DNA from: Methylobacterium sp. AMS5
GTDB taxonomy: Bacteria; Pseudomonadota; Alphaproteobacteria; Rhizobiales; Beijerinckiaceae
Direction of reading: 5' to 3'
Assembly: GCF_001542815.1 (NCBI RefSeq)
Contig: NZ_CP006993.1
Span: 1-64,000 of the forward strand
DNA: 64,000 nucleotides
Part shown: piece after piece, positions 1 through 64,000 of the stretch
How the letters are laid out: the number at the start of each line of letters is the position of its first letter
Numbering within the stretch: the first letter of the stretch is position 1
Notes under the pieces: model-generated
Seen by the model: only the letters and a program-made list of their open reading frames with translations
Database searches by the model: none
Told to the model about the DNA's origin: nothing
Translations under genes and position numbers: made by a program

Positions 1-16
1 TCAATGGTGACTTGTT
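1..16. promoter_or_regulatory. Degenerate palindrome copy at window edge
   Basis: TCAATGGTGACTTGTT resembles the right two thirds of the dispersed AGTCA-N4-TGACT palindrome; the left arm is cut by the window edge, so its status is uncertain. Confidence 0.35.
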
Positions 17-129
17 ATAAAAAAAATTCCCTTCATCCGGAAACGAGTGCGTGGGCGCCACAGCACGATTCGGATTTGAGCCATAAACACAACGACTTGC
101 TAACCCGACTGTGTTCGCATTGAACCCCA

Positions 130-450
130 TTGCAACGCTTGCGCATACCGCGCAGGAGCCGTTGTGACGCAGTAGGAGAGGTTGTATTGCTCGCCGGGAG
201 CCAAATTAGGATGGCGAGAGCGGCCCTGAGATGGTCTTTGGCAAAACTTGCGATTGAGTCCGGCATATCTGAAAAGACCATTCGTAGATGCGAGGCTCAC
301 GATGGTCGTCCACCCGCGACGGATGAAACGCTCGCCACGCTACGCGCCTGCTTCGAGCGGAACGGTGTGATCTTCTTGTGCCCACCCGAGACGTTGGGCC
401 CGGGCGCCTTCATTAACTGGGATCTAACGACCAAGGGTCGGCGCACCTGA
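130..450 (+). CDS. XRE-like helix-turn-helix regulator
   Basis: Small DNA-binding protein, probably a transcriptional regulator. From residue 28 on it reads like a short alphaproteobacterial XRE/Cro-type protein: a first helix ARAALRWSLAKLA, a turn and recognition helix GISEKTIRRCE, and an ending ACFERNGVIFL typical of this group. The first ATG gives 106 residues, but residues 1-27 are arginine-rich and do not fit the fold, so TTG at 187 or ATG at 211 is a better start. A strong terminator follows at 507-534, so it is probably monocistronic. It is one of three candidate binders of the dispersed palindrome in this window; nothing in the sequence proves that. Confidence 0.6.
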   Translation: MQRLRIPRRSRCDAVGEVVLLAGSQIRMARAALRWSLAKLAIESGISEKTIRRCEAHDGRPPATDETLATLRACFERNGVIFLCPPETLGPGAFINWDLTTKGRRT

Positions 451-790
451 CAACGCTAGTTCAGGATTTGGATCCTATCAGCGTCGAGATCTGGTATTAT
501 GGAACCAAAATGCGGGCCGCTTGCGGCCCATTTTGCGTTGTGGCACCGTTACTTAGTGGGAAACGGGCTCAGGTTCCATAATCAAACTTATGCGAACAAG
601 ATCGCGGATATGACAAAGGCCCGCGCCGGGGTCTCCGAGGCGAGCCTTCCAAGGGTCGAGAGCACAGATAGGCCTGTGAATCCGGGCTGTCCACACGGAA
701 CCGCTCTCGCGTCACTCGTAGCCTGGCGCCCCTTAACGAACTCCTATTGCCCCGCTCATCCGAATCGGCCCACATGGGCTGTCACGTAGG
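451..790. other. Intergenic, terminator and no convincing gene
   Basis: Between the XRE-like gene and the RHH gene I see only the terminator hairpin at 507-534. An open frame at 499-789 starts inside that hairpin, has no ribosome binding site and no recognisable domain; I do not call it. Confidence 0.6.
507..534 (+). terminator. Bidirectional intrinsic terminator
   Basis: Near-perfect hairpin: AAAATGCGGGCCGC at 507-520 pairs across a TT loop with GCGGCCCATTTT at 523-534, with A-rich 5' and T-rich 3' flanks, as expected of a bidirectional Rho-independent terminator after the 130-450 gene. Confidence 0.85.
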
Positions 791-1051
791 ATGAATCGGA
801 TGGGCGATTCTCGGATGAAATCGGCAGAGGAACGTCTCCAGGAGCTCACGGCCGGTGATCGTCGTCGGCAAGCGCGTCGCCGCGAGGCGCTGCGCGAGAA
901 AGGCATGAAGACGCAAAGCGTCTGGCTCATGCCCGAGGTCCGGGCTCTGCTCGACCAGGAGATCGAGGCGGGGCGGTTCAAGAACCGCTCCGAGGCGATC
1001 AACCACGCCCTGACGACGCTCTACGGCGGCAAGGAGAGATCAATGTCGTAG
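791..1051 (+). CDS. Ribbon-helix-helix DNA-binding protein
   Basis: 86-residue basic protein. Residues about 40-77 fit the ribbon-helix-helix fold: a strand TQSVWLMPEV, a first helix ALLDQEIEAGRF, the turn KNRSEA and a second helix INHALTTLY. The N-terminal 38 residues are highly charged and probably helical. ATG at 791, 800 or 818 are possible starts. It lies directly upstream of repC and of the putative antisense RNA, so a role in copy control, in partition or in binding the dispersed palindrome is plausible; that is inference from position and fold. Confidence 0.6.
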   Translation: MNRMGDSRMKSAEERLQELTAGDRRRQARRREALREKGMKTQSVWLMPEVRALLDQEIEAGRFKNRSEAINHALTTLYGGKERSMS

Positions 1052-1058
1052 CGGCAAA

Positions 1059-1139
1059 GCAAAAGGCCCCGAAGCTGGGGAGCTTCGAGGCCTTGGACCT
1101 TCATCGCCGGGTGGGCACCCGGATCTGAAAGCGATTCGC
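1059..1139 (-). ncRNA. Putative antisense RNA controlling repC
   Basis: A short leftward transcript is predicted from a promoter at 1145-1173 to the intrinsic terminator at 1063-1094, about 80 nt. It would be antisense to the repC leader. In repABC-type replicons a countertranscribed RNA (inc-alpha) between repB and repC lowers RepC synthesis, and the arrangement here matches although no repB is next to it. An inner hairpin (CCGGGT at 1107, ACCCGG complementary) is also visible. Prediction from sequence only. Confidence 0.6.
1063..1094 (-). terminator. Intrinsic terminator of the antisense RNA
   Basis: Fourteen-bp stem with one mismatch (1063-1076 with 1081-1094, GGGG loop). On the minus strand it is followed by TTTGCTTTG, giving a leftward Rho-independent terminator. 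Confidence 0.75.
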
Positions 1140-1144
1140 ACCTC

Positions 1145-1173
1145 TTTCTAGCTCCCGCCCTCCCGACCGTCAA
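1145..1173 (-). promoter_or_regulatory. Leftward promoter of antisense RNA
   Basis: On the minus strand TTGACG (1173-1168) is followed after exactly 17 bases by TAGAAA (1150-1145), a good match to the sigma-70 -35/-10 consensus. It points away from repC and towards the terminator at 1063-1094. Confidence 0.6.
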
Positions 1174-2360
1174 TGACACCCATCTCGGGTGAACGGTCCC
1201 GCTTTGCCTTCTTCGGGAGGGTGAAAGTGGAGAGGGTTCATTCCGGCGGACGGCCGCTTACGCGCGCCGCTCTCGCCGGCCGGAGACGTGCGCTCGATGA
1301 GGGCCGCGCGATCTCCAGACGCGAGCTTGCGGGACATGCCCGCGACGCTGCCAAGTCACTGCGCCTGCGCCCTGCCCTACGCCAGGTGCTCGAAGCGCTG
1401 ACCGCGGTCTGGGGCGAGCAGCCCTGGAGCCGTCTCCTGGTCTGGCCGTCGAACGATCGGCTCTGTGAGAAGACCGGGCTGTCCGAGCGGGCGCTTCGCT
1501 ATGCACTGCGCGATCTTGTGGCCCTGGAGCTGATCGCGCCGAAGGACTCGGCCAACGGTAAGCGCTATGCGATCCGGGCTCCGGACGGCACGGTCGTCGA
1601 CGCCTACGGGTTCGATCTGACGCCGCTCGTCGCGCGCGCCGGAGAATGGGCCGAGCGGCTGCGTCTCTTGACAGCCGAGGTTGAGCGCAGACGGCGTTCG
1701 TTCGATCTCCTGACCGTGTGTCGCCGCGCCGTCGCCGAAGCGCTCCACGGGCTCGCTACGCATCACCCCGAAATTTCCATCTCCGATCTGGTCGCGGCGC
1801 GCGAGGCGTTGGAAAAATCCTCCCCGAAGCGGTCGCGGGCCTCGGAAGACCCAAGCCTGGTGATCGATGGGTGGAGTGAGCTGCGAGAGATGGCCGAGGA
1901 ACGCTTCTATCAAGCCGGCTGTGCCGGCAATTCCTGCGGCCACATAGAAACAGACAACGAGCCTCCTAGTGACCCTTGTAGCAAGGTCTCTTCGAGGGGT
2001 GATGCGGGCGGGACCGTGCTCCATCCCGGTCTCGTCGCTGCCGCCTGCCCTGTCGCCGGCGAATTCGGGTTCGAGATTCTGACGGAGCCCGATCTGATCG
2101 ACGCCGGCCGCTCGATGCGCGGCTCGATTGGCGCTCACCCGAGCGCCTGGTCCGAGGCCTGCGAGGCCCTGGGTCCGCTTCACGCCGCGGCGCTCGTGGT
2201 CATGGTCGCCCAGCTGCACGACGACGAGGCATCGGGTCGGCGCAAGTCCGAGATTCGCAATCCGGGCGGCTACTTCCGGCATCTCGTGCGTTTGTGTGCC
2301 GAGGGTCGCTACAGCGTGGCCGCCGAACTCATGACTATGCGTCGAAGGAGAATGACGTGA
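1173..2360 (+). CDS. repC: RepC-family plasmid replication initiator
   Basis: Replication initiator of the alphaproteobacterial RepC family, which acts at an origin usually lying inside its own gene. The N-terminal winged-helix half shows the typical block WSRLLVWPSNDRLCEKTGLS followed by ERALRYALRDL (about residues 85-115). The C-terminal half ends with the characteristic NPGGYFRHLVRLCAEG segment. Length 395 fits the family (about 400). No repA/repB precede it, but an antisense RNA does, and a ParA/RHH pair lies at 55.3 kb. The ATG at 1173 has no clear ribosome binding site; a GTG near 1227 preceded by GGGAGG is an alternative start. The gene overlaps the next one by GTGA. Confidence 0.88.
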   Translation: MTPISGERSRFAFFGRVKVERVHSGGRPLTRAALAGRRRALDEGRAISRRELAGHARDAAKSLRLRPALRQVLEALTAVWGEQPWSRLLVWPSNDRLCEKTGLSERALRYALRDLVALELIAPKDSANGKRYAIRAPDGTVVDAYGFDLTPLVARAGEWAERLRLLTAEVERRRRSFDLLTVCRRAVAEALHGLATHHPEISISDLVAAREALEKSSPKRSRASEDPSLVIDGWSELREMAEERFYQAGCAGNSCGHIETDNEPPSDPCSKVSSRGDAGGTVLHPGLVAAACPVAGEFGFEILTEPDLIDAGRSMRGSIGAHPSAWSEACEALGPLHAAALVVMVAQLHDDEASGRRKSEIRNPGGYFRHLVRLCAEGRYSVAAELMTMRRRRMT

Positions 2361-2587
2361 CGGACAAGGAACGCCTGGACGCCCAAGAACGCGCCATTCA
2401 GATGATCGCCTACTACACCAACAACGCGGACTCTGGATTCAAAGTCTACGTTCTGGAGCGCATTCAGTCGTGGGGCGATACCACAGATCGAAATGACAAC
2501 ACGAGCGAAGAGGAAAAGGCCAACCATCGCAAGTTCCACGAGGAAATTTTGCGGCTTCTACTGCCTGGAAAGCAGACTGTCGGGTGA
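2357..2587 (+). CDS. Small hypothetical protein after repC
   Basis: 76 residues, charged, probably helical (DAQERAIQMIAYY, FHEEILRLLLPG). I chose the GTG at 2357 because AAGGAG lies 6 bases upstream and the start overlaps the repC stop (GTGA), indicating translational coupling to repC. No known domain recognised. Confidence 0.6.
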   Translation: MTDKERLDAQERAIQMIAYYTNNADSGFKVYVLERIQSWGDTTDRNDNTSEEEKANHRKFHEEILRLLLPGKQTVG

Positions 2588-2589
2588 AT

Positions 2590-2664
2590 TGGTCGCGGTG
2601 ACAGGATTTGAACCTGTGACCTGGGCCTTATGAGGGCCACGCTCTACCACTGAGCTACACCGCA
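2590..2664 (-). tRNA. tRNA with CAT anticodon (Met or Ile2)
   Basis: Cloverleaf on the minus strand: acceptor TGCGGTG/CACCGCG, D-arm GCTC..GAGC, anticodon loop CTCATAA (anticodon CAT), T-arm with GGTTCAAATCC, discriminator A and an encoded CCA at 2592-2590. A CAT anticodon can mean elongator Met or, if lysidine-modified, Ile; the sequence cannot decide. It lies 7 bases downstream of the tRNA-Ile gene in the same direction. Confidence 0.9.
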
Positions 2665-2671
2665 GTGAGAG

Positions 2672-2746
2672 TGGTCGTCAGGGGATGATTTGAACATCCG
2701 ACCCCAGTCTTATCAGGACTGTGCTCTACCCCTGAGCTACCCGACG
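2672..2746 (-). tRNA. tRNA-Ile(GAT)
   Basis: Minus-strand cloverleaf: acceptor CGTCGGG/CCTGACG, anticodon stem CAGTC/GACTG closing loop CTGATAA (anticodon GAT, Ile), T-arm with GTTCAAATC, discriminator A and encoded CCA at 2674-2672. An intrinsic hairpin lies just upstream at 2758-2790. Confidence 0.92.
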
Positions 2747-2757
2747 AAGCCTCTCAT

Positions 2758-2790
2758 AAAAAGGGCGGCCCACGTCATTCGGGGCCGCCC
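2758..2790 (-). terminator. Leftward intrinsic terminator before tRNAs
   Basis: GGGCGGCCC (2763-2771) pairs with GGGCCGCCC (2782-2790); on the minus strand the stem is followed by TTTTTATGAG. It stands between a good promoter (2841-2869) and the two tRNA genes, so tRNA expression needs read-through, processing upstream of termination, or another promoter. Confidence 0.85.
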
Positions 2791-2840
2791 AGATGCACAC
2801 ACAGAGGTAACACGACGAAGCGTCTGTCTCACCGAGAGAG

Positions 2841-2880
2841 AATCTAGGCGTGCCCCTTTAGTAAGTCAACGCTGACTGAC
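2841..2880 (-). promoter_or_regulatory. Leftward promoter overlapping palindrome
   Basis: Minus strand TTGACT (2869-2864) then 17 bases then TAGATT (2846-2841). The -35 box lies inside palindrome AGTCA-ACGC-TGACT (2864-2877), whose extended form runs 2862-2880, so a protein on the palindrome would cover the -35 box. This is the clearest link between the palindrome and a promoter. Confidence 0.65.
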
Positions 2881-2897
2881 GTTCTCGGGCGAGAAAA

Positions 2898-3080
2898 TCA
2901 GCTGGTGCCGGCCCGAATTGCCTTGAGCGCTTCGATGAACAGCCACACCGTCCGAAGCCCGAACAGGGTCGCGATCGAGGCCAGGATCAGCCCGCCGGCG
3001 ATGTCGACCTTCGACGCGATGCGGGCCGAGAGCCAATAAAGCCAGCACACGAAGAACGCGCCGTAGAAAACCGTTTCCAT
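2898..3080 (-). CDS. Small two-helix membrane protein
   Basis: 60 residues with two hydrophobic segments: about 5-20 (FYGAFFVCWLYWLS) and 28-50 (AGGLILASIATLFGLRTVWLF). GGAGGG precedes the ATG at 3080. It is the last gene of the leftward replication operon, followed by the palindrome-promoter. Function not recognised; many phages carry small inner-membrane proteins of this kind. Confidence 0.65.
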   Translation of the reverse strand: METVFYGAFFVCWLYWLSARIASKVDIAGGLILASIATLFGLRTVWLFIEALKAIRAGTS

Positions 3081-3230
3081 TCAACCCTCCGGGTCCATCT
3101 GCCGAACCACCCAGAACCAGTAGCCCAGGCGGGTGCGGTCGTTTGCGACGTCTTCCTTCCAGTCCGAGACCGGGTAGGACGGGTGAGCGCCGAGGGCGCC
3201 GTAGCAGGCGACGAGCTCGTGGATGGTCAT
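3081..3230 (-). CDS. Short hypothetical protein
   Basis: 49 residues beginning MTIHELVACYGALG and ending VVRQMDPEG, with an aromatic patch RLGYWFWVV. The ATG at 3230 overlaps the ligase stop (ATGA) and its stop abuts the ATG of the membrane-protein gene, so it sits tightly in the operon. Function unknown. Confidence 0.65.
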   Translation of the reverse strand: MTIHELVACYGALGAHPSYPVSDWKEDVANDRTRLGYWFWVVRQMDPEG

Positions 3231-4627
3231 GCGGCGATCCTCAGCTGCTCGTCCTTGTCATCCCGGAACCGCACGAAGCGGGGATGCCGCAGCGAGCCGT
3301 CGGGCGTGACCTCGTGATACTCGACTTCCATCAGGCGCCACGGGTCGACGAACAGGGTGCGGGTCTTGTTCTTGACCTGCGTCGGCGCCTGGCTCGGGAG
3401 CGTGCGCACGAAGGCGTCCATCTCCTCCATCAGAGCCTGCGTCATGCCGCCGACCGACACATGCACGCCCTCGAAATCCACGATGAAGGTCGCGAACTTG
3501 CCCTCGTTACGGGTGCCGGGCTCGCCCGTCTGCCAGCCGACGATGCGCAGGTCGGCCGTCTCCTGGGCCTTCATCTTCATCCAGAGGAAGCCCTTCTTCT
3601 TGACGTAGGAGGCGTCGAGCGGCTTCACCATCGCGCCTTCGAGCCCGGCCGCGCGGTGCCGGTTGTAGACGTCGTAGATCTCCTCGACCTTGTGACACAT
3701 CTCCATCGGCGTCATCTGGATCGGGGCGCCGGCCCGCGCCTTCTTGACGATCCACTGGGCGAAGCCGCGCCGGAGCTTGAACGGGATCTTGATTTCGGGT
3801 GTGTCGCTGGCGAGCATCTTGTCCACGGGCAGCGCGTCGAAGACGTTGATGAGGGCGTCGGTTGCCTCCTCGCTCTTGCGCTTCACGTCGCCGCTCGTCT
3901 TGTTGAACGAGCCCGTCGTGACCTCGCTGTCGATCGCGCAGGACGGGCCCGCATCGCCGCCCAGGAAGCGGTAGTAGACCTCGGAGATCTTCGACACGTC
4001 CTTGTCGCGCTTGGCCTCCTGCCAGGCGTCGGTGACGATCTGCACCATCAGCTCGCCCAGGTGATCGAGGGCGGGGAAGTGGTTGCCGACGCGCGAGAAG
4101 AACTTGGCCGTCCCGTCCTTGACGATGCACATGGCGCGCAAGCCATCGAGCTTGGGCTCGACCGCGATCGGCCACGCCTTGACCCGCTTCTCCTCGAACG
4201 GCTTGGAGAGCATCACGTCGAAGGTCGGCACGGTGCCGGGCAGGACCGTGTTGATGGTCTTCTCGGTGATGCCGCAGCGCAGGTCCTTCCGGAGGATGCG
4301 CCACAGGAGAGCCGCGCTCTCGGCGTCGAGCGCCTTGAACATCGCCTCGACCGCAGCCTTGGCCGCGTTGCCGGTCAACTGGCGCGTCGCCAGATTGTGC
4401 AGCATCTGCCAGGGCTGGCCGCTCGAATCCGAGAACGACGCCGGGCCGGCGACCGCGGGCGGCTCGGGCGGGGTCAGGCCAAATGTGATGAAGGGGTCGT
4501 AGGCGTGCCGGACGACCCGCTGCACGAGCGGGTCCTCGATCTGGGCGCGCAGGAGATCCTCCTTCGCGGTGCGGGAAGATGTGCTGCCGATCTGGATCAG
4601 CAGCTTGAGGACGTCGCGGGAGTTCAC
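3227..4627 (-). CDS. ATP-dependent DNA ligase
   Basis: Seals nicks in DNA using ATP. The adenylation motif KLDGLRA places the nucleophilic lysine at residue 159 (VEPKLDGLRA). Downstream are motif IV EGAMVKPLD and motif V-type LWMKMKA, followed by an OB-fold half. The N-terminal 140 residues are helical, as in larger phage and archaeal ligases; 466 residues is in the usual range. It is the distal enzyme of the leftward replication operon with primase and helicase. Its stop overlaps the next start by ATGA. Confidence 0.93.
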   Translation of the reverse strand: MNSRDVLKLLIQIGSTSSRTAKEDLLRAQIEDPLVQRVVRHAYDPFITFGLTPPEPPAVAGPASFSDSSGQPWQMLHNLATRQLTGNAAKAAVEAMFKALDAESAALLWRILRKDLRCGITEKTINTVLPGTVPTFDVMLSKPFEEKRVKAWPIAVEPKLDGLRAMCIVKDGTAKFFSRVGNHFPALDHLGELMVQIVTDAWQEAKRDKDVSKISEVYYRFLGGDAGPSCAIDSEVTTGSFNKTSGDVKRKSEEATDALINVFDALPVDKMLASDTPEIKIPFKLRRGFAQWIVKKARAGAPIQMTPMEMCHKVEEIYDVYNRHRAAGLEGAMVKPLDASYVKKKGFLWMKMKAQETADLRIVGWQTGEPGTRNEGKFATFIVDFEGVHVSVGGMTQALMEEMDAFVRTLPSQAPTQVKNKTRTLFVDPWRLMEVEYHEVTPDGSLRHPRFVRFRDDKDEQLRIAA

Positions 4628-4637
4628 GATTGGTTCC

Positions 4638-4757
4638 TTAGATGAGGATGAAAGCGATAAAGAGGAGCCAGCCCCAGCCGTCGTGACCGGTCAGCATGAC
4701 GATGGCAGCCAGGACGAGGCAGATGAGGACCAGGAACGAGCGATCCGCGCGGCTCAT
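4638..4757 (-). CDS. Small membrane protein
   Basis: 39 residues with two hydrophobic stretches (FLVLICLVLAAIVML and WGWLLFIAFILI) split by a short GHDG loop. ATG at 4757 overlaps the upstream stop (ATGA); it ends 10 bases before the ligase start. Too small for homology judgement. Confidence 0.6.
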   Translation of the reverse strand: MSRADRSFLVLICLVLAAIVMLTGHDGWGWLLFIAFILI

Positions 4758-5491
4758 CACGCGGCCTTCTGCGCAGCCATCAGGCGAGCGCGTTCGAGGA
4801 GGGAGAGACCCTTGGGCGCGTCGGCCGCGGGAGCGGGCGCCGGCTTCGGGGCGGACTTGAACTTCGGAGCCTCGACCTTCGCCGGCTCGGGCTTGGGTTC
4901 GGGCGCGATCGGCGGGCCCGACGGGCGGACGTCGGAGAGATCGAGCATGACGGGCTTGCCGACGGCCGCCTTGGTGATCGCCGCGCTCATGTCGCCCGAC
5001 AGGGCGGCCTGGGTGACATCATCGCTCTCAGCAGCGGGCGCCGCGCGCGGGACGCTGCGCTCCTCGGCCTTCACGCGCCCGAGCGACACGGCCGGCGCCT
5101 TCTTCGCGCGCTTGGCGCCCGACGACGTGGTGTCGTTGGCAGCCACGATCGCATCGAGCTCCACGCCGGAGACGCCGAGCTCGTTGATGTGGCGCTCCTG
5201 GACGACGATCGGCGCGATGGCGTCGAGGATGCCGGGCTTGAGCGAGAGCACCTTCGGCTCGCCGGCATGGTAGTGATCCTCGCCGGTGCGCTGGATCTCG
5301 CGGTTGATCCAGTAGACCGGGCACTTGGACGACCGCATGCAGGCTTGGCAGCCGCGTCGCTCCTCCTGCACCTGGCCGCGGGCGAGCTGCTGCTCCAGCG
5401 TGAAGCAGTCGGCGATCTTGGTCTCGGCGTTGAAGATCGGGCAGACGATCTTCGCCTCGTTCTTGGGCGAGTAGGACTTGATGAGGGTCAT
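4757..5491 (-). CDS. Hypothetical protein with Cys-rich head
   Basis: 244 residues. Residues 1-65 contain five cysteines (CPIF, DCFT, GCQACMRSSKC), suggesting a metal-binding knuckle. Residues about 110-244 are low-complexity Ala/Pro/Lys-rich with a basic helical end LLERARLMAAQKA. It is between the ligase block and the WGR protein and overlaps both neighbours by a few bases. No family recognised; DNA-associated role is only a guess. Confidence 0.6.
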   Translation of the reverse strand: MTLIKSYSPKNEAKIVCPIFNAETKIADCFTLEQQLARGQVQEERRGCQACMRSSKCPVYWINREIQRTGEDHYHAGEPKVLSLKPGILDAIAPIVVQERHINELGVSGVELDAIVAANDTTSSGAKRAKKAPAVSLGRVKAEERSVPRAAPAAESDDVTQAALSGDMSAAITKAAVGKPVMLDLSDVRPSGPPIAPEPKPEPAKVEAPKFKSAPKPAPAPAADAPKGLSLLERARLMAAQKAA

Positions 5492-5769
5492 CAGAACATT
5501 CCCCAGGTTTCGTTCTCGCCGATTTTCTCCTGTAGAGCAGCCTGTTCGGCTTCCTCTTGAGCGAGAACGGCGGATCGGTTGCGAAGGAGGGTGACGATCT
5601 GCTGCGCGGGCTCGCGCAGGCAGGTGGTGACTTCGGCCTTTGCCAAACGAGAGGCGAAGGCGAACTCGGCGAAGGGCACCTTGGCCGGCGTTCTACCGGC
5701 AGCCTTGAGAACCTGATTTGCCTCGCCGATCGCGACGTAGGCGCCGATGATCGCGCGGGCGGCGCTCAC
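5491..5769 (-). CDS. Small protein with ENETWGMF tail
   Basis: 92 residues, mostly helical, ending ENETWGMF. Its upstream neighbour ends ENELWGSW, so the two adjacent proteins share a C-terminal tail motif (E-N-E-x-W-G-x-aromatic). The start is GTG at 5769 overlapping the upstream TGA. No domain recognised; the common tail suggests a shared docking partner (inference). Confidence 0.6.
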   Translation of the reverse strand: MSAARAIIGAYVAIGEANQVLKAAGRTPAKVPFAEFAFASRLAKAEVTTCLREPAQQIVTLLRNRSAVLAQEEAEQAALQEKIGENETWGMF

Positions 5770-6278
5770 CAGGAGCCCCAGAGTTCATTCTCGGCGACCT
5801 TCTCCTCGACCGTCGGCTCGGGCTCCACATACTTGTGCTTGGGCTGGTAGCCCTTGTGGACGATCCCACCGTTCCCATCGGGCTCCCAGGTCGGGAGATC
5901 GGGGTCCTTCATGCCGTCGGTGGGGATGTTGGGCACGAGGAAGACCAGATCGGACTTCATCTCGAACCAGTAGAGAGTGCCGACGGCCTTCTTGAACTCG
6001 GCCTCGTCGTTGCACTGGACGAGGTTGTCCTTGGACCGATCGTGGACGTAGCCGCCCTTCTGCTTGTCGCGATTCTTGGATTCGAGCGCGGCCGTCGCTT
6101 CCTTGATCGTGCCGAAGCGCTTGATCTCCATCTGACCCTTGGCGCCACGCTTGCCCCAACGGTTGATGACGACCGAACGACCTTCGTTCGTGCAGATCAG
6201 GACCTGGTGGTAGTCCTTCTCATGCGTCCGATGCTGCATCGTCAGCTTGCGGACCGCGATCGGATAGACCGGGATCAT
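5766..6278 (-). CDS. WGR-domain protein
   Basis: 170 residues. Residues about 20-78 form a WGR domain (KDYHQVLICTNEGRSVVINR followed by the diagnostic WGKRGAKGQ and later ALESKNRDKQKGGY), a small nucleic-acid-binding fold known from PARP-type and MolR-like proteins. The rest is unassigned and ends in AENELWGSW, a tail shared with the next gene product. First gene after a promoter region (-10 TATAAC at 6317-6322, palindrome at 6343-6358), so it probably opens this operon. Confidence 0.75.
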   Translation of the reverse strand: MIPVYPIAVRKLTMQHRTHEKDYHQVLICTNEGRSVVINRWGKRGAKGQMEIKRFGTIKEATAALESKNRDKQKGGYVHDRSKDNLVQCNDEAEFKKAVGTLYWFEMKSDLVFLVPNIPTDGMKDPDLPTWEPDGNGGIVHKGYQPKHKYVEPEPTVEEKVAENELWGSW

Positions 6279-6316
6279 GCTCTCCTCGCTCGTGTGTGTG
6301 CTGTGTCGTGAGTTCA

Positions 6317-6346
6317 GTTATAGCGACGACTGATCGGCAGTTCAGT
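6317..6346 (-). promoter_or_regulatory. Probable leftward promoter of WGR operon
   Basis: Minus strand shows GCTATAAC (-10 at 6322-6317), as does the promoter at 9481 (GCTATAAT). The -35 region (about 6345-6340, CTGAAC) is weak and touches the palindrome at 6343-6358. Confidence 0.5.
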
Positions 6347-6358
6347 CAGTGCTGACTG
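6343..6358. promoter_or_regulatory. Palindrome AGTCAGTGCTGACT
   Basis: Perfect-arm copy of the dispersed palindrome between the primase stop (6365) and the WGR gene, just upstream of the -10 box at 6317-6322. Confidence 0.7.
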
Positions 6359-6364
6359 GCGTCG

Positions 6365-7510
6365 TCAGGCAGCGAGCTGGGTGCGCTCTGCCTGAGCGTT
6401 CTGGCGCCGCTGGAGCGCGTAGGGGTTCCGCAGGCGCCACTGGACCGCGAGCTGCGCGGAATAGGGCGTCGCGGCGTAGACGGCCTTCCGGACGGTCTCG
6501 CCGGGGACCTCGTTGGGGTCCTTGTCGAGCGGCAGGAGCGCGATCTTCACCCGCAGCCCGATCTTGCGGAGCTGCTCGGCCGCGGCGAGCGCCGCTGCCA
6601 GGGCGTCGGGCGTTCCGTCCCAGACGATGATGACCTCTTCCAGCCCGTGCGATTTCAGCACGAGGAAGGCGCCGAGCTGGTCGTTACCCTCGGCGTCGCC
6701 GGTGGACAGGTGCTTGCCGAAGGAGCCGATCGGCACGATGTCGCGCAGCGCCGGGTCCTCGTCGAGGGCGAGCTTGAGCCCGTAGACGTCGAAGGCGCCC
6801 TCGCCCATCGCGACGCGCTTGGCCCGGATCGCGTTCTGCCCGTTGTAGAGGAAGCGACCGGTGCCCGGCAGGCCCTTGGGGAACAGGTATTTGTCGTCCT
6901 TGGTGCCGGTGATGTCGCGGCCCTGGAACGTCACGAGGTTCCCGTCGAGGTCGAACACGGGGATGATGACCCGCTCGTCGAACTTCTGGCCGCCCTGCTT
7001 GCCGTCGTCGCGGGTGTAGTTCCACCAGCCCATGTCGCAGTAGCGCAGGTGGAAGTAGCCGGCGAGCTCGCCCGTGATGCCGCGATCCTCCAGGTAGCGG
7101 AGATTCTGGCCCTCGGGCGTCGGCAGCGCGAAGCTCGTCGGCAGCTTCACGGTCTCGACGTTGACCGCGGCCGTCGTCTTGCGCTTGGGGCGCCAGCCCT
7201 GGTCGGCCAGGTGCTGCTTCACATGCCGGAAGGTCTCGCCCCACTTCGACGCCTCGGGGTCGCCGTGCAGGTAGGTGTGAATGAACGAGAGCTTGCGGAA
7301 CTTCGTGTTGCACACGAAGCAGTTGCCGACGCCCGTGTCCGCGTTCAGGTAGACGCGGTAGCGGGAATCGCCGCAGGTCGAGACCGGGCATTCCTGGGCG
7401 TTGATCTGCATGCCCGATCGGCCGCGTCCCATCTTGTAGGACACGCCCTCGGAATCGAACCACTGCTCTAGGTCGAGCTCCTCGGAGAGCTCCGCGAAAT
7501 TGTCGCTCAT
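6365..7510 (-). CDS. Phage DNA primase (DnaG-like)
   Basis: Makes RNA primers for replication. An N-terminal zinc ribbon uses C41, C46, C64 and C67 (CPVSTC...CFVC). A central RNA-polymerase/TOPRIM-like core follows: GEGAFDVYG (E237) and VIIVWDGTPDA (D298). I chose ATG at 7510, which overlaps the upstream stop, giving 381 residues; the longer open frame has an unlikely arginine-rich extension. Two genes downstream of the DnaB-like helicase, as in T7- and P4-like replication modules. Confidence 0.88.
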   Translation of the reverse strand: MSDNFAELSEELDLEQWFDSEGVSYKMGRGRSGMQINAQECPVSTCGDSRYRVYLNADTGVGNCFVCNTKFRKLSFIHTYLHGDPEASKWGETFRHVKQHLADQGWRPKRKTTAAVNVETVKLPTSFALPTPEGQNLRYLEDRGITGELAGYFHLRYCDMGWWNYTRDDGKQGGQKFDERVIIPVFDLDGNLVTFQGRDITGTKDDKYLFPKGLPGTGRFLYNGQNAIRAKRVAMGEGAFDVYGLKLALDEDPALRDIVPIGSFGKHLSTGDAEGNDQLGAFLVLKSHGLEEVIIVWDGTPDALAAALAAAEQLRKIGLRVKIALLPLDKDPNEVPGETVRKAVYAATPYSAQLAVQWRLRNPYALQRRQNAQAERTQLAA

Positions 7511-7788
7511 CGCGCGTATCCCGCGGCGAGCGCCTCGATGCTCTCGAAGCGGTTCTCCATGCGCTCGATCTTGGCCTCGGCGATCTCCAGGGCGACCTGT
7601 CGCTTGCGCTGGAGCTCCTGATATTCGGCGAGATCGCGCGCGGTCGCCTCGCGCCAAACGAGCCCGCGTGAGCCCTGCGCATCCAAGGGCTCGTCGTGCT
7701 CGACCATGAGCACGACTACGGACCGCGACCGGAACAGCCAGCCGATGCGCGCCTGACGGTTCTCGAAGCTATAGCGTCCAGTCTTCAT
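7507..7788 (-). CDS. Hypothetical protein between helicase and primase
   Basis: 93 residues: an N-terminal part rich in basic and hydrophobic residues, and from about 48 a long charged helix likely to form a coiled coil (QELQRKRQVALEIAEAKIER). Its ATG at 7788 coincides with the helicase stop and its end overlaps the primase start. No family recognised. Confidence 0.55.
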   Translation of the reverse strand: MKTGRYSFENRQARIGWLFRSRSVVVLMVEHDEPLDAQGSRGLVWREATARDLAEYQELQRKRQVALEIAEAKIERMENRFESIEALAAGYAR

Positions 7789-9158
7789 CAGAACCCCACC
7801 TTGACGACCGCCTTGATGAACTTCATCCGCGAGCGGTCCTGCTTGATCCGAATAACAAGTCCTTCTTCACCGTTACGATGAGCGACGAACTCGATGCGAG
7901 CCTCGTTGACTGACTTCTCATCAGTCGTTGCAGAGATTGCGATAACAACGTCGGCAATACGAATTTTATTGTAGTCTTCCGCCACGTCCGTTGCTTTTAC
8001 GGACGTAGACTTCGCGCCGTCGCGATTGGTCTGCGTCGCGGTCAGCATCGCAGCGTTCTCCTCGAACGCGATGGCGCGCAGGTCGAGCCAGATGTTCTTG
8101 GAGTTCTCGATCGGGCTGTCCGAGCGGTGCTCGGGAGCCATGATGTCGGCATAGTCCACGACGATCAGGTCGAAGATGATGCCCTGGGCGCGGTAGCGCT
8201 CCAGCACGCGCCGGATCTGGGACGGCTTCAGGGTGCCCGAGGGATACTCGTGGACCTTGAAGTGGCCGGACTTGGCGTGCGCCGCCTTGATGAGGCCCTC
8301 GACCTTGAACGGGTCGTCGTTCAGGCCCTTCATCAGGGTGTCGGAGATGTTGGCGTCGAGACGATCCGCGATGATCTGCGCGCGGACCTCAAGCGTGAAG
8401 TAGATCACGTTGAAGCCGGCGAAGCTGGCGTATTTGCCGAACTCCGCGATCGACATCGACTTGCCGCCCTTCGCGGGCGCCATCATCGCGGCCAGTTCCT
8501 TGCGGCCCCATCCACCGTGGTAGAGGAGCTTGTCGAGCTCCGGGATGCCGGTGGTGATGCCGTCCTTCTTGATCGTGCCGGTCTTGACCGCGACGCGATG
8601 CTTGGTGCGGTTCTCGATCTCGGCCCAGTAGTCGTAGGCGCCGCTGTCCTCGTTGGCGCCGACGAGCTTCGCCAGCTCGATGCGCTTGGCCGCCTTGTCG
8701 TAGTCCCCGTTCTGGACGTCGAGCGCGGCCTGCAGGATCGCGTCTTCGAGCGCCCGGTGACGCGCGAAGGTCGCGACCTCATCGACCACGTAGTCGCGGT
8801 CGGAGATGTCGGTCGTCAGGAGTTCCTTGATCCGCTCCTTGACGTCATCGACCATATCCTTGCGGATCTGCTTCTTGGCGATGGCGTTCTTGGTCAGCGA
8901 GATCAGCGTGACCCGATCCGGAGCCTTCTTGTAGGTCCGGTAATACTCGTTCGCGAGCTGGACGAGCCGGGCCGTTGCTTCCTCGGTGAAGAAGGACGGC
9001 TGGATCAGACCATCGGTGCGGCCGGCAAACATCGTGTCGCGCACGGCGAGCGCGGCGATCTTCGTCTGGAAGTCGAGGTCGAATTCGTAGGTGGGCTTGC
9101 CCGACGCGACCGCAGTCGCGCCGTCTTCCGCCTCATCGGGATCGACGTGCGCGGTCAC
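7788..9158 (-). CDS. DnaB-like replicative helicase
   Basis: RecA-fold helicase that unwinds the fork and pairs with the downstream primase. Walker A is APAKGGKSM (GKS 232-234), preceded by the family block TGIPELDKLLYHGGWGRKEL. Walker B is LIVVDYAD (D336). An ATQTNRDGAKS segment near 390 corresponds to motif H4. Length 456 is normal. The last 200 bases (7790-7990) are less GC-rich than the rest. A palindrome copy 51 bases upstream lies inside the preceding gene. Confidence 0.9.
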   Translation of the reverse strand: MTAHVDPDEAEDGATAVASGKPTYEFDLDFQTKIAALAVRDTMFAGRTDGLIQPSFFTEEATARLVQLANEYYRTYKKAPDRVTLISLTKNAIAKKQIRKDMVDDVKERIKELLTTDISDRDYVVDEVATFARHRALEDAILQAALDVQNGDYDKAAKRIELAKLVGANEDSGAYDYWAEIENRTKHRVAVKTGTIKKDGITTGIPELDKLLYHGGWGRKELAAMMAPAKGGKSMSIAEFGKYASFAGFNVIYFTLEVRAQIIADRLDANISDTLMKGLNDDPFKVEGLIKAAHAKSGHFKVHEYPSGTLKPSQIRRVLERYRAQGIIFDLIVVDYADIMAPEHRSDSPIENSKNIWLDLRAIAFEENAAMLTATQTNRDGAKSTSVKATDVAEDYNKIRIADVVIAISATTDEKSVNEARIEFVAHRNGEEGLVIRIKQDRSRMKFIKAVVKVGF

Positions 9159-9162
9159 GAGA

Positions 9163-9453
9163 TCAGGCCTCCTCGCTCAGGATGTAGCCGCAGACGTCGT
9201 GCTTGAAATAAGTCACTGATGACTGACTTCCGGCGACAATCGAACGCACCTTGATCGTGAACTGATCCGCCTCCTCAAGGGTGCCCGACGTGCGCAGGCC
9301 GTCGACGTGGACGAGCGTGATCTCCTTGCCGCGATGCGCCTTCAGCTCGTGCTGATGGTTCCAGGACGGCGGCTTCACGGTGAGCTTCGGGCGCTGGCCG
9401 GGGCTGCGCTGCTCGAAGGCGACAGGACGCGAGGGCTGCTTCATGGGTGCCAC
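9163..9453 (-). CDS. Hypothetical protein, Sm-like pattern possible
   Basis: 96 residues; GKEITLVHVDGLRTSGTLEE and a following strand pattern could be a small beta-barrel, but I cannot assign it. It follows a good -10 box (TATAAT, 9481-9486). The palindrome at 9209-9226 is inside its 3' coding part, encoding SQSSVTYF. Confidence 0.6.
   Translation of the reverse strand: MAPMKQPSRPVAFEQRSPGQRPKLTVKPPSWNHQHELKAHRGKEITLVHVDGLRTSGTLEEADQFTIKVRSIVAGSQSSVTYFKHDVCGYILSEEA
9209..9226. promoter_or_regulatory. Palindrome AGTCACTGATGACT in coding sequence
   Basis: Core at 9211-9224 within the end of the 9163-9453 gene and 51 bases upstream of the helicase start; placed where a helicase promoter or operator would be. 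Confidence 0.6.
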
Positions 9454-9480
9454 TGGTGTGCTCTCTGATTGCTGACTGTG

Positions 9481-9509
9481 ATTATAGCGAGACGCGCGCG
9501 GCGCTTCTC
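9481..9509 (-). promoter_or_regulatory. Leftward promoter with TATAAT
   Basis: Minus-strand GCTATAATC (perfect -10 at 9486-9481), 28 bases before the ATG at 9453. No good -35 is visible. A weak palindrome-like sequence (TGATTGCTGACTGT, 9466-9479) directly follows the -10. Confidence 0.5.
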
Positions 9510-10215
9510 AGTGGAGATCGTCGACCCGCTGCATGACCTCTGGGTCGATGCGGCCGCGGGCCTTGGCCTCGGGCAGGAGCTGCTCGTCGTGGATCATCGC
9601 GTAGATCAGCCGGGCGGGGTTCGAGCGAAGCCCGATCTGCTCGAAGATCCACTCGTGATGCGCGTCCTGGATCGGCGAGCCCGCATAGGCCTCGTTCTTG
9701 AAGCGCGCGTCCTTGGCGACGTAGAGGATGCCCTTCTGACGGTCGCCCCAGGTCTCGGAGACGGCCGTCAGAAGGTCGAAGTTGTAGAGATGGGTCGGCC
9801 GGGGCAGGTAGTCCTTCTTGCACTTGCGCAGCGACCAATGCATCGCGATGGCGATGAACAGGTCGTAGGGCATGCCCAGGCCGTCCGCGAACTGCCGGGC
9901 CTTCCACAGACCCATGCGGTCGGAGTTCTTCACGCTCATGTCGAAGGGGTCTTGAGCCTTGATCCCCTTCACATATTCGCCGCGGGCCGAATCCATCGTC
10001 TCGCGGAAGACGCGCTTGTAGACATTGCGGTAGTGGTCCGCGAACAGGTAGGTGGCGTGGACGGGGTTCATGAAGCGGTAGTCGAACCACTTCGAGTTCA
10101 TCAGCCAGCGCTCGGGCTCGATCGCCTTGGTGCCCAGCGCCAGCATGATGTCGTGGCACTTGTCGAGCGGCGTATCGAGCCCGAAGATCTCCTCACCTAC
10201 CTGTTCCGCACTCAT
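9508..10215 (-). CDS. Hypothetical phage protein
   Basis: 235 residues from ATG at 10215, which overlaps the homing endonuclease stop (TGATGA). Rich in aromatic residues (MNSKWFDYRFMN, HHEWIF), probably a globular helical enzyme-like protein, conserved in style with replication-region phage proteins of unknown function. No motif I can name. Confidence 0.65.
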   Translation of the reverse strand: MSAEQVGEEIFGLDTPLDKCHDIMLALGTKAIEPERWLMNSKWFDYRFMNPVHATYLFADHYRNVYKRVFRETMDSARGEYVKGIKAQDPFDMSVKNSDRMGLWKARQFADGLGMPYDLFIAIAMHWSLRKCKKDYLPRPTHLYNFDLLTAVSETWGDRQKGILYVAKDARFKNEAYAGSPIQDAHHEWIFEQIGLRSNPARLIYAMIHDEQLLPEAKARGRIDPEVMQRVDDLH

Positions 10216-11009
10216 CACCTAGCCTTGAGAAAGCGCTCGACGCCCTCCCGAGCCCCGGCGTCGTTATCGTTGACGCTCTCGTTATAGCGCTCTGCGCTCG
10301 GCGTTTCGTTCAGACGAGCGGTCCAACCTTTGTGATGGGACCGCTTGCCCTTCGAGACCGCGACCATGTGGCCCTGCTGGAGCCCATGATCGGCGCAGAA
10401 AGCCCGCAAGTTCGTCACAGAGCGCTCCAGGCCGTCCGGATCGGTCACGAGGTAGGTCTTTGCCGTCCGCGCGCCGATTGCCGTCTGGTGAGCGTCTGTG
10501 CGAGCCAGCGCGCCCTTCCTGATCCGCTCGATGACCTCTGCCGGCCGCGAACGCCCTACCAGAGCCTCGCGACGCCGCTGCTTCTCCTCGTCGGTCTGCT
10601 CACGGCCCACGGCAGCGGAGCGCTGCGCGTCGCGACAGGCCTCGGAAGGCACCCTCCCCTTCGCGATCTCCCGCATCTTGGCGCGCGAAGCCTCGGAGTG
10701 CCGGACGCCCAGATTCGAGCGAGCGTCGCGGCGCCGGTTGTAGAGGCCCTTGTGCCAGTAGCGGTCGATCCACTCCTGCTCGACCTCGATCAGGCGATCG
10801 GGATCGGCGAGCTCCAGGATGAAGAAGCCGAAGGCCTCGGGCCCGTGCTTCGTCCATGCTCGCTGGAGATAGGAGTTCTGGTGCGCGCCGCGAGCCAGAT
10901 AGGCTCGATGCACGCTCCAGCGACGAGTGATGTGGACGGCACTGCCAATATAGTGCCGTCCAGATGCAAGATGAATGATGGCGTAAACGCCACTAAGCCG
11001 CTGCGTCAA
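10215..11009 (-). CDS. GIY-YIG homing endonuclease
   Basis: Selfish DNA endonuclease. The GIY-YIG nuclease core occupies residues 6-95: GVYAII then HYIGSA, a catalytic-region arginine in ITRRWSVHR, and EVEQEWIDRY. After it come NUMOD3-type repeats (GVRHSEASRAKMREIAKG) and a helix-turn-helix-like DNA-recognition end, as in SegA-type enzymes. It overlaps the 3' end of phoH by 17 bases and the next start by 1-3 bases, which suggests insertion between phoH and the 9508 gene without destroying either. Confidence 0.88.
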   Translation of the reverse strand: MTQRLSGVYAIIHLASGRHYIGSAVHITRRWSVHRAYLARGAHQNSYLQRAWTKHGPEAFGFFILELADPDRLIEVEQEWIDRYWHKGLYNRRRDARSNLGVRHSEASRAKMREIAKGRVPSEACRDAQRSAAVGREQTDEEKQRRREALVGRSRPAEVIERIRKGALARTDAHQTAIGARTAKTYLVTDPDGLERSVTNLRAFCADHGLQQGHMVAVSKGKRSHHKGWTARLNETPSAERYNESVNDNDAGAREGVERFLKAR

Positions 11010-11841
11010 CCTTCAGGACCCTCATGAGGCCCGAATCGTAGCTCGCCTGATCGTCGTTGTCGGCAGAAATTCCTTCGTCCTCGGGAGTTTCATACGCGGA
11101 TACGACCATCTGAGCGAAGCCCGAGCGCACGATGTCCTCGCGCTTGAACCGCATCACGCCGACGCCGGGCTTGCCGGAGAGCTTGTCGAGGGCATCCGCG
11201 AGACCCGAGGGGCCGGGAATGTCCTTCTGCCGCAGGTCGCCGTTGACGACGACGCGGCAGTCCTGGCCGATGCGGGTCAGGAACAGCTTCATCTGGCCGG
11301 GCGTGGTGTTCTGCGCCTCGTCGAGCAGCACGTCGGCATGCTTGAAGGTCGAACCGCGCAGCAGCGCCAGCGGCCGGGCCTCGATCGTGCCGTTCTTGAT
11401 GAGATACTCGACGTGACCCTTGCCCAGGACGTCCTCGAACGCCTCGCGCACGGGCCGGAAGTAGGGCTCGAACTTCTCGTCCAGCTCGCCCGGCAGAAAG
11501 CCGAGGGATTCGCCGGCCTCGACCGCGGGGCGGGTGATGATAACCTGCTGGATCTCACCGTCGCGCAGGCGCTCGGCCATGCGGGCGGCAGCGAACCAGG
11601 TCTTGCCCGTTCCTGCGGGCCCCAGGGCGATCGTGAGCGTGTTCTCGTGCATCAGAGCGTCGAACTCCCGCTGCGCAGCGTTCAGGGGCGCTACGGGCGT
11701 CTGACGGGGCTTCTGGGGCACACGGGGACGCTGCGTTTCGAGCTCCTGGGTGAGACGAAGCAGTGACCCGTGGTTCCCGCGCTTGGCGTGCTTCTGCTGG
11801 CGACGGGCGTTACGGGCGATGGCCTTCTCGGCGCTGGTCAT
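10993..11841 (-). CDS. phoH: PhoH-family ATPase
   Basis: P-loop ATPase of the PhoH family, common in phages, with proposed roles in RNA metabolism or phosphate stress. Walker A is ALGPAGTGKTW (GKT 79-81), followed by the family signatures TRPAVEAGESLGFLPGE and Walker B VLLDEAQNTT. I start at ATG 11841 (282 residues), after a leader with palindrome copy 11871-11894; the upstream in-frame ATG runs through that palindrome. The 3' end is overlapped by the homing endonuclease gene. Confidence 0.9.
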   Translation of the reverse strand: MTSAEKAIARNARRQQKHAKRGNHGSLLRLTQELETQRPRVPQKPRQTPVAPLNAAQREFDALMHENTLTIALGPAGTGKTWFAAARMAERLRDGEIQQVIITRPAVEAGESLGFLPGELDEKFEPYFRPVREAFEDVLGKGHVEYLIKNGTIEARPLALLRGSTFKHADVLLDEAQNTTPGQMKLFLTRIGQDCRVVVNGDLRQKDIPGPSGLADALDKLSGKPGVGVMRFKREDIVRSGFAQMVVSAYETPEDEGISADNDDQASYDSGLMRVLKVDAAA

Positions 11842-11870
11842 GATGGTCCTCGCTCTGGGGACGTGTTGTG

Positions 11871-11894
11871 CAAAGTCAGTAAGCACTGACTGAC
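11871..11894. promoter_or_regulatory. Palindrome variant with longer spacer
   Basis: GTCAGTAAGCACTGACTGAC: arms as in the dispersed palindrome but eight rather than four central bases. About 30 bases upstream of the phoH start. Confidence 0.5.
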
Positions 11895-11925
11895 TGCGGG
11901 GCGCAAGTGTGTTTCTGATGCGCGA

Positions 11926-11955
11926 AAGGCCGCCCTGGGCAGGAGCGGCCTTCGA
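11926..11955. terminator. Hairpin terminator
   Basis: AAAGGCCGC pairs with GCGGCCTT around CCTGGGCAGGA, itself able to pair. T-runs are short on both strands, so efficiency is uncertain; it would end a leftward RNA coming from 12054. Confidence 0.55.
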
Positions 11956-11976
11956 GAGACACGTCAGATGTCGGTT

Positions 11977-12054
11977 GCAGCCCCGGATGGGCCGCGAGCA
12001 GATGCCTGGTTCACTGTCGAGGTTGAGGGCATGTCGGGCTCATCCGGGGCTTGC
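11977..12054 (-). ncRNA. Candidate structured RNA
   Basis: GCAGCCCCGGATG (11977-11989) pairs with CATCCGGGGCTTGC (12041-12054) with one bulge; on the minus strand the stem extends with GCC/GGC, and an inner ATGCC/GGCAT pair closes a loop. A hairpin terminator follows and a palindrome copy precedes it, which together look like a small leftward RNA gene. It does not fold as a normal tRNA. Confidence 0.4.
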
Positions 12055-12070
12055 AGAGGGAATCTTAGAT

Positions 12071-12087
12071 CAGTCAGTCATGACTTA
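12071..12087. promoter_or_regulatory. Palindrome AGTCAGTCATGACT
   Basis: Core 12072-12085; overlaps the stop codon of the 12078-12278 gene and lies upstream of the candidate RNA. Confidence 0.65.
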
Positions 12088-12278
12088 CCATTCTTGACAA
12101 TGATCTGATCCGCACGCAGCAGGATCTCCTCGCCGGACATGAAGACCAGGGTTTCCGGGAAGCCGTGGATGACCAACCGCCCGGTCGCCGGGTTGCGCGC
12201 CCAGTTCCGGGCCATCAGCCAGCGCGGCCACTCCTCGGTGGCCTGATTGGCCCAGGCGTAGCGGTCGGCGATCCTCAC
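12078..12278 (-). CDS. Small hypothetical protein
   Basis: 66 residues, Trp-rich (YAWANQATEEWPRWLMARNW) with a beta-rich second half ending DQIIVKNGKS. Its start overlaps the stop of the upstream tail-associated gene (ATGA type), so it belongs to the end of the tail-fibre operon. Function unknown. Confidence 0.6.
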   Translation of the reverse strand: MRIADRYAWANQATEEWPRWLMARNWARNPATGRLVIHGFPETLVFMSGEEILLRADQIIVKNGKS

Positions 12279-12865
12279 AGCTTGGACGCCTGGTCGAAGA
12301 GAGCCTGGAGCTGCGTCGGGTTGAGATTGAGCTCCTCGGCGATCGCCTGGACGTAGGGGTTGGAGATCTCCCAGAAAGTCGCCGAGTCCCAGTAGATCTC
12401 CACCGGCGGGTAGGGATGGCCCTTCACCGCGGCGAACGCGTGCCCGATCAGACCGGCGTTGAACAGAGCCGTCTTCGCCTGTGCGGCCGAGACCTGCCGC
12501 ACCTTGGGCGCGGGACGCTCGCGAAAGGTGCCGGTGCCGATGTCGCAGAGCTTCTGCTCGAAGGGCTTGTGCGGCCGGTCCTCGTCGCCCTCGTAACCGA
12601 GAATCTCGATCAGGGTGTGCCCCGCCTGCGGGAACAGGAGGCTCGGGTCGCGCACGATGGACTGAACGAGCAGCCCGTCTTCGGTCGGCATCAGCACGCC
12701 CTTGAGGCTGCCCTCGGTCCAGCTCTTGGAATTGCGGGCGAAGACATACCAGTCGAGGCTGTCGGAGACGCGCCGCGCGAACATGGCCGAGGGCGGGGCG
12801 CCGGCCGGAGGTTCGTCCGGCACGTAGCGCTCCCAGATGCCGTGGTCGATGATCGTGTAGCTCAT
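12275..12865 (-). CDS. Tail-fibre-associated protein
   Basis: 196 residues. The last 75 residues (VSAAQAKTALFNAGLI..IYWDSATFWEISNPYV..LNLNPTQLQALFDQA) match the pattern of small proteins commonly found next to phage tail fibre genes: a QA-x-x-AL helix, an I-x-W-x-x-A-x-x-F strand and a final LGL-x-x-x-QLDxLF helix. The N-terminal part is unassigned. Preceded by a terminator hairpin (12883-12912) and palindrome (12913-12930), so it may be expressed separately from the fibre gene. Confidence 0.6.
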   Translation of the reverse strand: MSYTIIDHGIWERYVPDEPPAGAPPSAMFARRVSDSLDWYVFARNSKSWTEGSLKGVLMPTEDGLLVQSIVRDPSLLFPQAGHTLIEILGYEGDEDRPHKPFEQKLCDIGTGTFRERPAPKVRQVSAAQAKTALFNAGLIGHAFAAVKGHPYPPVEIYWDSATFWEISNPYVQAIAEELNLNPTQLQALFDQASKL

Positions 12866-12882
12866 GTGATCCTCTGCTCTCG

Positions 12883-12912
12883 TAAAAACGGGCGGTCCGC
12901 AGGGGCCGCCCG
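12883..12912 (-). terminator. Leftward intrinsic terminator
   Basis: CGGGCGGTCC (12889-12898) pairs with GGGCCGCCCG (12903-12912), followed on the minus strand by TTTTTACG. It directly adjoins the palindrome and precedes the 12275-12865 gene, ending the tail-fibre transcript. Confidence 0.85.
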
Positions 12913-12930
12913 TAAGTCAGTGATGACTTA
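12913..12930. promoter_or_regulatory. Palindrome TAAGTCA-GTGA-TGACTTA
   Basis: Fully symmetric seven-base arms. Sits between the tail-fibre stop (12940) and the terminator hairpin. Confidence 0.75.
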
Positions 12931-12939
12931 TGCAGCGGC

Positions 12940-15900
12940 TCAGACGTAGCCGCAAGTATACCAGTTGCCCCAGGCGTCGCTCATCTGGAGATAGCGCCAG
13001 CGGCCACCCTTCCACGAATCCACGATGAACTGGTTCGACACCACGTAGCGCGAGGTCAGCACACCACCGCCATAGGGCTCGGCATAGCTCTGATCCTTGT
13101 TCCAGTCGTTCGAGAGGTCGCCCGCGTAGGCCAGACGGATCGACTTGTTGTTGACGACGGCGCGGATGAACTGCTCCACGTCGCCCATCTGTGCCGAATA
13201 CAGCGAGCCGTTCGGGCGCACCGCGAACTTGATCGAGTCGGTGTCCGGGTTCATGACCTGGAACTCGGCACTGTTCGCCGTGCGCAGAGCCCAGCGGTAG
13301 ACGCCGCCCCAGAGGAGCGTAAGGGTCGGCCACTCCCTGGCGATGGTGAGATCGCCCGTCATCGTGTCGCCGGTCTTGGCGACGCGGTAGGACGCCCGAT
13401 CCGCAGCCCACGCATACGCGCGATCCTCGATCCGGGTGTTCAGGTCGCCCAACTGGTTGGTCCAGATCGAGCCGTCGGCGCCGAAGCTGGCGACGTTGTT
13501 CTGGAAGGCCCAGCCCGCCTCCTTCTGAATATAGAGGCGGTTGTCCGAGTGAATGAGGAACGAGAACCCGCCGACACCACTGCGGTCGATCTTGATGCGC
13601 GGGTCGCCCGTCTGAAGGCGCAGATCTCCCGACATCGTGTCGCCGGTCCGAGCAACGCGGCCGTTGGCGTTGTTGGTGATGTCGCCCATGGCCACCGAGA
13701 GCCACCTGTTGCCCCACGCGGAGCCCCAGATGTCGCCGTTGGTCGCCAGGCTCGCGGAGCCGTTGCCGGTATAGATCGAGCCGCGCGCGATGATGGCGCC
13801 GCTCGTATCGACGCGCATCTGCCAGGTGTTACCGCTCCAGTCCCACAGATACATGCAGGCATCCTCACGGAGCTGCCAACCCATGTCCCGCACGCCGCTG
13901 TAGAAGAACCGATAGGTCGGGTAGGCCTTGCTGACCGTCAGGTCGCCCGTCATCGTGTCGCCGGTCTTGGCGACGCGCTCGTTGGCGCGAGCCACGGACT
14001 CCTGACGCGCCCACGCGGCCGACCGGTCCTCGATCCGGGTGCTGAGATCGCCGAGCTGCGCCGTCCAAAGGGCACCGGCGTCATTGACGCGCATCGCCCA
14101 GCCGGCCGAGCTGTTAAGGAAGCCGATATTGCCACCGTTGTTGTGGATGTAGCGCGTGCCCTCGTCGGTGTCGCGCATCTCAATGTAGGAGTTCGTCTGC
14201 CCCACGCCCGCGATGAGGCGACCCGTGGAGCTGACGCTCCCCGAGAAGTCCGCGCCCGTGAGGTTGGCCTTGGTCGCCGGGTTGAAGTTGCCCGGATACC
14301 AGACGTTCTGCCCGTTGACACGCGGCACACCCTTGGTGTCCCAGACGCCGGCGCGGCTGTCGTAGAAGCCGTTGACCGTGCCGTCGTAGGACTCCATGCC
14401 GAGGCCCCAGTGGGTCCGCAGGCGCGTGTTCGTGGTCGCGTAAGTCGCGTTGTCACCGTTGCCGATCGCGAACCAGTTGTTGCCCGTGCCCGGCAGGGTG
14501 AACTGCGGGGCCGAGATCGTGCCCGTGAAGGCCTGGCCCGCGACGTTCGCCTTAGTGTCGGGGTTGAACGAACCCGCGTGCCAGATCTGGTTGCCCGCGA
14601 TGAAGGGCTCGTTGCCGGTGAAGTTGAAGCGCCCAACCTCGGCGGCGATGTTGATGGTGCTGCCGTTCGAGAAGCCGATGTAGCCGTGACGCACACCCGT
14701 GCCAGCCGGCCAGAACTCGATGTAGCCGGTGTTACTGGCGCCGCCCGCGACAACGCTCAGACCACCGGCCGCAGCCGTGCGCGGGACCGCGACGCCCGGC
14801 GCCGTGATGCTGCCCGTGAAGGCCTGGCCCGCGACGTTGGCCTTGGTCGCCGGGTTGAAGTTGCCCGAGTGCCAGAGGCTCGACTGCGAACCGGCACCGG
14901 CGAAATCGAGTGCCACACCACGGAAGGGCGAGGCAGCCTCGTAGATCCGCAGCGACGTGCCAGTCGTGTCGAACGCGACCCTGCCGCCGTTCAAGCCTGC
15001 GGCGGGAATGTAGAAAATGCCAGCCTGCACCGTGCTGAACGCGACTTCCGTGTTGACCGTCGCCTTGGTGTTCGGGTCAAAATTGCCCGTGTCCCACGGC
15101 GTCAGACCCGCCCAGGTCGGGCGCGCGGAGACGGTCAGCGCCGAGAAACTGACGCTGGCGTTGAGCGAGGCCTTGGTATCGGGGTTGAAGTTGAGGCTCG
15201 TCCAAACGCGATACCAGGGCTGCCAGGTGGCACTCGACTGGTTGCGCACGTAGACCTCGGGCGACCCGTTGAGGCGCGTGGCGCGCTGCTGGACGTGGCC
15301 GTTGTCGCTCGTGTGCCGCTGGACCTCGACATACCACCAGCTCGTAGCATCCGGCGCGTTCACCAGAGCCGAGCCGTCGTAGAAGCCAGCGACCTTGATC
15401 GTGTTGAGGTCGGTGCCGGTCGCGAGGCTCGTCGCGCGGGTGTAGGTGAGCCGGTCCGAGCGCAGCATGCCCGTCGCCGTCACGTCACCCGAGACCGTGC
15501 CGCCCGACTTGTCGAACTTGGTCGAGAGCGCAGCGTTCACGTCCGCGCGCAGGCCGTCGAGAGCCGCCTGGAGCCCGGCCACGTCGCCGATGGCGATGCC
15601 AAGCGCTGCCTTCAGGCCGGCAGCCGTGATCGCGCCCGTGAGGCCCGCGACCGAGAGAACGGCGTCGGTGGGCGTGAGCAGTTCCTTCCAGTTGGCGAGC
15701 GTCGTCGCCGGCTCGACCTGGAGGATGTAGCAGCGATTCAGGTCGGTGCGGATCGCGATGTCACCGCGCTCGGCGCCGGACGCGAGCATCGCAGCCTGCG
15801 TGGCGACCGGGAAGGTGTCGGTGATCGCGACAGCCGGGATCGTCGAGGCATCGAGCTTGCCGTCGGCGCCGAGCACCGGGAGCTGGCCCGCGGCGTTGCC

Positions 15901-16374
15901 GGCGTTGCGCGCCGAAGCGGTCCCGAGACCGTTGATGACGGCCTGGAGATCGGCCTTCACCTTGGCGTCAGCCGCGGCGAAGTCGGTGCGGACCTTGGCG
16001 TCCTTGGCCGCAACGTCGGCCGTCAGCGTGTCGAGCTTGGTCTTCACGGAACCGTCGAGGCCGCCCAGCGCCGTCGTCAGCTCCTGCTTGGTCGCGCGAG
16101 TGTCCACGTCGGCCTGGAGCGCGTCGAGGCTGTCAGAGACGGAGCCGCCCAGCGTCCCTAGAGCATCCTGGAGCTCCTGGTGTGCGGTCGCGCCGATGGC
16201 GTCGAGCGCCGCCTGGAGCTCGTTCACGTCCTCGATCTGAAGGACCGTGCGCAGCCACACCAGGATGTCGCCGACGCTGATGCGCACGTCGCCGCCGTTC
16301 TGGACCGCGGCCCAGAAGTCCTCCGACCCGAGCGCAACGACCGGGTTCTCTTCACTCGCCTTGCGATATGCCAC
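12940..16374 (-). CDS. Repeat-rich phage tail fibre
   Basis: Structural fibre protein, 1144 residues from GTG at 16374 (AAGGA about 10 bases upstream; the longer frame adds an arginine/proline-rich stretch). The N-terminal 100 residues (SEDFWAAVQNGGDVRISVGD) form an attachment domain. A coiled-coil-like region follows (ALQADVDTRATKQELTTAL). Then come repeats of the type WHSGNFNPATKANVAGQAFT and KTGDTMTGDL, classic beta-helical fibre repeats. The C-terminus (WKGGRWRYLQMSDAWGNWYT) probably is the receptor-binding tip. Confidence 0.85.
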   Translation of the reverse strand: MAYRKASEENPVVALGSEDFWAAVQNGGDVRISVGDILVWLRTVLQIEDVNELQAALDAIGATAHQELQDALGTLGGSVSDSLDALQADVDTRATKQELTTALGGLDGSVKTKLDTLTADVAAKDAKVRTDFAAADAKVKADLQAVINGLGTASARNAGNAAGQLPVLGADGKLDASTIPAVAITDTFPVATQAAMLASGAERGDIAIRTDLNRCYILQVEPATTLANWKELLTPTDAVLSVAGLTGAITAAGLKAALGIAIGDVAGLQAALDGLRADVNAALSTKFDKSGGTVSGDVTATGMLRSDRLTYTRATSLATGTDLNTIKVAGFYDGSALVNAPDATSWWYVEVQRHTSDNGHVQQRATRLNGSPEVYVRNQSSATWQPWYRVWTSLNFNPDTKASLNASVSFSALTVSARPTWAGLTPWDTGNFDPNTKATVNTEVAFSTVQAGIFYIPAAGLNGGRVAFDTTGTSLRIYEAASPFRGVALDFAGAGSQSSLWHSGNFNPATKANVAGQAFTGSITAPGVAVPRTAAAGGLSVVAGGASNTGYIEFWPAGTGVRHGYIGFSNGSTINIAAEVGRFNFTGNEPFIAGNQIWHAGSFNPDTKANVAGQAFTGTISAPQFTLPGTGNNWFAIGNGDNATYATTNTRLRTHWGLGMESYDGTVNGFYDSRAGVWDTKGVPRVNGQNVWYPGNFNPATKANLTGADFSGSVSSTGRLIAGVGQTNSYIEMRDTDEGTRYIHNNGGNIGFLNSSAGWAMRVNDAGALWTAQLGDLSTRIEDRSAAWARQESVARANERVAKTGDTMTGDLTVSKAYPTYRFFYSGVRDMGWQLREDACMYLWDWSGNTWQMRVDTSGAIIARGSIYTGNGSASLATNGDIWGSAWGNRWLSVAMGDITNNANGRVARTGDTMSGDLRLQTGDPRIKIDRSGVGGFSFLIHSDNRLYIQKEAGWAFQNNVASFGADGSIWTNQLGDLNTRIEDRAYAWAADRASYRVAKTGDTMTGDLTIAREWPTLTLLWGGVYRWALRTANSAEFQVMNPDTDSIKFAVRPNGSLYSAQMGDVEQFIRAVVNNKSIRLAYAGDLSNDWNKDQSYAEPYGGGVLTSRYVVSNQFIVDSWKGGRWRYLQMSDAWGNWYTCGYV

Positions 16375-16399
16375 CGCTTTTGTTCCTTCGTGTCGGGGT

Positions 16400-17461
16400 T
16401 CAGTTGACGTCGCGTTCGGTCTGCCGGACGTCACCGCTCTGGGTCTCGCGGATGTCCTCGGACTGGGTGCGCCGGTAGGTGACGGGCGGCTCCATGGTCG
16501 CGACCATGATGGCTGCACCCGAGGTTGAGGCCTCAAGCCGCTTCCAGATGCGCTCGCGACCCGTCATCGCGCCCGTGCCCGCAGCGGTCTGCGCGCCCAG
16601 GATCTTCTTGACGGTCAGCGCGCCCGTGGGAGCGCTCAGGCCGGTCGCAGAGCCCGAAAGCTGCTTGCGAGTGAGCAGGGTCGCGACAACACCCGCGGAC
16701 CCGTCAGAGAGCGCTCCCAGCTGCTTCTCGATGCGAGCCGTCGCAGCAGCATCAGCATGACCCTCGACAGCAGTCGTGAGCACCTTCTCGATCAGGGGCA
16801 GCGCGGAAGCGGACGACGTGCCGATCACGGGCTGCGCGCCGAGGATCTTCTCGACCTGGAGCCGGATGTCGAAGCTCGGGGCGCCGGAAGCCGACGCGCC
16901 CAGGATCTTCTCGACGAGCGGGAGCGCGGCGACCTCGGCCTGACCAGCCGGCCAGGTGCGCAGGTTCTTGCGCACAAGCAGAGCGGACTGAGCCGACGCC
17001 TCGCCGCGGACGATCGCGCCGAGCTGCTTGCGGACTTCGAGGTAGACCTCGAACGAGGGAGCGCCGAAGGCTGCGGCTGCGAGCTGCTTCTCGATACGGG
17101 CGGTCGCCTTGCCGCTCGCGACGGCCGATGCCGCGGCACGAAGAACCTTCTCGACCCGCAGCGCACCGGTGACGGTCGACTTGCCGATCATCACGCCGTC
17201 GAAGACGCGCGGGCTCATCTCGGCCTGGACGCGGGCAACGCCGGCTGCCGGCTCGACCTTCAGGATCTTGTCGACGCGCAGGCGGATGTTGAAGCGGGTC
17301 TCACCGCCTGCGCGGGCTTCGAGCATGTCGAAGCGCTTCTCGATGGAGATGCGCCCCTTCATCTCGCCGTAGCCCAGGCACGCGCCCGCGACGGCGAAAC
17401 GGTCCTGGCGAAACACGCGCCGGACCGCGCCCGTCGGAGCGCTGTAGCCTGGGGTCAGCAT
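16400..17461 (-). CDS. Structural protein of 20-residue repeats
   Basis: 353 residues made almost entirely of about 14 tandem repeats of 20-21 residues, pattern [I/V]-[E/R/K]-K-x-L-x5-G-x7-L (for example VEKILGAQPVIGTSSASALP, then LIEKVLTTAVEGHAD). The C-terminus is a hydrophilic short repeat TQSEDIRETQSGDVRQTERD. It sits between the tail fibre and another small tail protein, so a fibre shaft, collar or whisker role is likely (inference). I do not know a named family with this repeat. Confidence 0.65.
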   Translation of the reverse strand: MLTPGYSAPTGAVRRVFRQDRFAVAGACLGYGEMKGRISIEKRFDMLEARAGGETRFNIRLRVDKILKVEPAAGVARVQAEMSPRVFDGVMIGKSTVTGALRVEKVLRAAASAVASGKATARIEKQLAAAAFGAPSFEVYLEVRKQLGAIVRGEASAQSALLVRKNLRTWPAGQAEVAALPLVEKILGASASGAPSFDIRLQVEKILGAQPVIGTSSASALPLIEKVLTTAVEGHADAAATARIEKQLGALSDGSAGVVATLLTRKQLSGSATGLSAPTGALTVKKILGAQTAAGTGAMTGRERIWKRLEASTSGAAIMVATMEPPVTYRRTQSEDIRETQSGDVRQTERDVN

Positions 17462-17467
17462 GACGGC

Positions 17468-17863
17468 TTAGTCTTCCGTCACCGAGACGGAACCGACCGG
17501 GAAGCTCACCGGGTTCGTGGTGTTGATGGTCTGCGTGCCGCCCGTCAGGGGAGCGGTGTAGAGCAGATTCCCGCCCGCCTGCGCAGAGAACAGGGCGAAG
17601 TGGGTGATGTTGGTCGTGCCGCCCGAGTTGCCGAAATCGACGATATTGGTGTTCGAGATCGTGCGGTTGGCGACGGCGCCGAAGGCGGCCTCGACGCGGC
17701 CAGCGGCGCGAACGGTCGTCGTGACCTCGGTGCCGCCGGCGCCGGAATCGGTCGGGTCGCCGTTGAAGAGGCCCACATAGACCTTTGCGGGCGCGGCCGG
17801 GAAGGCCGTGCCCTTGATGTAGTTCAGGATCGCGTTTTCAAGGAAGGTGCTCTTGCCCGGCAT
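17468..17863 (-). CDS. Small phage tail protein
   Basis: 131 residues, beta-rich, with the pattern of a widespread small phage tail/fibre-tip protein: STFLENAILNYIKGTAF..VYVGLFNGDPTDSGAGGTEV...ISNTNIVDF...THFALFSAQAGGNLLYT. Likely attached to the tail fibre or baseplate. Preceded by two palindrome copies. Confidence 0.65.
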   Translation of the reverse strand: MPGKSTFLENAILNYIKGTAFPAAPAKVYVGLFNGDPTDSGAGGTEVTTTVRAAGRVEAAFGAVANRTISNTNIVDFGNSGGTTNITHFALFSAQAGGNLLYTAPLTGGTQTINTTNPVSFPVGSVSVTED

Positions 17864-17879
17864 GTCTGCTCCGCTCAGG

Positions 17880-17898
17880 TAAGTCAGTGATGACTGAC
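17880..17898. promoter_or_regulatory. Palindrome TAAGTCAGTGATGACTGAC
   Basis: Core 17882-17895, 17 bases upstream of the 17468-17863 start; first of a pair 76 bases apart. Confidence 0.75.
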
Positions 17899-17935
17899 GC
17901 CGAGCGATGCAGCTCCAGCTGTCAGCAGTGCCTTA

Positions 17936-17958
17936 TTATGGGCCTTCGGCTCGCATAA
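17936..17958. terminator. Hairpin beside palindrome
   Basis: TTATG..GGCC-TTCG-GGC..CATAA stem-loop between the two palindromes; AT-flanked, possibly ending the transcript of the 17984 gene. A half-copy of the palindrome (GTCAGCAGTG) is at 17921. Confidence 0.4.
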
Positions 17959-17974
17959 GTCACCACTGACTGAC
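17956..17974. promoter_or_regulatory. Palindrome TAAGTCACCACTGACTGAC
   Basis: Core 17958-17971, just after the stop of the 17984 gene. Confidence 0.75.
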
Positions 17975-17983
17975 AATCAAGGC

Positions 17984-18346
17984 TCAGAGCCAGGGCAGCT
18001 TCGACAGGTAGAACTGACCCCAGAGAAGCGCGGCGCCGAGGGCGGTTCCGGCCGGCACGAGCCACTGGATCACGTTCGAGCGGGACCAGAGGAACAGGAA
18101 GGTTGCCCCGAGCCAGGCCCGCAAGCCGTGAACGCCGGAGCGCTTGAGATCGTGTTCGCGCTGGCCGGCTTCGCGGCCGTAGAAGAAGGTCGAGACGAGC
18201 GCTGCCGCGACGAGCAGTCCGTGCATCCCGTAGGCGAACCAGAGCGGAACGCCGATCGCCGCGGTGTAGAGCGCTGCGAGGAGGAAATGGGTCAGAAGGG
18301 GAAGGCTGAGAAGAAGGTCCAAGATAGTCTCCGGAGTGATTTCCAA
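17984..18346 (-). CDS. Phage membrane protein, four helices
   Basis: Up to 120 residues with hydrophobic segments at about 10-30, 32-55, 78-90 and 96-115 around a conserved-looking charged loop FFYGREAGQREHDLKRSG. The frame opens with TTG at 18346, inside an inverted repeat; TTG at 18322 has CGGAG upstream and is the better start. It is the most distal gene of the lysis cluster. Similar proteins in alphaproteobacterial phages are of unknown function; a second holin or antiholin is possible. Confidence 0.6.
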   Translation of the reverse strand: MEITPETILDLLLSLPLLTHFLLAALYTAAIGVPLWFAYGMHGLLVAAALVSTFFYGREAGQREHDLKRSGVHGLRAWLGATFLFLWSRSNVIQWLVPAGTALGAALLWGQFYLSKLPWL

Positions 18347-18415
18347 GTCCGCACTCCTGTAAAGAATATTATCTAATATACTACTAGATACACTCTTACT
18401 TACAGGAATGCGGAC
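18347..18415. repeat. Long inverted repeat with AT-rich loop, copy 1
   Basis: GTCCGCACTCCTGTAA (18347-18362) and TTACAGGAATGCGGAC (18400-18415) pair with one mismatch around a 37-base AT-rich loop. Same arms as the elements at 46188 and 60583. Confidence 0.8.
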
Positions 18416-18424
18416 GTTTCTAAG

Positions 18425-18748
18425 CTACCGGGCGAAGTCACGCCGCACCCGGCTGATCCACTCGACGGCACGAAGCCCGCACTGGGTCTTCGCCCGGTCG
18501 AGAACGACCGCTTCCGCCGTGATCCGCATGACGTCGGCCTTGGTGAGGGCCTTCTCCGGGATCTCGGGGAATTCCTTGCGCAGGCAGGCCTCGACGCCCT
18601 CGGGCGGCTGGGGCAGCGTCACGCGATGCTGAACGGGACCGGTGAGGCTCAGCTCAACGGTCGCCGGACCGGAGCTCACGCAGCCGGCGAGCGTCATCGA
18701 CAGTAAGGCAGCGGCGATCCCGCTCAGGGTCCGTGGCGAGCGCATCAT
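18425..18748 (-). CDS. Rz1-like outer-membrane spanin lipoprotein
   Basis: 107 residues with a lipoprotein signal: basic start, hydrophobic core IAAALLSMTLAGC, lipobox LAGC with Cys at about 23, then a Pro-containing periplasmic part. Its first 95 bases overlap the i-spanin gene in another frame, the classic Rz/Rz1 layout. It would join Rz across the periplasm to fuse the membranes in the last lysis step. Confidence 0.82.
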   Translation of the reverse strand: MMRSPRTLSGIAAALLSMTLAGCVSSGPATVELSLTGPVQHRVTLPQPPEGVEACLRKEFPEIPEKALTKADVMRITAEAVVLDRAKTQCGLRAVEWISRVRRDFAR

Positions 18749-19088
18749 TGATCCTCTTGAGTTCGGCGTTGTCGGCGCGCGCCTGGGCGAGCTCCGCTTC
18801 GAGCTTCTTGGCGTCCTCGGCCGCGTCCTCGGCAGCGAGCTGCGCGCGGATCTTCTCGGCTTCCGATGCCTGGTGATTGGCGAGGTCGACGGTCTCGCTG
18901 ACGCCGGCCGAACGACCCTGCTGGTAGAGGGCCGCGGCCGAGAGGATCAGCATGCCGAGCGCGACGAGCCAGACCTTCAGCCGGCCGGGAGCCAGCCAGG
19001 CGCCGACGACCATGAGGGCGATCCCGCTCGCCCCGACGGCTGTCGAGGCGAACGAGTAGGCGGTCCAGGCCTTCAGGAACCAGTCCAT
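18654..19088 (-). CDS. Rz-like inner-membrane spanin
   Basis: 144 residues: two hydrophobic segments near the N-terminus (ASTAVGASGIALMVVGAWL and VWLVALGMLILSAAALY), then a periplasmic coiled coil (EAEKIRAQLAAEDAAEDAKK onwards) and a C-terminal CLTVDDARRLREL. ATG 19088 overlaps the endolysin stop. The o-spanin gene starts inside its 3' end. Confidence 0.82.
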   Translation of the reverse strand: MDWFLKAWTAYSFASTAVGASGIALMVVGAWLAPGRLKVWLVALGMLILSAAALYQQGRSAGVSETVDLANHQASEAEKIRAQLAAEDAAEDAKKLEAELAQARADNAELKRINDALATDPERDRRCLTVDDARRLRELRSGDR

Positions 19089-19567
19089 CAGCCGATGTCC
19101 GCGAGGCACATCTTGCGCTCGCGCTCGCGCCGGTTGGTCAGGCCCTTCACGACGCGCCCGCCCGCCTTGTTCCACATGAGCATCGCGTCGCACGCGCCCT
19201 TGTGGTCCCCGGCGTTGTAGCGGCGCACGACGGTCGAGCCGCAGAAGCCACCCGAGCCGACGTTGTAGGCAAGGCTCGTGAAGGCGACCATGGTCCGGTC
19301 CTTCATCGGGCGCTTGACGCAGGTCTCGACCTTGGTGCCGAACTCGTCGAGGCGCTTGAGAAGCATCTCGTCGCACTGAGCCTTGGTGAAGCTCATGCCC
19401 ATCTTGATGTTCTTGGTCTCGCCGTAGCAGGCGGTCGGGACACCCACGATGTCCTTGTAGGCCTTGAGGCGCAGACCCTCTTCCTGGCCGGTGTGGGTGA
19501 TTGCCATCAGGCCGGCTGCGGTCGCGACGAGCGCTCCCAGCACCGACCTCTTCACGAGGCGGCTCAT
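19088..19567 (-). CDS. GH24 endolysin with N-terminal signal anchor
   Basis: Muramidase that degrades peptidoglycan. Residues 9-26 are a weakly hydrophobic Ala/Gly-rich helix (VLGALVATAAGLMAITHTG), as in SAR endolysins such as R21. The catalytic triad spacing E-x8-D-x5-T is exact: E30, D39, T45. Cysteines at 48, 65 and 83 could form the disulphide switch seen in SAR enzymes. Length 159 is typical. Confidence 0.9.
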   Translation of the reverse strand: MSRLVKRSVLGALVATAAGLMAITHTGQEEGLRLKAYKDIVGVPTACYGETKNIKMGMSFTKAQCDEMLLKRLDEFGTKVETCVKRPMKDRTMVAFTSLAYNVGSGGFCGSTVVRRYNAGDHKGACDAMLMWNKAGGRVVKGLTNRRERERKMCLADIG

Positions 19568-19815
19568 TCGTCATCTCCAAGCTTGGACTGGGCGAAAAGG
19601 CGGGCGACGGCCGCGGCGACCGTCACGAGGCCGGAGATCGCCGCGAAGGTCGTGCGGTCGATCGGCGGGTCGTTGGTGAAGATGCCGAGCACGACCTCGG
19701 CGCCGGAGAGCAGCGCGGCCAGCAGGGCGAGCCGGACGCTCCACGAGTGGCGAAGGATGCGGCGCCAGTCCCGGTAGAGGCGCAGGCGGCGCTTCCAGTA
19801 AGTCAGCACTGACAT
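19564..19815 (-). CDS. Phage holin
   Basis: 83 residues: basic amphipathic start (YWKRRLRLYRDWRRILRHSW), then two hydrophobic helices (VRLALLAALLSGAEVVLGIF and FAAISGLVTVAAAVARLFAQ), the pattern of alphaproteobacterial phage holins next to GH24 endolysins. The ATG at 19815 overlaps a palindrome copy (ATGTCAGTGCTGACTTAC), with GGGTGA six bases upstream. Confidence 0.78.
   Translation of the reverse strand: MSVLTYWKRRLRLYRDWRRILRHSWSVRLALLAALLSGAEVVLGIFTNDPPIDRTTFAAISGLVTVAAAVARLFAQSKLGDDE
19799..19815. promoter_or_regulatory. Palindrome overlapping holin start codon
   Basis: TAAGTCAGCACTGACAT, core 19801-19814; the holin ATG is built from its edge, so occupancy would also affect translation start sequence evolution. 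Confidence 0.7.
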
Positions 19816-19816
19816 A

Positions 19817-20161
19817 CTACTTCACCCAAAACTTGAGGAGCGTGATCGCCGTGGCAGCGGTCGAGAGCGCACCGGAGATCAGGGCGGCCAGCGTGGCGAC
19901 GGTCGCGGCGCTGGTGCGATACTTGGCGACGAGCTCCTTGAGCTCGGTGATCTCGGACTTGGCCGTGGTCAGCTCGGTCTTGGTGAGTGCCAGCTCGGCC
20001 TTGGTCTGCTGAAGGTCGAAGGAGGTCGCCTGGAGCTGCTCCTTCACCTTGACCATCTCGCGGCTCGTTTCCTTGAGCTCGTCGCGAGCCTCGGTCACGG
20101 TGGCGACCATGAATTCCATGCGTGCCATCAGGGCAGCAACGTGAGCGTCAGTCGTGGACAT
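19817..20161 (-). CDS. Coiled-coil protein with C-terminal TM
   Basis: 114 residues: a long coiled coil (residues 15-85, TREARDELKETSREM..KSEITELKELVAKY) followed by one transmembrane helix (VATLAALISGALSTAATAIT). Start ATG 20161 has AGAGG upstream. Lies directly upstream of holin; similar proteins in lysis clusters are sometimes called haemolysin-XhlA-like, but I cannot prove homology. Confidence 0.6.
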   Translation of the reverse strand: MSTTDAHVAALMARMEFMVATVTEARDELKETSREMVKVKEQLQATSFDLQQTKAELALTKTELTTAKSEITELKELVAKYRTSAATVATLAALISGALSTAATAITLLKFWVK

Positions 20162-20180
20162 CGCGGCCCTCTTCGGTGAA

Positions 20181-20198
20181 TCAGTCAGCACTGACTTA
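20181..20198. promoter_or_regulatory. Palindrome TCAGTCAGCACTGACTTA
   Basis: Core 20183-20196. On the minus strand GATAAT (a -10-like box) directly precedes it, 35 bases from the ATG at 20161. Confidence 0.75.
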
Positions 20199-20238
20199 TT
20201 ATCGCACCGACGGGTCCGCGATGGAACCTTTTGGAAAC

Positions 20239-20598
20239 CTACTTCGGCCAATCAATGCCCGCGGCATCGAGAACCTGCCGGATTTCGGCGTGCGTTTTGG
20301 CCCGGTCGATCGCCACGTTGACGGCCTGCCGGCCGAGTTCGAGCACGAGCGCCTGGTCGTCGGACGCCTTCTGGATCGCCTTTGCCATCGCCAGGGCGTC
20401 GAGACCCTTCAGCTCGGCTTCCGCCTCGATGTAGGTCGAGCTCTCGCCGGCCAGCACGCGCTTGGCCTCGGCAAGCTTCAGGGCGTCGGTGCGTGCGAGG
20501 GCGCCGGGCCGCTGCTGCTCCTGGAGCTCGGCATAGTGCTCGATCGCCTTGGCGCGGGCGGCCGTCTTGAGAGCCGCGAGGGAGCGTCCGAGGATCAT
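20239..20598 (-). CDS. Hypothetical protein
   Basis: 119 residues, predicted all-helical (AIEHYAELQEQQRPGALART, ALAMAKAIQKASDDQ), in the tail-tip region. Similar helical proteins without a known role follow tail tip genes in many siphophages. Start overlaps the upstream stop by ATGA. Confidence 0.6.
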   Translation of the reverse strand: MILGRSLAALKTAARAKAIEHYAELQEQQRPGALARTDALKLAEAKRVLAGESSTYIEAEAELKGLDALAMAKAIQKASDDQALVLELGRQAVNVAIDRAKTHAEIRQVLDAAGIDWPK

Positions 20599-21029
20599 GC
20601 CGTCACCGTGAGCGTGAAGGTTGCGGGGAGATAGGGGAAGGGCTCGCAGGTGATCGTGTAGACGCCGGGCGAGGTGAACCCGACGACGAGATCCCCACCC
20701 TCGTGCGCGTGGGAGCCCGTCTCAGGGCCCGTGAATCTGATCGAGCAAGCAGGGAGCCCCGCGAGCACGCTTTCGGTCTCTACGGGCACGCTGGGCGGGT
20801 TGAAGGCCCCGTCGAAGCTGGGGCGCTTCTTCACGGTGGGCTCGCCGGTGAGATCCACGTAGTCGAGCATGCGGTCGGCATCGACGAAGAGGACGGACTG
20901 CCCCTTGGGGCAGTTCTCCTCGCTCGCCTTCCAACCCTGAATGCCGGTGCCGTGGATGCGACCCTCCGCGTCGTAGAACGCGAAGGGCCGGAGTTCGAGG
21001 TAGCCGGGGTGGATGTCGATGGTGCTCAT
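20595..21029 (-). CDS. Hypothetical tail-associated protein
   Basis: 144 residues, beta-rich, ending in a small Ig-like pattern (TSPGVYTITCEPFPYLPATF). It follows the J-like tail tip gene. The ATG at 21029 is only 1-2 bases from a palindrome copy and has no recognisable ribosome binding site. Confidence 0.6.
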   Translation of the reverse strand: MSTIDIHPGYLELRPFAFYDAEGRIHGTGIQGWKASEENCPKGQSVLFVDADRMLDYVDLTGEPTVKKRPSFDGAFNPPSVPVETESVLAGLPACSIRFTGPETGSHAHEGGDLVVGFTSPGVYTITCEPFPYLPATFTLTVTA

Positions 21030-21043
21030 TCAGTGGTGACTTA
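21028..21043. promoter_or_regulatory. Palindrome between stop and start
   Basis: TTCAGTGGTGACTTAC (left arm degenerate) fills the 11 bases between the tail tip stop and the next ATG. Confidence 0.6.
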
Positions 21044-24000
21044 CTTCGTAAGCTCAATAATGGAAAGGTTCATGCCCTCGGCCTGCCCGGTCGAGGATTC
21101 GATCGTGTAGGAGTGGTAGCCCGCTCCCGGCTGGTGGACGACCTCGATCGGCGTGGTGCCCCAGTAGTAGTTCAGGAACCGATCCATCCAGAAGTTCTGA
21201 GCGACCGTGGCGATAATCCAGCGCCGGCTGCCGTCGTTGTTCGGGTTGAAGTAGATGTGCAGGTAGCCGGCAGCCGTTCCACCCCAGTTGGTGTTCGGGT
21301 TGTTGTTGCTGATGCCCCGGATCTGGAGCTTGGCTTCGTTCGTGCGCACGGCGACGCCGAGCACCTGCGCGCCACCCGCGCCCCAAGAGCCGGCGAGAGC
21401 CTGGGAGACCGCGCCGTTCTTGATGTTGGCCGTGTCGACTTCGAGGTAGCCGATCTTGGCCGACGTGATGGCGCCGTTCTCGATCTTGGCGTTGTTGATG
21501 ATCGCGTCGTCGATCATCGCGCGGCTCACCCGCAGGTTACGGATGAAGGCCGCGTCGATGTAGGCCTCGTTCTGGTCGACCTGGAAGACGTGCCGGCCGT
21601 CATTGGCGCGCACGATGATGCCGTGGCGACCGTTGTCGTCCTCGCCCCAGAAGCGACCGGTGTTGCCGATCGAGATGACCTCGACCCCGTTCGGGTTGAA
21701 AACGCGCATCATGCGGGTCGGCACGTCGAGCGAGAACCGCGACGAGCCGATGTAGATCGCGCTCGACGCCGTGATCGTGCCCGCACCGAGCTTGTCGGCC
21801 GTCACCTGGTTGGCGCCGATGTGGCCCGCGGTGATCTGGCCCGCGGCGATGTGGCCCGCCTGGATCTGACCGGCCGCGATCTGGGCGGCGAGAATGGTGC
21901 CGGTCCGGATCGTGGTGCCGTCGATCTGGGTCGCCCCGTAGATCGAGTTCAGATTGGCGTAGCCGTCATAGGTCGCCATCAGCACGCGGTTGCCGGCGAA
22001 GGCCGTGCCGAAGTCGCTCGTGACGTTCAGGTAGCCCGCGAAGGGCTCCCAGTAGAGGTAGAGGTAGGCGCCGTGGACGTAGGAGCCGCCCGCGACGTAG
22101 GTCGAGGCCGGGTTGCCGTTGTCGTCGGTGTAGCCGATCCAGCCGGCTTCCCAGTTGACCCGCGCGGCCTCCTTGTCACACCACATCCGCAGGCCGGAGA
22201 TCTTCAGCCCGCGCGCGCCGATCGACAGCTTGTTGGCCGCGATGGTGTTCGCGGAAATCTTCCCGCCGTTGATCTCGGCGTTGTTCGGGCCCGAGAGCCA
22301 AGACGTGAGCGAGGCCCCGCCGCCGATCTGGATGCGGTCGGCATAGATCGAGTTGGCCGCGATCTCGTTACCGGTCAGCGTCCCGTAGGCGATGTAGTCG
22401 GCCGTGATCGAGCGCGCGATCAGGCGGTCAGCCGAGATCGTGCCCGCGATGATCTTCTCGGCATGCAGCGAGTTCGTCGCCACGATGCCGCCGTCGATCA
22501 CGGTGGACGAGTTCGGAGACCAGACCGAGTAGGCGGACTGGTTCGGCTGCGCGTTGCCGAGATAGAGGCCGGTCCAGAACGTGTAGGGGTCCGTGCCGCC
22601 GGTCCAGGAGGTCCGGCAGATCGGCACCATCATGACGGCCGTGGACGGCGCCACGCCGAACGTGCCGGTGCGCGGCCACGCGCTGAGCGGGCCGTTCGCC
22701 TGGTTGTTCGTGATCGCGTTGCCCCAGGCGATGCCGACTTCCTGGCCGGCAGCGTTGAGGAACTGGAGACCGACGACGGCCGAGCAGCGGTGAACCGAGA
22801 CGTAGGCCGTGAACTCGTAGCGCTTGTTCGGCTCGCACGGGTAGCGGTTGTCCCAGCCCGTCTGGGTGCGACGGCGCAGCACGTAGTCCGCGACCGAGCC
22901 GTAGCTCGGCACGCCCGGACGATGCACCATCGCCGAGCCCATCGTGGACGGAGCCCAGTCGGTGTTGCGCGCGATCGTCGCGGCAACGCCGTCGCTCCAC
23001 CAGTTCGCGACCCAGGCGGCGATGTTGTTGGTGAAGTCCGAGCCGAACAACAGATTGCCGGCGCCCAGGCCCACGCCGATCTTGTCGGCCGTCACCGCGC
23101 CCGCATCGAGCTGCGCCGTCTTGATGGCGCCAGCCGCGATCTGAGCAGCCGTGATGGAGTTGGCGATGAGCCGGTCGGCGTGGATCGAGTTCGCGCGGAT
23201 CTCGTTACCGGTCAGCGAGCCAGCCACGATGTTCTCGGCGCCAATGGTGCGCGCCGCGATCTGCCCCGCGGTGATCGAGTAGGCGACGATGTGTCGAGCC
23301 TCGATCGAGCCCGCGGAGATGGCCGCAGCCGTCACCGAGTTGGCAGCCAGCTGCCCGGCCGTGATCGAGTTCGCGACGAGACGATCGGCGTGGACGCCGC
23401 CTGCCTGGAGCTGCTGCGTCGTGATCGTGCCGGCAACGATGTGCCAGGCCGCGATCTGGTTGGCCGCGATGTTCGTCGCCGTGATCGAGTAGGCGGCGAT
23501 CTCGTAGGCCGTGATGGCGCCGGCCGCGATGTTGCCGGCCTCGATCGAGCGGAAGGCGAGCTTGTCACCGGTGATCGTGCGAGCCGCGATGACGTCGGCC
23601 GTCAGCGTCCCCACGGCGATCTCGTTGGCCGTGATGGTGCGGGCGGCGATCTCGCGCGCGGTGATGGTGTCGACGACCAGACGGTCGCCGTAGATCGAGC
23701 CGGCCTGGATCTGCGGCGACGCGATGGCGCCGTCCGTGATCTGGACGCGCGTGATCTGACCGGCGAGCTTGCCCGCGCCGACGGATGCGATCTGCGCATC
23801 GACCACCTGGCCGATCAGCTTCGAGGCTTCGATCGCCTTGAGCTGCGCAGCCGACAGCTGGCCGATCAGCTTCGTCGCCTCGATGGCTTCGAGCTGGGAG
23901 GCCTTGAGCTGACCGATGAGCTGGTTGACGCCCAGGCTCTCGATCTGGGCCGCGACGATCTTGCCGATGAGCTTGTTGGCTGAGATCGCCTTCAGCTGAT

Positions 24001-27000
24001 CGTCCGTGAGCTGACCGGCGAGCTTGGCCGCGTCGATCCGCTCGATCATCTCGTCGGTGATGAGACCGCGGATGTCGTCGACGTTGACCTCGGCGACGAC
24101 GAGCTCCCACTTGCCGTTGCGCAGCTGGTAGAGCTTGCCGTCCCGTTCGTTGGCGATGATCGACGGGCCGTCGTAGCCAGCCGGGTCGGGCAGGCCGTCG
24201 TAGGTGCCGATCAGCGAGAGGCCGCGGGCGAACTTCGTCTGGTCGAGAATGCCGTTGGCGATCTCTTCCTTCTGAAGCTGGGGCGAAACGGCCGAGATTG
24301 GACCCACGAAGTCGGAGCGAAGCCCCGACGTGTTGACCGTGCGCGCCCAGTAGAGGCGCTTGATGCCGACGGACAGGTTCTTGTCGAAGGTGAAATCCTG
24401 CGGCGCGGCCACGCGGCCGAGCAGCGTGCTCGATACGGCCTGATCGTCCGAGCTCCAGATTTCGGTGAAGGCGAGATCCTTGTCGGCCGGCAGGGTCCAG
24501 GTCAGACCCGCGGTCTGAAAGTTGGTCGTGACCTCGAAATTCGTGACGGGACCGGGCGCGACCTCGTTGAGGGGCGTCGTGATCTCAGCCTCAAGCGACC
24601 AGGCGCTCTCGATCGCCGAGCCGTTGAGGGCGCGGACGCGAACGCGGTAGCGGGTGGCCGGCTTCAGGCCGTGACGCTCCCAGGAGGGCGTCTCGGTGCC
24701 GCCGTCGCGCAGGAACTCGGTGTCGGCCTCGGCGATCTCGACCTGGTAGGTCTTGAAGTTCTCGGCGATGGCCGGGTCCCAGACCGCCTTGATGAAGGCC
24801 TGGAGCGTGCCGTCGGCCGTGAGCTCGGAGCCCGTCTCCAGCTTGAGGCCGGTCGGGATCTCGGGCGCCACCGTGTCGATGATGCGGTCGATGACGATGA
24901 CCTTGTAGGCCGGCGAGATGTTGAGGTCGGTCTTGCCGAAGGCGTCGAAGCCCGCGATCCGGATGTAGTAGGCGGTGTTCTTGGCCGCCTTGAGCGCGAC
25001 GAGGCTGTTGTCGCCCTCGTAGACCGGCTTCGTCGTCAGCGGATCGAAGTCCGGATCGAGCTCCTGCCAGATCTGGACGCCGCGGAAGTCGAAGTCGGCC
25101 GGACGGTCGTAGCCGGCGTAGATGGTCTCGGTCGTGGTCTGCAGGTCCGGGACGATGAGGTCCGGAGCCGGGTTCGAGACGACGAGCGCAGCCGGGTTGC
25201 CCTCGCGACCGTTCATGTCGCGGGCGCGGATCTGCACCCAGAAGCGGCGCCGCGGCCCGCCGTCGGCGAGATTCTCTGCGAAGGTGTAGGTGAAGGTCTG
25301 GGTCGGCGCGACCCACTCGGACAGGACCTCGCGGGTGTCGAGGTCGAACACGCGCACGAGGAAGTCGACCTCGTAGGGGACGGTCCCCTCGGGCCAGGAC
25401 ACGCCCCATTCGAGCGTCGCGTCGGGGCCGGAGAACTCCGATCCGCCGCCCTTCACCTGAAGGTCGACGATCTCGGGCCCGGCCATGCCGTCCCAGCCCT
25501 TGGCCTCGAAGGTCAGGGTGGCCGGCACCGACAGCTTGTTGTTGATGCCGATCGCGGTGAGCGAGAAGGTGTAGGTGCCGGCGCGGATGTCGTCGATGTC
25601 GATCGAGGTCGACGAGACCTGCCCGTATTCCCGCTCGCCTTCGGGCGTCGTGGCGTTGACCGCGTAGCGCGCCGACATGAAGTCGTCGCCGGGCGTCCAC
25701 GACAGCGAGATGCGCGAGCGCGGGTTGCCGTCCTTGAAGTAGAGGCTCTCGGTCGCCTTCAGGTTCGTCGGCGGCTTCACCGTCGCCTTGGGGCGGGTGT
25801 AGCGGATCGGTTCGAGGATGATCTCTTCCTCGACACGGGCATACTTGAGCGGATCGTGGAACAGCGCTGCGATCTTGAAGGTGTTCTTCTTCTCCTCGCG
25901 CACCGACAGGACGCGATACTGGCGCGGCGCGACGTCGGTGCCCGTGATCGCCCAGTTGGCGAAGGGAAGGATCTGCTCGGGCGGCTGATGCGCGAGCACC
26001 GCGACCAGATTGTCCTGCTCCCAGCCCTGGATCTCGTCGGTCCAGAGGTCGCCAGACGGCAGCATCACGGAGATGCGGTAGCTCTCGCCCGCGACCGGCT
26101 CGAAGGCCTTGTCGAGCGTCAGGCGCAGACCGGCATTGGCAGCCACGCGGCCACCCAGGCGCACCTGCGCCTTGCGCGGATCGGCGATGGCGACGATGTG
26201 GCCGGGCTTGATCGGGTCCTTGGCGAGGGCGTCGATCGAGCACTCGAAGTCGACCGTCTCGGTCGCGGTGTGCTCGGTGTCGAGCGTCCACTTGCCATAG
26301 CGGTAGGCCTGGCCGCGGCTGGTGCAGCCGATGGCCTGGATGTCCGTCTGGCGCCAGCCGAACCGGTCGAGCGCGTCATCGTGCTGCACCAGCTCGATCG
26401 CGGTCCGGTAGAAGTCGTTCGGGTCGTTCCAGGTGACGGCCGCGACCGAGTGCCGGGCCTTCTTCGCGGTGCCGGAATAGTTGAACTGGCCGCCGATGAC
26501 ATTGGCCGGCGAGAAGATCTTGTCCACGTCGCGCGGCGAATCGGCCACGGCGAAGACCTGGCCGAGCGACCAGAACGCCATGCCGCGAAAGATCGTGCAG
26601 ACGTTCTGGAGGACCTTGAAGGCCTCGTCGCGCGAGTTGATGACGCTATTAAAGGTGAAGCGCGGCTCGCGCCCGCCGAACCCATCGGGCACCAGCTGGT
26701 CGCAATACTGCGCGATCTCGTAGAGACCCCACTTGTCGATCTTCGAGGCGTCGACGAACTCGCCCAGGCCGTAGCGGTTGGCCGTGAGCAGGTCGTAGAG
26801 CACCCAGGCCGGGTTGTTGGTCCAGGCGCGCTTGAAGTTACCTTCCCAGAAGCCGTTGTAGGTCCGGGTCTCGGGGTCGTAGTTGTCCGGGACCTGAACG
26901 ATGAGGCCCTTGACGTCGTAGTAGCGGGCCGGGATCGACGAGCCGAAGTTCTCAGCATCGAGTTCCAGGGCCACGAGCGCCGAATTCGGATAGGTAAAGC

Positions 27001-27646
27001 GGCCGGCGACGATGACCGAGTAGCTCTCCCAGACGGTCGAGGACTGCTCGTATTCGTTGGGCGCGTCGGCGTTGATGCGGCGCACGCGGATGTCCCAGGG
27101 GAACCCGTCCTGCGGCAGCTCGACGACGTGGGACTTCTGGTAGGGAGAGGTCGTCTTCTGGTTGAAGATCAGCCCGCGGACGATCGAATCCCACTGGCTA
27201 GAATTGTGCTTGCGGATCTCGATGACGTAATCGACCGAGGCCGGCTGCAGGTTTCCCGTGCTCTGATTTTGATAGAGCAGGCTTGGAATGTTCATGATGA
27301 CGCGGAAAGCGGTCGCGTTACGATCCGCAATCGTGCGAATCGGCGGCTCCTGCTTCTGCTTGACCTCGACGTTGACCTGGTAGGGCGTCTCGGTCTGCGG
27401 GAAGCCGCTCAGAGCCTCCTGATCCGGGAGACCCACGCGCTGCTGCCAGGTGACGCCGGTGAAGTTGGCCGAGCCGTCCGTGTTCAGGAGCGGGGTCGCG
27501 TCGAAGTAGATCGACTTGGCGCCGTCTACGAGGCCGACGATTTCACCCTCGCCGAGGAGCTCGACCACGCGAGCCTTCGCGTTCGAGCGCAGCGTGTTGG
27601 CCGCGTCCGATCCCTTCTTGGAGCCGCCCTTGCCGCCGCCTCCCAT
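21041..27646 (-). CDS. Tail tip protein J (host specificity)
   Basis: Central tail tip protein, lambda gpJ family, about 2201 residues. The N-terminus MGGGGKGGSKKGSDAANTLR is typical, so I start at ATG 27646; the frame is open to ATG 27709 but that extension contains a palindrome copy. Residues to about 640 are the conserved hub region; about 640-1170 hold fibronectin-III-like modules (PPTNLKATES, PGPVTNFEV). Residues about 1240-1560 and 1750-1900 consist of decapeptide-like repeats (AGQIAARTIGAENIVAGSLT), and the C-terminus should contact the receptor. Confidence 0.9.
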   Translation of the reverse strand: MGGGGKGGSKKGSDAANTLRSNAKARVVELLGEGEIVGLVDGAKSIYFDATPLLNTDGSANFTGVTWQQRVGLPDQEALSGFPQTETPYQVNVEVKQKQEPPIRTIADRNATAFRVIMNIPSLLYQNQSTGNLQPASVDYVIEIRKHNSSQWDSIVRGLIFNQKTTSPYQKSHVVELPQDGFPWDIRVRRINADAPNEYEQSSTVWESYSVIVAGRFTYPNSALVALELDAENFGSSIPARYYDVKGLIVQVPDNYDPETRTYNGFWEGNFKRAWTNNPAWVLYDLLTANRYGLGEFVDASKIDKWGLYEIAQYCDQLVPDGFGGREPRFTFNSVINSRDEAFKVLQNVCTIFRGMAFWSLGQVFAVADSPRDVDKIFSPANVIGGQFNYSGTAKKARHSVAAVTWNDPNDFYRTAIELVQHDDALDRFGWRQTDIQAIGCTSRGQAYRYGKWTLDTEHTATETVDFECSIDALAKDPIKPGHIVAIADPRKAQVRLGGRVAANAGLRLTLDKAFEPVAGESYRISVMLPSGDLWTDEIQGWEQDNLVAVLAHQPPEQILPFANWAITGTDVAPRQYRVLSVREEKKNTFKIAALFHDPLKYARVEEEIILEPIRYTRPKATVKPPTNLKATESLYFKDGNPRSRISLSWTPGDDFMSARYAVNATTPEGEREYGQVSSTSIDIDDIRAGTYTFSLTAIGINNKLSVPATLTFEAKGWDGMAGPEIVDLQVKGGGSEFSGPDATLEWGVSWPEGTVPYEVDFLVRVFDLDTREVLSEWVAPTQTFTYTFAENLADGGPRRRFWVQIRARDMNGREGNPAALVVSNPAPDLIVPDLQTTTETIYAGYDRPADFDFRGVQIWQELDPDFDPLTTKPVYEGDNSLVALKAAKNTAYYIRIAGFDAFGKTDLNISPAYKVIVIDRIIDTVAPEIPTGLKLETGSELTADGTLQAFIKAVWDPAIAENFKTYQVEIAEADTEFLRDGGTETPSWERHGLKPATRYRVRVRALNGSAIESAWSLEAEITTPLNEVAPGPVTNFEVTTNFQTAGLTWTLPADKDLAFTEIWSSDDQAVSSTLLGRVAAPQDFTFDKNLSVGIKRLYWARTVNTSGLRSDFVGPISAVSPQLQKEEIANGILDQTKFARGLSLIGTYDGLPDPAGYDGPSIIANERDGKLYQLRNGKWELVVAEVNVDDIRGLITDEMIERIDAAKLAGQLTDDQLKAISANKLIGKIVAAQIESLGVNQLIGQLKASQLEAIEATKLIGQLSAAQLKAIEASKLIGQVVDAQIASVGAGKLAGQITRVQITDGAIASPQIQAGSIYGDRLVVDTITAREIAARTITANEIAVGTLTADVIAARTITGDKLAFRSIEAGNIAAGAITAYEIAAYSITATNIAANQIAAWHIVAGTITTQQLQAGGVHADRLVANSITAGQLAANSVTAAAISAGSIEARHIVAYSITAGQIAARTIGAENIVAGSLTGNEIRANSIHADRLIANSITAAQIAAGAIKTAQLDAGAVTADKIGVGLGAGNLLFGSDFTNNIAAWVANWWSDGVAATIARNTDWAPSTMGSAMVHRPGVPSYGSVADYVLRRRTQTGWDNRYPCEPNKRYEFTAYVSVHRCSAVVGLQFLNAAGQEVGIAWGNAITNNQANGPLSAWPRTGTFGVAPSTAVMMVPICRTSWTGGTDPYTFWTGLYLGNAQPNQSAYSVWSPNSSTVIDGGIVATNSLHAEKIIAGTISADRLIARSITADYIAYGTLTGNEIAANSIYADRIQIGGGASLTSWLSGPNNAEINGGKISANTIAANKLSIGARGLKISGLRMWCDKEAARVNWEAGWIGYTDDNGNPASTYVAGGSYVHGAYLYLYWEPFAGYLNVTSDFGTAFAGNRVLMATYDGYANLNSIYGATQIDGTTIRTGTILAAQIAAGQIQAGHIAAGQITAGHIGANQVTADKLGAGTITASSAIYIGSSRFSLDVPTRMMRVFNPNGVEVISIGNTGRFWGEDDNGRHGIIVRANDGRHVFQVDQNEAYIDAAFIRNLRVSRAMIDDAIINNAKIENGAITSAKIGYLEVDTANIKNGAVSQALAGSWGAGGAQVLGVAVRTNEAKLQIRGISNNNPNTNWGGTAAGYLHIYFNPNNDGSRRWIIATVAQNFWMDRFLNYYWGTTPIEVVHQPGAGYHSYTIESSTGQAEGMNLSIIELTK

Positions 27647-27666
27647 GAGGCCGCCCGAGCCGTGAA

Positions 27667-27682
27667 TGTCAGTGCTGACTGA
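27667..27682. promoter_or_regulatory. Palindrome TGTCAGTGCTGACTGA
   Basis: Core 27667-27680, 21 bases upstream of the chosen J start. Confidence 0.6.
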
Positions 27683-27719
27683 TGTCAGCGCGCGCACGTC
27701 GTCCGTCATCGCGCTCTCC

Positions 27720-28358
27720 TCAGCCTTCCTGAACCGTGCCGGAGCGGACAGCCCCGATCGGGATGTCCTCGACGTCGATGCCGAAGGAGATCGGCAGCGA
27801 GCCGGTCATCACGCGGCCGTAGATCAGTGGGACCGGGTTGCCCTGCTCGGTGTTGTTGCCGGGACCCGAGAAGGAGAAGCTCTCCTCCTTCTTGGTCTCG
27901 TCCTTCGACTGCTCCTTCTTGGCGAGCATCTGCGAGACACCGGTGAGCGCCATCGAGACGCCCAGCATCGCAACGGTGCCCCACATCGAGCCCGCCGTAA
28001 GACCGGCAAGCGGAGCAGCCAGAGTGCCGCCCGAGGCAAAGATCGCCACACCAATGAGTGCGACTCCGAGAATGGTCTTCAGGATGCCGCCCGACTTCTT
28101 CGAGCCGGCCGTCACGGGGACGATGTGCAGATCGCCTGAGCCCAGGCGGAACTCGTTGATGTGCTCCTCGACGAGACGCATGCCGGTCGAGCGCTTGCCG
28201 CGGATGACCTCGTAGGAGCCCTCGGACAGAGCTTCGAGGAAGCGCTGCGGGAAGTTGGCCGCGAGCGCGCGCACGGCTTCGCCGGCCGTGGCGACGTTGA
28301 GATTGAAGGGGCCGCCGAACAGCTTCTTGAGCCGGCCGTGGAGAACGATCTTACGCAT
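27720..28358 (-). CDS. Tail assembly protein I
   Basis: Lambda gpI-like protein needed for tail tip assembly, 212 residues. N-terminal beta-grasp-like part (LHGRLKKLFGGPFNLNVATA), a central Gly/Ala hydrophobic helix pair (ILKTILGVALIGVAIFASGG) and the conserved NPVPLIYGRVMTGSLPISFG near the end. Gene order K-I-J matches lambda. The ATG at 28358 lies 4 bases past a palindrome whose GGTGA may serve as ribosome binding site. Confidence 0.88.
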   Translation of the reverse strand: MRKIVLHGRLKKLFGGPFNLNVATAGEAVRALAANFPQRFLEALSEGSYEVIRGKRSTGMRLVEEHINEFRLGSGDLHIVPVTAGSKKSGGILKTILGVALIGVAIFASGGTLAAPLAGLTAGSMWGTVAMLGVSMALTGVSQMLAKKEQSKDETKKEESFSFSGPGNNTEQGNPVPLIYGRVMTGSLPISFGIDVEDIPIGAVRSGTVQEG

Positions 28359-29175
28359 GGTTAGTCACCGATGACTTATCTTCCAGGGCGGCAAGACGCC
28401 GGTCGTTTGCTTCGTGGCGCAGCCAGGTGTGGACGGCTCGCGCCCAGATCCCGATCGGCTCGCGGCGTGACGCGCGCGTCGGCAGGTGATGCAGGATCAG
28501 GTGGCCTTCGAGCAGGACCCCGCAGTGGTTCGGGGTAGGGCTCTGGATGTTCACGAGGAAGGCATCGCCCGGCCGGGCTTCGTTGGCCGGGATGATGCGG
28601 AAGCCGTTGGCCCGGTAGTGGTCGAGCAGCATGTTCTGCGCGGCGAGCTCGCCCTCCTTGGCCCACCAGCCGTCACGCCGGGGCCAGTCAGGGAAGCTCA
28701 CAGGGTCGAGCGGCCAGCCCGAGACACCCTGAGCAGCAAGCGCGTCCCGACCCAGCCGGTAGACGTCCCTGCCCAGGCAAAAGCAGTCCGCGACCCCGTG
28801 AACGAACGAGCGCCCAATCACCGGGGCGGGTTCGCCCTCGCTATCCCAGATGATCGGCGGGGCGATGTCCTTGTCGTCGAGGGCAACGATGACCCACGGC
28901 ACAGCCGTCTGCTGCTGACCCTGCATATCCTGCGCGCTCGGGTAGAGCGGGCCGTTCGGGTGGCTGTGGACGACGGCCTGAACCTCCCTCCCCTCCTCCG
29001 CGAGCCTGGCCCAGATCTCGCCCGCGATGACGAAATCCGTCTCGGGGTCGAGCGCGTAGTTGAAGCAGGGCAGGTAGGCACCGTCGACCACGAGGCCGCA
29101 GGCTTCCTTGGGGAATTCGCGACGCGCATGCGCCTCGGCGGCCTGACGGGCGGCGACGGGGAGTTCGTAGCGCAT
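28351..29175 (-). CDS. Tail assembly protein K (JAMM plus NlpC/P60)
   Basis: Two predicted hydrolase domains as in lambda gpK. Residues 1-110: JAMM/Mov34 metalloprotease with E24 and H70-x-H72-P...S80-x2-D83. Residues about 125-250: NlpC/P60 cysteine peptidase with VADCFCLGRDVYR and the His in TPNHCGVLLEG/LILHH. Probably cuts peptidoglycan or processes the tail tip. The last codons include a palindrome (DKSSVTN). Confidence 0.9.
   Translation of the reverse strand: MRYELPVAARQAAEAHARREFPKEACGLVVDGAYLPCFNYALDPETDFVIAGEIWARLAEEGREVQAVVHSHPNGPLYPSAQDMQGQQQTAVPWVIVALDDKDIAPPIIWDSEGEPAPVIGRSFVHGVADCFCLGRDVYRLGRDALAAQGVSGWPLDPVSFPDWPRRDGWWAKEGELAAQNMLLDHYRANGFRIIPANEARPGDAFLVNIQSPTPNHCGVLLEGHLILHHLPTRASRREPIGIWARAVHTWLRHEANDRRLAALEDKSSVTNHA
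28361..28378. promoter_or_regulatory. Palindrome in 3' end of K
   Basis: TTAGTCACCGATGACTTA, core 28363-28376, directly before the gpI start. Confidence 0.7.
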
Positions 29176-29879
29176 CACTGCCTCACGCGGGCCATGCCGG
29201 GAAAGCCCCAGAAGGGGAGCGGATTTTCCTTGCCGAACCGGAGCTCGCAGTCGGACAGGCGCCGGCCGCAGGCGTCCTTGTCCGGGCTCGTGGGTTCACC
29301 CTTGCGGTTGAAGCAGGCCTCGCCCGTGTAGGGACAGGTCGCCTTCGAGTAGTCGAAGGTGCCGTCCCGATTGCGCCGGTAGCGGGCAACGCAGGTGTCG
29401 CGCAGCGCCTGCCGGCCAGGGATGAGTCGACCCTGCTGGTCGATCGAGGCCGAGAGCTTCCACTCGATGAAGATCGGGTTCTCGGAGACCTTCTGCTCGA
29501 TCTCGAAAGTGTCGGGGCCGAAATAGGCGCCGGGGTCCGCGTCGGGCATGCCGTCGAGGAAGCGCGCGTAGGTGCGCACGCGCTGCATCTTGCAGCCGAT
29601 CAGGTCGTCGCCATAGGTGTTCACGAGGCCCTGGATGACCTCGTTGGTGTTCGACAGCTTCACGGTCGGCGTGGGCAGCGCGCCCTGGCCGTTCAGCTCG
29701 TAGCCGGAGAAGTCGAGATCGACGGCCGTGTAGGTGACGCCGCCGAACTTGACAGCGCCGTCGGCATGCGCCGACTGCGTGAAGAAGTAGACCTGCCCGC
29801 CGATCGGAGTGCAATCGAGGCGGAACAGGAACACCTGATCGCCGGGCGACCGGCTCTGAACGGCGGAATGGATCGACAT
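29175..29879 (-). CDS. Minor tail protein L, cysteine cluster
   Basis: Lambda gpL-like tail tip protein, 234 residues. The C-terminal 75 residues contain a cysteine cluster (TCVARYRR, TCPYTGEACF, DACGRRLSDCELRFG); in lambda gpL cysteines there bind an iron-sulphur cluster, so the same is likely here. Preceded by a palindrome and a hairpin whose right arm includes the ATG at 29879. Confidence 0.88.
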   Translation of the reverse strand: MSIHSAVQSRSPGDQVFLFRLDCTPIGGQVYFFTQSAHADGAVKFGGVTYTAVDLDFSGYELNGQGALPTPTVKLSNTNEVIQGLVNTYGDDLIGCKMQRVRTYARFLDGMPDADPGAYFGPDTFEIEQKVSENPIFIEWKLSASIDQQGRLIPGRQALRDTCVARYRRNRDGTFDYSKATCPYTGEACFNRKGEPTSPDKDACGRRLSDCELRFGKENPLPFWGFPGMARVRQ

Positions 29880-29906
29880 GAGGGCCCTGTGGGAAGGTCC
29901 TCATGA
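29877..29906 (-). promoter_or_regulatory. Hairpin covering gpL start
   Basis: Minus strand ATGAGGACC pairs with GGCCCTCAT around a short loop; the start codon follows within the right arm. It could be a translation attenuator or a weak terminator lacking a T-run. Confidence 0.4.
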
Positions 29907-29925
29907 TAAGTCAGTGGTGACTGAC
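29907..29925. promoter_or_regulatory. Palindrome TAAGTCAGTGGTGACTGAC
   Basis: Core 29909-29922, between gpM stop and gpL start. Confidence 0.75.
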
Positions 29926-29933
29926 GTTCAACC

Positions 29934-30272
29934 TCAACCGAGGTTGAAGCTCTGGCGAAATACGCACTCGATCTTGTTGGGCGTGCCGCGCGTGCGGGTG
30001 ATCTCCTTGCAGGTCCACTTGAGCTGCTCGGCCGTGTCCGAGAGCGTGTAATAGAAGTGGTCCGCACCCTTGTGCTTGCGGATGAACCCCTCGATCTGGT
30101 CGGCCTGCTCGACGTTGAGCCAGTCCCAGGACAGGCTCACGACGCGCCGGACGCTGTTCATGCCGTCGCCCATCGTCTGGGTGTAGCCGTCGCCGAAGTC
30201 GGCTTCGAGAAGCTTGAACTCCGGCTTGTCCTGGGACGTCGTGGGCGGAAGGGGCGGGTCGAAGGTTTCCAT
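29934..30272 (-). CDS. Minor tail protein M
   Basis: 112 residues, lambda gpM-like tail tip protein: FKLLEADFGDGYTQTMGDG, then VVSLSWDWLNVEQADQIEGF and WTCKEITRTRG, a compact beta domain. ATG 30272 has AAGGA five bases upstream. Position between tape measure and gpL matches lambda order H-M-L-K-I-J. Confidence 0.85.
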   Translation of the reverse strand: METFDPPLPPTTSQDKPEFKLLEADFGDGYTQTMGDGMNSVRRVVSLSWDWLNVEQADQIEGFIRKHKGADHFYYTLSDTAEQLKWTCKEITRTRGTPNKIECVFRQSFNLG

Positions 30273-30280
30273 TTCTGTCC

Positions 30281-33200
30281 TTATCCGTTGAGCATGTTGC
30301 CGGGCCGGCGCTGAGCCATGATCTCGTCGACCACGATGGAGCGGATCGCACCCTCGGCCGCCTTTGCGGTCTGGGCTGCGAGGTCGGCGTTCTGCTGGGG
30401 CGTCCCGCCGTTCGCGTTGACCTGGATGGTCGGGGCGATGGTGACGATCTGCGAGCCCGAGGCCCCGCCCATCGCCTTCATCTGCTCCTTGGTGAACACG
30501 CCCTCGCCGCGCTGGGCGATGATCGGAACCTCGTCGGCACCGATGACGCCGCCCGTGTGGAAGCGGGGCGCGCCGGCGAACATGCCGGGCGAGACCATCC
30601 GGGACATCGAGAAGCCGGCGCCGACGATGCCGCCCGTGTGCATGGCGCCGAACATCTTCAGCCCGCCGCCCGCGGCACCGCCCGCCTTGGCTCCACCACC
30701 CTTGGCCGCTCCACCGCCCTTCAGGAGCGACTTCAGGCCACCGCCCTGCCCTCCTCCTCCTCCGAACATGCCGGACAGCGCCCACTTGAGCGCCATCTTG
30801 GTGATGTCCTTGGCGATCGACTGGAACAGCGAGGCGAAGTCGGCCTTGCCCGTCGTGACGAACTCGGCCAGGGCGTCGACGCCGCTGTCGAGCCAGCCCG
30901 TCATCGCCTTTTCCATGTTCTCGCCGAGCGAGGACCACTCCTTCATCTGCTTGCCGAGCGGGCTGCTCTGCGAGACCGACTGCCGGGCCAGGATCTGACG
31001 CTTGGCGAGCGCCTCCTCGGCCTGAGCACGCGCCTCGGTGCCCTCCTTGGTCTCGTTCACGAGCGCCTGAAGCCGCGCGATCTCCTCGTCGTGCATCGCC
31101 TGACGACGCTGGTCAGCCGTCATCAGCTCGCGCTCAAGGTCGCGGTTCTTCTTCTGCTCGGCGATCAGGCTCGTCTGGACCTCGATGTCCTTCGAGCGCG
31201 TGAAGGATTCGAGGTTCGAGGCGACCAGCTGGTCCTGCTGCGCCTTGCTCCAGTTGCTGTCGCCGCGCTTGATGAGCTCCTCGCCGGCCTTCTCGTCGCG
31301 CATCTGGTTGAAGCGCATCCGGTAGAGGCTCTCGGAGAGCTTGAGCGGGTTCTCGGCCTTGAGACGATCGGCGATGTCCTGCTGCTTGAAGTCGAGGTCG
31401 TCGCCGAGCGTCTTGTTGCGCTCGACAGCCGAGTTCAGCCGGGAGCGCAGGCGCCGGTTCTCGGCGAGCGTCTTCTCGGCCGCGTCGACCTTCATGGCCT
31501 CCTCGCGGATCTCCTTGTAGCGGTCGGCCATCGGGTTCGTCTGACCCTCGGCCTTGCCGAACACGCCGTCGCGGATCGCCTGGTCGATCTTGGAGAGCTT
31601 CGAGCCGGTGCCGGTCGCCTCCTCGTTGGTCTTCCGGAGCTCCAGACCGAGCTCCTTCACCTTGTCGGCAAGCGCGTTGTCGACCTTGAGGGCGTTCAGC
31701 TTCTGCTCCAGCTGGGTCAGACGCTCGACGGTCGCGCCCTGCTCGGCGTTGAGGCCGGTCGGGGTCGGCAGCCGGCTGTCATTGGCCTGCTGGGGCGCGT
31801 AGGTGCTCGACACACCCATCTTGTTGTTGGCCCAGTTCTTGAGCCAGCCGATGTCCTTGCCGCGCAGGAAGGCGTTCGCCGATACGGCGTCGGGCAGCAC
31901 GGAGGAGACGCTCGCGCCGTCGTTGGCACGCAGCGCCTTGACCGCGCCCTGCGGCCCGAGGAAGTGGGCGAGATAGACCGTGGCGTCGTTGACCGTGACG
32001 CCGGCCTTCTTCAGGTAGGCCGCGTTCTCGCGGGCATACCAGACGATCGCCTCCTTCATCATGTCGGAGTTGGTGCGCAGCGCGAGCGCCTGCGCCTTCG
32101 TCATGTTCCGGAATTCGTCCGGGTGCATGTCGCGCAGGAAGTTCATCCAGGTGGTCTCGATGAACTGGCCGAGCCCGACGGCCGAAGACGTCGCCGCCTT
32201 CGCGTTCGGGTTTCCGCCGCTCTCCTGCTTGATGAGGCGCGAGAGGTAGCCGCTCGTGAGGCCGTCGCCCGAGGGCATGATGGTGCCACCGTTCGCCGAG
32301 CTCGACGTGGTGCCGCCGATGTTGACCTCGACGCCCGAGAGCGCGCCCACGCCGTCGCGCATGCGCTGGATCTGCTCGACGGCCTGCTTGAGGATGCCGA
32401 CGAAGGTGTTGCCGCTGTTGATCGTCTCGGAGCCGAACAGCTGCTGCTGGACCGAGCGCGCGAGCGCGCCGGCCTGGTTCGTCGCGACCGTGAAGCCCTC
32501 ATTGATCGAGACGAGCGAGCGCTCCAGCGGAGACGAGCCGGGGCCGACGCCGCTGTAGAAGCCCGAGTTGATCTTGGCCTTCCACTTGTCGACCTCGGAC
32601 ATGCCGCGGGTCTGCTCCTCGAAGATCTCCTGCCGGAGCTTCAGTTCGAGGGAGGCGGCATCGTTGTCGAACTTGGTCTTGCCTTCGAGCAGGTCGTCGA
32701 GGGCCTTCTTCTCCTCCTGGGCGGCGACGAGATCCTTGATGAGCTCCTGCACGCGACCGGAGTCGATCGGGCCATACTTGCCGGCAGCCAGGGCAGACTG
32801 AAGCTCGGCGACCTCCTTCGAGGCACCGGTCATCTCGGCGCGCACGCCCGCGATGGAATCCTTCAGGCCCTGGAGTGCGTTCTGGCCCTTCTTGTAGAGC
32901 TTGTCCTCGTCGAGGGGCTTGGAGAGCTGCGGGACCTCGATCTGCGACTTGGCGAGCTGCTCGCGCAGCTGCTTGGCCGTGTTGATGGCCTTCAGCTGAC
33001 CGTCGAGCTCGCGCTCGGTCGCCTCACGCTGGAGACCGGACTGCCGGTCGAGCTGGGCCCGCAGGTCCTCGTAGCTGTCCTCGCGCTGGGCGATCTCCAG
33101 GTCGTAGATCGAAAGCTGGCGCTCGCGCTCGCGGCGCGCGTAGTCGGCCCGGATCTTCTCGGTCGACAGACCCTTCGCGGCCGCGTCGGCGAGGGCCTCG

Positions 33201-35137
33201 TCCTGGGCCTTCGCCATGTCGGTGCCCCAGATGTCGATCTGGCGACGCTGGCTCTGGATCATCTCGTCGAAGATCTTGAGCTTCTTGTCCGCCTCGCGCT
33301 GGGCGAGGTTGGTCGAGAACTCGGCGCCCGCAGCCTCGATCAGGCGCTGACCGTCAGCGAGCGTCTTGCGCTTGCCGGCGAGCTCCTCGTCGATCTCCTG
33401 GAGACGCTTGGCACGCGCGTTCGGGCCGATGCCGGCCGAGCCCGCATAGACGCCCTGGGTGCGCACGCTCTCGCGGCGCTTCTCCAGAGCGTCGATCTCC
33501 TTCTGCTGGTCCTGCAGGTCCTTGATGAACAGCTTGAGCGAGGCCTTGGCCGCGGCGCCGCCCAGCTCCTGAACCTCCTTCTTGGCGTCCTTCACCTTGG
33601 TGCCGAACAGGTCGAAGTAGGAGACGGCGAACGAGATGCCCGCGCCGACGGCGACCAGCACCGGGGCCAGCGCGGCGAGCGCGACCGCGGTGGCGAGAAT
33701 CGCGGTGCGGGTCGCGGCGAGGCCGGCGCGCACGACGTTGAGCGCGTTGACGTAGGTGCCGAGGCTGTTGGCGCCCGTGACGAAGCCCGTGCCGAGCTGC
33801 ACGATCGCGGCGTAGGTGTTGGTCAGCACCGTCCGGGCGGTCTGGAGCGGCGAGAACATGCCGTTCAGGATCACCTGGGCGAAGTTGGCCGCCGCACCCG
33901 CGGCCGAGCCGATGATGTTGACGCCACCGTTGAGCACGCCGATGAAGCCCGCCCACGCGGTCTGCATCAGCCCGACGTTGCCGACGAACCGGGTCTGGGC
34001 CGCGAGCGCGTTGTTGTAGACGCTCGGGATCGTGCCGATCGCGATCTGGTAGGCCGTCCACTGGGCGCGCGCGTTGCCCAGCGCCGTCATGACCGTGGTC
34101 AGGCCGCTCGTGACGACGGACAGCCCGAGGCCCGCGGCCAGCGTGTAGCCGACCGAGATGATCTCGTCCTTGAACTGGACGACCTTCTGGATCACCCGGT
34201 CGAAGACGCCGATCGCCGTGGTGAGGCCGGAGCCCAGCGCGTCCGCGAAATTGCCGGCCGACTTCGAGGTCAGGAAGTCGTTGAGCTCGACGGCCTTGTC
34301 CTTGACCGCCTGGAAGAAGCCGGTCTCGTTGCCGCCCACCCGGAGCTGCAGGTTCTGGAAGGAGTTGGCGATCGTGGCTGCGATACCGTTCCAGGACTGC
34401 ATCTGAGCCTGGGCGGCGCCGCCGAAGGTGCGCTCCAGCTCGCCCTGGAGCAGGTTGATGCCGCGGCGCGCCTCGACGGTGCCGGTCGAGAGCTTCTGGA
34501 CGAGCTCGCCGACGGTGACGCCCATGGAGCGGGCCATCAGCTCCGTGGCGCGCGGGACCGCCTCGCCGAGCTGCTGGCGCAGTTCTTCCATCTGGATGAC
34601 GCCCTTGCCCGACATCTGCTGGATGGCGAGCGCGGCGCGCTTCATGACCTCTTCGGACCCTCCGAACGCCGCGACGGCGTTGACCAGGCCCTGCATCGAG
34701 CCCTTCATGGGATCGAGGCCGCCCGAGCGCAGCTTCACGAAGACGTCGGAGAGAGCCTGGAGCGAGTAGGGCGTCTGGCGCGCGAAGTCCCGGAGCTCCT
34801 GGACCTGCTGCTTGGCCTCCTTCAGCGGGTCGGCCGCCGAGGACATGCCCTTCATGAGGGTGGTGAGGCGCTCGAACTCGGCGTTGACCTTCACGATGTC
34901 GCCGGCCCAGCCGGTCGTCACGGTGCGGATGGCGCCAATCGCGGCGGATGCCATGCCCAGCGTGACGGTGACGTCGCGCAGGGTGCCGAGGAAGTTGGAG
35001 CTCGTGGACTGGAGCGCGTTGACCGACGTGATCGTCCGGCCGACGTTCTGCTGAAACTGCTGGACGCTCTCACCCGCGCGGATCATCCGCGTGGTGAACG
35101 AGCCATCGTCCAGTTCGATCTCTACGCGGATTGCCAT
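30281..35137 (-). CDS. Tail tape measure protein with SLT domain
   Basis: Sets tail length and is ejected into the host; 1618 residues. N-terminal block (about 60-270) is the tape-measure domain (ADPLKEAKQQVQELRDFARQ, GVIQMEELRQQLGEAVPRAT). Hydrophobic segments lie at about 330-540 and coiled coil at 560-830. Residues about 960-1105 form a lytic transglycosylase-like domain (LIKQESGGNPNAKAATSSAVG, AYLAHF-type region), which would open the wall during DNA entry. The C-terminus is Gly-rich then NANGG. Confidence 0.92.
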   Translation of the reverse strand: MAIRVEIELDDGSFTTRMIRAGESVQQFQQNVGRTITSVNALQSTSSNFLGTLRDVTVTLGMASAAIGAIRTVTTGWAGDIVKVNAEFERLTTLMKGMSSAADPLKEAKQQVQELRDFARQTPYSLQALSDVFVKLRSGGLDPMKGSMQGLVNAVAAFGGSEEVMKRAALAIQQMSGKGVIQMEELRQQLGEAVPRATELMARSMGVTVGELVQKLSTGTVEARRGINLLQGELERTFGGAAQAQMQSWNGIAATIANSFQNLQLRVGGNETGFFQAVKDKAVELNDFLTSKSAGNFADALGSGLTTAIGVFDRVIQKVVQFKDEIISVGYTLAAGLGLSVVTSGLTTVMTALGNARAQWTAYQIAIGTIPSVYNNALAAQTRFVGNVGLMQTAWAGFIGVLNGGVNIIGSAAGAAANFAQVILNGMFSPLQTARTVLTNTYAAIVQLGTGFVTGANSLGTYVNALNVVRAGLAATRTAILATAVALAALAPVLVAVGAGISFAVSYFDLFGTKVKDAKKEVQELGGAAAKASLKLFIKDLQDQQKEIDALEKRRESVRTQGVYAGSAGIGPNARAKRLQEIDEELAGKRKTLADGQRLIEAAGAEFSTNLAQREADKKLKIFDEMIQSQRRQIDIWGTDMAKAQDEALADAAAKGLSTEKIRADYARRERERQLSIYDLEIAQREDSYEDLRAQLDRQSGLQREATERELDGQLKAINTAKQLREQLAKSQIEVPQLSKPLDEDKLYKKGQNALQGLKDSIAGVRAEMTGASKEVAELQSALAAGKYGPIDSGRVQELIKDLVAAQEEKKALDDLLEGKTKFDNDAASLELKLRQEIFEEQTRGMSEVDKWKAKINSGFYSGVGPGSSPLERSLVSINEGFTVATNQAGALARSVQQQLFGSETINSGNTFVGILKQAVEQIQRMRDGVGALSGVEVNIGGTTSSSANGGTIMPSGDGLTSGYLSRLIKQESGGNPNAKAATSSAVGLGQFIETTWMNFLRDMHPDEFRNMTKAQALALRTNSDMMKEAIVWYARENAAYLKKAGVTVNDATVYLAHFLGPQGAVKALRANDGASVSSVLPDAVSANAFLRGKDIGWLKNWANNKMGVSSTYAPQQANDSRLPTPTGLNAEQGATVERLTQLEQKLNALKVDNALADKVKELGLELRKTNEEATGTGSKLSKIDQAIRDGVFGKAEGQTNPMADRYKEIREEAMKVDAAEKTLAENRRLRSRLNSAVERNKTLGDDLDFKQQDIADRLKAENPLKLSESLYRMRFNQMRDEKAGEELIKRGDSNWSKAQQDQLVASNLESFTRSKDIEVQTSLIAEQKKNRDLERELMTADQRRQAMHDEEIARLQALVNETKEGTEARAQAEEALAKRQILARQSVSQSSPLGKQMKEWSSLGENMEKAMTGWLDSGVDALAEFVTTGKADFASLFQSIAKDITKMALKWALSGMFGGGGGQGGGLKSLLKGGGAAKGGGAKAGGAAGGGLKMFGAMHTGGIVGAGFSMSRMVSPGMFAGAPRFHTGGVIGADEVPIIAQRGEGVFTKEQMKAMGGASGSQIVTIAPTIQVNANGGTPQQNADLAAQTAKAAEGAIRSIVVDEIMAQRRPGNMLNG

Positions 35138-35147
35138 CCCACTCGCC

Positions 35148-35486
35148 TCAGAAAGACATTGCCTTCAGTTCGGCGAGACCTGCGCGGTCGAGCTCCTCTT
35201 CGTGTGCTGCCTTACCGGAGCCCGTCATCTTCACGACGGTGCCCATCTGCTGCTGAAGCTTGTCGAAGGTCTTGCTGTAAGCTTCGGGGCTCTGTGCAGC
35301 TGCCATCACCTGCAACAGCCGAAGATCGCGTTCGGCTGAGAGACGATCAATGTTCTTGGAGTAGAGCCAGAAGGTCCGAAGCGGGAGCTTCAAGACCTTC
35401 TGGTGCTCCATGCCGTAGAAGGCGGATACGCGGGTGACGAGGAAGCCGAAGTCGATCGCTTCTACTCGGCCGCTGCCGGAGGGTTT
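35148..35486 (-). CDS. Tail chaperone GT extension (frameshift product)
   Basis: The second tail assembly chaperone part, lambda gpT-like, expressed by -1 frameshifting from the upstream gene. The frame continues upstream of the ATG at 35411 as VEAIDFGFLVTRVSAFYGM, the conserved beginning of this family, with no start codon of its own, so the ATG-initiated 87-residue product is probably not the real form. The slippery heptamer AAACCCT is at 35486-35480. It ends next to the tape measure start. Confidence 0.8.
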   Translation of the reverse strand, partial: KPSGSGRVEAIDFGFLVTRVSAFYGMEHQKVLKLPLRTFWLYSKNIDRLSAERDLRLLQVMAAAQSPEAYSKTFDKLQQQMGTVVKMTGSGKAAHEEELDRAGLAELKAMSF

Positions 35487-35824
35487 GCGGGAGCTTCCTT
35501 CGCCACGGCGTTCTGCACCGCCTTGGTGCCGTCGTCGTTCTGGGCCGCGGCCATCAGCTTGTTCAGGTTGGCGAGCGGCATGGCGCGCAGCATCTTGTCG
35601 GTCATGGTCGGGAAGGCCCGAAGGATGACCTCGATCACGGTGTTGACCTCGGCTTCGAGGTCGCCGTCCTGGGCGCCGAGCTTCTGCAGGAGCTTGGTGT
35701 TGGCGACGAAGCTCTCGACGGTCACGGGGACCAGTTCGTGCTCCTTGCCGCCGAGCTTGACCACGAGCTTGCGCGGGAGATCCACGGCGTCGAGGTCGAT
35801 GAAGGTGGTGTTGGTGTCGGCCAT
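35462..35824 (-). CDS. Tail assembly chaperone G
   Basis: Lambda gpG-like chaperone that keeps the tape measure soluble; 120 residues from ATG 35824 (the upstream ATG reads through a hairpin). Helical, with Ala/Pro-rich end APANPPAAAE. Near its 3' end A-AAC-CCT is an in-frame X-XXY-YYZ slippery site leading into the T extension. Its product is made much more than the fusion in lambda. Confidence 0.85.
   Translation of the reverse strand: MADTNTTFIDLDAVDLPRKLVVKLGGKEHELVPVTVESFVANTKLLQKLGAQDGDLEAEVNTVIEVILRAFPTMTDKMLRAMPLANLNKLMAAAQNDDGTKAVQNAVAKEAPANPPAAAE
35480..35486 (-). other. -1 frameshift slippery site AAACCCT
   Basis: Read on the minus strand A AAC CCT in the G frame; slipping back one base gives AAA CCC and enters the T frame, which is open without its own start. 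Position, 7 codons before the G stop, is as in lambda-like tail chaperones. Confidence 0.7.
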
Positions 35825-35842
35825 GTTGCCCTTCTGGCGTGC

Positions 35843-35876
35843 GAAAACTGACCGTAGCGGGTCTGCCACGGTCAGT
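35843..35876 (-). terminator. Hairpin terminator fused to palindrome
   Basis: ACTGACCGT (35847-35855) pairs with ACGGTCAGT (35868-35876), then TTTT on the minus strand. The right arm shares ACTGAC with the palindrome at 35871-35889. It lies between the tail tube gene and gpG, fitting down-regulation after the abundant tube protein. Confidence 0.75.
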
Positions 35877-35889
35877 CAGTAGTGACTTA
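35871..35889. promoter_or_regulatory. Palindrome GTCAGTCAGTAGTGACTTA
   Basis: Core 35874-35887, overlapping the terminator stem. Confidence 0.75.
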
Positions 35890-35910
35890 TCCTTCTGCCG
35901 AAGGCAAGGC

Positions 35911-36429
35911 TCAGCCGGAGACTTCGTTGTCGCCGACGACGAAGAGGGTCTTCGTGGTCGGGTCCGGGTAGCCCTTGAAGGTCGTGTTGTAGATCCGCTC
36001 GTCTTCGAGCTTGTAGGCGAACTGGAGCGCGCCCGAGGTCGCGGCCAGCGGGATCGTGAAGTCGTCGGAGCGGTCGTCCTCGGCGTTCGCCTGCGGGTGG
36101 AACCGGAGCTCCTTGGCGATCTTGAGGAGCGACGTGCCGACGGCGTTGGTCACGACGACCTTCTTGTCGGAGCCGGTGCCGACGAGCTTCGCGCCCGGCA
36201 TGACCTTCACGAGGTTCTCCAGGGTCGTCTCGGCGAGCGGCACCTTGGCCGTCACGGTGCGACCCATGACCACTTCGTCGATCGGCGACTTGCCGAACTG
36301 GTCGACCTGGACCTCGTGGGTCTCGGTCTGCACTTCGACCTCGACGCCGCCCTTGGTGTAGCCGAGATCCTCGTCGCCGAAATACACCAGGCAGACGCCC
36401 AGCTTCACGTTCTTGGTGTCAGAAGCCAT
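35911..36429 (-). CDS. Major tail tube protein
   Basis: 172 residues, beta-rich, with the repeated tube-protein pattern (GVEVEVQTETHEVQVDQFGK, GRTVTAKVPLAETTLENLVK) typical of lambda gpV/HK97 tube subunits in alphaproteobacterial siphophages. GGAGTAGGG precedes the ATG. Flanked upstream by two palindromes and downstream by terminator, fitting strong separate expression. Confidence 0.88.
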   Translation of the reverse strand: MASDTKNVKLGVCLVYFGDEDLGYTKGGVEVEVQTETHEVQVDQFGKSPIDEVVMGRTVTAKVPLAETTLENLVKVMPGAKLVGTGSDKKVVVTNAVGTSLLKIAKELRFHPQANAEDDRSDDFTIPLAATSGALQFAYKLEDERIYNTTFKGYPDPTTKTLFVVGDNEVSG

Positions 36430-36452
36430 TTTCCCTACTCCTTGGTCTGGGC

Positions 36453-36473
36453 GTCAATCAGCCCTGACTGACC
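36453..36473. promoter_or_regulatory. Palindrome AATCAGCCCTGACT
   Basis: Core 36456-36469, one arm mismatch; nearest of a pair before the tube gene. Confidence 0.65.
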
Positions 36474-36489
36474 ACATCAGACATGCGAT

Positions 36490-36510
36490 GTCAGTCAGTG
36501 ATGACTGACA
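36490..36510. promoter_or_regulatory. Palindrome GTCAGTCAGTGATGACTGAC
   Basis: Core 36493-36506; preceded on the minus strand by TTAGAATTG, a -10-like box also found beside the 41226 copy. Confidence 0.75.
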
Positions 36511-36513
36511 ATT

Positions 36514-36915
36514 CTAAAGCAGCACATAGGAGGCGTCCAGATTGATAGACCACTCCTTTCCATTTCCGTCCGAGCGCCGGTAGGTAATCGGCAGGGTCTG
36601 GGGCAGCAGATGGTTGATCCGCATCACCAGCCGCCCCTCGCTGTCCTTGAACTCGCGCTTGTAGAGCGTGAGCGCCTTGGAGAGCCGGCCGGCGAGCGGC
36701 CAGCCCGTCTCGTCCTTCTGGGCCCGGACGATCGCCTGGAGCGCCCGGCCGCGGTAGTAGCCCGGCAGCTCGTGGCAGATCTTGATGCCTTCGAGCGGCG
36801 TGCGCAGCAGGATGCCGACCTTGGTGTTGGCCGGCATCTCGTGCTCGAACAGGTCCTTGCCGACGGTGCCCAGCCCTTCCGCGGCCAGGTAGTCGGTGAT
36901 GCAGTCGATCCTCAT
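36514..36915 (-). CDS. Tail terminator-like protein
   Basis: 133 residues between the tube gene and the HK97 gp10-like gene, the position of the tail terminator. Begins MRIDCITDYLAAEGLGTVGK and has an alpha/beta pattern like phage minor capsid/tail terminator proteins. The assignment rests mostly on order. Confidence 0.65.
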   Translation of the reverse strand: MRIDCITDYLAAEGLGTVGKDLFEHEMPANTKVGILLRTPLEGIKICHELPGYYRGRALQAIVRAQKDETGWPLAGRLSKALTLYKREFKDSEGRLVMRINHLLPQTLPITYRRSDGNGKEWSINLDASYVLL

Positions 36916-37355
36916 CCCTTGCTCCCAATCACGACGGCCTGAATGACGGCCTTCTCCAGCTTGGCCTTCTGATCCTCGACGGCGCGCGTCAGGTAGTGGC
37001 TCCCGATCTGCCGGCCGGGGTTGGCGTCGCGCTTGGCCGCGGTGCCGGGGCCGGGCCGGGCATCGTCGTAGTTCTCGTGGACTTCCATGGCGTATTCATC
37101 GACGTCCACGCCGTTGACCTGCCCGCCCGCGACGATCGAGATCGAGAGCCGGCGCCGCAGACCCGTGTAGTTGACCTCCTTGCGGATCGACTCCTCCAGA
37201 TTGTGCTTGTCGACCGGGGCGTTCAGCTTGGCCTCGCGCACGATGGTGTCGGCGCCGCGGTGCATGGTCTTGCGGGCGTTCTCCGGCACCTTCTCGGCGA
37301 CGTTGCGCAGCATCGCCATCACGCCCTCGAAGCCCGAGGTCTTGAGCTTAAACAT
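36912..37355 (-). CDS. HK97 gp10-like tail/neck protein
   Basis: 147 residues with the gp10 family pattern: AEKVPENARKTMHRGADTIV, EAKLNAPVDKHNLEESIRKE and an AMEVHENYDD strand. Probably a tail completion or neck component. ATG 37355 overlaps the previous stop. Confidence 0.8.
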   Translation of the reverse strand: MFKLKTSGFEGVMAMLRNVAEKVPENARKTMHRGADTIVREAKLNAPVDKHNLEESIRKEVNYTGLRRRLSISIVAGGQVNGVDVDEYAMEVHENYDDARPGPGTAAKRDANPGRQIGSHYLTRAVEDQKAKLEKAVIQAVVIGSKG

Positions 37356-37704
37356 CTTCGCCCTCCCACAGGACGAGCAGGGCCTCGTAGTGGTCGAGGC
37401 TGCCGAACACGTCGAGGCGCGGCTCCAGGCTCTCGACGCGCAGCGTCTGGCCCATGATGACGAAGCGGTCGCCCAGCCGCGGTGCGGTGTCGACCTCGAA
37501 CAGGATCTTGGCGCTCGCCGTGTTCTCCTCGGCCGCGCCGCGGGACGCGGAGCCGTCGGTGCGCACGGACGTGATCGCCACGTTGCGCAGCAGGTGGATG
37601 ACGCCGACGCGCGCGGGCGCCGGCGCGCCGTAGATCGGCTCACCGGTGCGATTGTGGCCGGTCAGGCGCGAGAGCATGCCTTCCGCGGTGCCGGTGAACC
37701 TCAT
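37348..37704 (-). CDS. Head-tail joining protein
   Basis: 118 residues from ATG 37704 (ATGA overlap). Beta-rich, RLGDRFVIMGQTLRVESLEP resembles phage head closure (stopper) proteins. Identified by fold pattern and position before gp10-like gene. Confidence 0.6.
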   Translation of the reverse strand: MRFTGTAEGMLSRLTGHNRTGEPIYGAPAPARVGVIHLLRNVAITSVRTDGSASRGAAEENTASAKILFEVDTAPRLGDRFVIMGQTLRVESLEPRLDVFGSLDHYEALLVLWEGEDV

Positions 37705-38480
37705 GGGACGCTCCGATGGATGCCCGGCACGACGAGGATCGCCTCGGCGTTCGGGTGGAAGATGTCGTTGCGGACCTCGCCGTAGGCGGGCAGCGACGAA
37801 TTCGAGGACAGGGCGAGCTCCATCCCGTGGACGCCGGCCTTGCCGTGAGCGTGCGCGACCTCGGCCGTCTCGATCCCGTGCTCGGCCAGCATGCAGAGCG
37901 TGACCTCGTTGAAGGCCGAGAGCAGCGACTGGCGCCAGGTCGAGCGCACGAACAGGCGCGAGGGCCACTTGCCGTTGCGCCGGTCCCGGAAATGGAAGGC
38001 CGGGGTCTCGTTCGAGCCGATCCGGTGCTGAATGAGCGCGGCCCGCTCGCTGATGCCCTGGGCGGCCGCGGCGATCTTCACCTGCAGGGCCGTCTGCCGC
38101 AGCGACTGCTGAAGCTGGGCGATGTCGCGCTCAATCTGAATCGTGATCTCGCGCACGAGATAGCCCTGCGTCGCGCTCAGGGTCTCGCTGGCGTGCGCCG
38201 GCAGATCGTCAGCATCATCGACGCCCAGATCGCGCGACGCTGCCCTAAGAGCTTCGTGCGCGATCGTGGCGATCTTCTCGGCGACGATGCCCGTCTCGGT
38301 GTCGAGGAAGGCACGGGCGAGGTTGTAGGCCTCCTCCCCTGCCCGCTCGATCATCCGCGGCGTGCCGAAGTCGAGGGCGCCGAGCGCGTCGGCGTAGATC
38401 AGGGACCAGGCGTCCACCAGGCCCTGGTAGCGGGCACCCGCGGCGTCGGCCGCGGGCGTCATCAGGTCGGTCGTAATCAT
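37701..38480 (-). CDS. Putative minor head protein
   Basis: 259 residues, mostly helical first 190 residues then a short beta part FHPNAEAILVVPGIHRS. RSTWRQSLLSAFNEVTLCML and HAHGKAGVHGMELALSS resemble parts of minor head morphogenesis proteins, but I do not see the full Mu gpF pattern. Position in the neck cluster supports a virion role. Confidence 0.5.
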   Translation of the reverse strand: MITTDLMTPAADAAGARYQGLVDAWSLIYADALGALDFGTPRMIERAGEEAYNLARAFLDTETGIVAEKIATIAHEALRAASRDLGVDDADDLPAHASETLSATQGYLVREITIQIERDIAQLQQSLRQTALQVKIAAAAQGISERAALIQHRIGSNETPAFHFRDRRNGKWPSRLFVRSTWRQSLLSAFNEVTLCMLAEHGIETAEVAHAHGKAGVHGMELALSSNSSLPAYGEVRNDIFHPNAEAILVVPGIHRSVP

Positions 38481-39277
38481 GCGCGGGTCGTGACCATCCG
38501 GAGCTCGACGTAGCCGTTGAGCTGGTCAAGGGTCTCGCGGGCGATGCCGAGATCGAGCGGCGCGCCCGAGCGGAACATCGCCGAGCTCTCGCCGACGGTG
38601 CGCGACAGCAGGCCCTGGCGCCGGAAGTCGCTGGGCTGGCCGGGCATCAGGATCGCGTTGGCCTCGACCACCTGCGCGCGCCGCAGCGCCTTCTTGAACC
38701 GGTCCGGGAACTCGGCCCAGCGCTCCTCCGTCATCACGGGGAACTCGCGCGGGGTGACGCGCCAGGAGCAGCCGACGATGCGGTCGCGCCAGCCCTCCTC
38801 CTCGGCGTCCTCGCGCACGAAGTAGCCGAGCCGCGTCAGCCGCTGGTAGGCTTCGAGCAGCGCGGACTGCTTGGTCTCCTTGGTCGCGCGGGCGAAGGCG
38901 TCGAGCTTCACCATCTGGGCGGCCGTCAGCTCGGCGCCGGCTAGGCTCTGGAAGGAGTTCTTGAGCGGCTGGAGCTGGAGCGCCGCGCGCACCAGCCAGG
39001 TCTCGTCCTTACGCACGGTGCCGCGGGCCGTGTCGAACTCGATCTCCAGGGTCCGGGCGGCCATGGCGAGCCCGGCCGGGAGCGTGTTGGCCGCGGCCGG
39101 GATCTCGATTGCGATCTCGTTCTCGGGGATCTCGCTCACGAACACGGGATCGAGGACCACGCGGCCCTCGTCGTCGACGACCGTGTAGGTGATCCCGGTC
39201 GGCGAGATCTTCTCGCCGCTGCCGTTCTCCAGCGGCACGAGCACGATGTAGGCCTCGCCGGCCGGGATGTTGCGCAT
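38477..39277 (-). CDS. Hypothetical head-tail connector protein
   Basis: 266 residues. First half beta-rich (PAGEAYIVLVPLENGSGEKI), second half helical (MVKLDAFARATKETKQSALL). ATG 39277 coincides with the preceding stop. Predicted virion component by position; no family recognised. Confidence 0.55.
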   Translation of the reverse strand: MRNIPAGEAYIVLVPLENGSGEKISPTGITYTVVDDEGRVVLDPVFVSEIPENEIAIEIPAAANTLPAGLAMAARTLEIEFDTARGTVRKDETWLVRAALQLQPLKNSFQSLAGAELTAAQMVKLDAFARATKETKQSALLEAYQRLTRLGYFVREDAEEEGWRDRIVGCSWRVTPREFPVMTEERWAEFPDRFKKALRRAQVVEANAILMPGQPSDFRRQGLLSRTVGESSAMFRSGAPLDLGIARETLDQLNGYVELRMVTTRA

Positions 39278-39930
39278 TACTCCGGCGCCTTCTCGTTCTC
39301 GTCGGACTGCTCGGTGCCCTTGGCAGCGTCGGCCTCGGGCTGCTCGGTCGGGGTCTCGTCGGCATCGCCCTCGGCGACGACATCGGGCTCCTCGGGAGCG
39401 GGCGTCTCGGGCTCGCGCGTGGTCTCGGAGCTGGCAGCCAGCGCGTCGGCCTGGGCCTTGAGCTTGGATTCGGCCTTCAGGATCTCCTTGACCAGCTCGT
39501 TGATCGAGCGGCCCTTGACCTTCAGCACGTCGCCGATCTCGCGCAGCCCGCCGATGCCCTTCTTCTCGGCGATCGCTTCGAGCTCCTCCTTGGAGTGGAA
39601 CGTGAGCGCGAGCGGGTCGAGCTTGGGCTCCTTGGCCTTCTTGGCGTCGGCCTTGGCCTCGGCCTTCACGTCCTCGTCGCTGGCGCGCGCGAGCGGGGTC
39701 AGGACCGGGGCCGGGACGATGGCCGCGCCGTCCATGTTGTCCTGCAGGCCGGGCTTGCCGAGGCTGTTGCCGTCCTCGTCGACCTCCTCGACCGCGATCG
39801 TCGCCGCGATCACGACGAGCTGGCGCTTGGACACCAGGTCGACGGACACGCCGTCCGCGAACTCGACCATACCGAAATCGCCGTTGAAGCCTTCCCAGCC
39901 GGGCTGGGTGATCTTGATCCGCTTCGCCAT
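39277..39930 (-). CDS. Hypothetical protein, acidic tail
   Basis: 217 residues. Residues 1-75 are beta-rich (GWEGFNGDFGMVEFADGVSV), 100-160 form a charged helical unit containing a rho-N/SAP-like KGIGGLREIGDVLKVKGR, and the last 50 are almost only E, P, T, A and D. Between the capsid and connector genes; possible head-decoration or adaptor protein (weak). Confidence 0.55.
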   Translation of the reverse strand: MAKRIKITQPGWEGFNGDFGMVEFADGVSVDLVSKRQLVVIAATIAVEEVDEDGNSLGKPGLQDNMDGAAIVPAPVLTPLARASDEDVKAEAKADAKKAKEPKLDPLALTFHSKEELEAIAEKKGIGGLREIGDVLKVKGRSINELVKEILKAESKLKAQADALAASSETTREPETPAPEEPDVVAEGDADETPTEQPEADAAKGTEQSDENEKAPE

Positions 39931-39932
39931 TG

Positions 39933-40193
39933 TCAGGCGCCTCCAATCATCTGCTGGAGCTCGCCGCGCTTGTCGGCCGTCGCGAGCTGGGTGAAGCCGC
40001 CGACATGGGTCTCGCCCACGAAGATCTGCGGCAGGGTGTCGAACTGGCCCATGCGGGCGATCAGCTCGTCGCGGGCGGCCGGGCTCTCGTTCACGTCGGA
40101 ATAGGCGAAGGTGAGCTTGCGGGCTTCGGCGAGCTGGACGGCGCGAGAACACCAGATGCAGTTCTTGCGGCCGTAGATGCGGATGGTCTGCAT
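39933..40193 (-). CDS. Glutaredoxin
   Basis: 86 residues, thioredoxin fold with dithiol active site C12-I-W-C15, the TLPQIFVGETHVGG cis-proline and glutathione-binding segment. It would reduce disulphides using glutathione. Unusual in lying in the middle of the structural operon, just after the capsid gene terminator. Confidence 0.9.
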   Translation of the reverse strand: MQTIRIYGRKNCIWCSRAVQLAEARKLTFAYSDVNESPAARDELIARMGQFDTLPQIFVGETHVGGFTQLATADKRGELQQMIGGA

Positions 40194-40221
40194 CGTGGTC
40201 CTCTGTCAGGGGGTTGATACG

Positions 40222-40254
40222 AAGAAGGGCGGGGATCTCTCCCCGCCCCTCTTT
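40222..40254 (-). terminator. Leftward terminator after capsid gene
   Basis: GGGCGGGG (40227-40234) pairs with CCCCGCCC (40241-40248), extendable by AAGA/CTCTT; weak T-run on the minus strand (TTCTTC). Lies between the capsid stop plus palindrome and the glutaredoxin gene. Confidence 0.7.
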
Positions 40255-40256
40255 GG

Positions 40257-40275
40257 TAAGTCAGTGGTGACTGAC
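40257..40275. promoter_or_regulatory. Palindrome TAAGTCAGTGGTGACTGAC
   Basis: Core 40259-40272, immediately after the capsid stop and before the terminator. Confidence 0.75.
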
Positions 40276-40283
40276 CGTCCAGA

Positions 40284-41186
40284 TTAAACGTTGGTGATAC
40301 CCTTGAGACGGGCGACCGAGTGCGTGGCGCGCAGGACGGTGCCGGCATACCACTTCAGACGCCAGCGCTGGGCGTCCTTGCCTTCGAGCTTGCCGATCTC
40401 CTCGACACGCAGGCCGGCAGAGGCGCCGCCGTAGATGCCGTGGAAGCCGTCGGCCTCGTTGAGGCGCAGAGCGTAGATCGAGCAGGTGTTCTCGGCCGTG
40501 CCCTGGGTCTCGTCGGCGTTCATGTAGTCGTTGATGATGACCGGCGTGCCATCGAACGCCGGAATCGGGCGGCCGAAGTTCGGGATCATGATCGTGGTGG
40601 CGTCGTTGCCGCCCATGGCGCGAAGCAGCTGCTTGATGGCGCGCCAGGTGCCCTTGCGCATCATCAGGACGTCGCAGCCGTTCTTCACCGCGTCGCGGAG
40701 CTCGTCGAGCATGGTGAAGGTGACGGCCGAGCCGTTGAGGCCGGCGACGAGGGTCTGCTTGGCCGGCACGAGCTTCTTGATGCCGTCGAACTCCTTGCGG
40801 TTCACCGCGGAGTCGCCGTTCACCAGGGTGCGACGGAACTGACGGCCGAGGGCCTTCGCCTTGGCGGCCAGCTGGATCGCCAGCTGCGGGTTGGTCTCGC
40901 TCTGGGTCTCCAGGATGAAGTTGTCCAGATCGACGTGGCCCGCGAGGATGCGGAGCTTGGCCTGGACCTCATCGAAGGTCGCGGCGCCCTCGGGGATATC
41001 CTCGTAGGGGTCGAGGAACGCGCCCTCGGAGAGCTCCTTCTCGCGCACGTAGTCGTAGGCCTTGCCGTTCACGAACATGAACGGAACCAGGGCGAACATC
41101 TCGTCCTGGTCGATGATCTCTTCGATGACGCCGCGCTCCAGGTAGTCCTGGGACAGCTTTTCCGCCTCTTCACGAAGCAGGGGCAT
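40284..41186 (-). CDS. Major capsid protein
   Basis: 300 residues, HK97-fold capsid subunit. N-arm EEIIDQDEMFALVPFMFVNG, then an E-loop (LSEGAFLDPYEDIPEG), spine helix (NPQLAIQLAAKAKALGRQFR) with FIGD-like NGDSAVNRKEFDGIKKL, and P-domain ending WRLKWYAGTVLRATHSVARL. No protease gene nearby; a separate scaffold gene is upstream. Strong hairpin/palindrome structures lie on both sides. Confidence 0.92.
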   Translation of the reverse strand: MPLLREEAEKLSQDYLERGVIEEIIDQDEMFALVPFMFVNGKAYDYVREKELSEGAFLDPYEDIPEGAATFDEVQAKLRILAGHVDLDNFILETQSETNPQLAIQLAAKAKALGRQFRRTLVNGDSAVNRKEFDGIKKLVPAKQTLVAGLNGSAVTFTMLDELRDAVKNGCDVLMMRKGTWRAIKQLLRAMGGNDATTIMIPNFGRPIPAFDGTPVIINDYMNADETQGTAENTCSIYALRLNEADGFHGIYGGASAGLRVEEIGKLEGKDAQRWRLKWYAGTVLRATHSVARLKGITNV

Positions 41187-41211
41187 TTCACGTTCTCCTT
41201 ACTTGATCCGA

Positions 41212-41262
41212 GGCTCGTCGGGATCAGTCAGTGGTGACTGACAAATTCTAACCCGACGAGCC
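41212..41262. promoter_or_regulatory. Hairpin with palindrome in its loop
   Basis: GGCTCGTCGGG (41212-41222) and CCCGACGAGCC (41252-41262) are perfect 11-bp arms enclosing the palindrome at 41224-41242 and a TAGAAT -10-like box. Lies before the capsid gene. Confidence 0.6.
41224..41242. promoter_or_regulatory. Palindrome before capsid gene
   Basis: ATCAGTCAGTGGTGACTGA, core 41226-41239, 40 bases upstream of the capsid ATG. Confidence 0.75.
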
Positions 41263-41274
41263 AAGCCACTCCAA

Positions 41275-41307
41275 GCGGAAAAAGTCAGTAGTGACTTATT
41301 TTTCCGC
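41275..41307. terminator. Hairpin GCGGAAAAA/TTTTTCCGC with palindrome
   Basis: Nine-bp arms (41275-41283, 41299-41307) with the palindrome core 41283-41296 as the inner part, directly after the scaffold stop. Could end the portal-scaffold transcript. Confidence 0.6.
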
Positions 41308-41309
41308 GC

Positions 41310-42170
41310 TTAAGCGGACTTCTTTCCGTTCCGGGCCGCGAGAATGGCCGCGATACGGGCAGAGCCCTTCAGTTCACCATCGCCGATCTTGTCGGAGACC
41401 TTGGTGTTGTCGGTGGTATTGGACCGTCCGCCCGGAGCCAGCTTGCCCTTGAGCAGGCGCTCCTTGTCCGGATGGGCCTCGACCAGCTTCGCGATCGCCG
41501 TCTCGAACGGGACCGCCTTGCCCTGGGCGTCGACCAGCTGCGTGCGCTCGGAAGCGCCCTTGGGCTTGTCGTAGGCCACGGGCACGCCGTTGACCGTCTC
41601 GAAGTGGGCGCCGAACTCACGACGGGCGACCGAGGGCGGCAGCACGAGGTTGTCGGCGATGAACTTCGAGTTCAGGAACGAGGCGCCGACCGTCAGCTCC
41701 TCGATCGTCGCCAGCGCGGCAGCCAGCGCGGTGTCCTTCTGGCCGAGGAGGTCGTCCTTGGCCTTCAGGTCCTTCGTGTGCTGCTCGCCCATGGCCGCCT
41801 TCACCCGGTCGAAGTCGCCGCGCTGCTCGGCGAGCGCGAGCTCGTCCGCCTTGCGCTTGTCCTCGGCAGCGGCCGCATCCGTCACGAGCTTGCGCACCGC
41901 TTCGGGATCGAGCCCTTCCCAGGCCTTCAGCTGGCCTGTGAGCGTCTCGATCTGGGTCTTCTGCTTCATGTTCTCCTTGAGCAGCTTGGCGTCAGCATCG
42001 CTGGTGCCGGGCTTGGGCTCGGGAGCGGGCGGGTCCTGGGGCTTCGGCTCCGGCTTGGGCTCGGGAGCGCCGCCCTCGTTGGGCTTGTCGAAGACGGGCC
42101 GGGAGTGGCCGAAGGGATGGGTGAAGATCGAGTGCAGCGGGAAGCTGCGGGCGGTCTTGGTCACGTTCAT
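41310..42170 (-). CDS. Probable capsid scaffold protein
   Basis: 286 residues from ATG 42170. Pro/Glu/Lys-rich head (PEPKPEPKPQDPPAPEPKPG), a long coiled coil (LLKENMKQKTQIETLTGQLK to about 170), then FLNSKFIADNLVLPPSVARR and a basic tail AARNGKKSA. Located between portal and capsid, with helical scaffold-like composition. Confidence 0.75.
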   Translation of the reverse strand: MNVTKTARSFPLHSIFTHPFGHSRPVFDKPNEGGAPEPKPEPKPQDPPAPEPKPGTSDADAKLLKENMKQKTQIETLTGQLKAWEGLDPEAVRKLVTDAAAAEDKRKADELALAEQRGDFDRVKAAMGEQHTKDLKAKDDLLGQKDTALAAALATIEELTVGASFLNSKFIADNLVLPPSVARREFGAHFETVNGVPVAYDKPKGASERTQLVDAQGKAVPFETAIAKLVEAHPDKERLLKGKLAPGGRSNTTDNTKVSDKIGDGELKGSARIAAILAARNGKKSA

Positions 42171-42251
42171 GGTTCGCTCTCCTCTCGGCACAGTCTCTCG
42201 GCCGGTCGGGTTGAAGGGGCGCCGCAGTCTCTCGGGCGCCGATGGTGCGGC

Positions 42252-43850
42252 TTACGCCGCGGTCTTCTTCTGGTCCTTGTCCGTCACCTGACCCTGCTGG
42301 TTGGCCTTCCCAGCGTTCTTGGGCGGTGACTTCGAGGAGCCGGAAGCGTTGGACCCGCCTGGGGCGGGGAAACCGGTCGGAGGCGAGGTCGCCTCGAACA
42401 TCTGCTTGGCGCGCTCGACGGGATCGACCGGCCAGGACTTCAGCTCGGCGAGCATCTTGGCCTTGATCTCCTCGGCGACGCCGGGGAACAGCTTGTCCAC
42501 GATCTGCTTCATCTGCTCGGAGCGGATGGTCTTGGGCGCCTCGATCAGGCCGAGGTTCTGCGCGACCGTGAATTCATCGAACAGCGAGCGAACATCGAAG
42601 GTCTCGGGATACTTGACCACGCGCTCCTTGAGCGGCGTAGCCTTGTGCCAGAGCAGCACGAGTTCGTTCAGCTGGTGCTCGACCTGCTCCAGGCTCTGGG
42701 CCTTGGTCGTCAGGAGCGAGTTCAGCTTGTCGAAGTCGTAGGCCTTGGCGACGCCCGAGGAGTTGTCGATGCCGACGGCGTTGTCCTGCTTGGTCCGCTC
42801 GCCCGAGGCGCCGGCCGTGTTGTAGATCTCGGCGACGATCTTGTTGATCGCCGTGATGATGAGCTGGGCCTGGCGCGGGTCCGGGGACAGGTATTCGGGC
42901 GCGGCGCCGCCCTCCCCGTCGTAGAGGAAGATGCGCTTCGTCCCCATGTCCACGAGGGCGTTGTGGGCCTCGGTGCCGGGCAGGACGTTCTGGGCCGGCA
43001 TGGCGAGCTGCGAGAACGCCTGATCCTGGATGATGGCATCCAGGTTCGACAGGTAGTTCGCGCTCGCCCGGTCCAGGTAGGCGATGTCGTCGATGAGGCC
43101 GGACGCCGAGTAGAGGTTCTCGCCGAGGATGTGGTCGGCGAAGAAGCACGGGACCCGGCCGATCGCGACGGGGCCCTGGTCGAGCAGGTCGACGCGCTGG
43201 GAGCCGCGCACGTCCTTGATCTCGAACAGCATCCACTCGTTGCGCGTCCAGAGCCGGTAGCGCACCTTGACCTTACCCGAGGCGTAGATCGGGTCCTTGT
43301 CGTCCCGGTAGGTCTCCTGCACGAAGACCCACAGCAGCTCGCCATCGTCGTCATGGAAGCCCATGTCGAGGATGTTCTGGGGACGGACGAAGTAGGTGTA
43401 GACGCGCGCGCCCTGCTCCTTCTCGTCGGCCTGACTCACCGCGTCGTCGGTCTTGGTGGAATCGACGAACACCAGCACGCGGCCGAGGATCGAGGTCGCG
43501 GTCGAGATGATGCGGATATACTGGTCGATCGTCAGCCCGGAGCGGGTGCAGTTCGCCCAGAAGTCCTTGAGCTCCTTCGGCGCGTCGTCCTTGCGGATGA
43601 TGCTGCCCTTGAAGAGATACTTCTGGACGAGCTCCACGATCTCGCGCGTGTGGTTGAACCGATACGCGCGTTCGAGGCGATCCTTGTATTCCTTGTCGCC
43701 TTCCTTGATGTAGCGGAACACGTTGTCCTTGAACCACTCGCGGCCACCCTCGTAGGTGGCCTGGAGGAAGTTCCAGTGCGGCAGCTTGCCCTCATAGTCA
43801 GGGTGACGCCGCTTGAGCATCTCCTGAAGGACCTTCTGGGCAATCGCCAC
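42252..43850 (-). CDS. Portal protein
   Basis: Twelve-fold DNA gate at the head vertex; 532 residues. Recognised by YEGGREWFKDNVFRYIKEGD, the clip/stem region YLDRASANYLSNLDAIIQDQ and a LNELVLLWHKA crown-type helix, plus its place after TerL. A hairpin with GGCGCC arms follows in the 80-bp gap before the scaffold gene. Confidence 0.88.
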   Translation of the reverse strand: MAIAQKVLQEMLKRRHPDYEGKLPHWNFLQATYEGGREWFKDNVFRYIKEGDKEYKDRLERAYRFNHTREIVELVQKYLFKGSIIRKDDAPKELKDFWANCTRSGLTIDQYIRIISTATSILGRVLVFVDSTKTDDAVSQADEKEQGARVYTYFVRPQNILDMGFHDDDGELLWVFVQETYRDDKDPIYASGKVKVRYRLWTRNEWMLFEIKDVRGSQRVDLLDQGPVAIGRVPCFFADHILGENLYSASGLIDDIAYLDRASANYLSNLDAIIQDQAFSQLAMPAQNVLPGTEAHNALVDMGTKRIFLYDGEGGAAPEYLSPDPRQAQLIITAINKIVAEIYNTAGASGERTKQDNAVGIDNSSGVAKAYDFDKLNSLLTTKAQSLEQVEHQLNELVLLWHKATPLKERVVKYPETFDVRSLFDEFTVAQNLGLIEAPKTIRSEQMKQIVDKLFPGVAEEIKAKMLAELKSWPVDPVERAKQMFEATSPPTGFPAPGGSNASGSSKSPPKNAGKANQQGQVTDKDQKKTAA

Positions 43851-43862
43851 GACGCCGGCTCC

Positions 43863-44132
43863 TTACGCCAGGGCCGTGAAGGCGACGCGCGCGCCGGCCT
43901 TGTTCGGGGCACGCACGAACAGGGTCAGGCTCGGGTAGTTCAGCGGCAGCGGGCCGGACGCGCCGCGCAGCTGGTGCGCGGGCGCATCGAGCCCGGGCTC
44001 GGCGTCGGAGAGGACGAACAGCACATCGGCCGCGACCGGCAGCGCAGGCGAGGGAATGGTCTGCAGGAGACCCTGCGCCGGCCCGAGATCGAGCCAGTTC
44101 TCCTCGGTGATGTCGGTCTGGGTCGTTGCCAT
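43863..44132 (-). CDS. Small probable head protein
   Basis: 89 residues, beta-rich (WLDLGPAQGLLQTIPSPALP, LTLFVRAPNKAGARVAFTAL), like short proteins encoded beside portal genes in many phages, perhaps decoration or head fibre. Placed between TerL and portal. Confidence 0.55.
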   Translation of the reverse strand: MATTQTDITEENWLDLGPAQGLLQTIPSPALPVAADVLFVLSDAEPGLDAPAHQLRGASGPLPLNYPSLTLFVRAPNKAGARVAFTALA

Positions 44133-44164
44133 GGGTCTGTTCGTCCTTCGGAAGAGCTAGATGA

Positions 44165-44182
44165 TAAGTCAGTGCTGACTGA
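44165..44182. promoter_or_regulatory. Palindrome TAAGTCAGTGCTGACTGA
   Basis: Core 44167-44180 between TerL stop and the 43863 gene; on the minus strand TTGTGG-17-TATCAT brackets it, so it may fill a promoter spacer. Confidence 0.7.
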
Positions 44183-44191
44183 TCCACAAGA

Positions 44192-45457
44192 TCACAGCGA
44201 AACGCCGAGGATCTTGATCTGACGCACCGGGAATTCGAGATCGAGGCAGTAGCCCAGCGCGTCGGCCGGGTGCTCGACGCCCGCGCTCTTGTCCACGTCG
44301 CGCGAGCCCGGCTTGTAGATCGTCTGCTCGAAGGCGTTGATGACGTGCTTGCAGTTCCGGTCCACCTTGAGCCGGATCGTGCCGTCGGCCGCCTTGAGCA
44401 TCCGATTGACCGAGTTCACGCGGTCGGCCACCTTCGGGTGCTTCTTGCGATACTTGAGATTCTTGAACTCGGCGTCGCGCAGGATGTCGAGGTCGCTCTC
44501 GCCGCGGCCGTGGCCGCGCTGGGCGCCGGCCGGGTCCGGGTAGAGAATGATCCGCTTCTTGTGCTTGAAGAACTTGCGGTCGAGCTCCTGCGCGACCTCT
44601 TCGGTCGAGGAACCGGGCAGGATGATCTCGCCCACGATCCAGACCTCGCCGTTGTCCTGCAGCTGCATGATGACCGACGACATCGGGTCGATGTTGAAGT
44701 CCTGCCCGATCCAGATCGGCAGCTGCGGGTTGAAGGCGTAGTCGCCGACGTGGATGTTGCGGTCGAACGCATGGTAGACGCGGCCGCTCATCGTCTCGAA
44801 GCTCGCCTCGAACTCCTGACGGAACGACTTGTCGTCCATGTTCTGGCGCGCGTTCTCGATCTCCTCCAGCGGGATGAACGGCGACGTGATGGTCGGGAAC
44901 TGCCAGGACTTGTGCGTGTTGCGGCGCAGCTTGCCCTTCGCGTCGCGATACGTGTCGCCGCGCTGGCCCTTCATGTAGACGTCGTAGAGCCAGTTGTAGG
45001 CCTTGGGCGTCCCGATGATGATGGCGCTGCCGCGGGTCGAGGCGAGCGTCGGCATCAGGACCTTGAACCAGGTGTCCGGCTCGATGTCCTGGGCCTCGTC
45101 GACCACGACCAGGTGCAGCGCGACGCCGCGCAGGCTGTCCGGCTTGTCCGCGCCCTTGCACTCGATCAGCGAGCCGTTGCGCAGCCGGATCGCCATCCGG
45201 GTCTCGTTGATCCGCTTGACCCACTTGGCCGGGATCGAATCCTTTAGCTCGTCCCACAGGATCGAGCGCGCCATCCCGTAGGTGGGCGCGACATACCAGA
45301 CCTTCTGCTTGGACTTGGCCGCGGCAGCGGTGACGATCGAGATCCGCGCGAACTGGGTCTTGCCCCAGCGCCGGCCGGCAACGACCACCTTGACCCGGCG
45401 CGGATCGTTGAAGACCGTCGCCTGGCCGTGGTGGAGCTTATACTCAAGCGTCGCCAT
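44192..45457 (-). CDS. terL: Terminase large subunit
   Basis: DNA-packaging motor, 421 residues. Walker A GRRWGKT (28-34), Walker B LVVVDEAQ (D120, E121), coupling motif IIIGTPK, then an RNase-H-like nuclease with IWIGQDFNIDP, a second acidic site YPDPAG and a late EHPADALGY. Overlaps TerS by a few bases. Confidence 0.95.
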   Translation of the reverse strand: MATLEYKLHHGQATVFNDPRRVKVVVAGRRWGKTQFARISIVTAAAAKSKQKVWYVAPTYGMARSILWDELKDSIPAKWVKRINETRMAIRLRNGSLIECKGADKPDSLRGVALHLVVVDEAQDIEPDTWFKVLMPTLASTRGSAIIIGTPKAYNWLYDVYMKGQRGDTYRDAKGKLRRNTHKSWQFPTITSPFIPLEEIENARQNMDDKSFRQEFEASFETMSGRVYHAFDRNIHVGDYAFNPQLPIWIGQDFNIDPMSSVIMQLQDNGEVWIVGEIILPGSSTEEVAQELDRKFFKHKKRIILYPDPAGAQRGHGRGESDLDILRDAEFKNLKYRKKHPKVADRVNSVNRMLKAADGTIRLKVDRNCKHVINAFEQTIYKPGSRDVDKSAGVEHPADALGYCLDLEFPVRQIKILGVSL

Positions 45458-46154
45458 CGTCGCCTTCCTCGACGACGATCGCCTCGTCTTCGTCGACCAC
45501 GATCGCGGCGTCCTCGTCCTCCACGAGGTCGCCGTCGTCCTCCTCCTGCTTCTCGCGCAGGGCCTTGATCTGCTCGTCGGTCAGGTTGCGGATCGAGAGC
45601 TCCGGCAGCTCGTTCTCGTCGACCTCATCGTGCGCGTTCAGGAGGTCGAAGATCTCCAGGCGGCCCATCCGGACGATCTTCATCGCCCGCTCGATCGTCT
45701 TCAGGTTGCCGTCCTCGGTCGAGAAGGCGCGCCCGTGGCGCTGCGCATCCGCGAGCCGGCCCATGGCCGCGCGCACGAGGTTGTTGGCGTAGCCGGTGTG
45801 TTCCTTCCGGACCTTCTCGATCAGGTGCTTGCGCTCGGCAGAGAGCTGCTCGGCCGTCTTGGCTGCGGGCACGGGTGCTGCGGCCGTCGCGGTCGTCTTG
45901 GCAGCCGCGGCCGTCGCCGTGGCGAGCTCATGGGCGCGCGAGCCCTTCTTCACGCCGTAGCGGAGGAAGCGCTTGCGCAGCGAGGCCGGCTTCACGCCGT
46001 AGCGGCTGCAGATCTCGTTGACCTCTGCGGTGCCGAGTTCCCACAGCTCCTTGATCTGAGCCCACTCAGCCGGGGTCAGTCGCTTCTCGCCGGAAGCTTC
46101 GATGTCCTTTTCCAGGCCCTCGTCGAGCTCCGGAGCCTCTGTCTCATTAGTCAC
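45444..46154 (-). CDS. terS: Terminase small subunit
   Basis: 236 residues. An N-terminal helix-turn-helix (LTPAEWAQIKELWELGTAEV, then EICSRYGVKPASLRKRF) should bind the packaging site; a middle helical oligomerisation part and a very acidic C-terminus (EEDDGDLVEDEDAAI) follow. Start is GTG 46154 inside a palindrome copy, with GGAAAGG nine bases upstream. Directly upstream of TerL. Confidence 0.85.
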   Translation of the reverse strand: MTNETEAPELDEGLEKDIEASGEKRLTPAEWAQIKELWELGTAEVNEICSRYGVKPASLRKRFLRYGVKKGSRAHELATATAAAAKTTATAAAPVPAAKTAEQLSAERKHLIEKVRKEHTGYANNLVRAAMGRLADAQRHGRAFSTEDGNLKTIERAMKIVRMGRLEIFDLLNAHDEVDENELPELSIRNLTDEQIKALREKQEEDDGDLVEDEDAAIVVDEDEAIVVEEGDDGDA

Positions 46155-46166
46155 TGCTGACTGACC
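46147..46166. promoter_or_regulatory. Palindrome containing TerS start
   Basis: Core AGTCACTGCTGACT 46149-46162; the GTG start of TerS is inside it. Confidence 0.7.
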
Positions 46167-46187
46167 TTTCCAAGCGCGCGTCCGGAG

Positions 46188-46256
46188 CCGCGTCCCTGTA
46201 ATAGTAGTATATATAGTTACTTAGTATCTAGTCTTTATCAGGAGCGCGGACTTGGA
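46188..46256. repeat. Long inverted repeat with AT-rich loop, copy 2
   Basis: CCGCGTCCCTGTA (46188-46200) and TATCAGGAGCGCGG (46236-46249, extending to GACTTGG at 46256) are imperfect arms around a 35-base AT-rich loop. Related to copies at 18347 and 60583. The right arm codes for the end of the 46238 gene. Confidence 0.65.
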
Positions 46257-46531
46257 TCTTCCAAGACAGGCTCTCCGGCTGTGGGCCGGATCAGCTGATA
46301 AGCCAGAAGCGTCGGAGCGAGAGATAGCCTGCGTCCGGCTCCATACTTCCGGACGAGGAGCCCGTGCTGCTCCAGATACCGGATGGAATACTGGAGCGCC
46401 TGCGGGGTCGCCTCGTAGGAGAGATCGGCGTGCAGATCGACGAAGCTGAGGTCCCGGCCCGCATCTGCGGAGCCGAGCACCAGATCCATGATCTCACGCT
46501 GCTTTGCTGTGGCTGCGAAGCGCTTGCTCAT
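46238..46531 (-). CDS. Winged-helix DNA-binding protein
   Basis: 97 residues: FAATAKQREIMDLVLGSADA, then a recognition helix ALQYSIRYLEQHGLLVRKYG and a wing LSLAPTLLAYQL, the MarR/PadR-like wHTH pattern. Last gene of the ParB-ABC-GNAT operon and just before the terminase operon; a candidate regulator of either. Confidence 0.65.
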   Translation of the reverse strand: MSKRFAATAKQREIMDLVLGSADAGRDLSFVDLHADLSYEATPQALQYSIRYLEQHGLLVRKYGAGRRLSLAPTLLAYQLIRPTAGEPVLEDPSPRS

Positions 46532-47457
46532 GTCAGCACCAGGGGTTCGGTCGGCTTCTGCCGGTCGAATGCGGACAGAGGAAGGCTCTCGGGCAGGACC
46601 CGACCCTTGTCCGGGTTCTTCCAGACGCCATACATCGGCGAGGCCAACGTGATCTGTTGCAGGCTCCGGATCACGCGCCGCGCGTCCATCTCGTCGACCC
46701 GGCCCTGGCCCTTGTCGCGGTTGTTGCCGGTCTTCTCCAGCGCCGAGTGCCGGTAGTAGAAGTCGCGGGCGGCCTGGACGAGCTTCTCCTGCTCGGCCGG
46801 CGACTTGCCCGCGATCTCAGCCAGGATGGCCTCGTAGTCGGCCGGGTTCGCCTCGAAATGGCTGCGGAAGAACTTGAGCCCGGCCTCGAACTTGTTGGCG
46901 TTCATCGGCTTGACGAACTTGAACCCGGCCTTCTGCCCGAACAGGTTGAACTTCGACATGGACGACTGGATCTCCATGAAGGTGTTCCCCTCCATGCGCG
47001 AGACCAGGTTCATCATCCGGTAGCCGCAGCCGATCCCGCGATACATCGTGTCCACGACGAAGCGCGCGATCACCCGGAAGTTGGCGTTCAGGTAGACGTA
47101 GCGGTTGGTGTTGGTGAGCTTGGTCTCGTCTCCACCCGGCTTGAGGCGCGGGAAGGCGACGTGGCGCTCCTTGAGCAGCCCCTTGGGGTTCGAGGTCACG
47201 AGGACGCCGATCGTCTCGCCGTGGAGCGCCAGCTTCCAGAACCGGGGCCCGATCGGCAGGCTCTCGGCCTTGTAGTGCAGGTCGTGCAGCAGCTCCCAGT
47301 CGTCCTTGGTGCCCCGCTCGACGACCATCTCGTCGATCAGCGAAAATCGCGCAGGGGCGCTTTCACGCGCGATCAGCGTGTCGGGGCCGTCAAACACGAC
47401 GGTCGCGCTGTGCGACGAACCTCGCGCAACGCTGGGGCATCCAATTTCGAGCGACAT
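46528..47457 (-). CDS. GNAT-like acyltransferase, Mom-like context
   Basis: 309 residues from ATG 47457. Residues about 60-200 have a GNAT-type layout: KLALHGETIGVLVTSNPKG (strands), YVYLNANFRVIARFVVDTMY then RGIGCGYRMMNLVSR, resembling the acetyl-CoA pyrophosphate loop and helix, followed by a helical C-terminus. It lies in one operon with an ABC ATPase and ParB-like proteins; such neighbours recall phage DNA-modification loci including Mu Mom-type GNAT enzymes. Substrate unknown; a base-modification role is inference. Confidence 0.6.
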   Translation of the reverse strand: MSLEIGCPSVARGSSHSATVVFDGPDTLIARESAPARFSLIDEMVVERGTKDDWELLHDLHYKAESLPIGPRFWKLALHGETIGVLVTSNPKGLLKERHVAFPRLKPGGDETKLTNTNRYVYLNANFRVIARFVVDTMYRGIGCGYRMMNLVSRMEGNTFMEIQSSMSKFNLFGQKAGFKFVKPMNANKFEAGLKFFRSHFEANPADYEAILAEIAGKSPAEQEKLVQAARDFYYRHSALEKTGNNRDKGQGRVDEMDARRVIRSLQQITLASPMYGVWKNPDKGRVLPESLPLSAFDRQKPTEPLVLT

Positions 47458-47458
47458 C

Positions 47459-47554
47459 TCAGATCGGGGCGTAGAAGAAAGCTCGAACGAGCAGGGCGGC
47501 CCCGCCCAGGCATCCAACGATGCGGGCGAGGTCAATGAAGGTGTCGAGGCTCAC
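47459..47554 (-). CDS. Tiny membrane peptide
   Basis: 31 residues, VSLDTFIDLARIVGCLGGAA then LLVRAFFYAPI, one hydrophobic helix. GTG 47554 overlaps the previous stop (GTGA) and its stop is followed by the GNAT ATG after one base, so it is translationally coupled. Confidence 0.45.
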   Translation of the reverse strand: MSLDTFIDLARIVGCLGGAALLVRAFFYAPI

Positions 47555-47640
47555 GGCTGCGGGCCGAGCGCGACGAGCACGACGAGGGAGAAAGCTCCGG
47601 CGAGGAGCACGCCCCAGAAGGCTTCCCGGATCGTCCTCAC
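47551..47640 (-). CDS. Tiny membrane peptide
   Basis: 29 residues, VRTIREAFWGVLLAGAFSLV then VLVALGPQP, one hydrophobic helix. GTG 47640 has GGAGA six bases upstream and overlaps the stop of the 47637 gene. Confidence 0.45.
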   Translation of the reverse strand: MRTIREAFWGVLLAGAFSLVVLVALGPQP

Positions 47641-47924
47641 AGCGTCTCTCCGGCACTCGGATTGGTCCAGCGGGTGACGACCGGGCAGGAAACGCCTTCC
47701 CGGATGCCGGCCGAGATCGCGCGCCAGGCCATCGCCGGGATGTCCTCGCGGCGCAGGTCTTCGAGGATGACGGCGCCGTAGGTCTCCGCGGAGACGGCCG
47801 CGCGCTCCGAAGCGACCAGGCAGAGGCAATCCACCGTGGTTTCGCGCACCCGGTAGCCCATCAGCGGGGCCGAGGAGCGCCAGCCGGAGCGCCGGACGAT
47901 GAGGATGGTGACGTTCTCGCTCAC
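47637..47924 (-). CDS. Hypothetical protein
   Basis: 95 residues from GTG 47924 (GTGA overlap with the Tad2-like gene). Two Cys near CLCLVASER and a C-terminal VTRWTNPSAGE; alpha/beta pattern. No family recognised. Confidence 0.6.
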   Translation of the reverse strand: MSENVTILIVRRSGWRSSAPLMGYRVRETTVDCLCLVASERAAVSAETYGAVILEDLRREDIPAMAWRAISAGIREGVSCPVVTRWTNPSAGETL

Positions 47925-48385
47925 GACACGATCTCCCAGTCCTGGGCCAGCAGATCGGACTGCGAGCACAGCCACGGCACCCGGTTCTTACAGGCCGTGA
48001 ACATGAACACGTAGGGAAGGCTCATCTTCGAGTGAGCGTCCGGCACCTGAAGCTCCAGATACATACCCTTGCCGTTCCAGCCGGCGCGGGCCACGCGCTT
48101 GCCGGCCTGCATCGCCTCGACGACCTCGCCGATCCGCAGACCCGTGGTCCGGGGCGCCTCGGCAGCCGGCGTGGTCAGGATCTTGGCCGCGGTGATGTTG
48201 AGGCGATCGGGCGCGCCGCCGAAGGTGATGTTGCCGATCACCAGATCGCCGTTCGTCTTGGCCTGGATGTCGACCTGCGAGCGCGGCTGTGAGGTCACGA
48301 CGAGGCCCTCGGGCTCCCGGCTCGTGATGGTCACATCGTGATCGCCGATGACGATCTTGGTGTGAATGTCGGATTCGGTGCTCAT
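47921..48385 (-). CDS. DUF2829/Tad2-domain protein (anti-Thoeris?)
   Basis: 154 residues. Residues 82-153 match the DUF2829 family: IGEVVEAMQAGKRVARAGWN, then GKGMYLELQVP, PYVFMFTA and the hallmark PWLCSQSDLLAQDW. DUF2829 proteins include Tad2, a phage protein that binds the cyclic ADP-ribose signal of Thoeris and so blocks that defence. Here the domain follows an 80-residue beta-rich N-terminal part of unknown role (EGLVVTSQPRSQVDIQAKTN). Overlaps both neighbours (ATGA, GTGA). Domain call strong; anti-Thoeris activity inferred from family. Confidence 0.82.
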   Translation of the reverse strand: MSTESDIHTKIVIGDHDVTITSREPEGLVVTSQPRSQVDIQAKTNGDLVIGNITFGGAPDRLNITAAKILTTPAAEAPRTTGLRIGEVVEAMQAGKRVARAGWNGKGMYLELQVPDAHSKMSLPYVFMFTACKNRVPWLCSQSDLLAQDWEIVS

Positions 48386-49023
48386 ACTGCTGCCTTCTCG
48401 ACTTCCACCTTCTCGCGGAAGCGCTTGGTGATGGTGAGGGAGGGACCGAGCTCGTCCTTGAGGTCGGTGTGGGTGGTCGCGACCATCAGCGTCCGGCCGG
48501 CAGCGCGGGCCGCCTTCTGGACGTTGAAGGCGATGACCTTCGCGGTGACGCGATCGAGGACGGCGCCGAACTCGTCGGCGACCCACACATCGGCGTTCGA
48601 GCCGATGATCTTGGCGAGCTTCACCCGGTAGCGCTGACCGTCGGAGAGCTCGAACGGGCGCCGGATGAAGATCCAGGCGTCCGAAATGCCGGCCAGACCC
48701 AGCAGCCGCAGCCCCTCGGTCATGGAGCCACCCACCTGCTCGATGACGGGCTCGTCCGTGAGCTCGACCTCGTTGAGATCGGCCACGACCTTGCCGTCGG
48801 CGCGCAGCTTGCCCGTCAGGTCGCGCAGGAGCAGCGACTTGCCGGACCCGGACTGGCCGGTGATGTAGACGACATCGCCCTGGTTCAGCTCGACCAGCAG
48901 GTCGTCGTAGACGACGAAGCGCTTGTCGGAGAGGCCCAGACCGAAGGCCTCGGCGACTTCGAGCACGCGCGGCGTGCGCTCGACCGACGACGAGAAGGCG
49001 CGCGAGATCCGGTAGGTGCTCAT
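48382..49023 (-). CDS. Stand-alone ABC ATPase
   Basis: 213 residues, soluble. Walker A GQSGSGKS (56-63), signature LSDGQ (126-130), Walker B VWVADEF (D150, E151) and an H-loop ATTHTD. No membrane partner is encoded nearby, so it is not a transporter. With ParB-type and GNAT neighbours it probably works on DNA, as in phage loci proposed for DNA modification (inference). Confidence 0.85.
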   Translation of the reverse strand: MSTYRISRAFSSSVERTPRVLEVAEAFGLGLSDKRFVVYDDLLVELNQGDVVYITGQSGSGKSLLLRDLTGKLRADGKVVADLNEVELTDEPVIEQVGGSMTEGLRLLGLAGISDAWIFIRRPFELSDGQRYRVKLAKIIGSNADVWVADEFGAVLDRVTAKVIAFNVQKAARAAGRTLMVATTHTDLKDELGPSLTITKRFREKVEVEKAAV

Positions 49024-49472
49024 GCGCCGAGCTCCGGATCGTCATCGCCGTCGTCGAGGATGATGACCTCATCGTCGGTCGGCTCGCCATATTCGGCCAG
49101 CTCCACGAGGTCGCCGCGCATCAGCTCCATCGCGCCGATCCAGCGCAGCGCCTCCTGCTCAACCCGCTTGCCGGCCGGCGTGCGCAGCGCGAGATCGAAG
49201 AAGCCCTCGCGCTCGCCCTTGCACGAGACGATCACCAGCGCGCCCTCGACCTCGCCGGCCTTGAGCCGGGCCAGGATGCGCTCGACCATCTCGACGGCCT
49301 CCTGATCGACCTTGGGCCGACGGACGCGCTTCTTCTTCTCGACCTTCTCCGGCACCCAGGCCGAGCGGGTCTTGATCGAGATGATCTTCGGCTCCGCGGC
49401 GCGCGCCTCCTCGGCCGCCTTCCGCTTGGCGTCGATCTCCTTGATGAGCGGGTTGTTCTCGAAATCAGGCAT
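49020..49472 (-). CDS. Hypothetical protein
   Basis: 150 residues: charged helical N-terminus (IDAKRKAAEEARAAEPK), a core GALVIVSCKGEREGFFDLAL and an acidic end. The ATG at 49472 is 4 bases after a palindrome whose GGTGA can act as ribosome binding site. No family recognised. Confidence 0.6.
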   Translation of the reverse strand: MPDFENNPLIKEIDAKRKAAEEARAAEPKIISIKTRSAWVPEKVEKKKRVRRPKVDQEAVEMVERILARLKAGEVEGALVIVSCKGEREGFFDLALRTPAGKRVEQEALRWIGAMELMRGDLVELAEYGEPTDDEVIILDDGDDDPELGA

Positions 49473-49719
49473 GGGAAGTCACCACTGACTGACAGGTGCG
49501 GACAAGCCGATCCTGGCTCGGCAGGCGCTTGATCGACCCGAGATAGAGAGCGTTGGCGAGGTAGCCCCGGCGCGCGCGGTCGCGGGCCGTGAAGTTCCAG
49601 GCGAGCCCGTCGCGGGTGCGCCAGAAGGCGTGGTAGCGCCCGAAGCGGTTGCGCTGGAAGCGCATCCGGGTCCCGCCGCAGACGAGCGCGACGAGGATGC
49701 AGTTGGCCGGGAAGCGCAT
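49465..49719 (-). CDS. Small basic hypothetical protein
   Basis: 84 residues, Arg/Tyr/Phe-rich (FQRNRFGRYHAFWRTRDG), with palindrome-encoded end SVVTSHA. ATG 49719 overlaps the ParB-like stop. Confidence 0.55.
   Translation of the reverse strand: MRFPANCILVALVCGGTRMRFQRNRFGRYHAFWRTRDGLAWNFTARDRARRGYLANALYLGSIKRLPSQDRLVRTCQSVVTSHA
49476..49494. promoter_or_regulatory. Palindrome GAAGTCACCACTGACTGAC
   Basis: Core 49477-49490, inside the end of the 49465 gene and 4 bases before the next ATG. Confidence 0.7.
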
Positions 49720-50393
49720 CAGGCAGCGACCCCGAAGGCGTCGAGGAAGCCCATGAGGGCGTCCGCGCCGGTCTCGCCGGTCTCACCCTCGATCTTGGCG
49801 ATGAAGGCCTTCACGCGCCGGCCCTGCTCGACCGTGAGCTTGCCGAAGCCGAGCGCATCCGCGACCCGCATGGTCGACGTGTCGACGGCCGCGGCCTTCT
49901 TGGTGTTCTCGACCTGCTGCTCCTCGACGGCCTCGGAGATGTCCTCGACGAAGGCGCTCTCGTCGAACTCGGCCGGGTCCTCGGTGAGGAAGCTGAGCTC
50001 CTTGGCCTCGTAGCCGAGCAGGTTGACGTCCACGTCGTCCTCGCCGGCGAGCCAGGTCAGGCTCTCGCGGATCTGGGCGGTGTCGTAGTCCTGGGTGGAC
50101 GCCTTGTTGTCGGCCAGGCGCATCGCCTCGGCCTGGGCGTCGGAGAGACCCTTCACCACGACGGCCGGGACGGACTTGAGGCCCATCTCGATCGCAGCCA
50201 GGCGCCGGCCGTGGCCCGCGATGATCTCGCCGTTCTCGCGCAGGATCAGCGGCTGGGTCCAGACGCCCGCGCCGCGGATGACGCCGACGAGCTTCTTCGT
50301 CGTCTCCGGCGTGTGCTTCTTGGCGTTCTTCGCGTAGGGCTTGAGCTTGCCGATCGGCCAGTGCTCGATGGGCAGGTCAGTCAGCGTCGTCAT
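49719..50393 (-). CDS. ParB/Srx-fold protein 1
   Basis: 224 residues. Residues about 10-100 are the ParB N-terminal fold: IGKLKPYAKNAKKHTPETTK, then GVWTQPLILRENGEIIAGHG and RRLAAIEMGLKSVPAVVVKG (the GHGRR box binds CTP or acts in phage nucleases). Phage ParB-fold proteins near methylases or ABC/GNAT genes are common in modification loci. No HTH spreading domain visible, so a partition role is less likely. Confidence 0.85.
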   Translation of the reverse strand: MTTLTDLPIEHWPIGKLKPYAKNAKKHTPETTKKLVGVIRGAGVWTQPLILRENGEIIAGHGRRLAAIEMGLKSVPAVVVKGLSDAQAEAMRLADNKASTQDYDTAQIRESLTWLAGEDDVDVNLLGYEAKELSFLTEDPAEFDESAFVEDISEAVEEQQVENTKKAAAVDTSTMRVADALGFGKLTVEQGRRVKAFIAKIEGETGETGADALMGFLDAFGVAA

Positions 50394-50595
50394 CGGCCCA
50401 GTCCTTGATGATGTCGTAGAGGTCGCGCTCGGTGGGCTCGTTGTCCCGGATGCGAGGCTCGAAGTTCTCCCCGCAGCCGCAGGTGCGGCAGGCGGGATTG
50501 CGGTTCACCCGCCCGGTCGAGAAGAAGAGGCAGCTCCGGCAATCCTCGAACCGGGGCTCGATGCGCTCGTGAACCCGAATGCCGCGATCACGCAT
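50377..50595 (-). CDS. Zinc-ribbon protein
   Basis: 72 residues from ATG 50595. Cysteine pairs CRSC and CRTCGC (ED-CRSC..NP-ACRTCGCGENFEP) form a probable zinc ribbon; acidic end DIIKDWADDDAD. Overlaps both flanking ParB-like genes. Confidence 0.65.
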   Translation of the reverse strand: MRDRGIRVHERIEPRFEDCRSCLFFSTGRVNRNPACRTCGCGENFEPRIRDNEPTERDLYDIIKDWADDDAD

Positions 50596-51286
50596 CGAGG
50601 GCGTCCGGGAAGTCGACGGTTGCGGGAGCGGTCTTGCCGAGCAGCAGGTGGACCAGCGCGTCGCCGGCATTCTGGAGCTCGGAGCCGGCCGTGAAGCCCT
50701 GGCGCTTCTGGGTCCGGGCGATCAGCTCGGCGAGCTTGTCGGCGTCGCCCTCGGGCACCTGGAAGCGCATGACCCGGTGGGTCTTCGGGGCGGCCGGGAG
50801 CTTGGGCTCCTCGGGATCGCTCGTGGCATCCGATTCGGACTCGCCAGCGTCGAGATCGAGCTTGTCGAGCGCTATATCGACCGACGAGAAGATCTGCGTA
50901 ATGTCGTCGTTGCTCCAGGGGAGAATTTCCTGAAAGTCGAAGCCGTCACCAAAGCCCTTGAGCAGTTCCGCCAGCTCGATGGCGTCGTCACTGCCGTAGC
51001 GCTCGTTCAGGACCAGGCCGATCTGCTTGGCCTCGTCTTCGGAGATCGGTCCCAGGTTCAGCACCGGGATCAGCGGCACCTTGAGCTGAACGCAAATCTG
51101 AACGCGATGCTCGCCGCTCAGAATTTCGAGGTCCTTGCCGTTTTCGCGAACGACAATGGATTCGATCAGACCAAGCCGACGGATCGACGCCGTAAGCTTC
51201 GCCTCGTTCTCGGGTGAAACGTGGTTGGTGTTCCACGAGTTCGGCACCAGCCGGTCCGGTGGAAGCGAGAGGGCCTTGGGATACAT
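50588..51286 (-). CDS. ParB/Srx-fold protein 2
   Basis: 232 residues. Residues 8-110 show the ParB fold: DRLVPNSWNTNHVSPENEAK, LIESIVVRENGKDLEILSGE and HRVQICVQLKVPLIPVLNLG (SGEHR box). First gene of the leftward operon, starting 13 bases from a palindrome in the divergent promoter region. Confidence 0.82.
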   Translation of the reverse strand: MYPKALSLPPDRLVPNSWNTNHVSPENEAKLTASIRRLGLIESIVVRENGKDLEILSGEHRVQICVQLKVPLIPVLNLGPISEDEAKQIGLVLNERYGSDDAIELAELLKGFGDGFDFQEILPWSNDDITQIFSSVDIALDKLDLDAGESESDATSDPEEPKLPAAPKTHRVMRFQVPEGDADKLAELIARTQKRQGFTAGSELQNAGDALVHLLLGKTAPATVDFPDALDA

Positions 51287-51298
51287 GGGAGCCTGTGA

Positions 51299-51316
51299 TA
51301 AGTCAGTGGTTACTTA
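51299..51316. promoter_or_regulatory. Palindrome TAAGTCAGTGGTTACTTA
   Basis: Core 51301-51314, one mismatch in the right arm; proximal to the leftward ParB-like gene. Confidence 0.65.
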
Positions 51317-51342
51317 CCATAGGCGAAGCGGAAGGCAAGGTA

Positions 51343-51358
51343 AATCAGTGGTGACTGA
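51343..51358. promoter_or_regulatory. Palindrome AATCAGTGGTGACTGA
   Basis: Core 51343-51356; proximal to the rightward helicase. It contains an in-frame GTG (51348) preceded by GGAAGGCAAGG that could be the helicase start. Confidence 0.65.
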
Positions 51359-51368
51359 TCGCGTCACG

Positions 51369-53045
51369 ATGGCCCGCGGGGTCGTCAACGCGCAGCTCGT
51401 CGGGGCCTCGAAGGAGGTCAAGGCGATGGCGCACGAGGTTCTCAGCTACGCCGTCGAGGGCGCTGAGTTTTCAGCGGCCTTCGGGCCGGGCAAGTGGGAC
51501 GGTCGATCCTCCTTCTTCGCGAACGCGACCTGCCGGTTCCCGGCCGGCTTCGCCCACATGCTCCACGCGGAGCTCACGCGCCGCGGCGTGAAGGTCCAGA
51601 TCGCAGCCAACCCGCTGCCGAAGCCCAAGGGCTCTCCGGACGTCCTGAGCGACGAGGAGCGCGACGGAGATCCCCGCTACGCCTATCAGCCCCGCACGAT
51701 CCGGCAGCTGCTGAAGCACGGCCGCGGCATCGCCCAGATCGCCACGGGCGGCGGCAAGTCGCGGATCGCCCGGCTCGGCGCGCGGGCGCTGCGCATGCCC
51801 ACCCTCTTCATCACGACGCGCGGCGTGCTGATGCACCAGATGAAGGAGGGCTTCGAGGAGGACGGCTGGCGCGTCGGCGTGATCGGTGACGGCGAGTGGT
51901 CCCCGGTGCGCGGCATCAACGTCGCGATGGTGCAGACCCTGATGGCCCGGCTCGCCGAGGGCTCGGTCGAGAAGGAGCTCACCGCGATCATCGAGCGCCG
52001 GGCGCGCGCCGAGGAGCAGGAGAAGCTCGACCTCAAGAAGTCCATGAAGGCCTCGAACGCCAAGCCCGGCGACATCCACAAGATGCTCGACCGGCTGGAG
52101 AAGCGCCAGGAGAGCGAGCGGCTCTCGGACGAGGCCCTGGCGAAGGAAGCGACCGCGAAGGCCGATCGCCAGAACAAGCTGCGCGCGACCACGATCAAGT
52201 TCCTGGAGATGATCGAGTTCGTGATCGGCGAGGAGGCGCACGAGGCGGGCGGCAACAGCTACTTCGAGATCCTGCGCCACTGCAAGAACGCCCACTACCG
52301 GCTGGCGCTGACCGCGACGCCCTTCATGCGGGACGACGCCGAGGACAACATGCGCCTCATGGCCGCGTTCGGCCCGATCCTGATCCAGGTCACGGAGAAG
52401 GAGCTGATCGACAAGGGCATCCTGGCGACGCCCTATTTCAAGTATGTGGACACGAGCCCGCCCAAGGCCCTGTTCAAGACCACGCCCTACCAGCGCGCCT
52501 ACAAGGTCGGGATCTCCGAGAACTCGATCCGGAACGCGGTGATCGTCAACGAGGCGATGAAGGGCGTGCGCGCCGGCCTGCCGGTGATGATCCTGGTTCA
52601 GCACAAGGCGCACGGGGTCAACGTGCAGACCGCGCTGGAGACGGCCGGCGCCAAGGTCCGCTTCATCCAGGGCGAGGACAACCAGAAGGCCCGCAAGGCG
52701 GCGCTGGCCGGGCTGAAGACCGGCTCGATCGAGGTCCTGATCGGCACGACGATTCTGGACGTCGGCGTCGACGTTCCGGCCGTCGGTATGGTCATCCTGG
52801 CCGGCGCCGGCAAGGCAGAGGTCGCGCTCCGGCAGCGGATCGGTCGCGGGCTGCGCGCCAAGAAGGGTGTCCCGAATATCGCCTTCATTCTCGACTTCGT
52901 GGACAAGCAGAACACCCATCTGCGCGACCACGCCCGGCAGCGCCGCGGCATCGTCGAGGCCACGCCTGGATTCGCCGAGCGCATCCTGCTCCCGAACCAG
53001 GACTTCCCCTGGCACCTGCTCGTTTCGGCAGCGCAGGCCGCGTAG
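51369..53045 (+). CDS. SF2 helicase (phage UvsW/DEAD-type)
   Basis: 558 residues from ATG 51369, or 565 from GTG 51348 inside the palindrome. Motif Q YAYQPRTIRQLL, motif I ATGGGKS (125-131), motif II GEEAHE, motif III LTATPF, and motif VI QRIGRGLR. A long charged coiled-coil insert separates motifs I and II. Such enzymes remodel forks or drive recombination in phages. Opens the rightward operon. Confidence 0.88.
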   Translation: MARGVVNAQLVGASKEVKAMAHEVLSYAVEGAEFSAAFGPGKWDGRSSFFANATCRFPAGFAHMLHAELTRRGVKVQIAANPLPKPKGSPDVLSDEERDGDPRYAYQPRTIRQLLKHGRGIAQIATGGGKSRIARLGARALRMPTLFITTRGVLMHQMKEGFEEDGWRVGVIGDGEWSPVRGINVAMVQTLMARLAEGSVEKELTAIIERRARAEEQEKLDLKKSMKASNAKPGDIHKMLDRLEKRQESERLSDEALAKEATAKADRQNKLRATTIKFLEMIEFVIGEEAHEAGGNSYFEILRHCKNAHYRLALTATPFMRDDAEDNMRLMAAFGPILIQVTEKELIDKGILATPYFKYVDTSPPKALFKTTPYQRAYKVGISENSIRNAVIVNEAMKGVRAGLPVMILVQHKAHGVNVQTALETAGAKVRFIQGEDNQKARKAALAGLKTGSIEVLIGTTILDVGVDVPAVGMVILAGAGKAEVALRQRIGRGLRAKKGVPNIAFILDFVDKQNTHLRDHARQRRGIVEATPGFAERILLPNQDFPWHLLVSAAQAA

Positions 53046-53065
53046 ATCCAGCTATAGAGAGCAGC

Positions 53066-53266
53066 ATGAGCAACGCACGCAAGCCGGTCGATCCGGTCCA
53101 CTTCTTCGATGCGCGGGGCAATCACGTCTCGCGTCTCGATCGCCTGGAGCAGGAGAACGCCCGGCTCCGGGCCCGCAACGAACGGCTCGTGGCGATGCTG
53201 CGGGCCCTGAAGCGCAAGGCCGCTCTCGCGGGCGACCAGGCTCCCGACGTCACCACCCTTCACTAA
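53066..53266 (+). CDS. Short coiled-coil protein
   Basis: 66 residues; a coiled coil at 23-50 (SRLDRLEQENARLRARNERL). A TATAGA is 13 bases before the ATG. No family recognised. Confidence 0.6.
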   Translation: MSNARKPVDPVHFFDARGNHVSRLDRLEQENARLRARNERLVAMLRALKRKAALAGDQAPDVTTLH

Positions 53267-53321
53267 CCCCTCCCCTGCCAAATTCTGTAGCCCGAACAAG
53301 GGCTTAGTGCGGCTTCCATCA

Positions 53322-53339
53322 TCAGTCAGCAGTGACTTA
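53322..53339. promoter_or_regulatory. Palindrome TCAGTCAGCAGTGACTTA
   Basis: Core 53324-53337, 10 bases upstream of the ATG at 53347, which has no other ribosome binding site. Confidence 0.7.
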
Positions 53340-53346
53340 GCATCCC

Positions 53347-53937
53347 ATGAGCACCACCCTTCCCCGCTACATCGCCCTCTGCGGCAACCCGAAGGCCGGC
53401 AAGACGCTGGTCCAGACGATCCTGCAGCAGGACTACGGCGTCCAGCCGATCGACGACGGGCTCCCCTTGCGCGAGATCGCCGTCCAGCAGTTCGGGCTGA
53501 CCTGGGATCAGGTCTCGACCCAGGCCGGCAAGACCGAGTTCGTCGACGTCAACGGCCAGCCCTGGCAGATCCGCAAGATCCTCGGCGAGATCGGCAACGC
53601 GCTGGAAGACAAGTTCGGCCGCAACATCCTGCCGGCGCTCGCCATCCCGCGCGCCGAGCGTGAGCACCCGGACGCGAAGGCCTTCTCCTTCGGCTCGGTG
53701 CGCCGCGATCAGGGCCTCGTCTACCGGGACCGGCTCGGGATGGTGATCGGCGTCCGGAACCCGCTGGCGCCGCCCACGGGCAACGAGTTCGACACCTTCG
53801 ACGAGACCATCGTCGATTTCTGGATCGAGAACGACGGCGTGAGCATCGACAACCTCAAGCGCGAGGTCGCCGCGGCGCTCAAGCACTGGGACGCGCTGAT
53901 GCACTGCGCCCAGACGATCGCTCGGAGGGCTGCGTGA
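53347..53937 (+). CDS. P-loop nucleotide kinase-like protein
   Basis: 196 residues. Walker A GNPKAGKT (13-20), then a lid-like region around RKILGEIGNALEDKFGRN and basic residues RRDQGLVYRDR; layout resembles phage deoxynucleoside monophosphate kinases (T4 gp1-like). Substrate not deducible. Confidence 0.7.
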   Translation: MSTTLPRYIALCGNPKAGKTLVQTILQQDYGVQPIDDGLPLREIAVQQFGLTWDQVSTQAGKTEFVDVNGQPWQIRKILGEIGNALEDKFGRNILPALAIPRAEREHPDAKAFSFGSVRRDQGLVYRDRLGMVIGVRNPLAPPTGNEFDTFDETIVDFWIENDGVSIDNLKREVAAALKHWDALMHCAQTIARRAA

Positions 53938-54056
53938 TGGCCTGGTTCCGCTTTTGGGTGAACGCCGCCCTGACCGCCCAGGGTCTCTCCATCGCCTACT
54001 GGACGGCTGTCTCGAATGAGGCGGCCGACCTGATCGAGAAGGATCTCCAGCCATGA
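53937..54056 (+). CDS. Small hypothetical protein
   Basis: 39 residues, MAWFRFWVNAALTAQGLSIA then YWTAVSNEAADLIEKDL. Amphipathic or membrane-associated helix. Overlaps both neighbours (TGATG, ATGA). Confidence 0.55.
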   Translation: MAWFRFWVNAALTAQGLSIAYWTAVSNEAADLIEKDLQP

Positions 54057-54754
54057 CCTGGGGAGGCCTCACCGCGACCAACGGGCACGCGGAGCTCGAC
54101 ACCAGCCGCGTCCGGCAGGGCCTCGACTTCTTCGAGGTCCGATCCGACGGCTCCGGCGAGCTGCTGGGCTGGGTCCAGGGCATCGACGGCGTTCAGGTCG
54201 AGCGCGAGAAGTCCGAGCGGATCACCTTCAACACGGTCGATGTCGACGACGAGGACATGAGCTTCGTGGTCGAGAGCGACGAGTTCGGTGCGGTCGAGAT
54301 CCGCGACCAGCCGATCCTGTCGTTCCGGGTGCGCGAGCGCAAGATCACCTACCGCGGCGCCGATCTCGACCAGAGCCCGAAGCCCTACGAGAACGAGACG
54401 CCGCGCTACGCCACCCGCACGCACGGGACCGCCTGGGGCAGCATCAACTACACCTGGCGCGCGCTCGCGGTCTCAGCCGAGGAAGCCGAGCTCCTGTTCG
54501 ACTATCCCGAATTCGTGCCCCACACGCCCAAGCCCAACATGCACGAGGTCGCCGGCCTGCTCGAAGAGGAGCTGTTCCACGGCAAGCTCCCGAGGGCGCC
54601 GCAGCTCGAAGGCGTGAACTACGCAGAAACGGATGCTCACGAGCTTGCTCGACAGATCACGAGAGCCGTGACGAAGGAGCACGAGCGGAGCAATCTCGGT
54701 GGATCGTGGACGCCCTCCTATCCCGGCCGCGCCGGCTCGGGGTTCCAGTCATGA
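54053..54754 (+). CDS. Hypothetical protein
   Basis: 233 residues, beta-rich first 130 (SDGSGELLGWVQGIDGVQVE), then helical with EELFHGKLPRAPQLEGVNYA. Similar in style to uncharacterised phage proteins of this length; no catalytic motif seen. Coupled by ATGA to its neighbours. Confidence 0.6.
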   Translation: MTWGGLTATNGHAELDTSRVRQGLDFFEVRSDGSGELLGWVQGIDGVQVEREKSERITFNTVDVDDEDMSFVVESDEFGAVEIRDQPILSFRVRERKITYRGADLDQSPKPYENETPRYATRTHGTAWGSINYTWRALAVSAEEAELLFDYPEFVPHTPKPNMHEVAGLLEEELFHGKLPRAPQLEGVNYAETDAHELARQITRAVTKEHERSNLGGSWTPSYPGRAGSGFQS

Positions 54755-55233
54755 GCGGCTTCCGCAAGCAGAACTTCTGCGACCTGCTCGATCCGTTCCA
54801 GGAGGAGTTCAACCGGTTCATGCTGGGCGAGCTTCTCGGCAGCGGGGAGAGCCGCGTCGTCTACGCCCAGCCCGACGGCAAGAATCTGGTCTTCAAGGTC
54901 GAGGCCGGCTGGAACAAGGGCGAGTTCCACAACGTCCGTGAGTGGAACCTCTGGAAGGAGCTTGAGGACTATCCCGACGCCCGCGCCTGGCTGGCGCCCT
55001 GTCGCGCGATCTCCGAGGGCGGGAAGATCCTCGCCCAGGCCCGCGTGCGCCCGCTCAAGGGGATCGAGGAGCTCAAGGGCATCAAGATCCCCGACTTCCT
55101 CGGTGACTGCCACTGGGGCAACCTCGGGCACTACAAGGGCCGGATCGTCTGCCACGACTACGCCTACAACCGGGTCAGCGAGAAGGCGGCCCGCAGCTTC
55201 CGGCTCATCAAGAACCGGCGCGAGGACGGGTAG
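54751..55233 (+). CDS. Protein-kinase-fold protein
   Basis: 160 residues from ATG 54751. Shows a reduced kinase layout: Gly loop LLGSGESRVVY (28-38), Lys in NLVFKVEAG (K49), catalytic-loop-like D119-x4-N124 (GDCHWGNLG) and a metal-binding Asp in VCHDYAYN (D136). It could phosphorylate host proteins or small molecules; target unknown. Confidence 0.65.
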   Translation: MSGFRKQNFCDLLDPFQEEFNRFMLGELLGSGESRVVYAQPDGKNLVFKVEAGWNKGEFHNVREWNLWKELEDYPDARAWLAPCRAISEGGKILAQARVRPLKGIEELKGIKIPDFLGDCHWGNLGHYKGRIVCHDYAYNRVSEKAARSFRLIKNRREDG

Positions 55234-55326
55234 CGTTCCGGGTCCGTTCCCTACCCGTTAACCGGGCCTTAACGTAAGCATGGGCGAATCCGCTTGTCAG
55301 CGACTTCGCGAAACGGAAATCCGCCC
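55234..55326. promoter_or_regulatory. parA leader, possible centromere
   Basis: Contains CCCGTTAACCGGG (near-palindrome) and partly inverted GGGCGAATCCG / CGGAAATCCGCCC before the parA ATG. The usual place for a type Ib centromere and promoter; no clear repeat array seen. Confidence 0.35.
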
Positions 55327-56007
55327 ATGCTCACCATAGCTTGCCTCTCCCAGAAGGGTGGCGTCGGTAAAAGCACCCTCACCCGACTGATCGCCCGCAG
55401 CTACGCGGCTGCCGGCTGGCGCGTGAAGATCGCCGACCTCAACACCAAGCAGAAGACGTCCGTGGACTGGGCCTCGCTCCGGATGGAAGCGAACCTGGAG
55501 CCGTCCGTCTCGGCCGAGCCCTTCGCCAACGTGCGCCAGGCGCTCCTGCAGTCGATGAACTACGACCTCATGGTGTTCGACGGCCGCCCCGATTCCGAGA
55601 CCGCGGGCCGTGACGTCGCCAAGGAGGCAGACCTCATCATCGTGCCGACCTCGGTCGCGCTCGACGACCTCGCCCCGCAGGTGAAGTTCGCCCACGAGCT
55701 GATCTCCAACGGCATCGAGCGCAAGCGCATCCTCTTCGTCATCAACCAGACGGGCGAGAGCCAGGTCGAGGTCAACGACGCGCGCGAGTATGTCCGGGTC
55801 GCCGGCTACGGCGTCTGCGAGACCCACATCTCGGCCAAGCCCAGCTACCGGACCGCGCAGAACACCGGCCGCGCCCTGAACGAGACCACCTTCCCCTCGC
55901 TCAATGAGCGCGCCGACGCCCTGATGCAGGAGGTCGTGGATAAGGTCGCCGAGCTCGATCCCCGCGCCTCCCAGCGTGCCTCCCTGATCGCCAAGGTGCC
56001 CGCATGA
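55327..56007 (+). CDS. parA: ParA-family partition ATPase
   Basis: 226 residues. Deviant Walker A KGGVGKST (10-17), Walker A' LMVFDGRPDSET, and Walker B-type LIIVPTSVALDDL. No N-terminal DNA-binding domain, so it is a small type Ib ParA. Forms a two-gene cassette with the RHH protein downstream, and would segregate the phage-plasmid. Confidence 0.9.
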   Translation: MLTIACLSQKGGVGKSTLTRLIARSYAAAGWRVKIADLNTKQKTSVDWASLRMEANLEPSVSAEPFANVRQALLQSMNYDLMVFDGRPDSETAGRDVAKEADLIIVPTSVALDDLAPQVKFAHELISNGIERKRILFVINQTGESQVEVNDAREYVRVAGYGVCETHISAKPSYRTAQNTGRALNETTFPSLNERADALMQEVVDKVAELDPRASQRASLIAKVPA

Positions 56008-56432
56008 GCCGTCTGAAGATCGCCCCGCCTCCCATGCCGGCCGAGCCGGCGCCCGAAGTCGTTCCAGAGCCCGTAGAGGCGCCCTCCCCTGCTCCGGCTC
56101 CCAAGGTCGACGCGCGTCCCTCGCGGCTGTCTGCGGCCCCGCCCAAGCTCGCGCAGGCCCCGATCAACCTGCACCTGCCCAGCGAAGGCTTCGTCGACCT
56201 CAATTTCAAGGTCGAGCCCGAGCTGCGCCAGCGCTTCAAGCTCGAAGCCGTCCGCCGCGGCATGTCGAACAAGGAGCTGCTCGAAGCCTGCTTCACCGTC
56301 TACCTGGAGACGTTCCCCTCGGACGAGCCCATGCCGACCATCAAGCGTCCGACAGCAGAGACGCTCGCCCGGCGTCGGGAGAAGCGGCTGGAGCGCGAGA
56401 AGCGTCTCGAACGCATCCGGTCGCGCCAATGA
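56004..56432 (+). CDS. RHH partition partner (ParG-like)
   Basis: 142 residues. Flexible Pro/Ala-rich head (1-55), RHH domain at about 62-100 (strand VDLNFKVEPE, helices LRQRFKLEAVRRG and NKELLEACFTVYLE), then a basic tail. Overlaps parA by ATGA; matches ParA-ParG type Ib systems. Confidence 0.75.
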   Translation: MSRLKIAPPPMPAEPAPEVVPEPVEAPSPAPAPKVDARPSRLSAAPPKLAQAPINLHLPSEGFVDLNFKVEPELRQRFKLEAVRRGMSNKELLEACFTVYLETFPSDEPMPTIKRPTAETLARRREKRLEREKRLERIRSRQ

Positions 56433-56641
56433 GCGCCGGCCCCGAGGAGATCGACCTGCTGGAGCTGGCCCGCGAGCTCATGCGGCAGTTCACGCCCGAG
56501 GAGAGAACCGAAGTGGTCCGCGAAGCGGACCGTCTCGGGATCTCCGAGGAATACGTCGTCCTCGAAGCCATCCTGCAGCTCGATCTGTCCGAGTTCGCGC
56601 ACGGGGAATTGGGGAGTGGGGAGCCTGGGACCCAAGGATGA
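56429..56641 (+). CDS. Small hypothetical protein
   Basis: 70 residues, helical, acidic (EEIDLLELARELMRQFTPEE). Coupled to the RHH gene by ATGA. Unknown. Confidence 0.55.
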   Translation: MSAGPEEIDLLELARELMRQFTPEERTEVVREADRLGISEEYVVLEAILQLDLSEFAHGELGSGEPGTQG

Positions 56642-56734
56642 TCGCCGGGGATCTGGTGCCTCTCCCAAGGACCGGCCGGAGATGCTGGTGGACACCCGAG
56701 GCATAGCCCAGAGCGCGTGAGTGTGGCTCTAGGA

Positions 56735-56820
56735 CATCACTGTGTCTCAAAAACTACAGTGACAAACGTGCAACGTGATGCGCGCGTGCATCAGTGTGTC
56801 ACGCGCGCATCAGTGTGTCA
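56735..56820. repeat. Short direct repeats GCATCAGTGTGTCA
   Basis: Two perfect copies (56788-56801, 56807-56820), 19 bases apart with CGCGCG between, and a degenerate third (ATCACTGTGTC, about 56736). They start the GG/CC-free block after the par operon. Confidence 0.6.
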
Positions 56821-57198
56821 TGCTTGCTCGTCAAGCACTAATTCGACGCAATGCATAAGAAAACGCTTGAAGTCTGCGAAGTTGTCGAAGCGAAAACATT
56901 GCTTCTGCAATGTAATGTTTTCGTCAAAGTTAAGATCAGAGCATGCATAATGCGCATCGTTAAGCGTGCGCACAACGACGTGATGAAAGCTGTCGTGCTT
57001 GCGTTCGATGCGCACAGCGTCGATGTAGTGAAACTGCATCACAAGCATTTCAACGCGCTCGCTGTAAGCGTCAAAATCGTCGCGCGCGCTCATGTCAGTG
57101 CGATAGTCTGCGAAGCTGTCGAACGCGCTCATCAGCGCTTGCTCTTGCGCGAGCTTGCGTGTCTCAGCGTTCATCTCAGCGATATCTTGAAGCGTCAT
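56818..57198 (-). CDS. GG/CC-free gene, unknown protein A
   Basis: 126 residues with no Gly, Pro or Trp. Begins MTLQDIAEMNAETRKLAQEQ and is otherwise His/Phe/Asp-rich (DSFHHVVVRTLNDAHYACSD). The ribosome binding site is AGAGAG, without GG. ATG 57198 is preferred; the longer frame starts at the promoter. No family recognised. Confidence 0.6.
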   Translation of the reverse strand: MTLQDIAEMNAETRKLAQEQALMSAFDSFADYRTDMSARDDFDAYSERVEMLVMQFHYIDAVRIERKHDSFHHVVVRTLNDAHYACSDLNFDENITLQKQCFRFDNFADFKRFLMHCVELVLDEQA

Positions 57199-57253
57199 GA
57201 CGAAAACTCTCTGTGTTGCTGACAAATGCTTGTCGCATGCGTTCGCATTGCAA

Positions 57254-57274
57254 GTCAATCACTGCTGACTGACT
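57254..57274. promoter_or_regulatory. Palindrome GTCAATCACTGCTGACTGAC
   Basis: Core 57257-57270. On the minus strand it yields TTGACT (-35-like), next to GTTCGCATTG (57241). It also encodes the end VSQQ of the 57259 gene. Confidence 0.6.
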
Positions 57275-57450
57275 TTTTCGAGCTTTTTGCGCGCGCGATG
57301 CTTCGCGACACGCAAGCGCGCATCTTCGTCTCTGTGCGACGCGACAAGCGCTAGATAAGCTTCGCGTGCGCGTTGCTTCTCTGTGCGAAGCTCGCTCAGA
57401 CGCGCTTCGATTGACGCGATTTCAGCGCGCAGAGCGTCAGACTTGCACAT
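57259..57450 (-). CDS. GG/CC-free gene, small coiled-coil protein
   Basis: 63 residues, no Gly/Pro/Trp; highly charged coiled coil (SIEARLSELRTEKQRAREAY). Preceded by GAGAAG. Unknown role. Confidence 0.6.
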   Translation of the reverse strand: MCKSDALRAEIASIEARLSELRTEKQRAREAYLALVASHRDEDARLRVAKHRARKKLEKVSQQ

Positions 57451-57552
57451 AGCGTTTGCTTCTCATGAGAGCGTCGCACAGCGCGTTCGCGCGCTCTGAG
57501 CTAGTGAGAGCGCTAGAGACGCGCGAAGCGTCTCTAGCGTGCGTCTGAGCGC

Positions 57553-58167
57553 TTAGAGCGCGACGTTCAGCGCTTTCGCGAGACGCTTCGTCGTCGTCGC
57601 GCTCAGATTGAGCTTGTAAGCGACTTTGTTCATGTCGTCGCGCGTCTCTGTCAGCACGTCGAACATTTGCAGCGCATTGATGCTAGAGCTTGACTGAGTG
57701 TCAGCAGTGCTTGCAGCGATGCTGCGAGCGTAGCGCGAAATCAGTTGCTCTTTCGTCGCGTCGCACTTGAGCGCGTCGCACAGCGACGCTTGAGCGTCAG
57801 CGTGCGTCATGCTCTTGTCAGCTTTCGTCAGATTGAGAGCAGTCAAGAAAACGTGCTTGCTGTAGACGTTCAGCGCTTCAGCTTTGACAGCAGCGCGCGC
57901 GACGTTGAACACTTTCTCAGCGCTGTAGACGTTGAAACGCTTGTTGCGACGCTCTTGACGATTGATGAAGTCAGCAGCGACGTTCGCAGTGTGCATGACT
58001 TCGCAAACGACGTCTGACGCGAAGTCAGCGCGAAGCGACTTGAACGTCTTGAAAATGTTTTCGTTAGCGTTGTTCTCGCGCTCATAAGCTTCGCGAGCGT
58101 CGAAAGCAGAAGTGAGAGCGAGCTTGTAAGCAGTGACAGCTTCGTTCTTCGCGACGTTGTTGCTCAT
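57553..58167 (-). CDS. GG/CC-free gene, unknown protein B
   Basis: 204 residues, no Gly/Pro/Trp. ATG 58167 has AGAGAG upstream. Residues about 75-180 align by eye with the normal-composition protein at 59424-60332: INRQERRNKRFNVYSAEKVF versus VNRTQHDGSRYNVYAIDKVV, then ADTQSSSSINALQMFDVL versus APTQASSTMQALETLGV. The end KVAYKLNLSATTTKRLAKAL may be a helix-turn-helix. Function unknown. Confidence 0.65.
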   Translation of the reverse strand: MSNNVAKNEAVTAYKLALTSAFDAREAYERENNANENIFKTFKSLRADFASDVVCEVMHTANVAADFINRQERRNKRFNVYSAEKVFNVARAAVKAEALNVYSKHVFLTALNLTKADKSMTHADAQASLCDALKCDATKEQLISRYARSIAASTADTQSSSSINALQMFDVLTETRDDMNKVAYKLNLSATTTKRLAKALNVAL

Positions 58168-58228
58168 GTCTGTGTCTCTCTGTGTTTGTGTGCTGACAAG
58201 AGACAATTTAGTCAGTTCGCATTGAGAG

Positions 58229-58248
58229 TCAATCAGCACTGAGTGACT
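58229..58248. promoter_or_regulatory. Degenerate palindrome with promoter
   Basis: AATCAGCACTGAGT (58231-58244). Minus strand TTGACT then 16 bases then TAAATT, 40 bases from the ATG region, with GTTCGCATTG at 58215. Confidence 0.55.
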
Positions 58249-58442
58249 TTTTGCAGAAAATAGGAATTTTCTTCTGAGACGCATTCTTGCTCTTGACAGT
58301 AGCAAGCGAGCAACACGAGCGTGTGCGCAATCTACATGCGCACAATTCAATGATGCACGATGTATTGCGCACGATTTAAGAGCGCTTGATCGAGTGATGC
58401 GCGAGCGATCGAGCCCGCGCCGCGCCATGGGTCTCTACCGAA

Positions 58443-58478
58443 GCCCGCCCCAAGCCGTTCCTAATTTCCGGAACCGGA
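58443..58478. repeat. 36-bp spacer element, copy A
   Basis: Begins GCCCGCCCCAAGCCGTTCCT; same as copies at 59315 and 60713. Confidence 0.75.
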
Positions 58479-58727
58479 TGGGTCAACGGCGTCCGCCCAT
58501 GGCAGCCCGATCCCTCCCATGGCACTCCATGGGGCACCAATGCGAAAATATCGTCTCAGGAGGCCCGTGGAAGCCCGCGGCAGGCTCCGGAGCTGTCCAC
58601 GGTGCTCCGGACCCTCCCATGGGGCTCCTGCGCGCCCCTGTGCGATCCCATGGGCTGATCGAGCGCAACGATATGGGGCGCCCCTCGCGAGACGCCCCTC
58701 TGTGTGTCGCGCGTGCTGCGCTACCCC

Positions 58728-59048
58728 TTACGCGAACGCTTCCTCGCGCAGCTCCAGTGCTTCGGCGCGCTCGCGGGCCTTGCGGTCGATCATGCGCTTG
58801 CGCTCGGTGCGGCGTCGCGCGATCTCACGCTCCGCATCCTCGACGTAGAAGCTGTCGAGCTCTCCCTCGACGAACTCACGGTAGGGCACGCCCAGGGCCC
58901 GAGCGACACGCATTTCCATTTTCTCCTCTTGGTCGATGATCTTGCTGAGATGCTGCTTCTGGACGTTCGGAGCAGCGGCGAGGGCGGCATTCGTGAACTC
59001 GATCGCGTCGGCGAGGGCGTTGACGACAGAAGAAACGAGATGGCGCAT
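58728..59048 (-). CDS. Small helical hypothetical protein
   Basis: 106 residues from ATG 59048. Helical; VQKQHLSKIIDQEEKMEMRV then a basic coiled-coil end (AEREIARRRTERKRMIDRKA). Normal GC composition. Leader repeats GTGAAGCGCTGCGCTTCG found also before the 60332 gene. Confidence 0.6.
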   Translation of the reverse strand: MRHLVSSVVNALADAIEFTNAALAAAPNVQKQHLSKIIDQEEKMEMRVARALGVPYREFVEGELDSFYVEDAEREIARRRTERKRMIDRKARERAEALELREEAFA

Positions 59049-59423
59049 TGGTTGATCTCTTGTCTTGTGAAGCGCTGCGCTTCGTTGCTGACAAGAATGA
59101 CTATGCACTACGAAATGTATGGATAGAACTGGTGCGTTGTGGTGCAGTATGGGGCGACATGGATATTAGGATACGTCTCCGGCACGGGACGCGGCCCCAC
59201 CCCACGGCCTCCCATGGGACCCCGCGGCAGGCCGTGGATCACCGGACCGTGCCCATGGGAAGCCGAGGAAAGCCGGACCGTGGAGGACCGTGGCCTGCCA
59301 TGGACCATACCAGGGCCCGCCCCTAGCCGTTCCTAATTCCCAGAACCGGAAGCGCGGGCTCCCATGGGGCGGACCGAGGCAAGAGAAAGGGGCGCACAGG
59401 GCGCCCCAGTCTCGTCTCGGGTC
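59049..59423. other. CCATGG-rich spacer with leader repeat
   Basis: Contains GTGAAGCGCTGCGCTTCG-type leader (59069-59094), four CCATGG sites (59212, 59253, 59298, 59362) and 36-bp element copy B. No gene seen. Confidence 0.55.
59315..59350. repeat. 36-bp spacer element, copy B
   Basis: Begins GCCCGCCCCTAGCCGTTCCT; differs from copy A at only a few positions. Confidence 0.75.
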
Positions 59424-60332
59424 TTAGGCGGCCTTCTGGATCTTCTCCTTGAGCGCCGCGGTGATCGGGGCGTCGGTCAGGGTGAAGGTGGGGTTGCGGC
59501 TCGATCCCTCGCGCTTGACAACCCCGAGGGTCTCCAGGGCCTGCATGGTCGAGGACGCTTGGGTCGGCGCGGTGCTCGCGGAGACCGTGTGGCGCGTCAG
59601 GTGCTTCCGGACCGCGATCTCGACCCCATACTTGTCCGAGGCGCACGCCTTGGCGAGTTCGAGGCTGAAGGCGTGCCCCGCGGCTTGCAGCGCGAAGATC
59701 GACTTGAGGCAGGCGCGGTTGATGGCGTTCTTGACCTCACCCGCGTCGCTGCCGAGGGCGCGCAGGATGTCGACCACTTTGTCGATGGCGTAGACGTTGT
59801 AGCGCGACCCGTCGTGCTGCGTGCGGTTCACGAAGGCGGTGTCGACAGCGGCTGCGATCAGCACGCGGGCCGGAGCCTTGGAGACGCCCATGCCCTCCCG
59901 CGCCTTCTTCAGGGTGCGCTGGATGTTGTGGCCGTCGCCTTTCTTCTGGAGCTCGAACTGGGCGCGCTCGTCGATCGCGGCGTTGATGGTGCGCTGGGCC
60001 ATCTCGATGTCCGTGTCGTCGAGCAGGTCCATCAGCTCCCGGAAGCTCGGGCCGGTCGGGGTAGCGGGCGCTTGGAGCTCGTCGCGCATCTCCTCGGCAG
60101 CGATCTCCTGAGCCACGAGATCGAGGACCGCATCGGACGCCTCGGCCTCTTGGACCGGCAGGTCTGCGAAGGTCTCTTCGAGGCTCAGTTGGATCGCGGC
60201 GAGGCGCTCGCTCTCGGCAGCGGCGTCGCGGGTGGCGATCATGGCGTCGTGCTGGAGTTCTCCGAAGTTGACGTTGATCTTCGGGGCGTCGTTCTTGAAG
60301 GACTTGCGGGTGCGAGCGGTCTTAGCGGTCAT
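59424..60332 (-). CDS. Normal-composition paralogue of protein B
   Basis: 302 residues. Middle to C-terminal part (about 150-270) aligns with protein B at 57553; the first 140 residues are extra, acidic and helical. The end HTVSASTAPTQASSTMQALE then TLGVVKREGSSRNPTFTL looks like a winged-helix. Contains ordinary numbers of Gly and Pro. Function unknown; a DNA-binding regulator is possible. Confidence 0.65.
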   Translation of the reverse strand: MTAKTARTRKSFKNDAPKINVNFGELQHDAMIATRDAAAESERLAAIQLSLEETFADLPVQEAEASDAVLDLVAQEIAAEEMRDELQAPATPTGPSFRELMDLLDDTDIEMAQRTINAAIDERAQFELQKKGDGHNIQRTLKKAREGMGVSKAPARVLIAAAVDTAFVNRTQHDGSRYNVYAIDKVVDILRALGSDAGEVKNAINRACLKSIFALQAAGHAFSLELAKACASDKYGVEIAVRKHLTRHTVSASTAPTQASSTMQALETLGVVKREGSSRNPTFTLTDAPITAALKEKIQKAA

Positions 60333-60582
60333 CTGTCTGTCTTTCGTCTGTGAAGCGCTGCGCTTCGTTGCTGACGAAGACTAGAAACGATATTTAGGCT
60401 AGGGATGCTACTGGCACGTTATGGAAGCTCTAAGCTTCTGGATACACGCTCGCGTGCTCTATATACGTGAGAGCCGATCTCCGGGCGCGCCATGGGAGGC
60501 CGAGGAGCCCCTTGGGTCGCCGGTGCCTGCCATGAAATCCCATGGGAGCCCGTGGGTCGCCGGACGCTTGGAAATCCAAGAG

Positions 60583-60662
60583 CTCCAAGTCCGCGTTCCT
60601 GTAAATAGGTATATACAGGTAGATAGTAGGTAATAGGTTTTTACAGGAACGCGGACTTGGAG
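60583..60662. repeat. Long inverted repeat with AT-rich loop, copy 3
   Basis: Perfect 23-bp arms: CTCCAAGTCCGCGTTCCTGT (60583 on) and its complement ending GGACTTGGAG (60662), around a 34-base AT-rich loop. Confidence 0.9.
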
Positions 60663-60712
60663 ATTTCCATGGGATCTCCGGCGACCCGAGGCGTTCCGTG
60701 GATCGTTCCAGG

Positions 60713-60748
60713 GCCCGCCCCTGGCCGTTCCTAAATTCCGGATCAGGA
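60713..60748. repeat. 36-bp spacer element, copy C
   Basis: Begins GCCCGCCCCTGGCCGTTCCT; slightly more diverged at the 3' end. Confidence 0.7.
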
Positions 60749-61134
60749 AGACAGACCGCTGCCGGTGCCCCTCAAGCGGTCCGGACGAGACCTCGGGGCA
60801 CCGGTCAGCAGCGTCAGCAACAAGCAGGCACAGAGAGAGCCCAGAGGCAGCTGCGCGTCCGGCGCGCTGCGCTTGCAGTGATAGAGATACAGCAGCGATC
60901 GTGGCGAGGCTACCGGATGCGTGTGGGCGTCCAAGGTGTTCGGGGATCGGTGGACGTAGAGGGAAACGGGCGCCGCGCGGCCGTGTCTATCTGATCCCTC
61001 TCCCAGCTATTCCCCACTCCCCGGCTCTCTATGGGCTCACACACGCTGGCGTCTCTCTAGGGGCTGTCTCTCCCCTCCCCTACGCGCTCCCCACAGACGC
61101 TCTCTCGCTCGTGTCTCTCTGATGCTGATGCGCT

Positions 61135-61380
61135 CTATTCGTTGGATGCGTCGCTCGCTTCGCTCAGAGCATCACACAGCGCGTTTCGTTCGTTCTGTGT
61201 CTCTCTGACGCTCTCACATGCTTCCCGACGCTCTATGAGCTTCTCATGCGATTTGCCCCTAAGACGCTCTCGATCGGGTCCATGTCTCTCTAGAGCTGAT
61301 TGATGGTTTTGGGCTGCGAAATCGGGCTGCTCGGGCTCATGTCCCCTGATGAGACATTTTCCGCAAAATCGCGTTCGCAT
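61135..61380 (-). CDS. Doubtful small ORF
   Basis: Possible 81-residue product with CGKC near the start and a charged end (RETQNERNALCDALSEASDA). No ribosome binding site; composition is partly GG/CC-poor, so it may be a remnant of the GG/CC-free gene type. Confidence 0.25.
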   Translation of the reverse strand: MRTRFCGKCLIRGHEPEQPDFAAQNHQSALERHGPDRERLRGKSHEKLIERREACESVRETQNERNALCDALSEASDASNE

Positions 61381-61443
61381 TGGATTTTGATGGGACATCC
61401 ATAGGACATCCAGGTGACATCCATGGGACATCGGTGAGACATT
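61373..61443. repeat. 11-bp iteron cluster 1
   Basis: GTTCGCATTG at 61373, then GACATC at 61394, 61405, 61416, 61427 and GACATT at 61438: five units at exactly 11-bp spacing. Confidence 0.85.
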
Positions 61444-61461
61444 CGCGGCCCTCGCCCGATA

Positions 61462-61521
61462 GTTCGCATTGAGGTTCGAGGGGACATGCAGGTGACGTCC
61501 ATGGGACATCCATGAGACAGG
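61462..61521. repeat. 11-bp iteron cluster 2
   Basis: GTTCGCATTG at 61462, then GACATG/GACGTC/GACATC/GACAGG at 61483, 61494, 61505 and 61516. Same 21-base offset from GTTCGCATTG as in cluster 1. Confidence 0.8.
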
Positions 61522-61622
61522 CCTGGCCTCTCCGGACCGTGGCCTGTGTGAGCCTGGACCAGGCTTCCATGGACCGGGTGCTCTACGAAGAAGGGGCGCC
61601 CGTGGTGCGCCCCTGTGTGGTC

Positions 61623-61976
61623 CTAGTCCTCGCTCTCCTTCCGGAGCTGCTCACGGTCGTCGAGATCATCCACGATGTCCCAGACCTTCCCCTCCCAGTC
61701 GTCGTTGTCGTCGGGGAACTCGTTCTCGCCGAGCCTGCGGAACTCTTCGACATGCGCGTTCACGGGATAGTGGAGCTTCCGGAAGGCTCTCTTGAGCTCC
61801 AGCAGCTCCTCCTCGGTGGGTGGCGTGTCTCGATCGAAGTCGATGTCCCTGGTGTCGCCTCCCGAGCCCGAGCCGCCCCGTTCGTAGCCGAAGCGCGCCG
61901 CGATCTCCTCGATGTCGCCGTCGCTGCCCTCGCTGCGCTCGTAGGTGACTTCGAGGCTGTAGTTGATGCTGGTCAT
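61623..61976 (-). CDS. Acidic hypothetical protein
   Basis: 117 residues, very acidic (DDNDDWEGKVWDIVDDLDD) with a Gly/Ser linker near the middle. Might mimic DNA, as some phage antirestriction proteins do, but that is only a compositional hint. Confidence 0.55.
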   Translation of the reverse strand: MTSINYSLEVTYERSEGSDGDIEEIAARFGYERGGSGSGGDTRDIDFDRDTPPTEEELLELKRAFRKLHYPVNAHVEEFRRLGENEFPDDNDDWEGKVWDIVDDLDDREQLRKESED

Positions 61977-62046
61977 GACGCTCTCGCTCTGTCGATAGAT
62001 GCACTATGCGCGAGAGACGTCGGCATGTCGGTTGGGAGCTCGCGGC

Positions 62047-62469
62047 TCAATACCAATACCAGTCCGCGGTCTGTGCGGGTCCGGAGAGCGGCGCCGTGGT
62101 CACGCTCTTGGTGTAGATGCAGGTCCGCTCGTAGTAGGCGGGTGGCTGGCCCTTGTAGCGCACGCAGTCGTAGACGCCGGTCCGCTTCTGCACCGTGACC
62201 ACGGTCCCCTTGGGGATGACGACGCAGCGGCGCCCGGCCGTGGCTGGGATGGTCGGTCCTTCCGCGAGCTCGGCGAAGGCACGCCGGCCGCGCGCCTGCT
62301 CCAATGGGTTCTTCTTGTCGAGCACCATCAGCATGATGCGGTCAAAATCCGCGACGCTCTGGCAGGCAGGAAGATCCCGCTTGACCGTGTAGGGGCCAGG
62401 AGCCTCGGTCTCGGCATGGGCAGCCGTGGTGAGGAGCAGGGACGCGAGGATGAGGGCATGTGTCTTCAT
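62047..62469 (-). CDS. Exported hypothetical protein
   Basis: 140 residues with a signal peptide (MKTHALILASLLLTTAAHA, cut after AHA) and four cysteines in the mature part; beta-rich (RCVVIPKGTVVTVQKRTGVY). Periplasmic, role unknown. Confidence 0.65.
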   Translation of the reverse strand: MKTHALILASLLLTTAAHAETEAPGPYTVKRDLPACQSVADFDRIMLMVLDKKNPLEQARGRRAFAELAEGPTIPATAGRRCVVIPKGTVVTVQKRTGVYDCVRYKGQPPAYYERTCIYTKSVTTAPLSGPAQTADWYWY

Positions 62470-62502
62470 GCCTTCGCATGTAGCTCGCGATCGTAGGGCC
62501 TG

Positions 62503-63033
62503 TCAGGTGGCGTCGGCGCTTTCGGCGCCCTGCTCCTTCAGCATCACCTGAATGCGCTCCCAGGTGGCCGCGTAGGTCTGTGGCAGCCGGTTCTGGTATT
62601 GGTAGTGGGCGGCGCGCTTGTAGAGCGGGTGAGCGCGGATCATGGCGTTCCTAGCCATGCTCTCGGTCGTTCGCTTCTCGTAGATGCGGGTCGCGCTTGG
62701 GTCGGTCTGCGGCTTCACGCGACGGATGGCCGGGTAGTGGACGCCCTTCTCCTGGCGTTCGATGTGGAGCGCGCGCCTGGCAGCCGAACGGGCCTCTTTG
62801 CGCTGCCATGGCGTCGGCAGATGGCAGACGCGGAGCTCGACCTCTAGGAGCGTTCGCTGGCGAGCCGAGAGACCGGTGTAGGTGAGCCTCTGCTCGATCT
62901 CCTTGCGTCGCGCCTCGATCTGCTCGGGCGTGTCGATGTAGGACGCATCGGCGTGGATGCGAGCCGCTTCTTCAGGGGTGAGACTGCGTGTGAGCGTGCG
63001 GCCGTCGGCGCGCGATTGACGCTTGATGGTCAT
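62503..63033 (-). CDS. Basic hypothetical protein
   Basis: 176 residues, Arg/Gln-rich and helical (LTPEEAARIHADASYIDTPE, YQYQNRLPQTYAATWERI). No known domain. Confidence 0.55.
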   Translation of the reverse strand: MTIKRQSRADGRTLTRSLTPEEAARIHADASYIDTPEQIEARRKEIEQRLTYTGLSARQRTLLEVELRVCHLPTPWQRKEARSAARRALHIERQEKGVHYPAIRRVKPQTDPSATRIYEKRTTESMARNAMIRAHPLYKRAAHYQYQNRLPQTYAATWERIQVMLKEQGAESADAT

Positions 63034-63091
63034 GGCTGGTTCGCGGTATAGGGTCCGAATCCCTACATCGCGAACCAGCGCGCAGGCGAAA

Positions 63092-63367
63092 TCAGTGCTT
63101 GAGACCGCCCAGACCGCGGGCGTGGTCGATCACCTGGTCGACGACGTAGGGGACGTGGCGCGCGTTCAGGGTGAGCAGGCGCTGGGCCTTGCGCAGCTTC
63201 TCCAGCCGGTCCTGGGGCTGCTGGAAGAAGGTCGAGGGCTCGTTGTCCAGGATCTCCTGGGCCGCGGCCTCGGCTAGGTCCGCGACCAGTTGCAGCGGGT
63301 CCAGCTCGTTCTGCGGCCGCAGGCCCTGATTGATGCCGAGCTCCTTGAGGATCTCCTCGCCTTTCAT
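63092..63367 (-). CDS. Hypothetical helical protein
   Basis: 91 residues from ATG 63367, helical (LKELGINQGLRPQNELDPLQ, DRLEKLRKAQRLLTLNARHV). Unknown. Confidence 0.55.
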   Translation of the reverse strand: MKGEEILKELGINQGLRPQNELDPLQLVADLAEAAAQEILDNEPSTFFQQPQDRLEKLRKAQRLLTLNARHVPYVVDQVIDHARGLGGLKH

Positions 63368-63435
63368 CACGGTGTTCCTTCTCGTCGTCGTCTCGTGGAC
63401 GTCGCTGTCGAGAGTGAGGTAGCGGCCCGATGCCA

Positions 63436-63849
63436 TCAACCCCTCCCCTTCAGCGCCTTGGCCTTCCGGCGCGCATGACGGTTGCCGGTCTGGGTTAAGG
63501 GGCGATTGAAGTTCAGGTAGTCGTCCACGATCGTTTGGGTCATCATGGTCTTCCCCTGCCGGCGCCCGTGCTCCAACGTGAGCTTCTCGATCTGCATGCG
63601 GGTGTTGGCGTCGACCCGGTAGGCGTTCGAGGCGATGTCGTGGGCCACCTGGTCCAGGTGGGCGCGGATCTCGACGGCGATGGTCTGGTCCTCGCACTTG
63701 ATGTCGACGCCAACGCCGGCGCCGCGCATCAGCAGGAAGCGCACATGCTCCTCGGCCTGGGCCTTCACCCGCTCGATCTCGTCGCCGACGACCGTGATGT
63801 CGGTGTGGCCGTCGAGGATGCGGACGGTGATGTCGGGGCGCTCAGTCAT
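63436..63849 (-). CDS. Hypothetical protein
   Basis: 137 residues, alpha/beta first half (ITVRILDGHTDITVVGDEIE), then helical with a basic end RHARRKAKALKGRG. Start overlaps the partial gene upstream. Confidence 0.55.
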   Translation of the reverse strand: MTERPDITVRILDGHTDITVVGDEIERVKAQAEEHVRFLLMRGAGVGVDIKCEDQTIAVEIRAHLDQVAHDIASNAYRVDANTRMQIEKLTLEHGRRQGKTMMTQTIVDDYLNFNRPLTQTGNRHARRKAKALKGRG

Positions 63850-64000
63850 TGGGCATGCGTCCTTGGCTGCGCAGCACCCATTCGATCTGGAGCTCGTTGC
63901 GCAGGCGGGTGAGGTAGGCGAACACGCGGGCGTAGGTCCGCGCCCCGCCGCGGGTCTTGACGTGGACGTGGACGTTGCGGATGCCCTTGGCGAAGAGATC
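63842..64000 (-). CDS. Partial gene at window edge
   Basis: C-terminal 52 residues of a leftward gene cut by the window; basic and aromatic (KGIRNVHVHVKTRGGARTYA, LQIEWVLRSQGRMPND). Not identifiable. Confidence 0.5.
   Translation of the reverse strand, partial: DLFAKGIRNVHVHVKTRGGARTYARVFAYLTRLRNELQIEWVLRSQGRMPND

Follow-up and report, generated by a model that had tools for sequence, protein, structure and literature searches.

A small operon with few or no GG and CC pairs near a conserved directional site in SSU5/T5-like phage-plasmids and phages

The window analysed here, the whole stretch of 64,000 nucleotides, comprises positions 1-64000 of a 117,697-base (117.7-kb) contig in a genome of 5.6 Mb and four contigs. 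Three genes lie together on its minus strand: gene A (57553..58167, 204 aa), gene B (57259..57450, 63 aa), and gene C (56818..57198, 126 aa), all encoding proteins without Gly, Pro, or Trp. A candidate operon promoter (TTGACT, 16 nt, TAAATT) was read by eye at 58205..58232 on the same strand. An inverted repeat of alternating G and C, GATGCGCGCGTG / CACGCGCGCATC (56777..56811, minus strand, also found by eye), is located 3' of gene C and is terminator-like, but no T run follows it directly. Gene C has a longer relative in the element G061. Gene A is a paralogue of gene A' (59424..60332, minus strand, 302 aa), an ordinary gene with GG and CC. The profile comparison of A with A' gave 99.8%, and the Gly and Pro positions conserved in A' are occupied by other residues in A. 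For none of A, A', B, and C did Pfam or PHROGs point convincingly to a function, with only sub-threshold Pfam matches for B; a PDB sequence search with A' was likewise uninformative, and Rfam at the gathering threshold gave no match in 55500-61500. Two spacers dense in GG and CC, neither assigned to a strand, are found on the gene A' side, one with CCATGG-type repeats (58414..58700) and one (59170..59420) that contains the densest 200 nt of the element (68 GG/CC, from 59179).

The initial annotation had described a 1.53-kb block without GG or CC that covers three genes and the gaps between them. Our recount gave 0 GG and 0 CC in the 1529 nt of 56734..58262 (52.9% GC, no strand assigned), and ORFs A, B, and C with their intergenic gaps were all inside. 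The block is bounded by a GG at 56732 and a GG at 58263; after the latter, an upstream extension (58263..58413, no strand assigned) is free until the CC at 58414, and 56734-58413 therefore contains one GG/CC in total. Apart from this adjoining 150-nt stretch, the longest gap between GG/CC sites elsewhere in the window was 80, the sites across the window numbering 10,649. Over the whole window, GG and CC occurred at 0.75 and 0.81 of the expectation from base composition. The chance of 1529 free nucleotides was estimated as ~1e-110 by a Markov chain with the element's own dinucleotides and as ~1e-87 by independent bases at the composition of the block; the initial annotation had put it below 10^-70. 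When all dinucleotide classes were compared, GG/CC was the only one in this element with a run exceeding 2.2 times the expected maximum, and trinucleotides and tetranucleotides inside ten blocks showed no further near-absence. The GC content expected from the element's chain conditioned on no GG/CC was 53.8%. These results indicate that the lower GC of the block follows from the exclusion itself and is not a sign of foreign DNA, so that the suggested origin from a GG/CC-avoiding genome was not supported. We are very sure that the block is a real phenomenon and no artefact.

The element is an SSU5/T5-like phage-plasmid of a Methylobacterium-type host. Its terminase large subunit (TerL; 44192..45457, minus strand) places it among the SSU5/T5-like phages, with identities of 80.3% to that of the M. 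oryzae plasmid, 69% to the Shinella plasmid, 65.9% to RHEph10, and 58.2% to SSU5. Membership in this group was indicated by the homologous TerL together with shared core genes, 54 of the 56 being found in the M. oryzae plasmid as well. Its plasmid nature was indicated by a ParA-type ATPase of a partition module (55294..56007, plus strand), whose operon points toward the conserved site described below, and by a replication protein at 1173-2360, both on a separate replicon of 117,697 bases. Tail and ParB-like proteins and a ligase are also encoded, and rIIA/rIIB lie beyond the 64-kb window. Common features with SSU5-like phage-plasmids and T5-like phages are a terminase 58-80% identical to the nearest records, genomes of 103-122 kb, the gene order near the terminase, and, in the plasmid forms, ParA and a replication protein. 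Unlike the present element, SSU5 (100 of 103 kb scanned; no site at one mismatch or fewer) and the first 12 kb of T5 have neither the block nor the site. The element is rare in host genomes; among 111 genomes from the genus and 397 from the order, two in each set had gene A or A', and the present genome is one of the two in both sets. Among the relatives, the block-bearing plasmid pLM21S1 is termed a phage-plasmid related to RHEph10 in its description (PMC5537653), in which the authors were also unable to distinguish DNA methyltransferase genes.

A block of 0.8-2.4 kb was observed at the corresponding place in relatives from Methylobacterium, Faunimonas, Shinella, Pararhizobium, Sinorhizobium, and Rhizobium, and in Pseudomonas phages. 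Fourteen whole or near-whole elements (this element, G061, G063, G067, G069, G070, the Shinella and Pararhizobium elements, RHph_Y2_11, B1VFA, pLM21S1, RHph_X66, RHEph10, and hairong) each had one block longer than 200 nt, and the partial contigs G062 and G072 had a block as well. No block of that length was found in the M. oryzae plasmid, the short contig G064, or the 100 kb scanned of SSU5, where a weak AT-rich stretch of 445 nt with 10 GG/CC was seen. Shorter stretches of 130-180 nt also occurred in several elements, the M. oryzae plasmid included. The blocks of B1VFA (850 nt) and pLM21S1 (1333 nt) contained no GG/CC; that of hairong measured 1427 nt, and that of G061 (2390 nt) retained 30 GG/CC, 26 of them as ACC/GGT. 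Among the elements examined, the block belongs to the alphaproteobacterial and Nickievirus branches.

The search with gene A returned 43 proteins, of which 25 lacked any Gly, Pro, or Trp; pooled, they contained 23 Gly, 19 Pro, and 1 Trp in 8746 residues. GG/CC was counted in 32 copies, some of them close relatives of one another, of gene A or the equivalent Nickievirus gene (G063 from a TCC codon instead of ATG), and numbered zero in 19, 1-30 in 11, and 66-71 in two. The copy L187 was intermediate (2 GG and 28 CC). The two copies at background level, from the M. oryzae plasmid and G064, form one clade and use synonymous codons much as ordinary genes do, whereas their proteins together contain only 2 Gly and 1 Pro. 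Because these proteins stay poor in Gly and Pro, the copies look like secondary losses, and the scarcity of the two residues looks like a trace of past constraint as judged from the sequences. The absence of GG/CC that was to be looked for in relatives was thus complete in 19 of the 32 copies, partial in 11, and lost in the M. oryzae clade. Homologues with ordinary GG/CC, which the initial annotation had named among the findings that would count against it, do exist in that clade.

In the Pseudomonas phages hairong, nickie, Nican01, and ZY21, the block encodes another Gly-free family, 50 of whose 57 homologues lack Gly, Pro, and Trp. The hairong block protein resembled the gene A product by eye, but no relationship was detectable, the hhalign probability being 0.3%. 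In hairong we found neither of the two paralogues, A and A', whereas all 12 block-bearing alphaproteobacterial elements other than the present one had A'. The occurrence of two protein families without detectable homology shows that the constraint belongs to the place and the expression unit and not to one protein. This result agrees with the initial annotation in that nucleic acid is constrained and not one protein, since proteins without detectable homology, leaders, hairpins, and gaps are all affected.

At the edge of the block, a conserved bipartite site, GGCATAGCC-N20-CTAGGACATC (56700..56740, plus strand), was found with its second arm pointing into the block. The general form of the site is GGCATCCCC-N20-CTAAGACTTCG, with variation. 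In all 16 elements examined, CTAAGACTTCG pointed inward from a position no more than 240 nt from one edge of the block; it was exact in ten, had one mismatch in three and two mismatches in two, and took the form CTAGGACATC in the present element, in which it was matched as a pattern. With two mismatches allowed, 11-42 matches occur anywhere in each element, so that the two weakest cases alone would mean little. The variable arm, about 20 nt outside CTAAGACTTCG, reads GGCATCCCC or resembles GGCATAGCC, GGTATCATG, or GGCAATAGG, and, among 11 further loci, nine also had this first arm with at most one mismatch. Scanning IMG/VR for the pattern yielded 24 sites, and a strict block (2 or fewer GG/CC in two or more of the initial three 200-nt windows) followed directly in 12, a partial or displaced one in six, and none in six. 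As 11 of the 24 contigs were already in the set known before the scan, the 13 new contigs were also counted separately and gave five strict blocks, three partial ones, and five without a block. Furthermore, terminase, site, and block showed one relative polarity in 14 of 14 elements compared, including the block-less W01, and the orientation of gene A varied among them. The cumulative GC skew turned near the site in most elements, though not in G067, G069, and G070. We rejected this turning point as evidence for an origin, since convergent gene orientation may cause it and its sign is reversed in hairong.

The surroundings of the block are also unusual. When the 200-nt windows of each element were ranked by GG/CC, 2-8 of the top 12 fell within 5 kb of the block in all 15 elements, against an expectation of about 1 (2 for the partial contig G062). 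G069, the Pararhizobium element, and hairong had just two each, and in the present element the dense windows near the block were the repeat-rich spacers.

Subsequently, the density of GG/CC by position was profiled in 23 pooled elements chosen for no more than 2 GG/CC in gene A or its equivalent. The gene, whose figure is biased downward by this choice as that of the leader is not, had 5 GG/CC in 13,701 nt (0.04 per 100 nt), and the leader, the 45 nt 5' of the gene, had 1 in 1,035 nt (0.10 per 100 nt). Upstream of the leader, the density per 100 nt was 0.75 at -46..-80 (6 in 805 nt), 2.75 at -81..-110 (19 in 690 nt), 7.7 at -111..-150, 9.2 at -151..-250, and 14.6 at -251..-500 (838 in 5,750 nt). 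After the stop codon, it was 0.65 over nucleotides 1-60 (9 in 1,380 nt), 2.7 over 61-120 (37 in 1,380 nt), 4.8 over 121-250, and 13.0 over 251-500 (748 in 5,750 nt). The promoter region at -46..-110 was consequently 20-75 times as dense as the gene and 8-29 times as dense as the leader. When read in the manner of a test for ACA-less messages, with predicted transcript ends, the gradient was tightest in gene and leader, yet the promoter region was depleted too. By eye, the G062 block extends from about the transcription start to the hairpins that follow gene A, and its candidate promoter has CC pairs in the spacer; the corresponding spacers of G067 and hairong, likewise read by eye, also contain GG or CC. 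Between gene A and the site, G062 has GG/CC, including 2 GG and 10 CC in a 38-aa ORF whose first 13 residues are the same as those of gene C. The blocks of G000 and G069 reach about 150-275 nt upstream of the predicted promoters, and those of G072 and LM21 run about 200 nt beyond the predicted terminator. The density gradient, the GG/CC in promoter spacers, and the arrangement in G062 are more in keeping with a constraint that acts on the transcript or on its synthesis than with DNA cutting.

On the sense strand, the 30 copies not wholly lost contained 11 GG and 71 CC, and the two lost copies 35 GG and 102 CC. These counts hint at a stricter avoidance of GG, for which codon supply may account.

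Several explanations other than a constraint on the transcript were weighed. A deaminase-like mutation turning CC into CT or TC, and GG into AG or GA, could account for the fall in GC from 65% to 53% and for the ACC/GGT context of the pairs remaining in G061, a three-base preference such as deaminases have. In this element, however, CT/AG and TC/GA were not above the chain conditioned on no GG/CC, and it was CA/TG and AA/TT that were somewhat above it. Codon tests pooled from 14 elements, M. oryzae excluded, also spoke against this: at 2-fold C/T sites with no CC at stake, T was found at 126 of 563 against 153 expected from the other genes of each element, and T at NCN codons (99 against 44.2 expected) was in excess to the same degree as at the control GTN/CTN codons (39 against 17.6). 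The present element alone also showed the T excess at NCN codons. Since the controls match the NCN excess, C is not lost to T specifically at CC, and G, T, and A all fill the places. The codon tests favour selection over C-to-T mutation; as no excess of C-to-T products at CC was found, deaminase hypermutation was rejected and is very improbable. Avoidance of restriction sites or PAMs is known in phages and in the leading regions of plasmids, and both had been put forward for this block. Short words are indeed missing from some mobile DNA in those cases, but here the loss is near-absolute, concerns both GG and CC in one operon, is tighter in the transcript, and is accompanied by an excess nearby. 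Neither CRISPR PAM avoidance nor restriction-site avoidance across the genome suits a loss confined to one block per element, about 1% of an element that is near-normal elsewhere, with dense DNA close by and promoter DNA more tolerant than transcribed DNA. Genome-wide avoidance of either kind was not supported, in view also of the mild values given above for GG and CC in the window as a whole. A DNA-binding protein that reads GG/CC might instead coat or silence the element, the dense spacers serving as loading arrays and the block staying transcribable. The gathering of dense windows around the block in every element compared points that way. A polymerising protein should nevertheless tolerate a single GG, and several blocks have none in 0.85-1.5 kb; promoters, moreover, would be the natural target of silencing and yet are more tolerant than coding sequence. 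We consider such a protein unlikely. Less likely still, and quite improbable, is an origin-proximal stretch that lacks GG/CC start sites for a phage primase and would remain unprimed on both strands. The directional site near the edge, the dense surroundings, and the three-base context tolerance in G061 are consistent with it, but the skew turning point may follow from convergent gene orientation, and the block limits track the transcription unit better than the distance from the site.

Another candidate concerns DNA that enters or is copied first. The site would then be a genome end or a start of injection or replication, and the block would offer no target to a GG/CC-specific nuclease or to a restriction-like or CRISPR-like attack before its products could protect the remaining DNA. 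The directional site at or close to the block edge in all 16 elements, the constant polarity of terminase, site, and block despite the variable orientation of gene A, and the equal avoidance of GG and CC, as expected of a duplex target, all argue for this, and the block-bearing Nican01 is given as 'DTR (long)' in a source that names PhageTerm among its methods (PMC11256456). The record of Nican01 starts at the terminase and had no 30-mer common to its two ends in the stretches compared, the element records being circular or arbitrarily opened. Against it, the promoter region is far denser in GG/CC than gene and leader, though a cut there would be equally harmful, and in G062 the part closest to the site contains GG/CC while gene A is free. 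The first-step-transfer DNA of T5, with its injection stop signal, is likewise a special terminal region that enters first, according to the annotation of the T5 record, but it has no such block or site. Furthermore, the Nickievirus phage psageB1 is grouped by terminase phylogeny with the 3' cos phages, and its termini could not be found (PMC8537276). We regard first-entering DNA as doubtful, and as second among the readings. Finally, T4-type rIIA/rIIB might impose the constraint, their loss accompanying the loss of the block. When the nine other block-bearing alphaproteobacterial elements were compared, 56 genes recurred in at least eight of them, and of these the M. oryzae plasmid lacked this pair alone; the pair were also the only ones absent from it among genes in all 12 elements of the enlarged set, and they are missing from SSU5 too. 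On the other hand, hairong carries a block although tblastn detected no rIIAB in it (best E 0.07), and no block was seen in the rIIB-matching T2 (160 of 163.8 kb), CcrRogue (220 of 223.7 kb), phiAxp-3, DFL12phi1, and pMaq22A_3p (these three whole). The loss is moreover a single event, and a 93-aa ORF (75143-75424) present in 10 of 12 elements is likewise missing from the M. oryzae plasmid. We regard the correlation as indirect or due to chance; broken by hairong and by the five block-less phages or plasmids that match rIIB, it was rejected, and rIIA/rIIB are hardly credible as the agent. Among the genes that this element has in common with hairong, those not found in SSU5 include ones for a PhoH ATPase (10993-11886), an ABC-type ATPase (48382-49023), and a ParB_N protein (49719-50393); they are leads only, because the M. 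oryzae plasmid keeps them.

The likeliest reading, though a tentative one, is that of an 'escape operon' acting through RNA or transcription. A putative GG/CC-dependent activity on RNA or on elongating RNA polymerase would disable other transcripts, and the messenger RNA of the operon would have to be made intact during that activity, with selection removing every GG and CC from the operon. Where A' exists, gene A would be a shutoff-proof copy of this ordinary paralogue. As the trait goes with the phage lineage even where the host family changes, the phage itself probably encodes the activity. Two known systems offer partial parallels. Messages without ACA escape cutting by mRNA interferases of the MazF type, and the present operon would similarly escape RNA cutting by lacking a short recognition word, with the differences that two dinucleotides are involved, that the lack is natural and conserved, and that the nuclease is putative. 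The Alc protein of T4 terminates transcription according to the bases in DNA in the shutoff of the host, sparing the phage's own needed genes; T4 is spared genome-wide through modified cytosine, whereas sequence alone would protect the single operon considered here. Against an RNA-level agent, GG and CC are both avoided, and the agent would need to see both, a symmetry that an agent acting on duplex DNA would explain at once. The promoter DNA is also depleted, though more tolerant, and some blocks extend beyond predicted promoters and terminators. The escape operon leaves the nearness of the site and the GG/CC-dense surroundings unexplained.

To our knowledge, no cause has been described for the local exclusion of two dinucleotides. 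The initial annotation had remarked that no described system has this property, and the literature on GG/CC avoidance indeed gave none, in a search with most subscription papers and preprints outside its scope, which makes this a weak confirmation. In the SSU5/T5-like clade, GG and CC are wholly or almost wholly excluded from one small operon, which lies close to a conserved directional site. The exclusion is absolute over up to 1.5 kb, occurs in phages of alpha- and gammaproteobacteria, and extends across proteins without detectable homology, which implies that phages of a common kind contain a strong, undescribed process that reads sequence. The exclusion has also left protein families that have long evolved almost without Gly, Pro, and Trp, with the ordinary paralogue A' available for comparison. 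It is possible, though rather doubtful, that this phage lineage makes a GG/CC-directed shutoff of expression from which one operon is exempt by its GG/CC-free transcript, at the cost of Gly, Pro, and Trp. If so, the operon would represent a natural genetic sub-alphabet that serves as an immunity tag.

In the GG/CC-depleted block of the related element G061 (L011, 4628-7017), 26 of the 30 remaining GG/CC dinucleotides lie in ACC/GGT, and these leftovers are a context-dependent relaxation specific to that lineage. The contigs L193, L206, L208, and L213 carry the conserved site at the block edge with a weak or missing block, and represent possible further losses of the block.

The GG/CC-dense spacers near the block contain a dispersed 65-nt repeat family (window 58416-58480, 59288-59352, and 60686-60750), whose members agree at 68-100% and include CCATGG-like and GCCGTTCCTAA words. 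At the equivalent position in the block-bearing elements G067 and G069, CCACATGG or CCATGTGG words were read by eye. An exact 27-nt direct repeat, TGTGAAGCGCTGCGCTTCGTTGCTGAC, free of any GG/CC, was located at 59066-59092 and 60349-60375, which places it at the beginning of, or immediately before, the genes 58728-59108 and 59424-60332 (gene A'); it is perhaps a shared leader or operator.

Outside the window, at G000:C2:82921-86818 of the AMS5 contig, lie T4-type rIIB and rIIA genes of a kind carried by members of a phage-plasmid family. The matching position in the M. oryzae plasmid is occupied by a HEPN/Toprim-associated gene (NZ_CP090351:18160-19449). The rIIB search also matched phage T2 (AP018813.1 162904-163284) at a feature labelled as ribonucleotide reductase beta subunit, and products in that part of the record are perhaps misnamed.

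The gene next after parA (56004-56432) looks by eye to encode a ribbon-helix-helix partner. Since the conserved site lies slightly downstream of this gene, the site is possibly a centromere in the plasmid forms.
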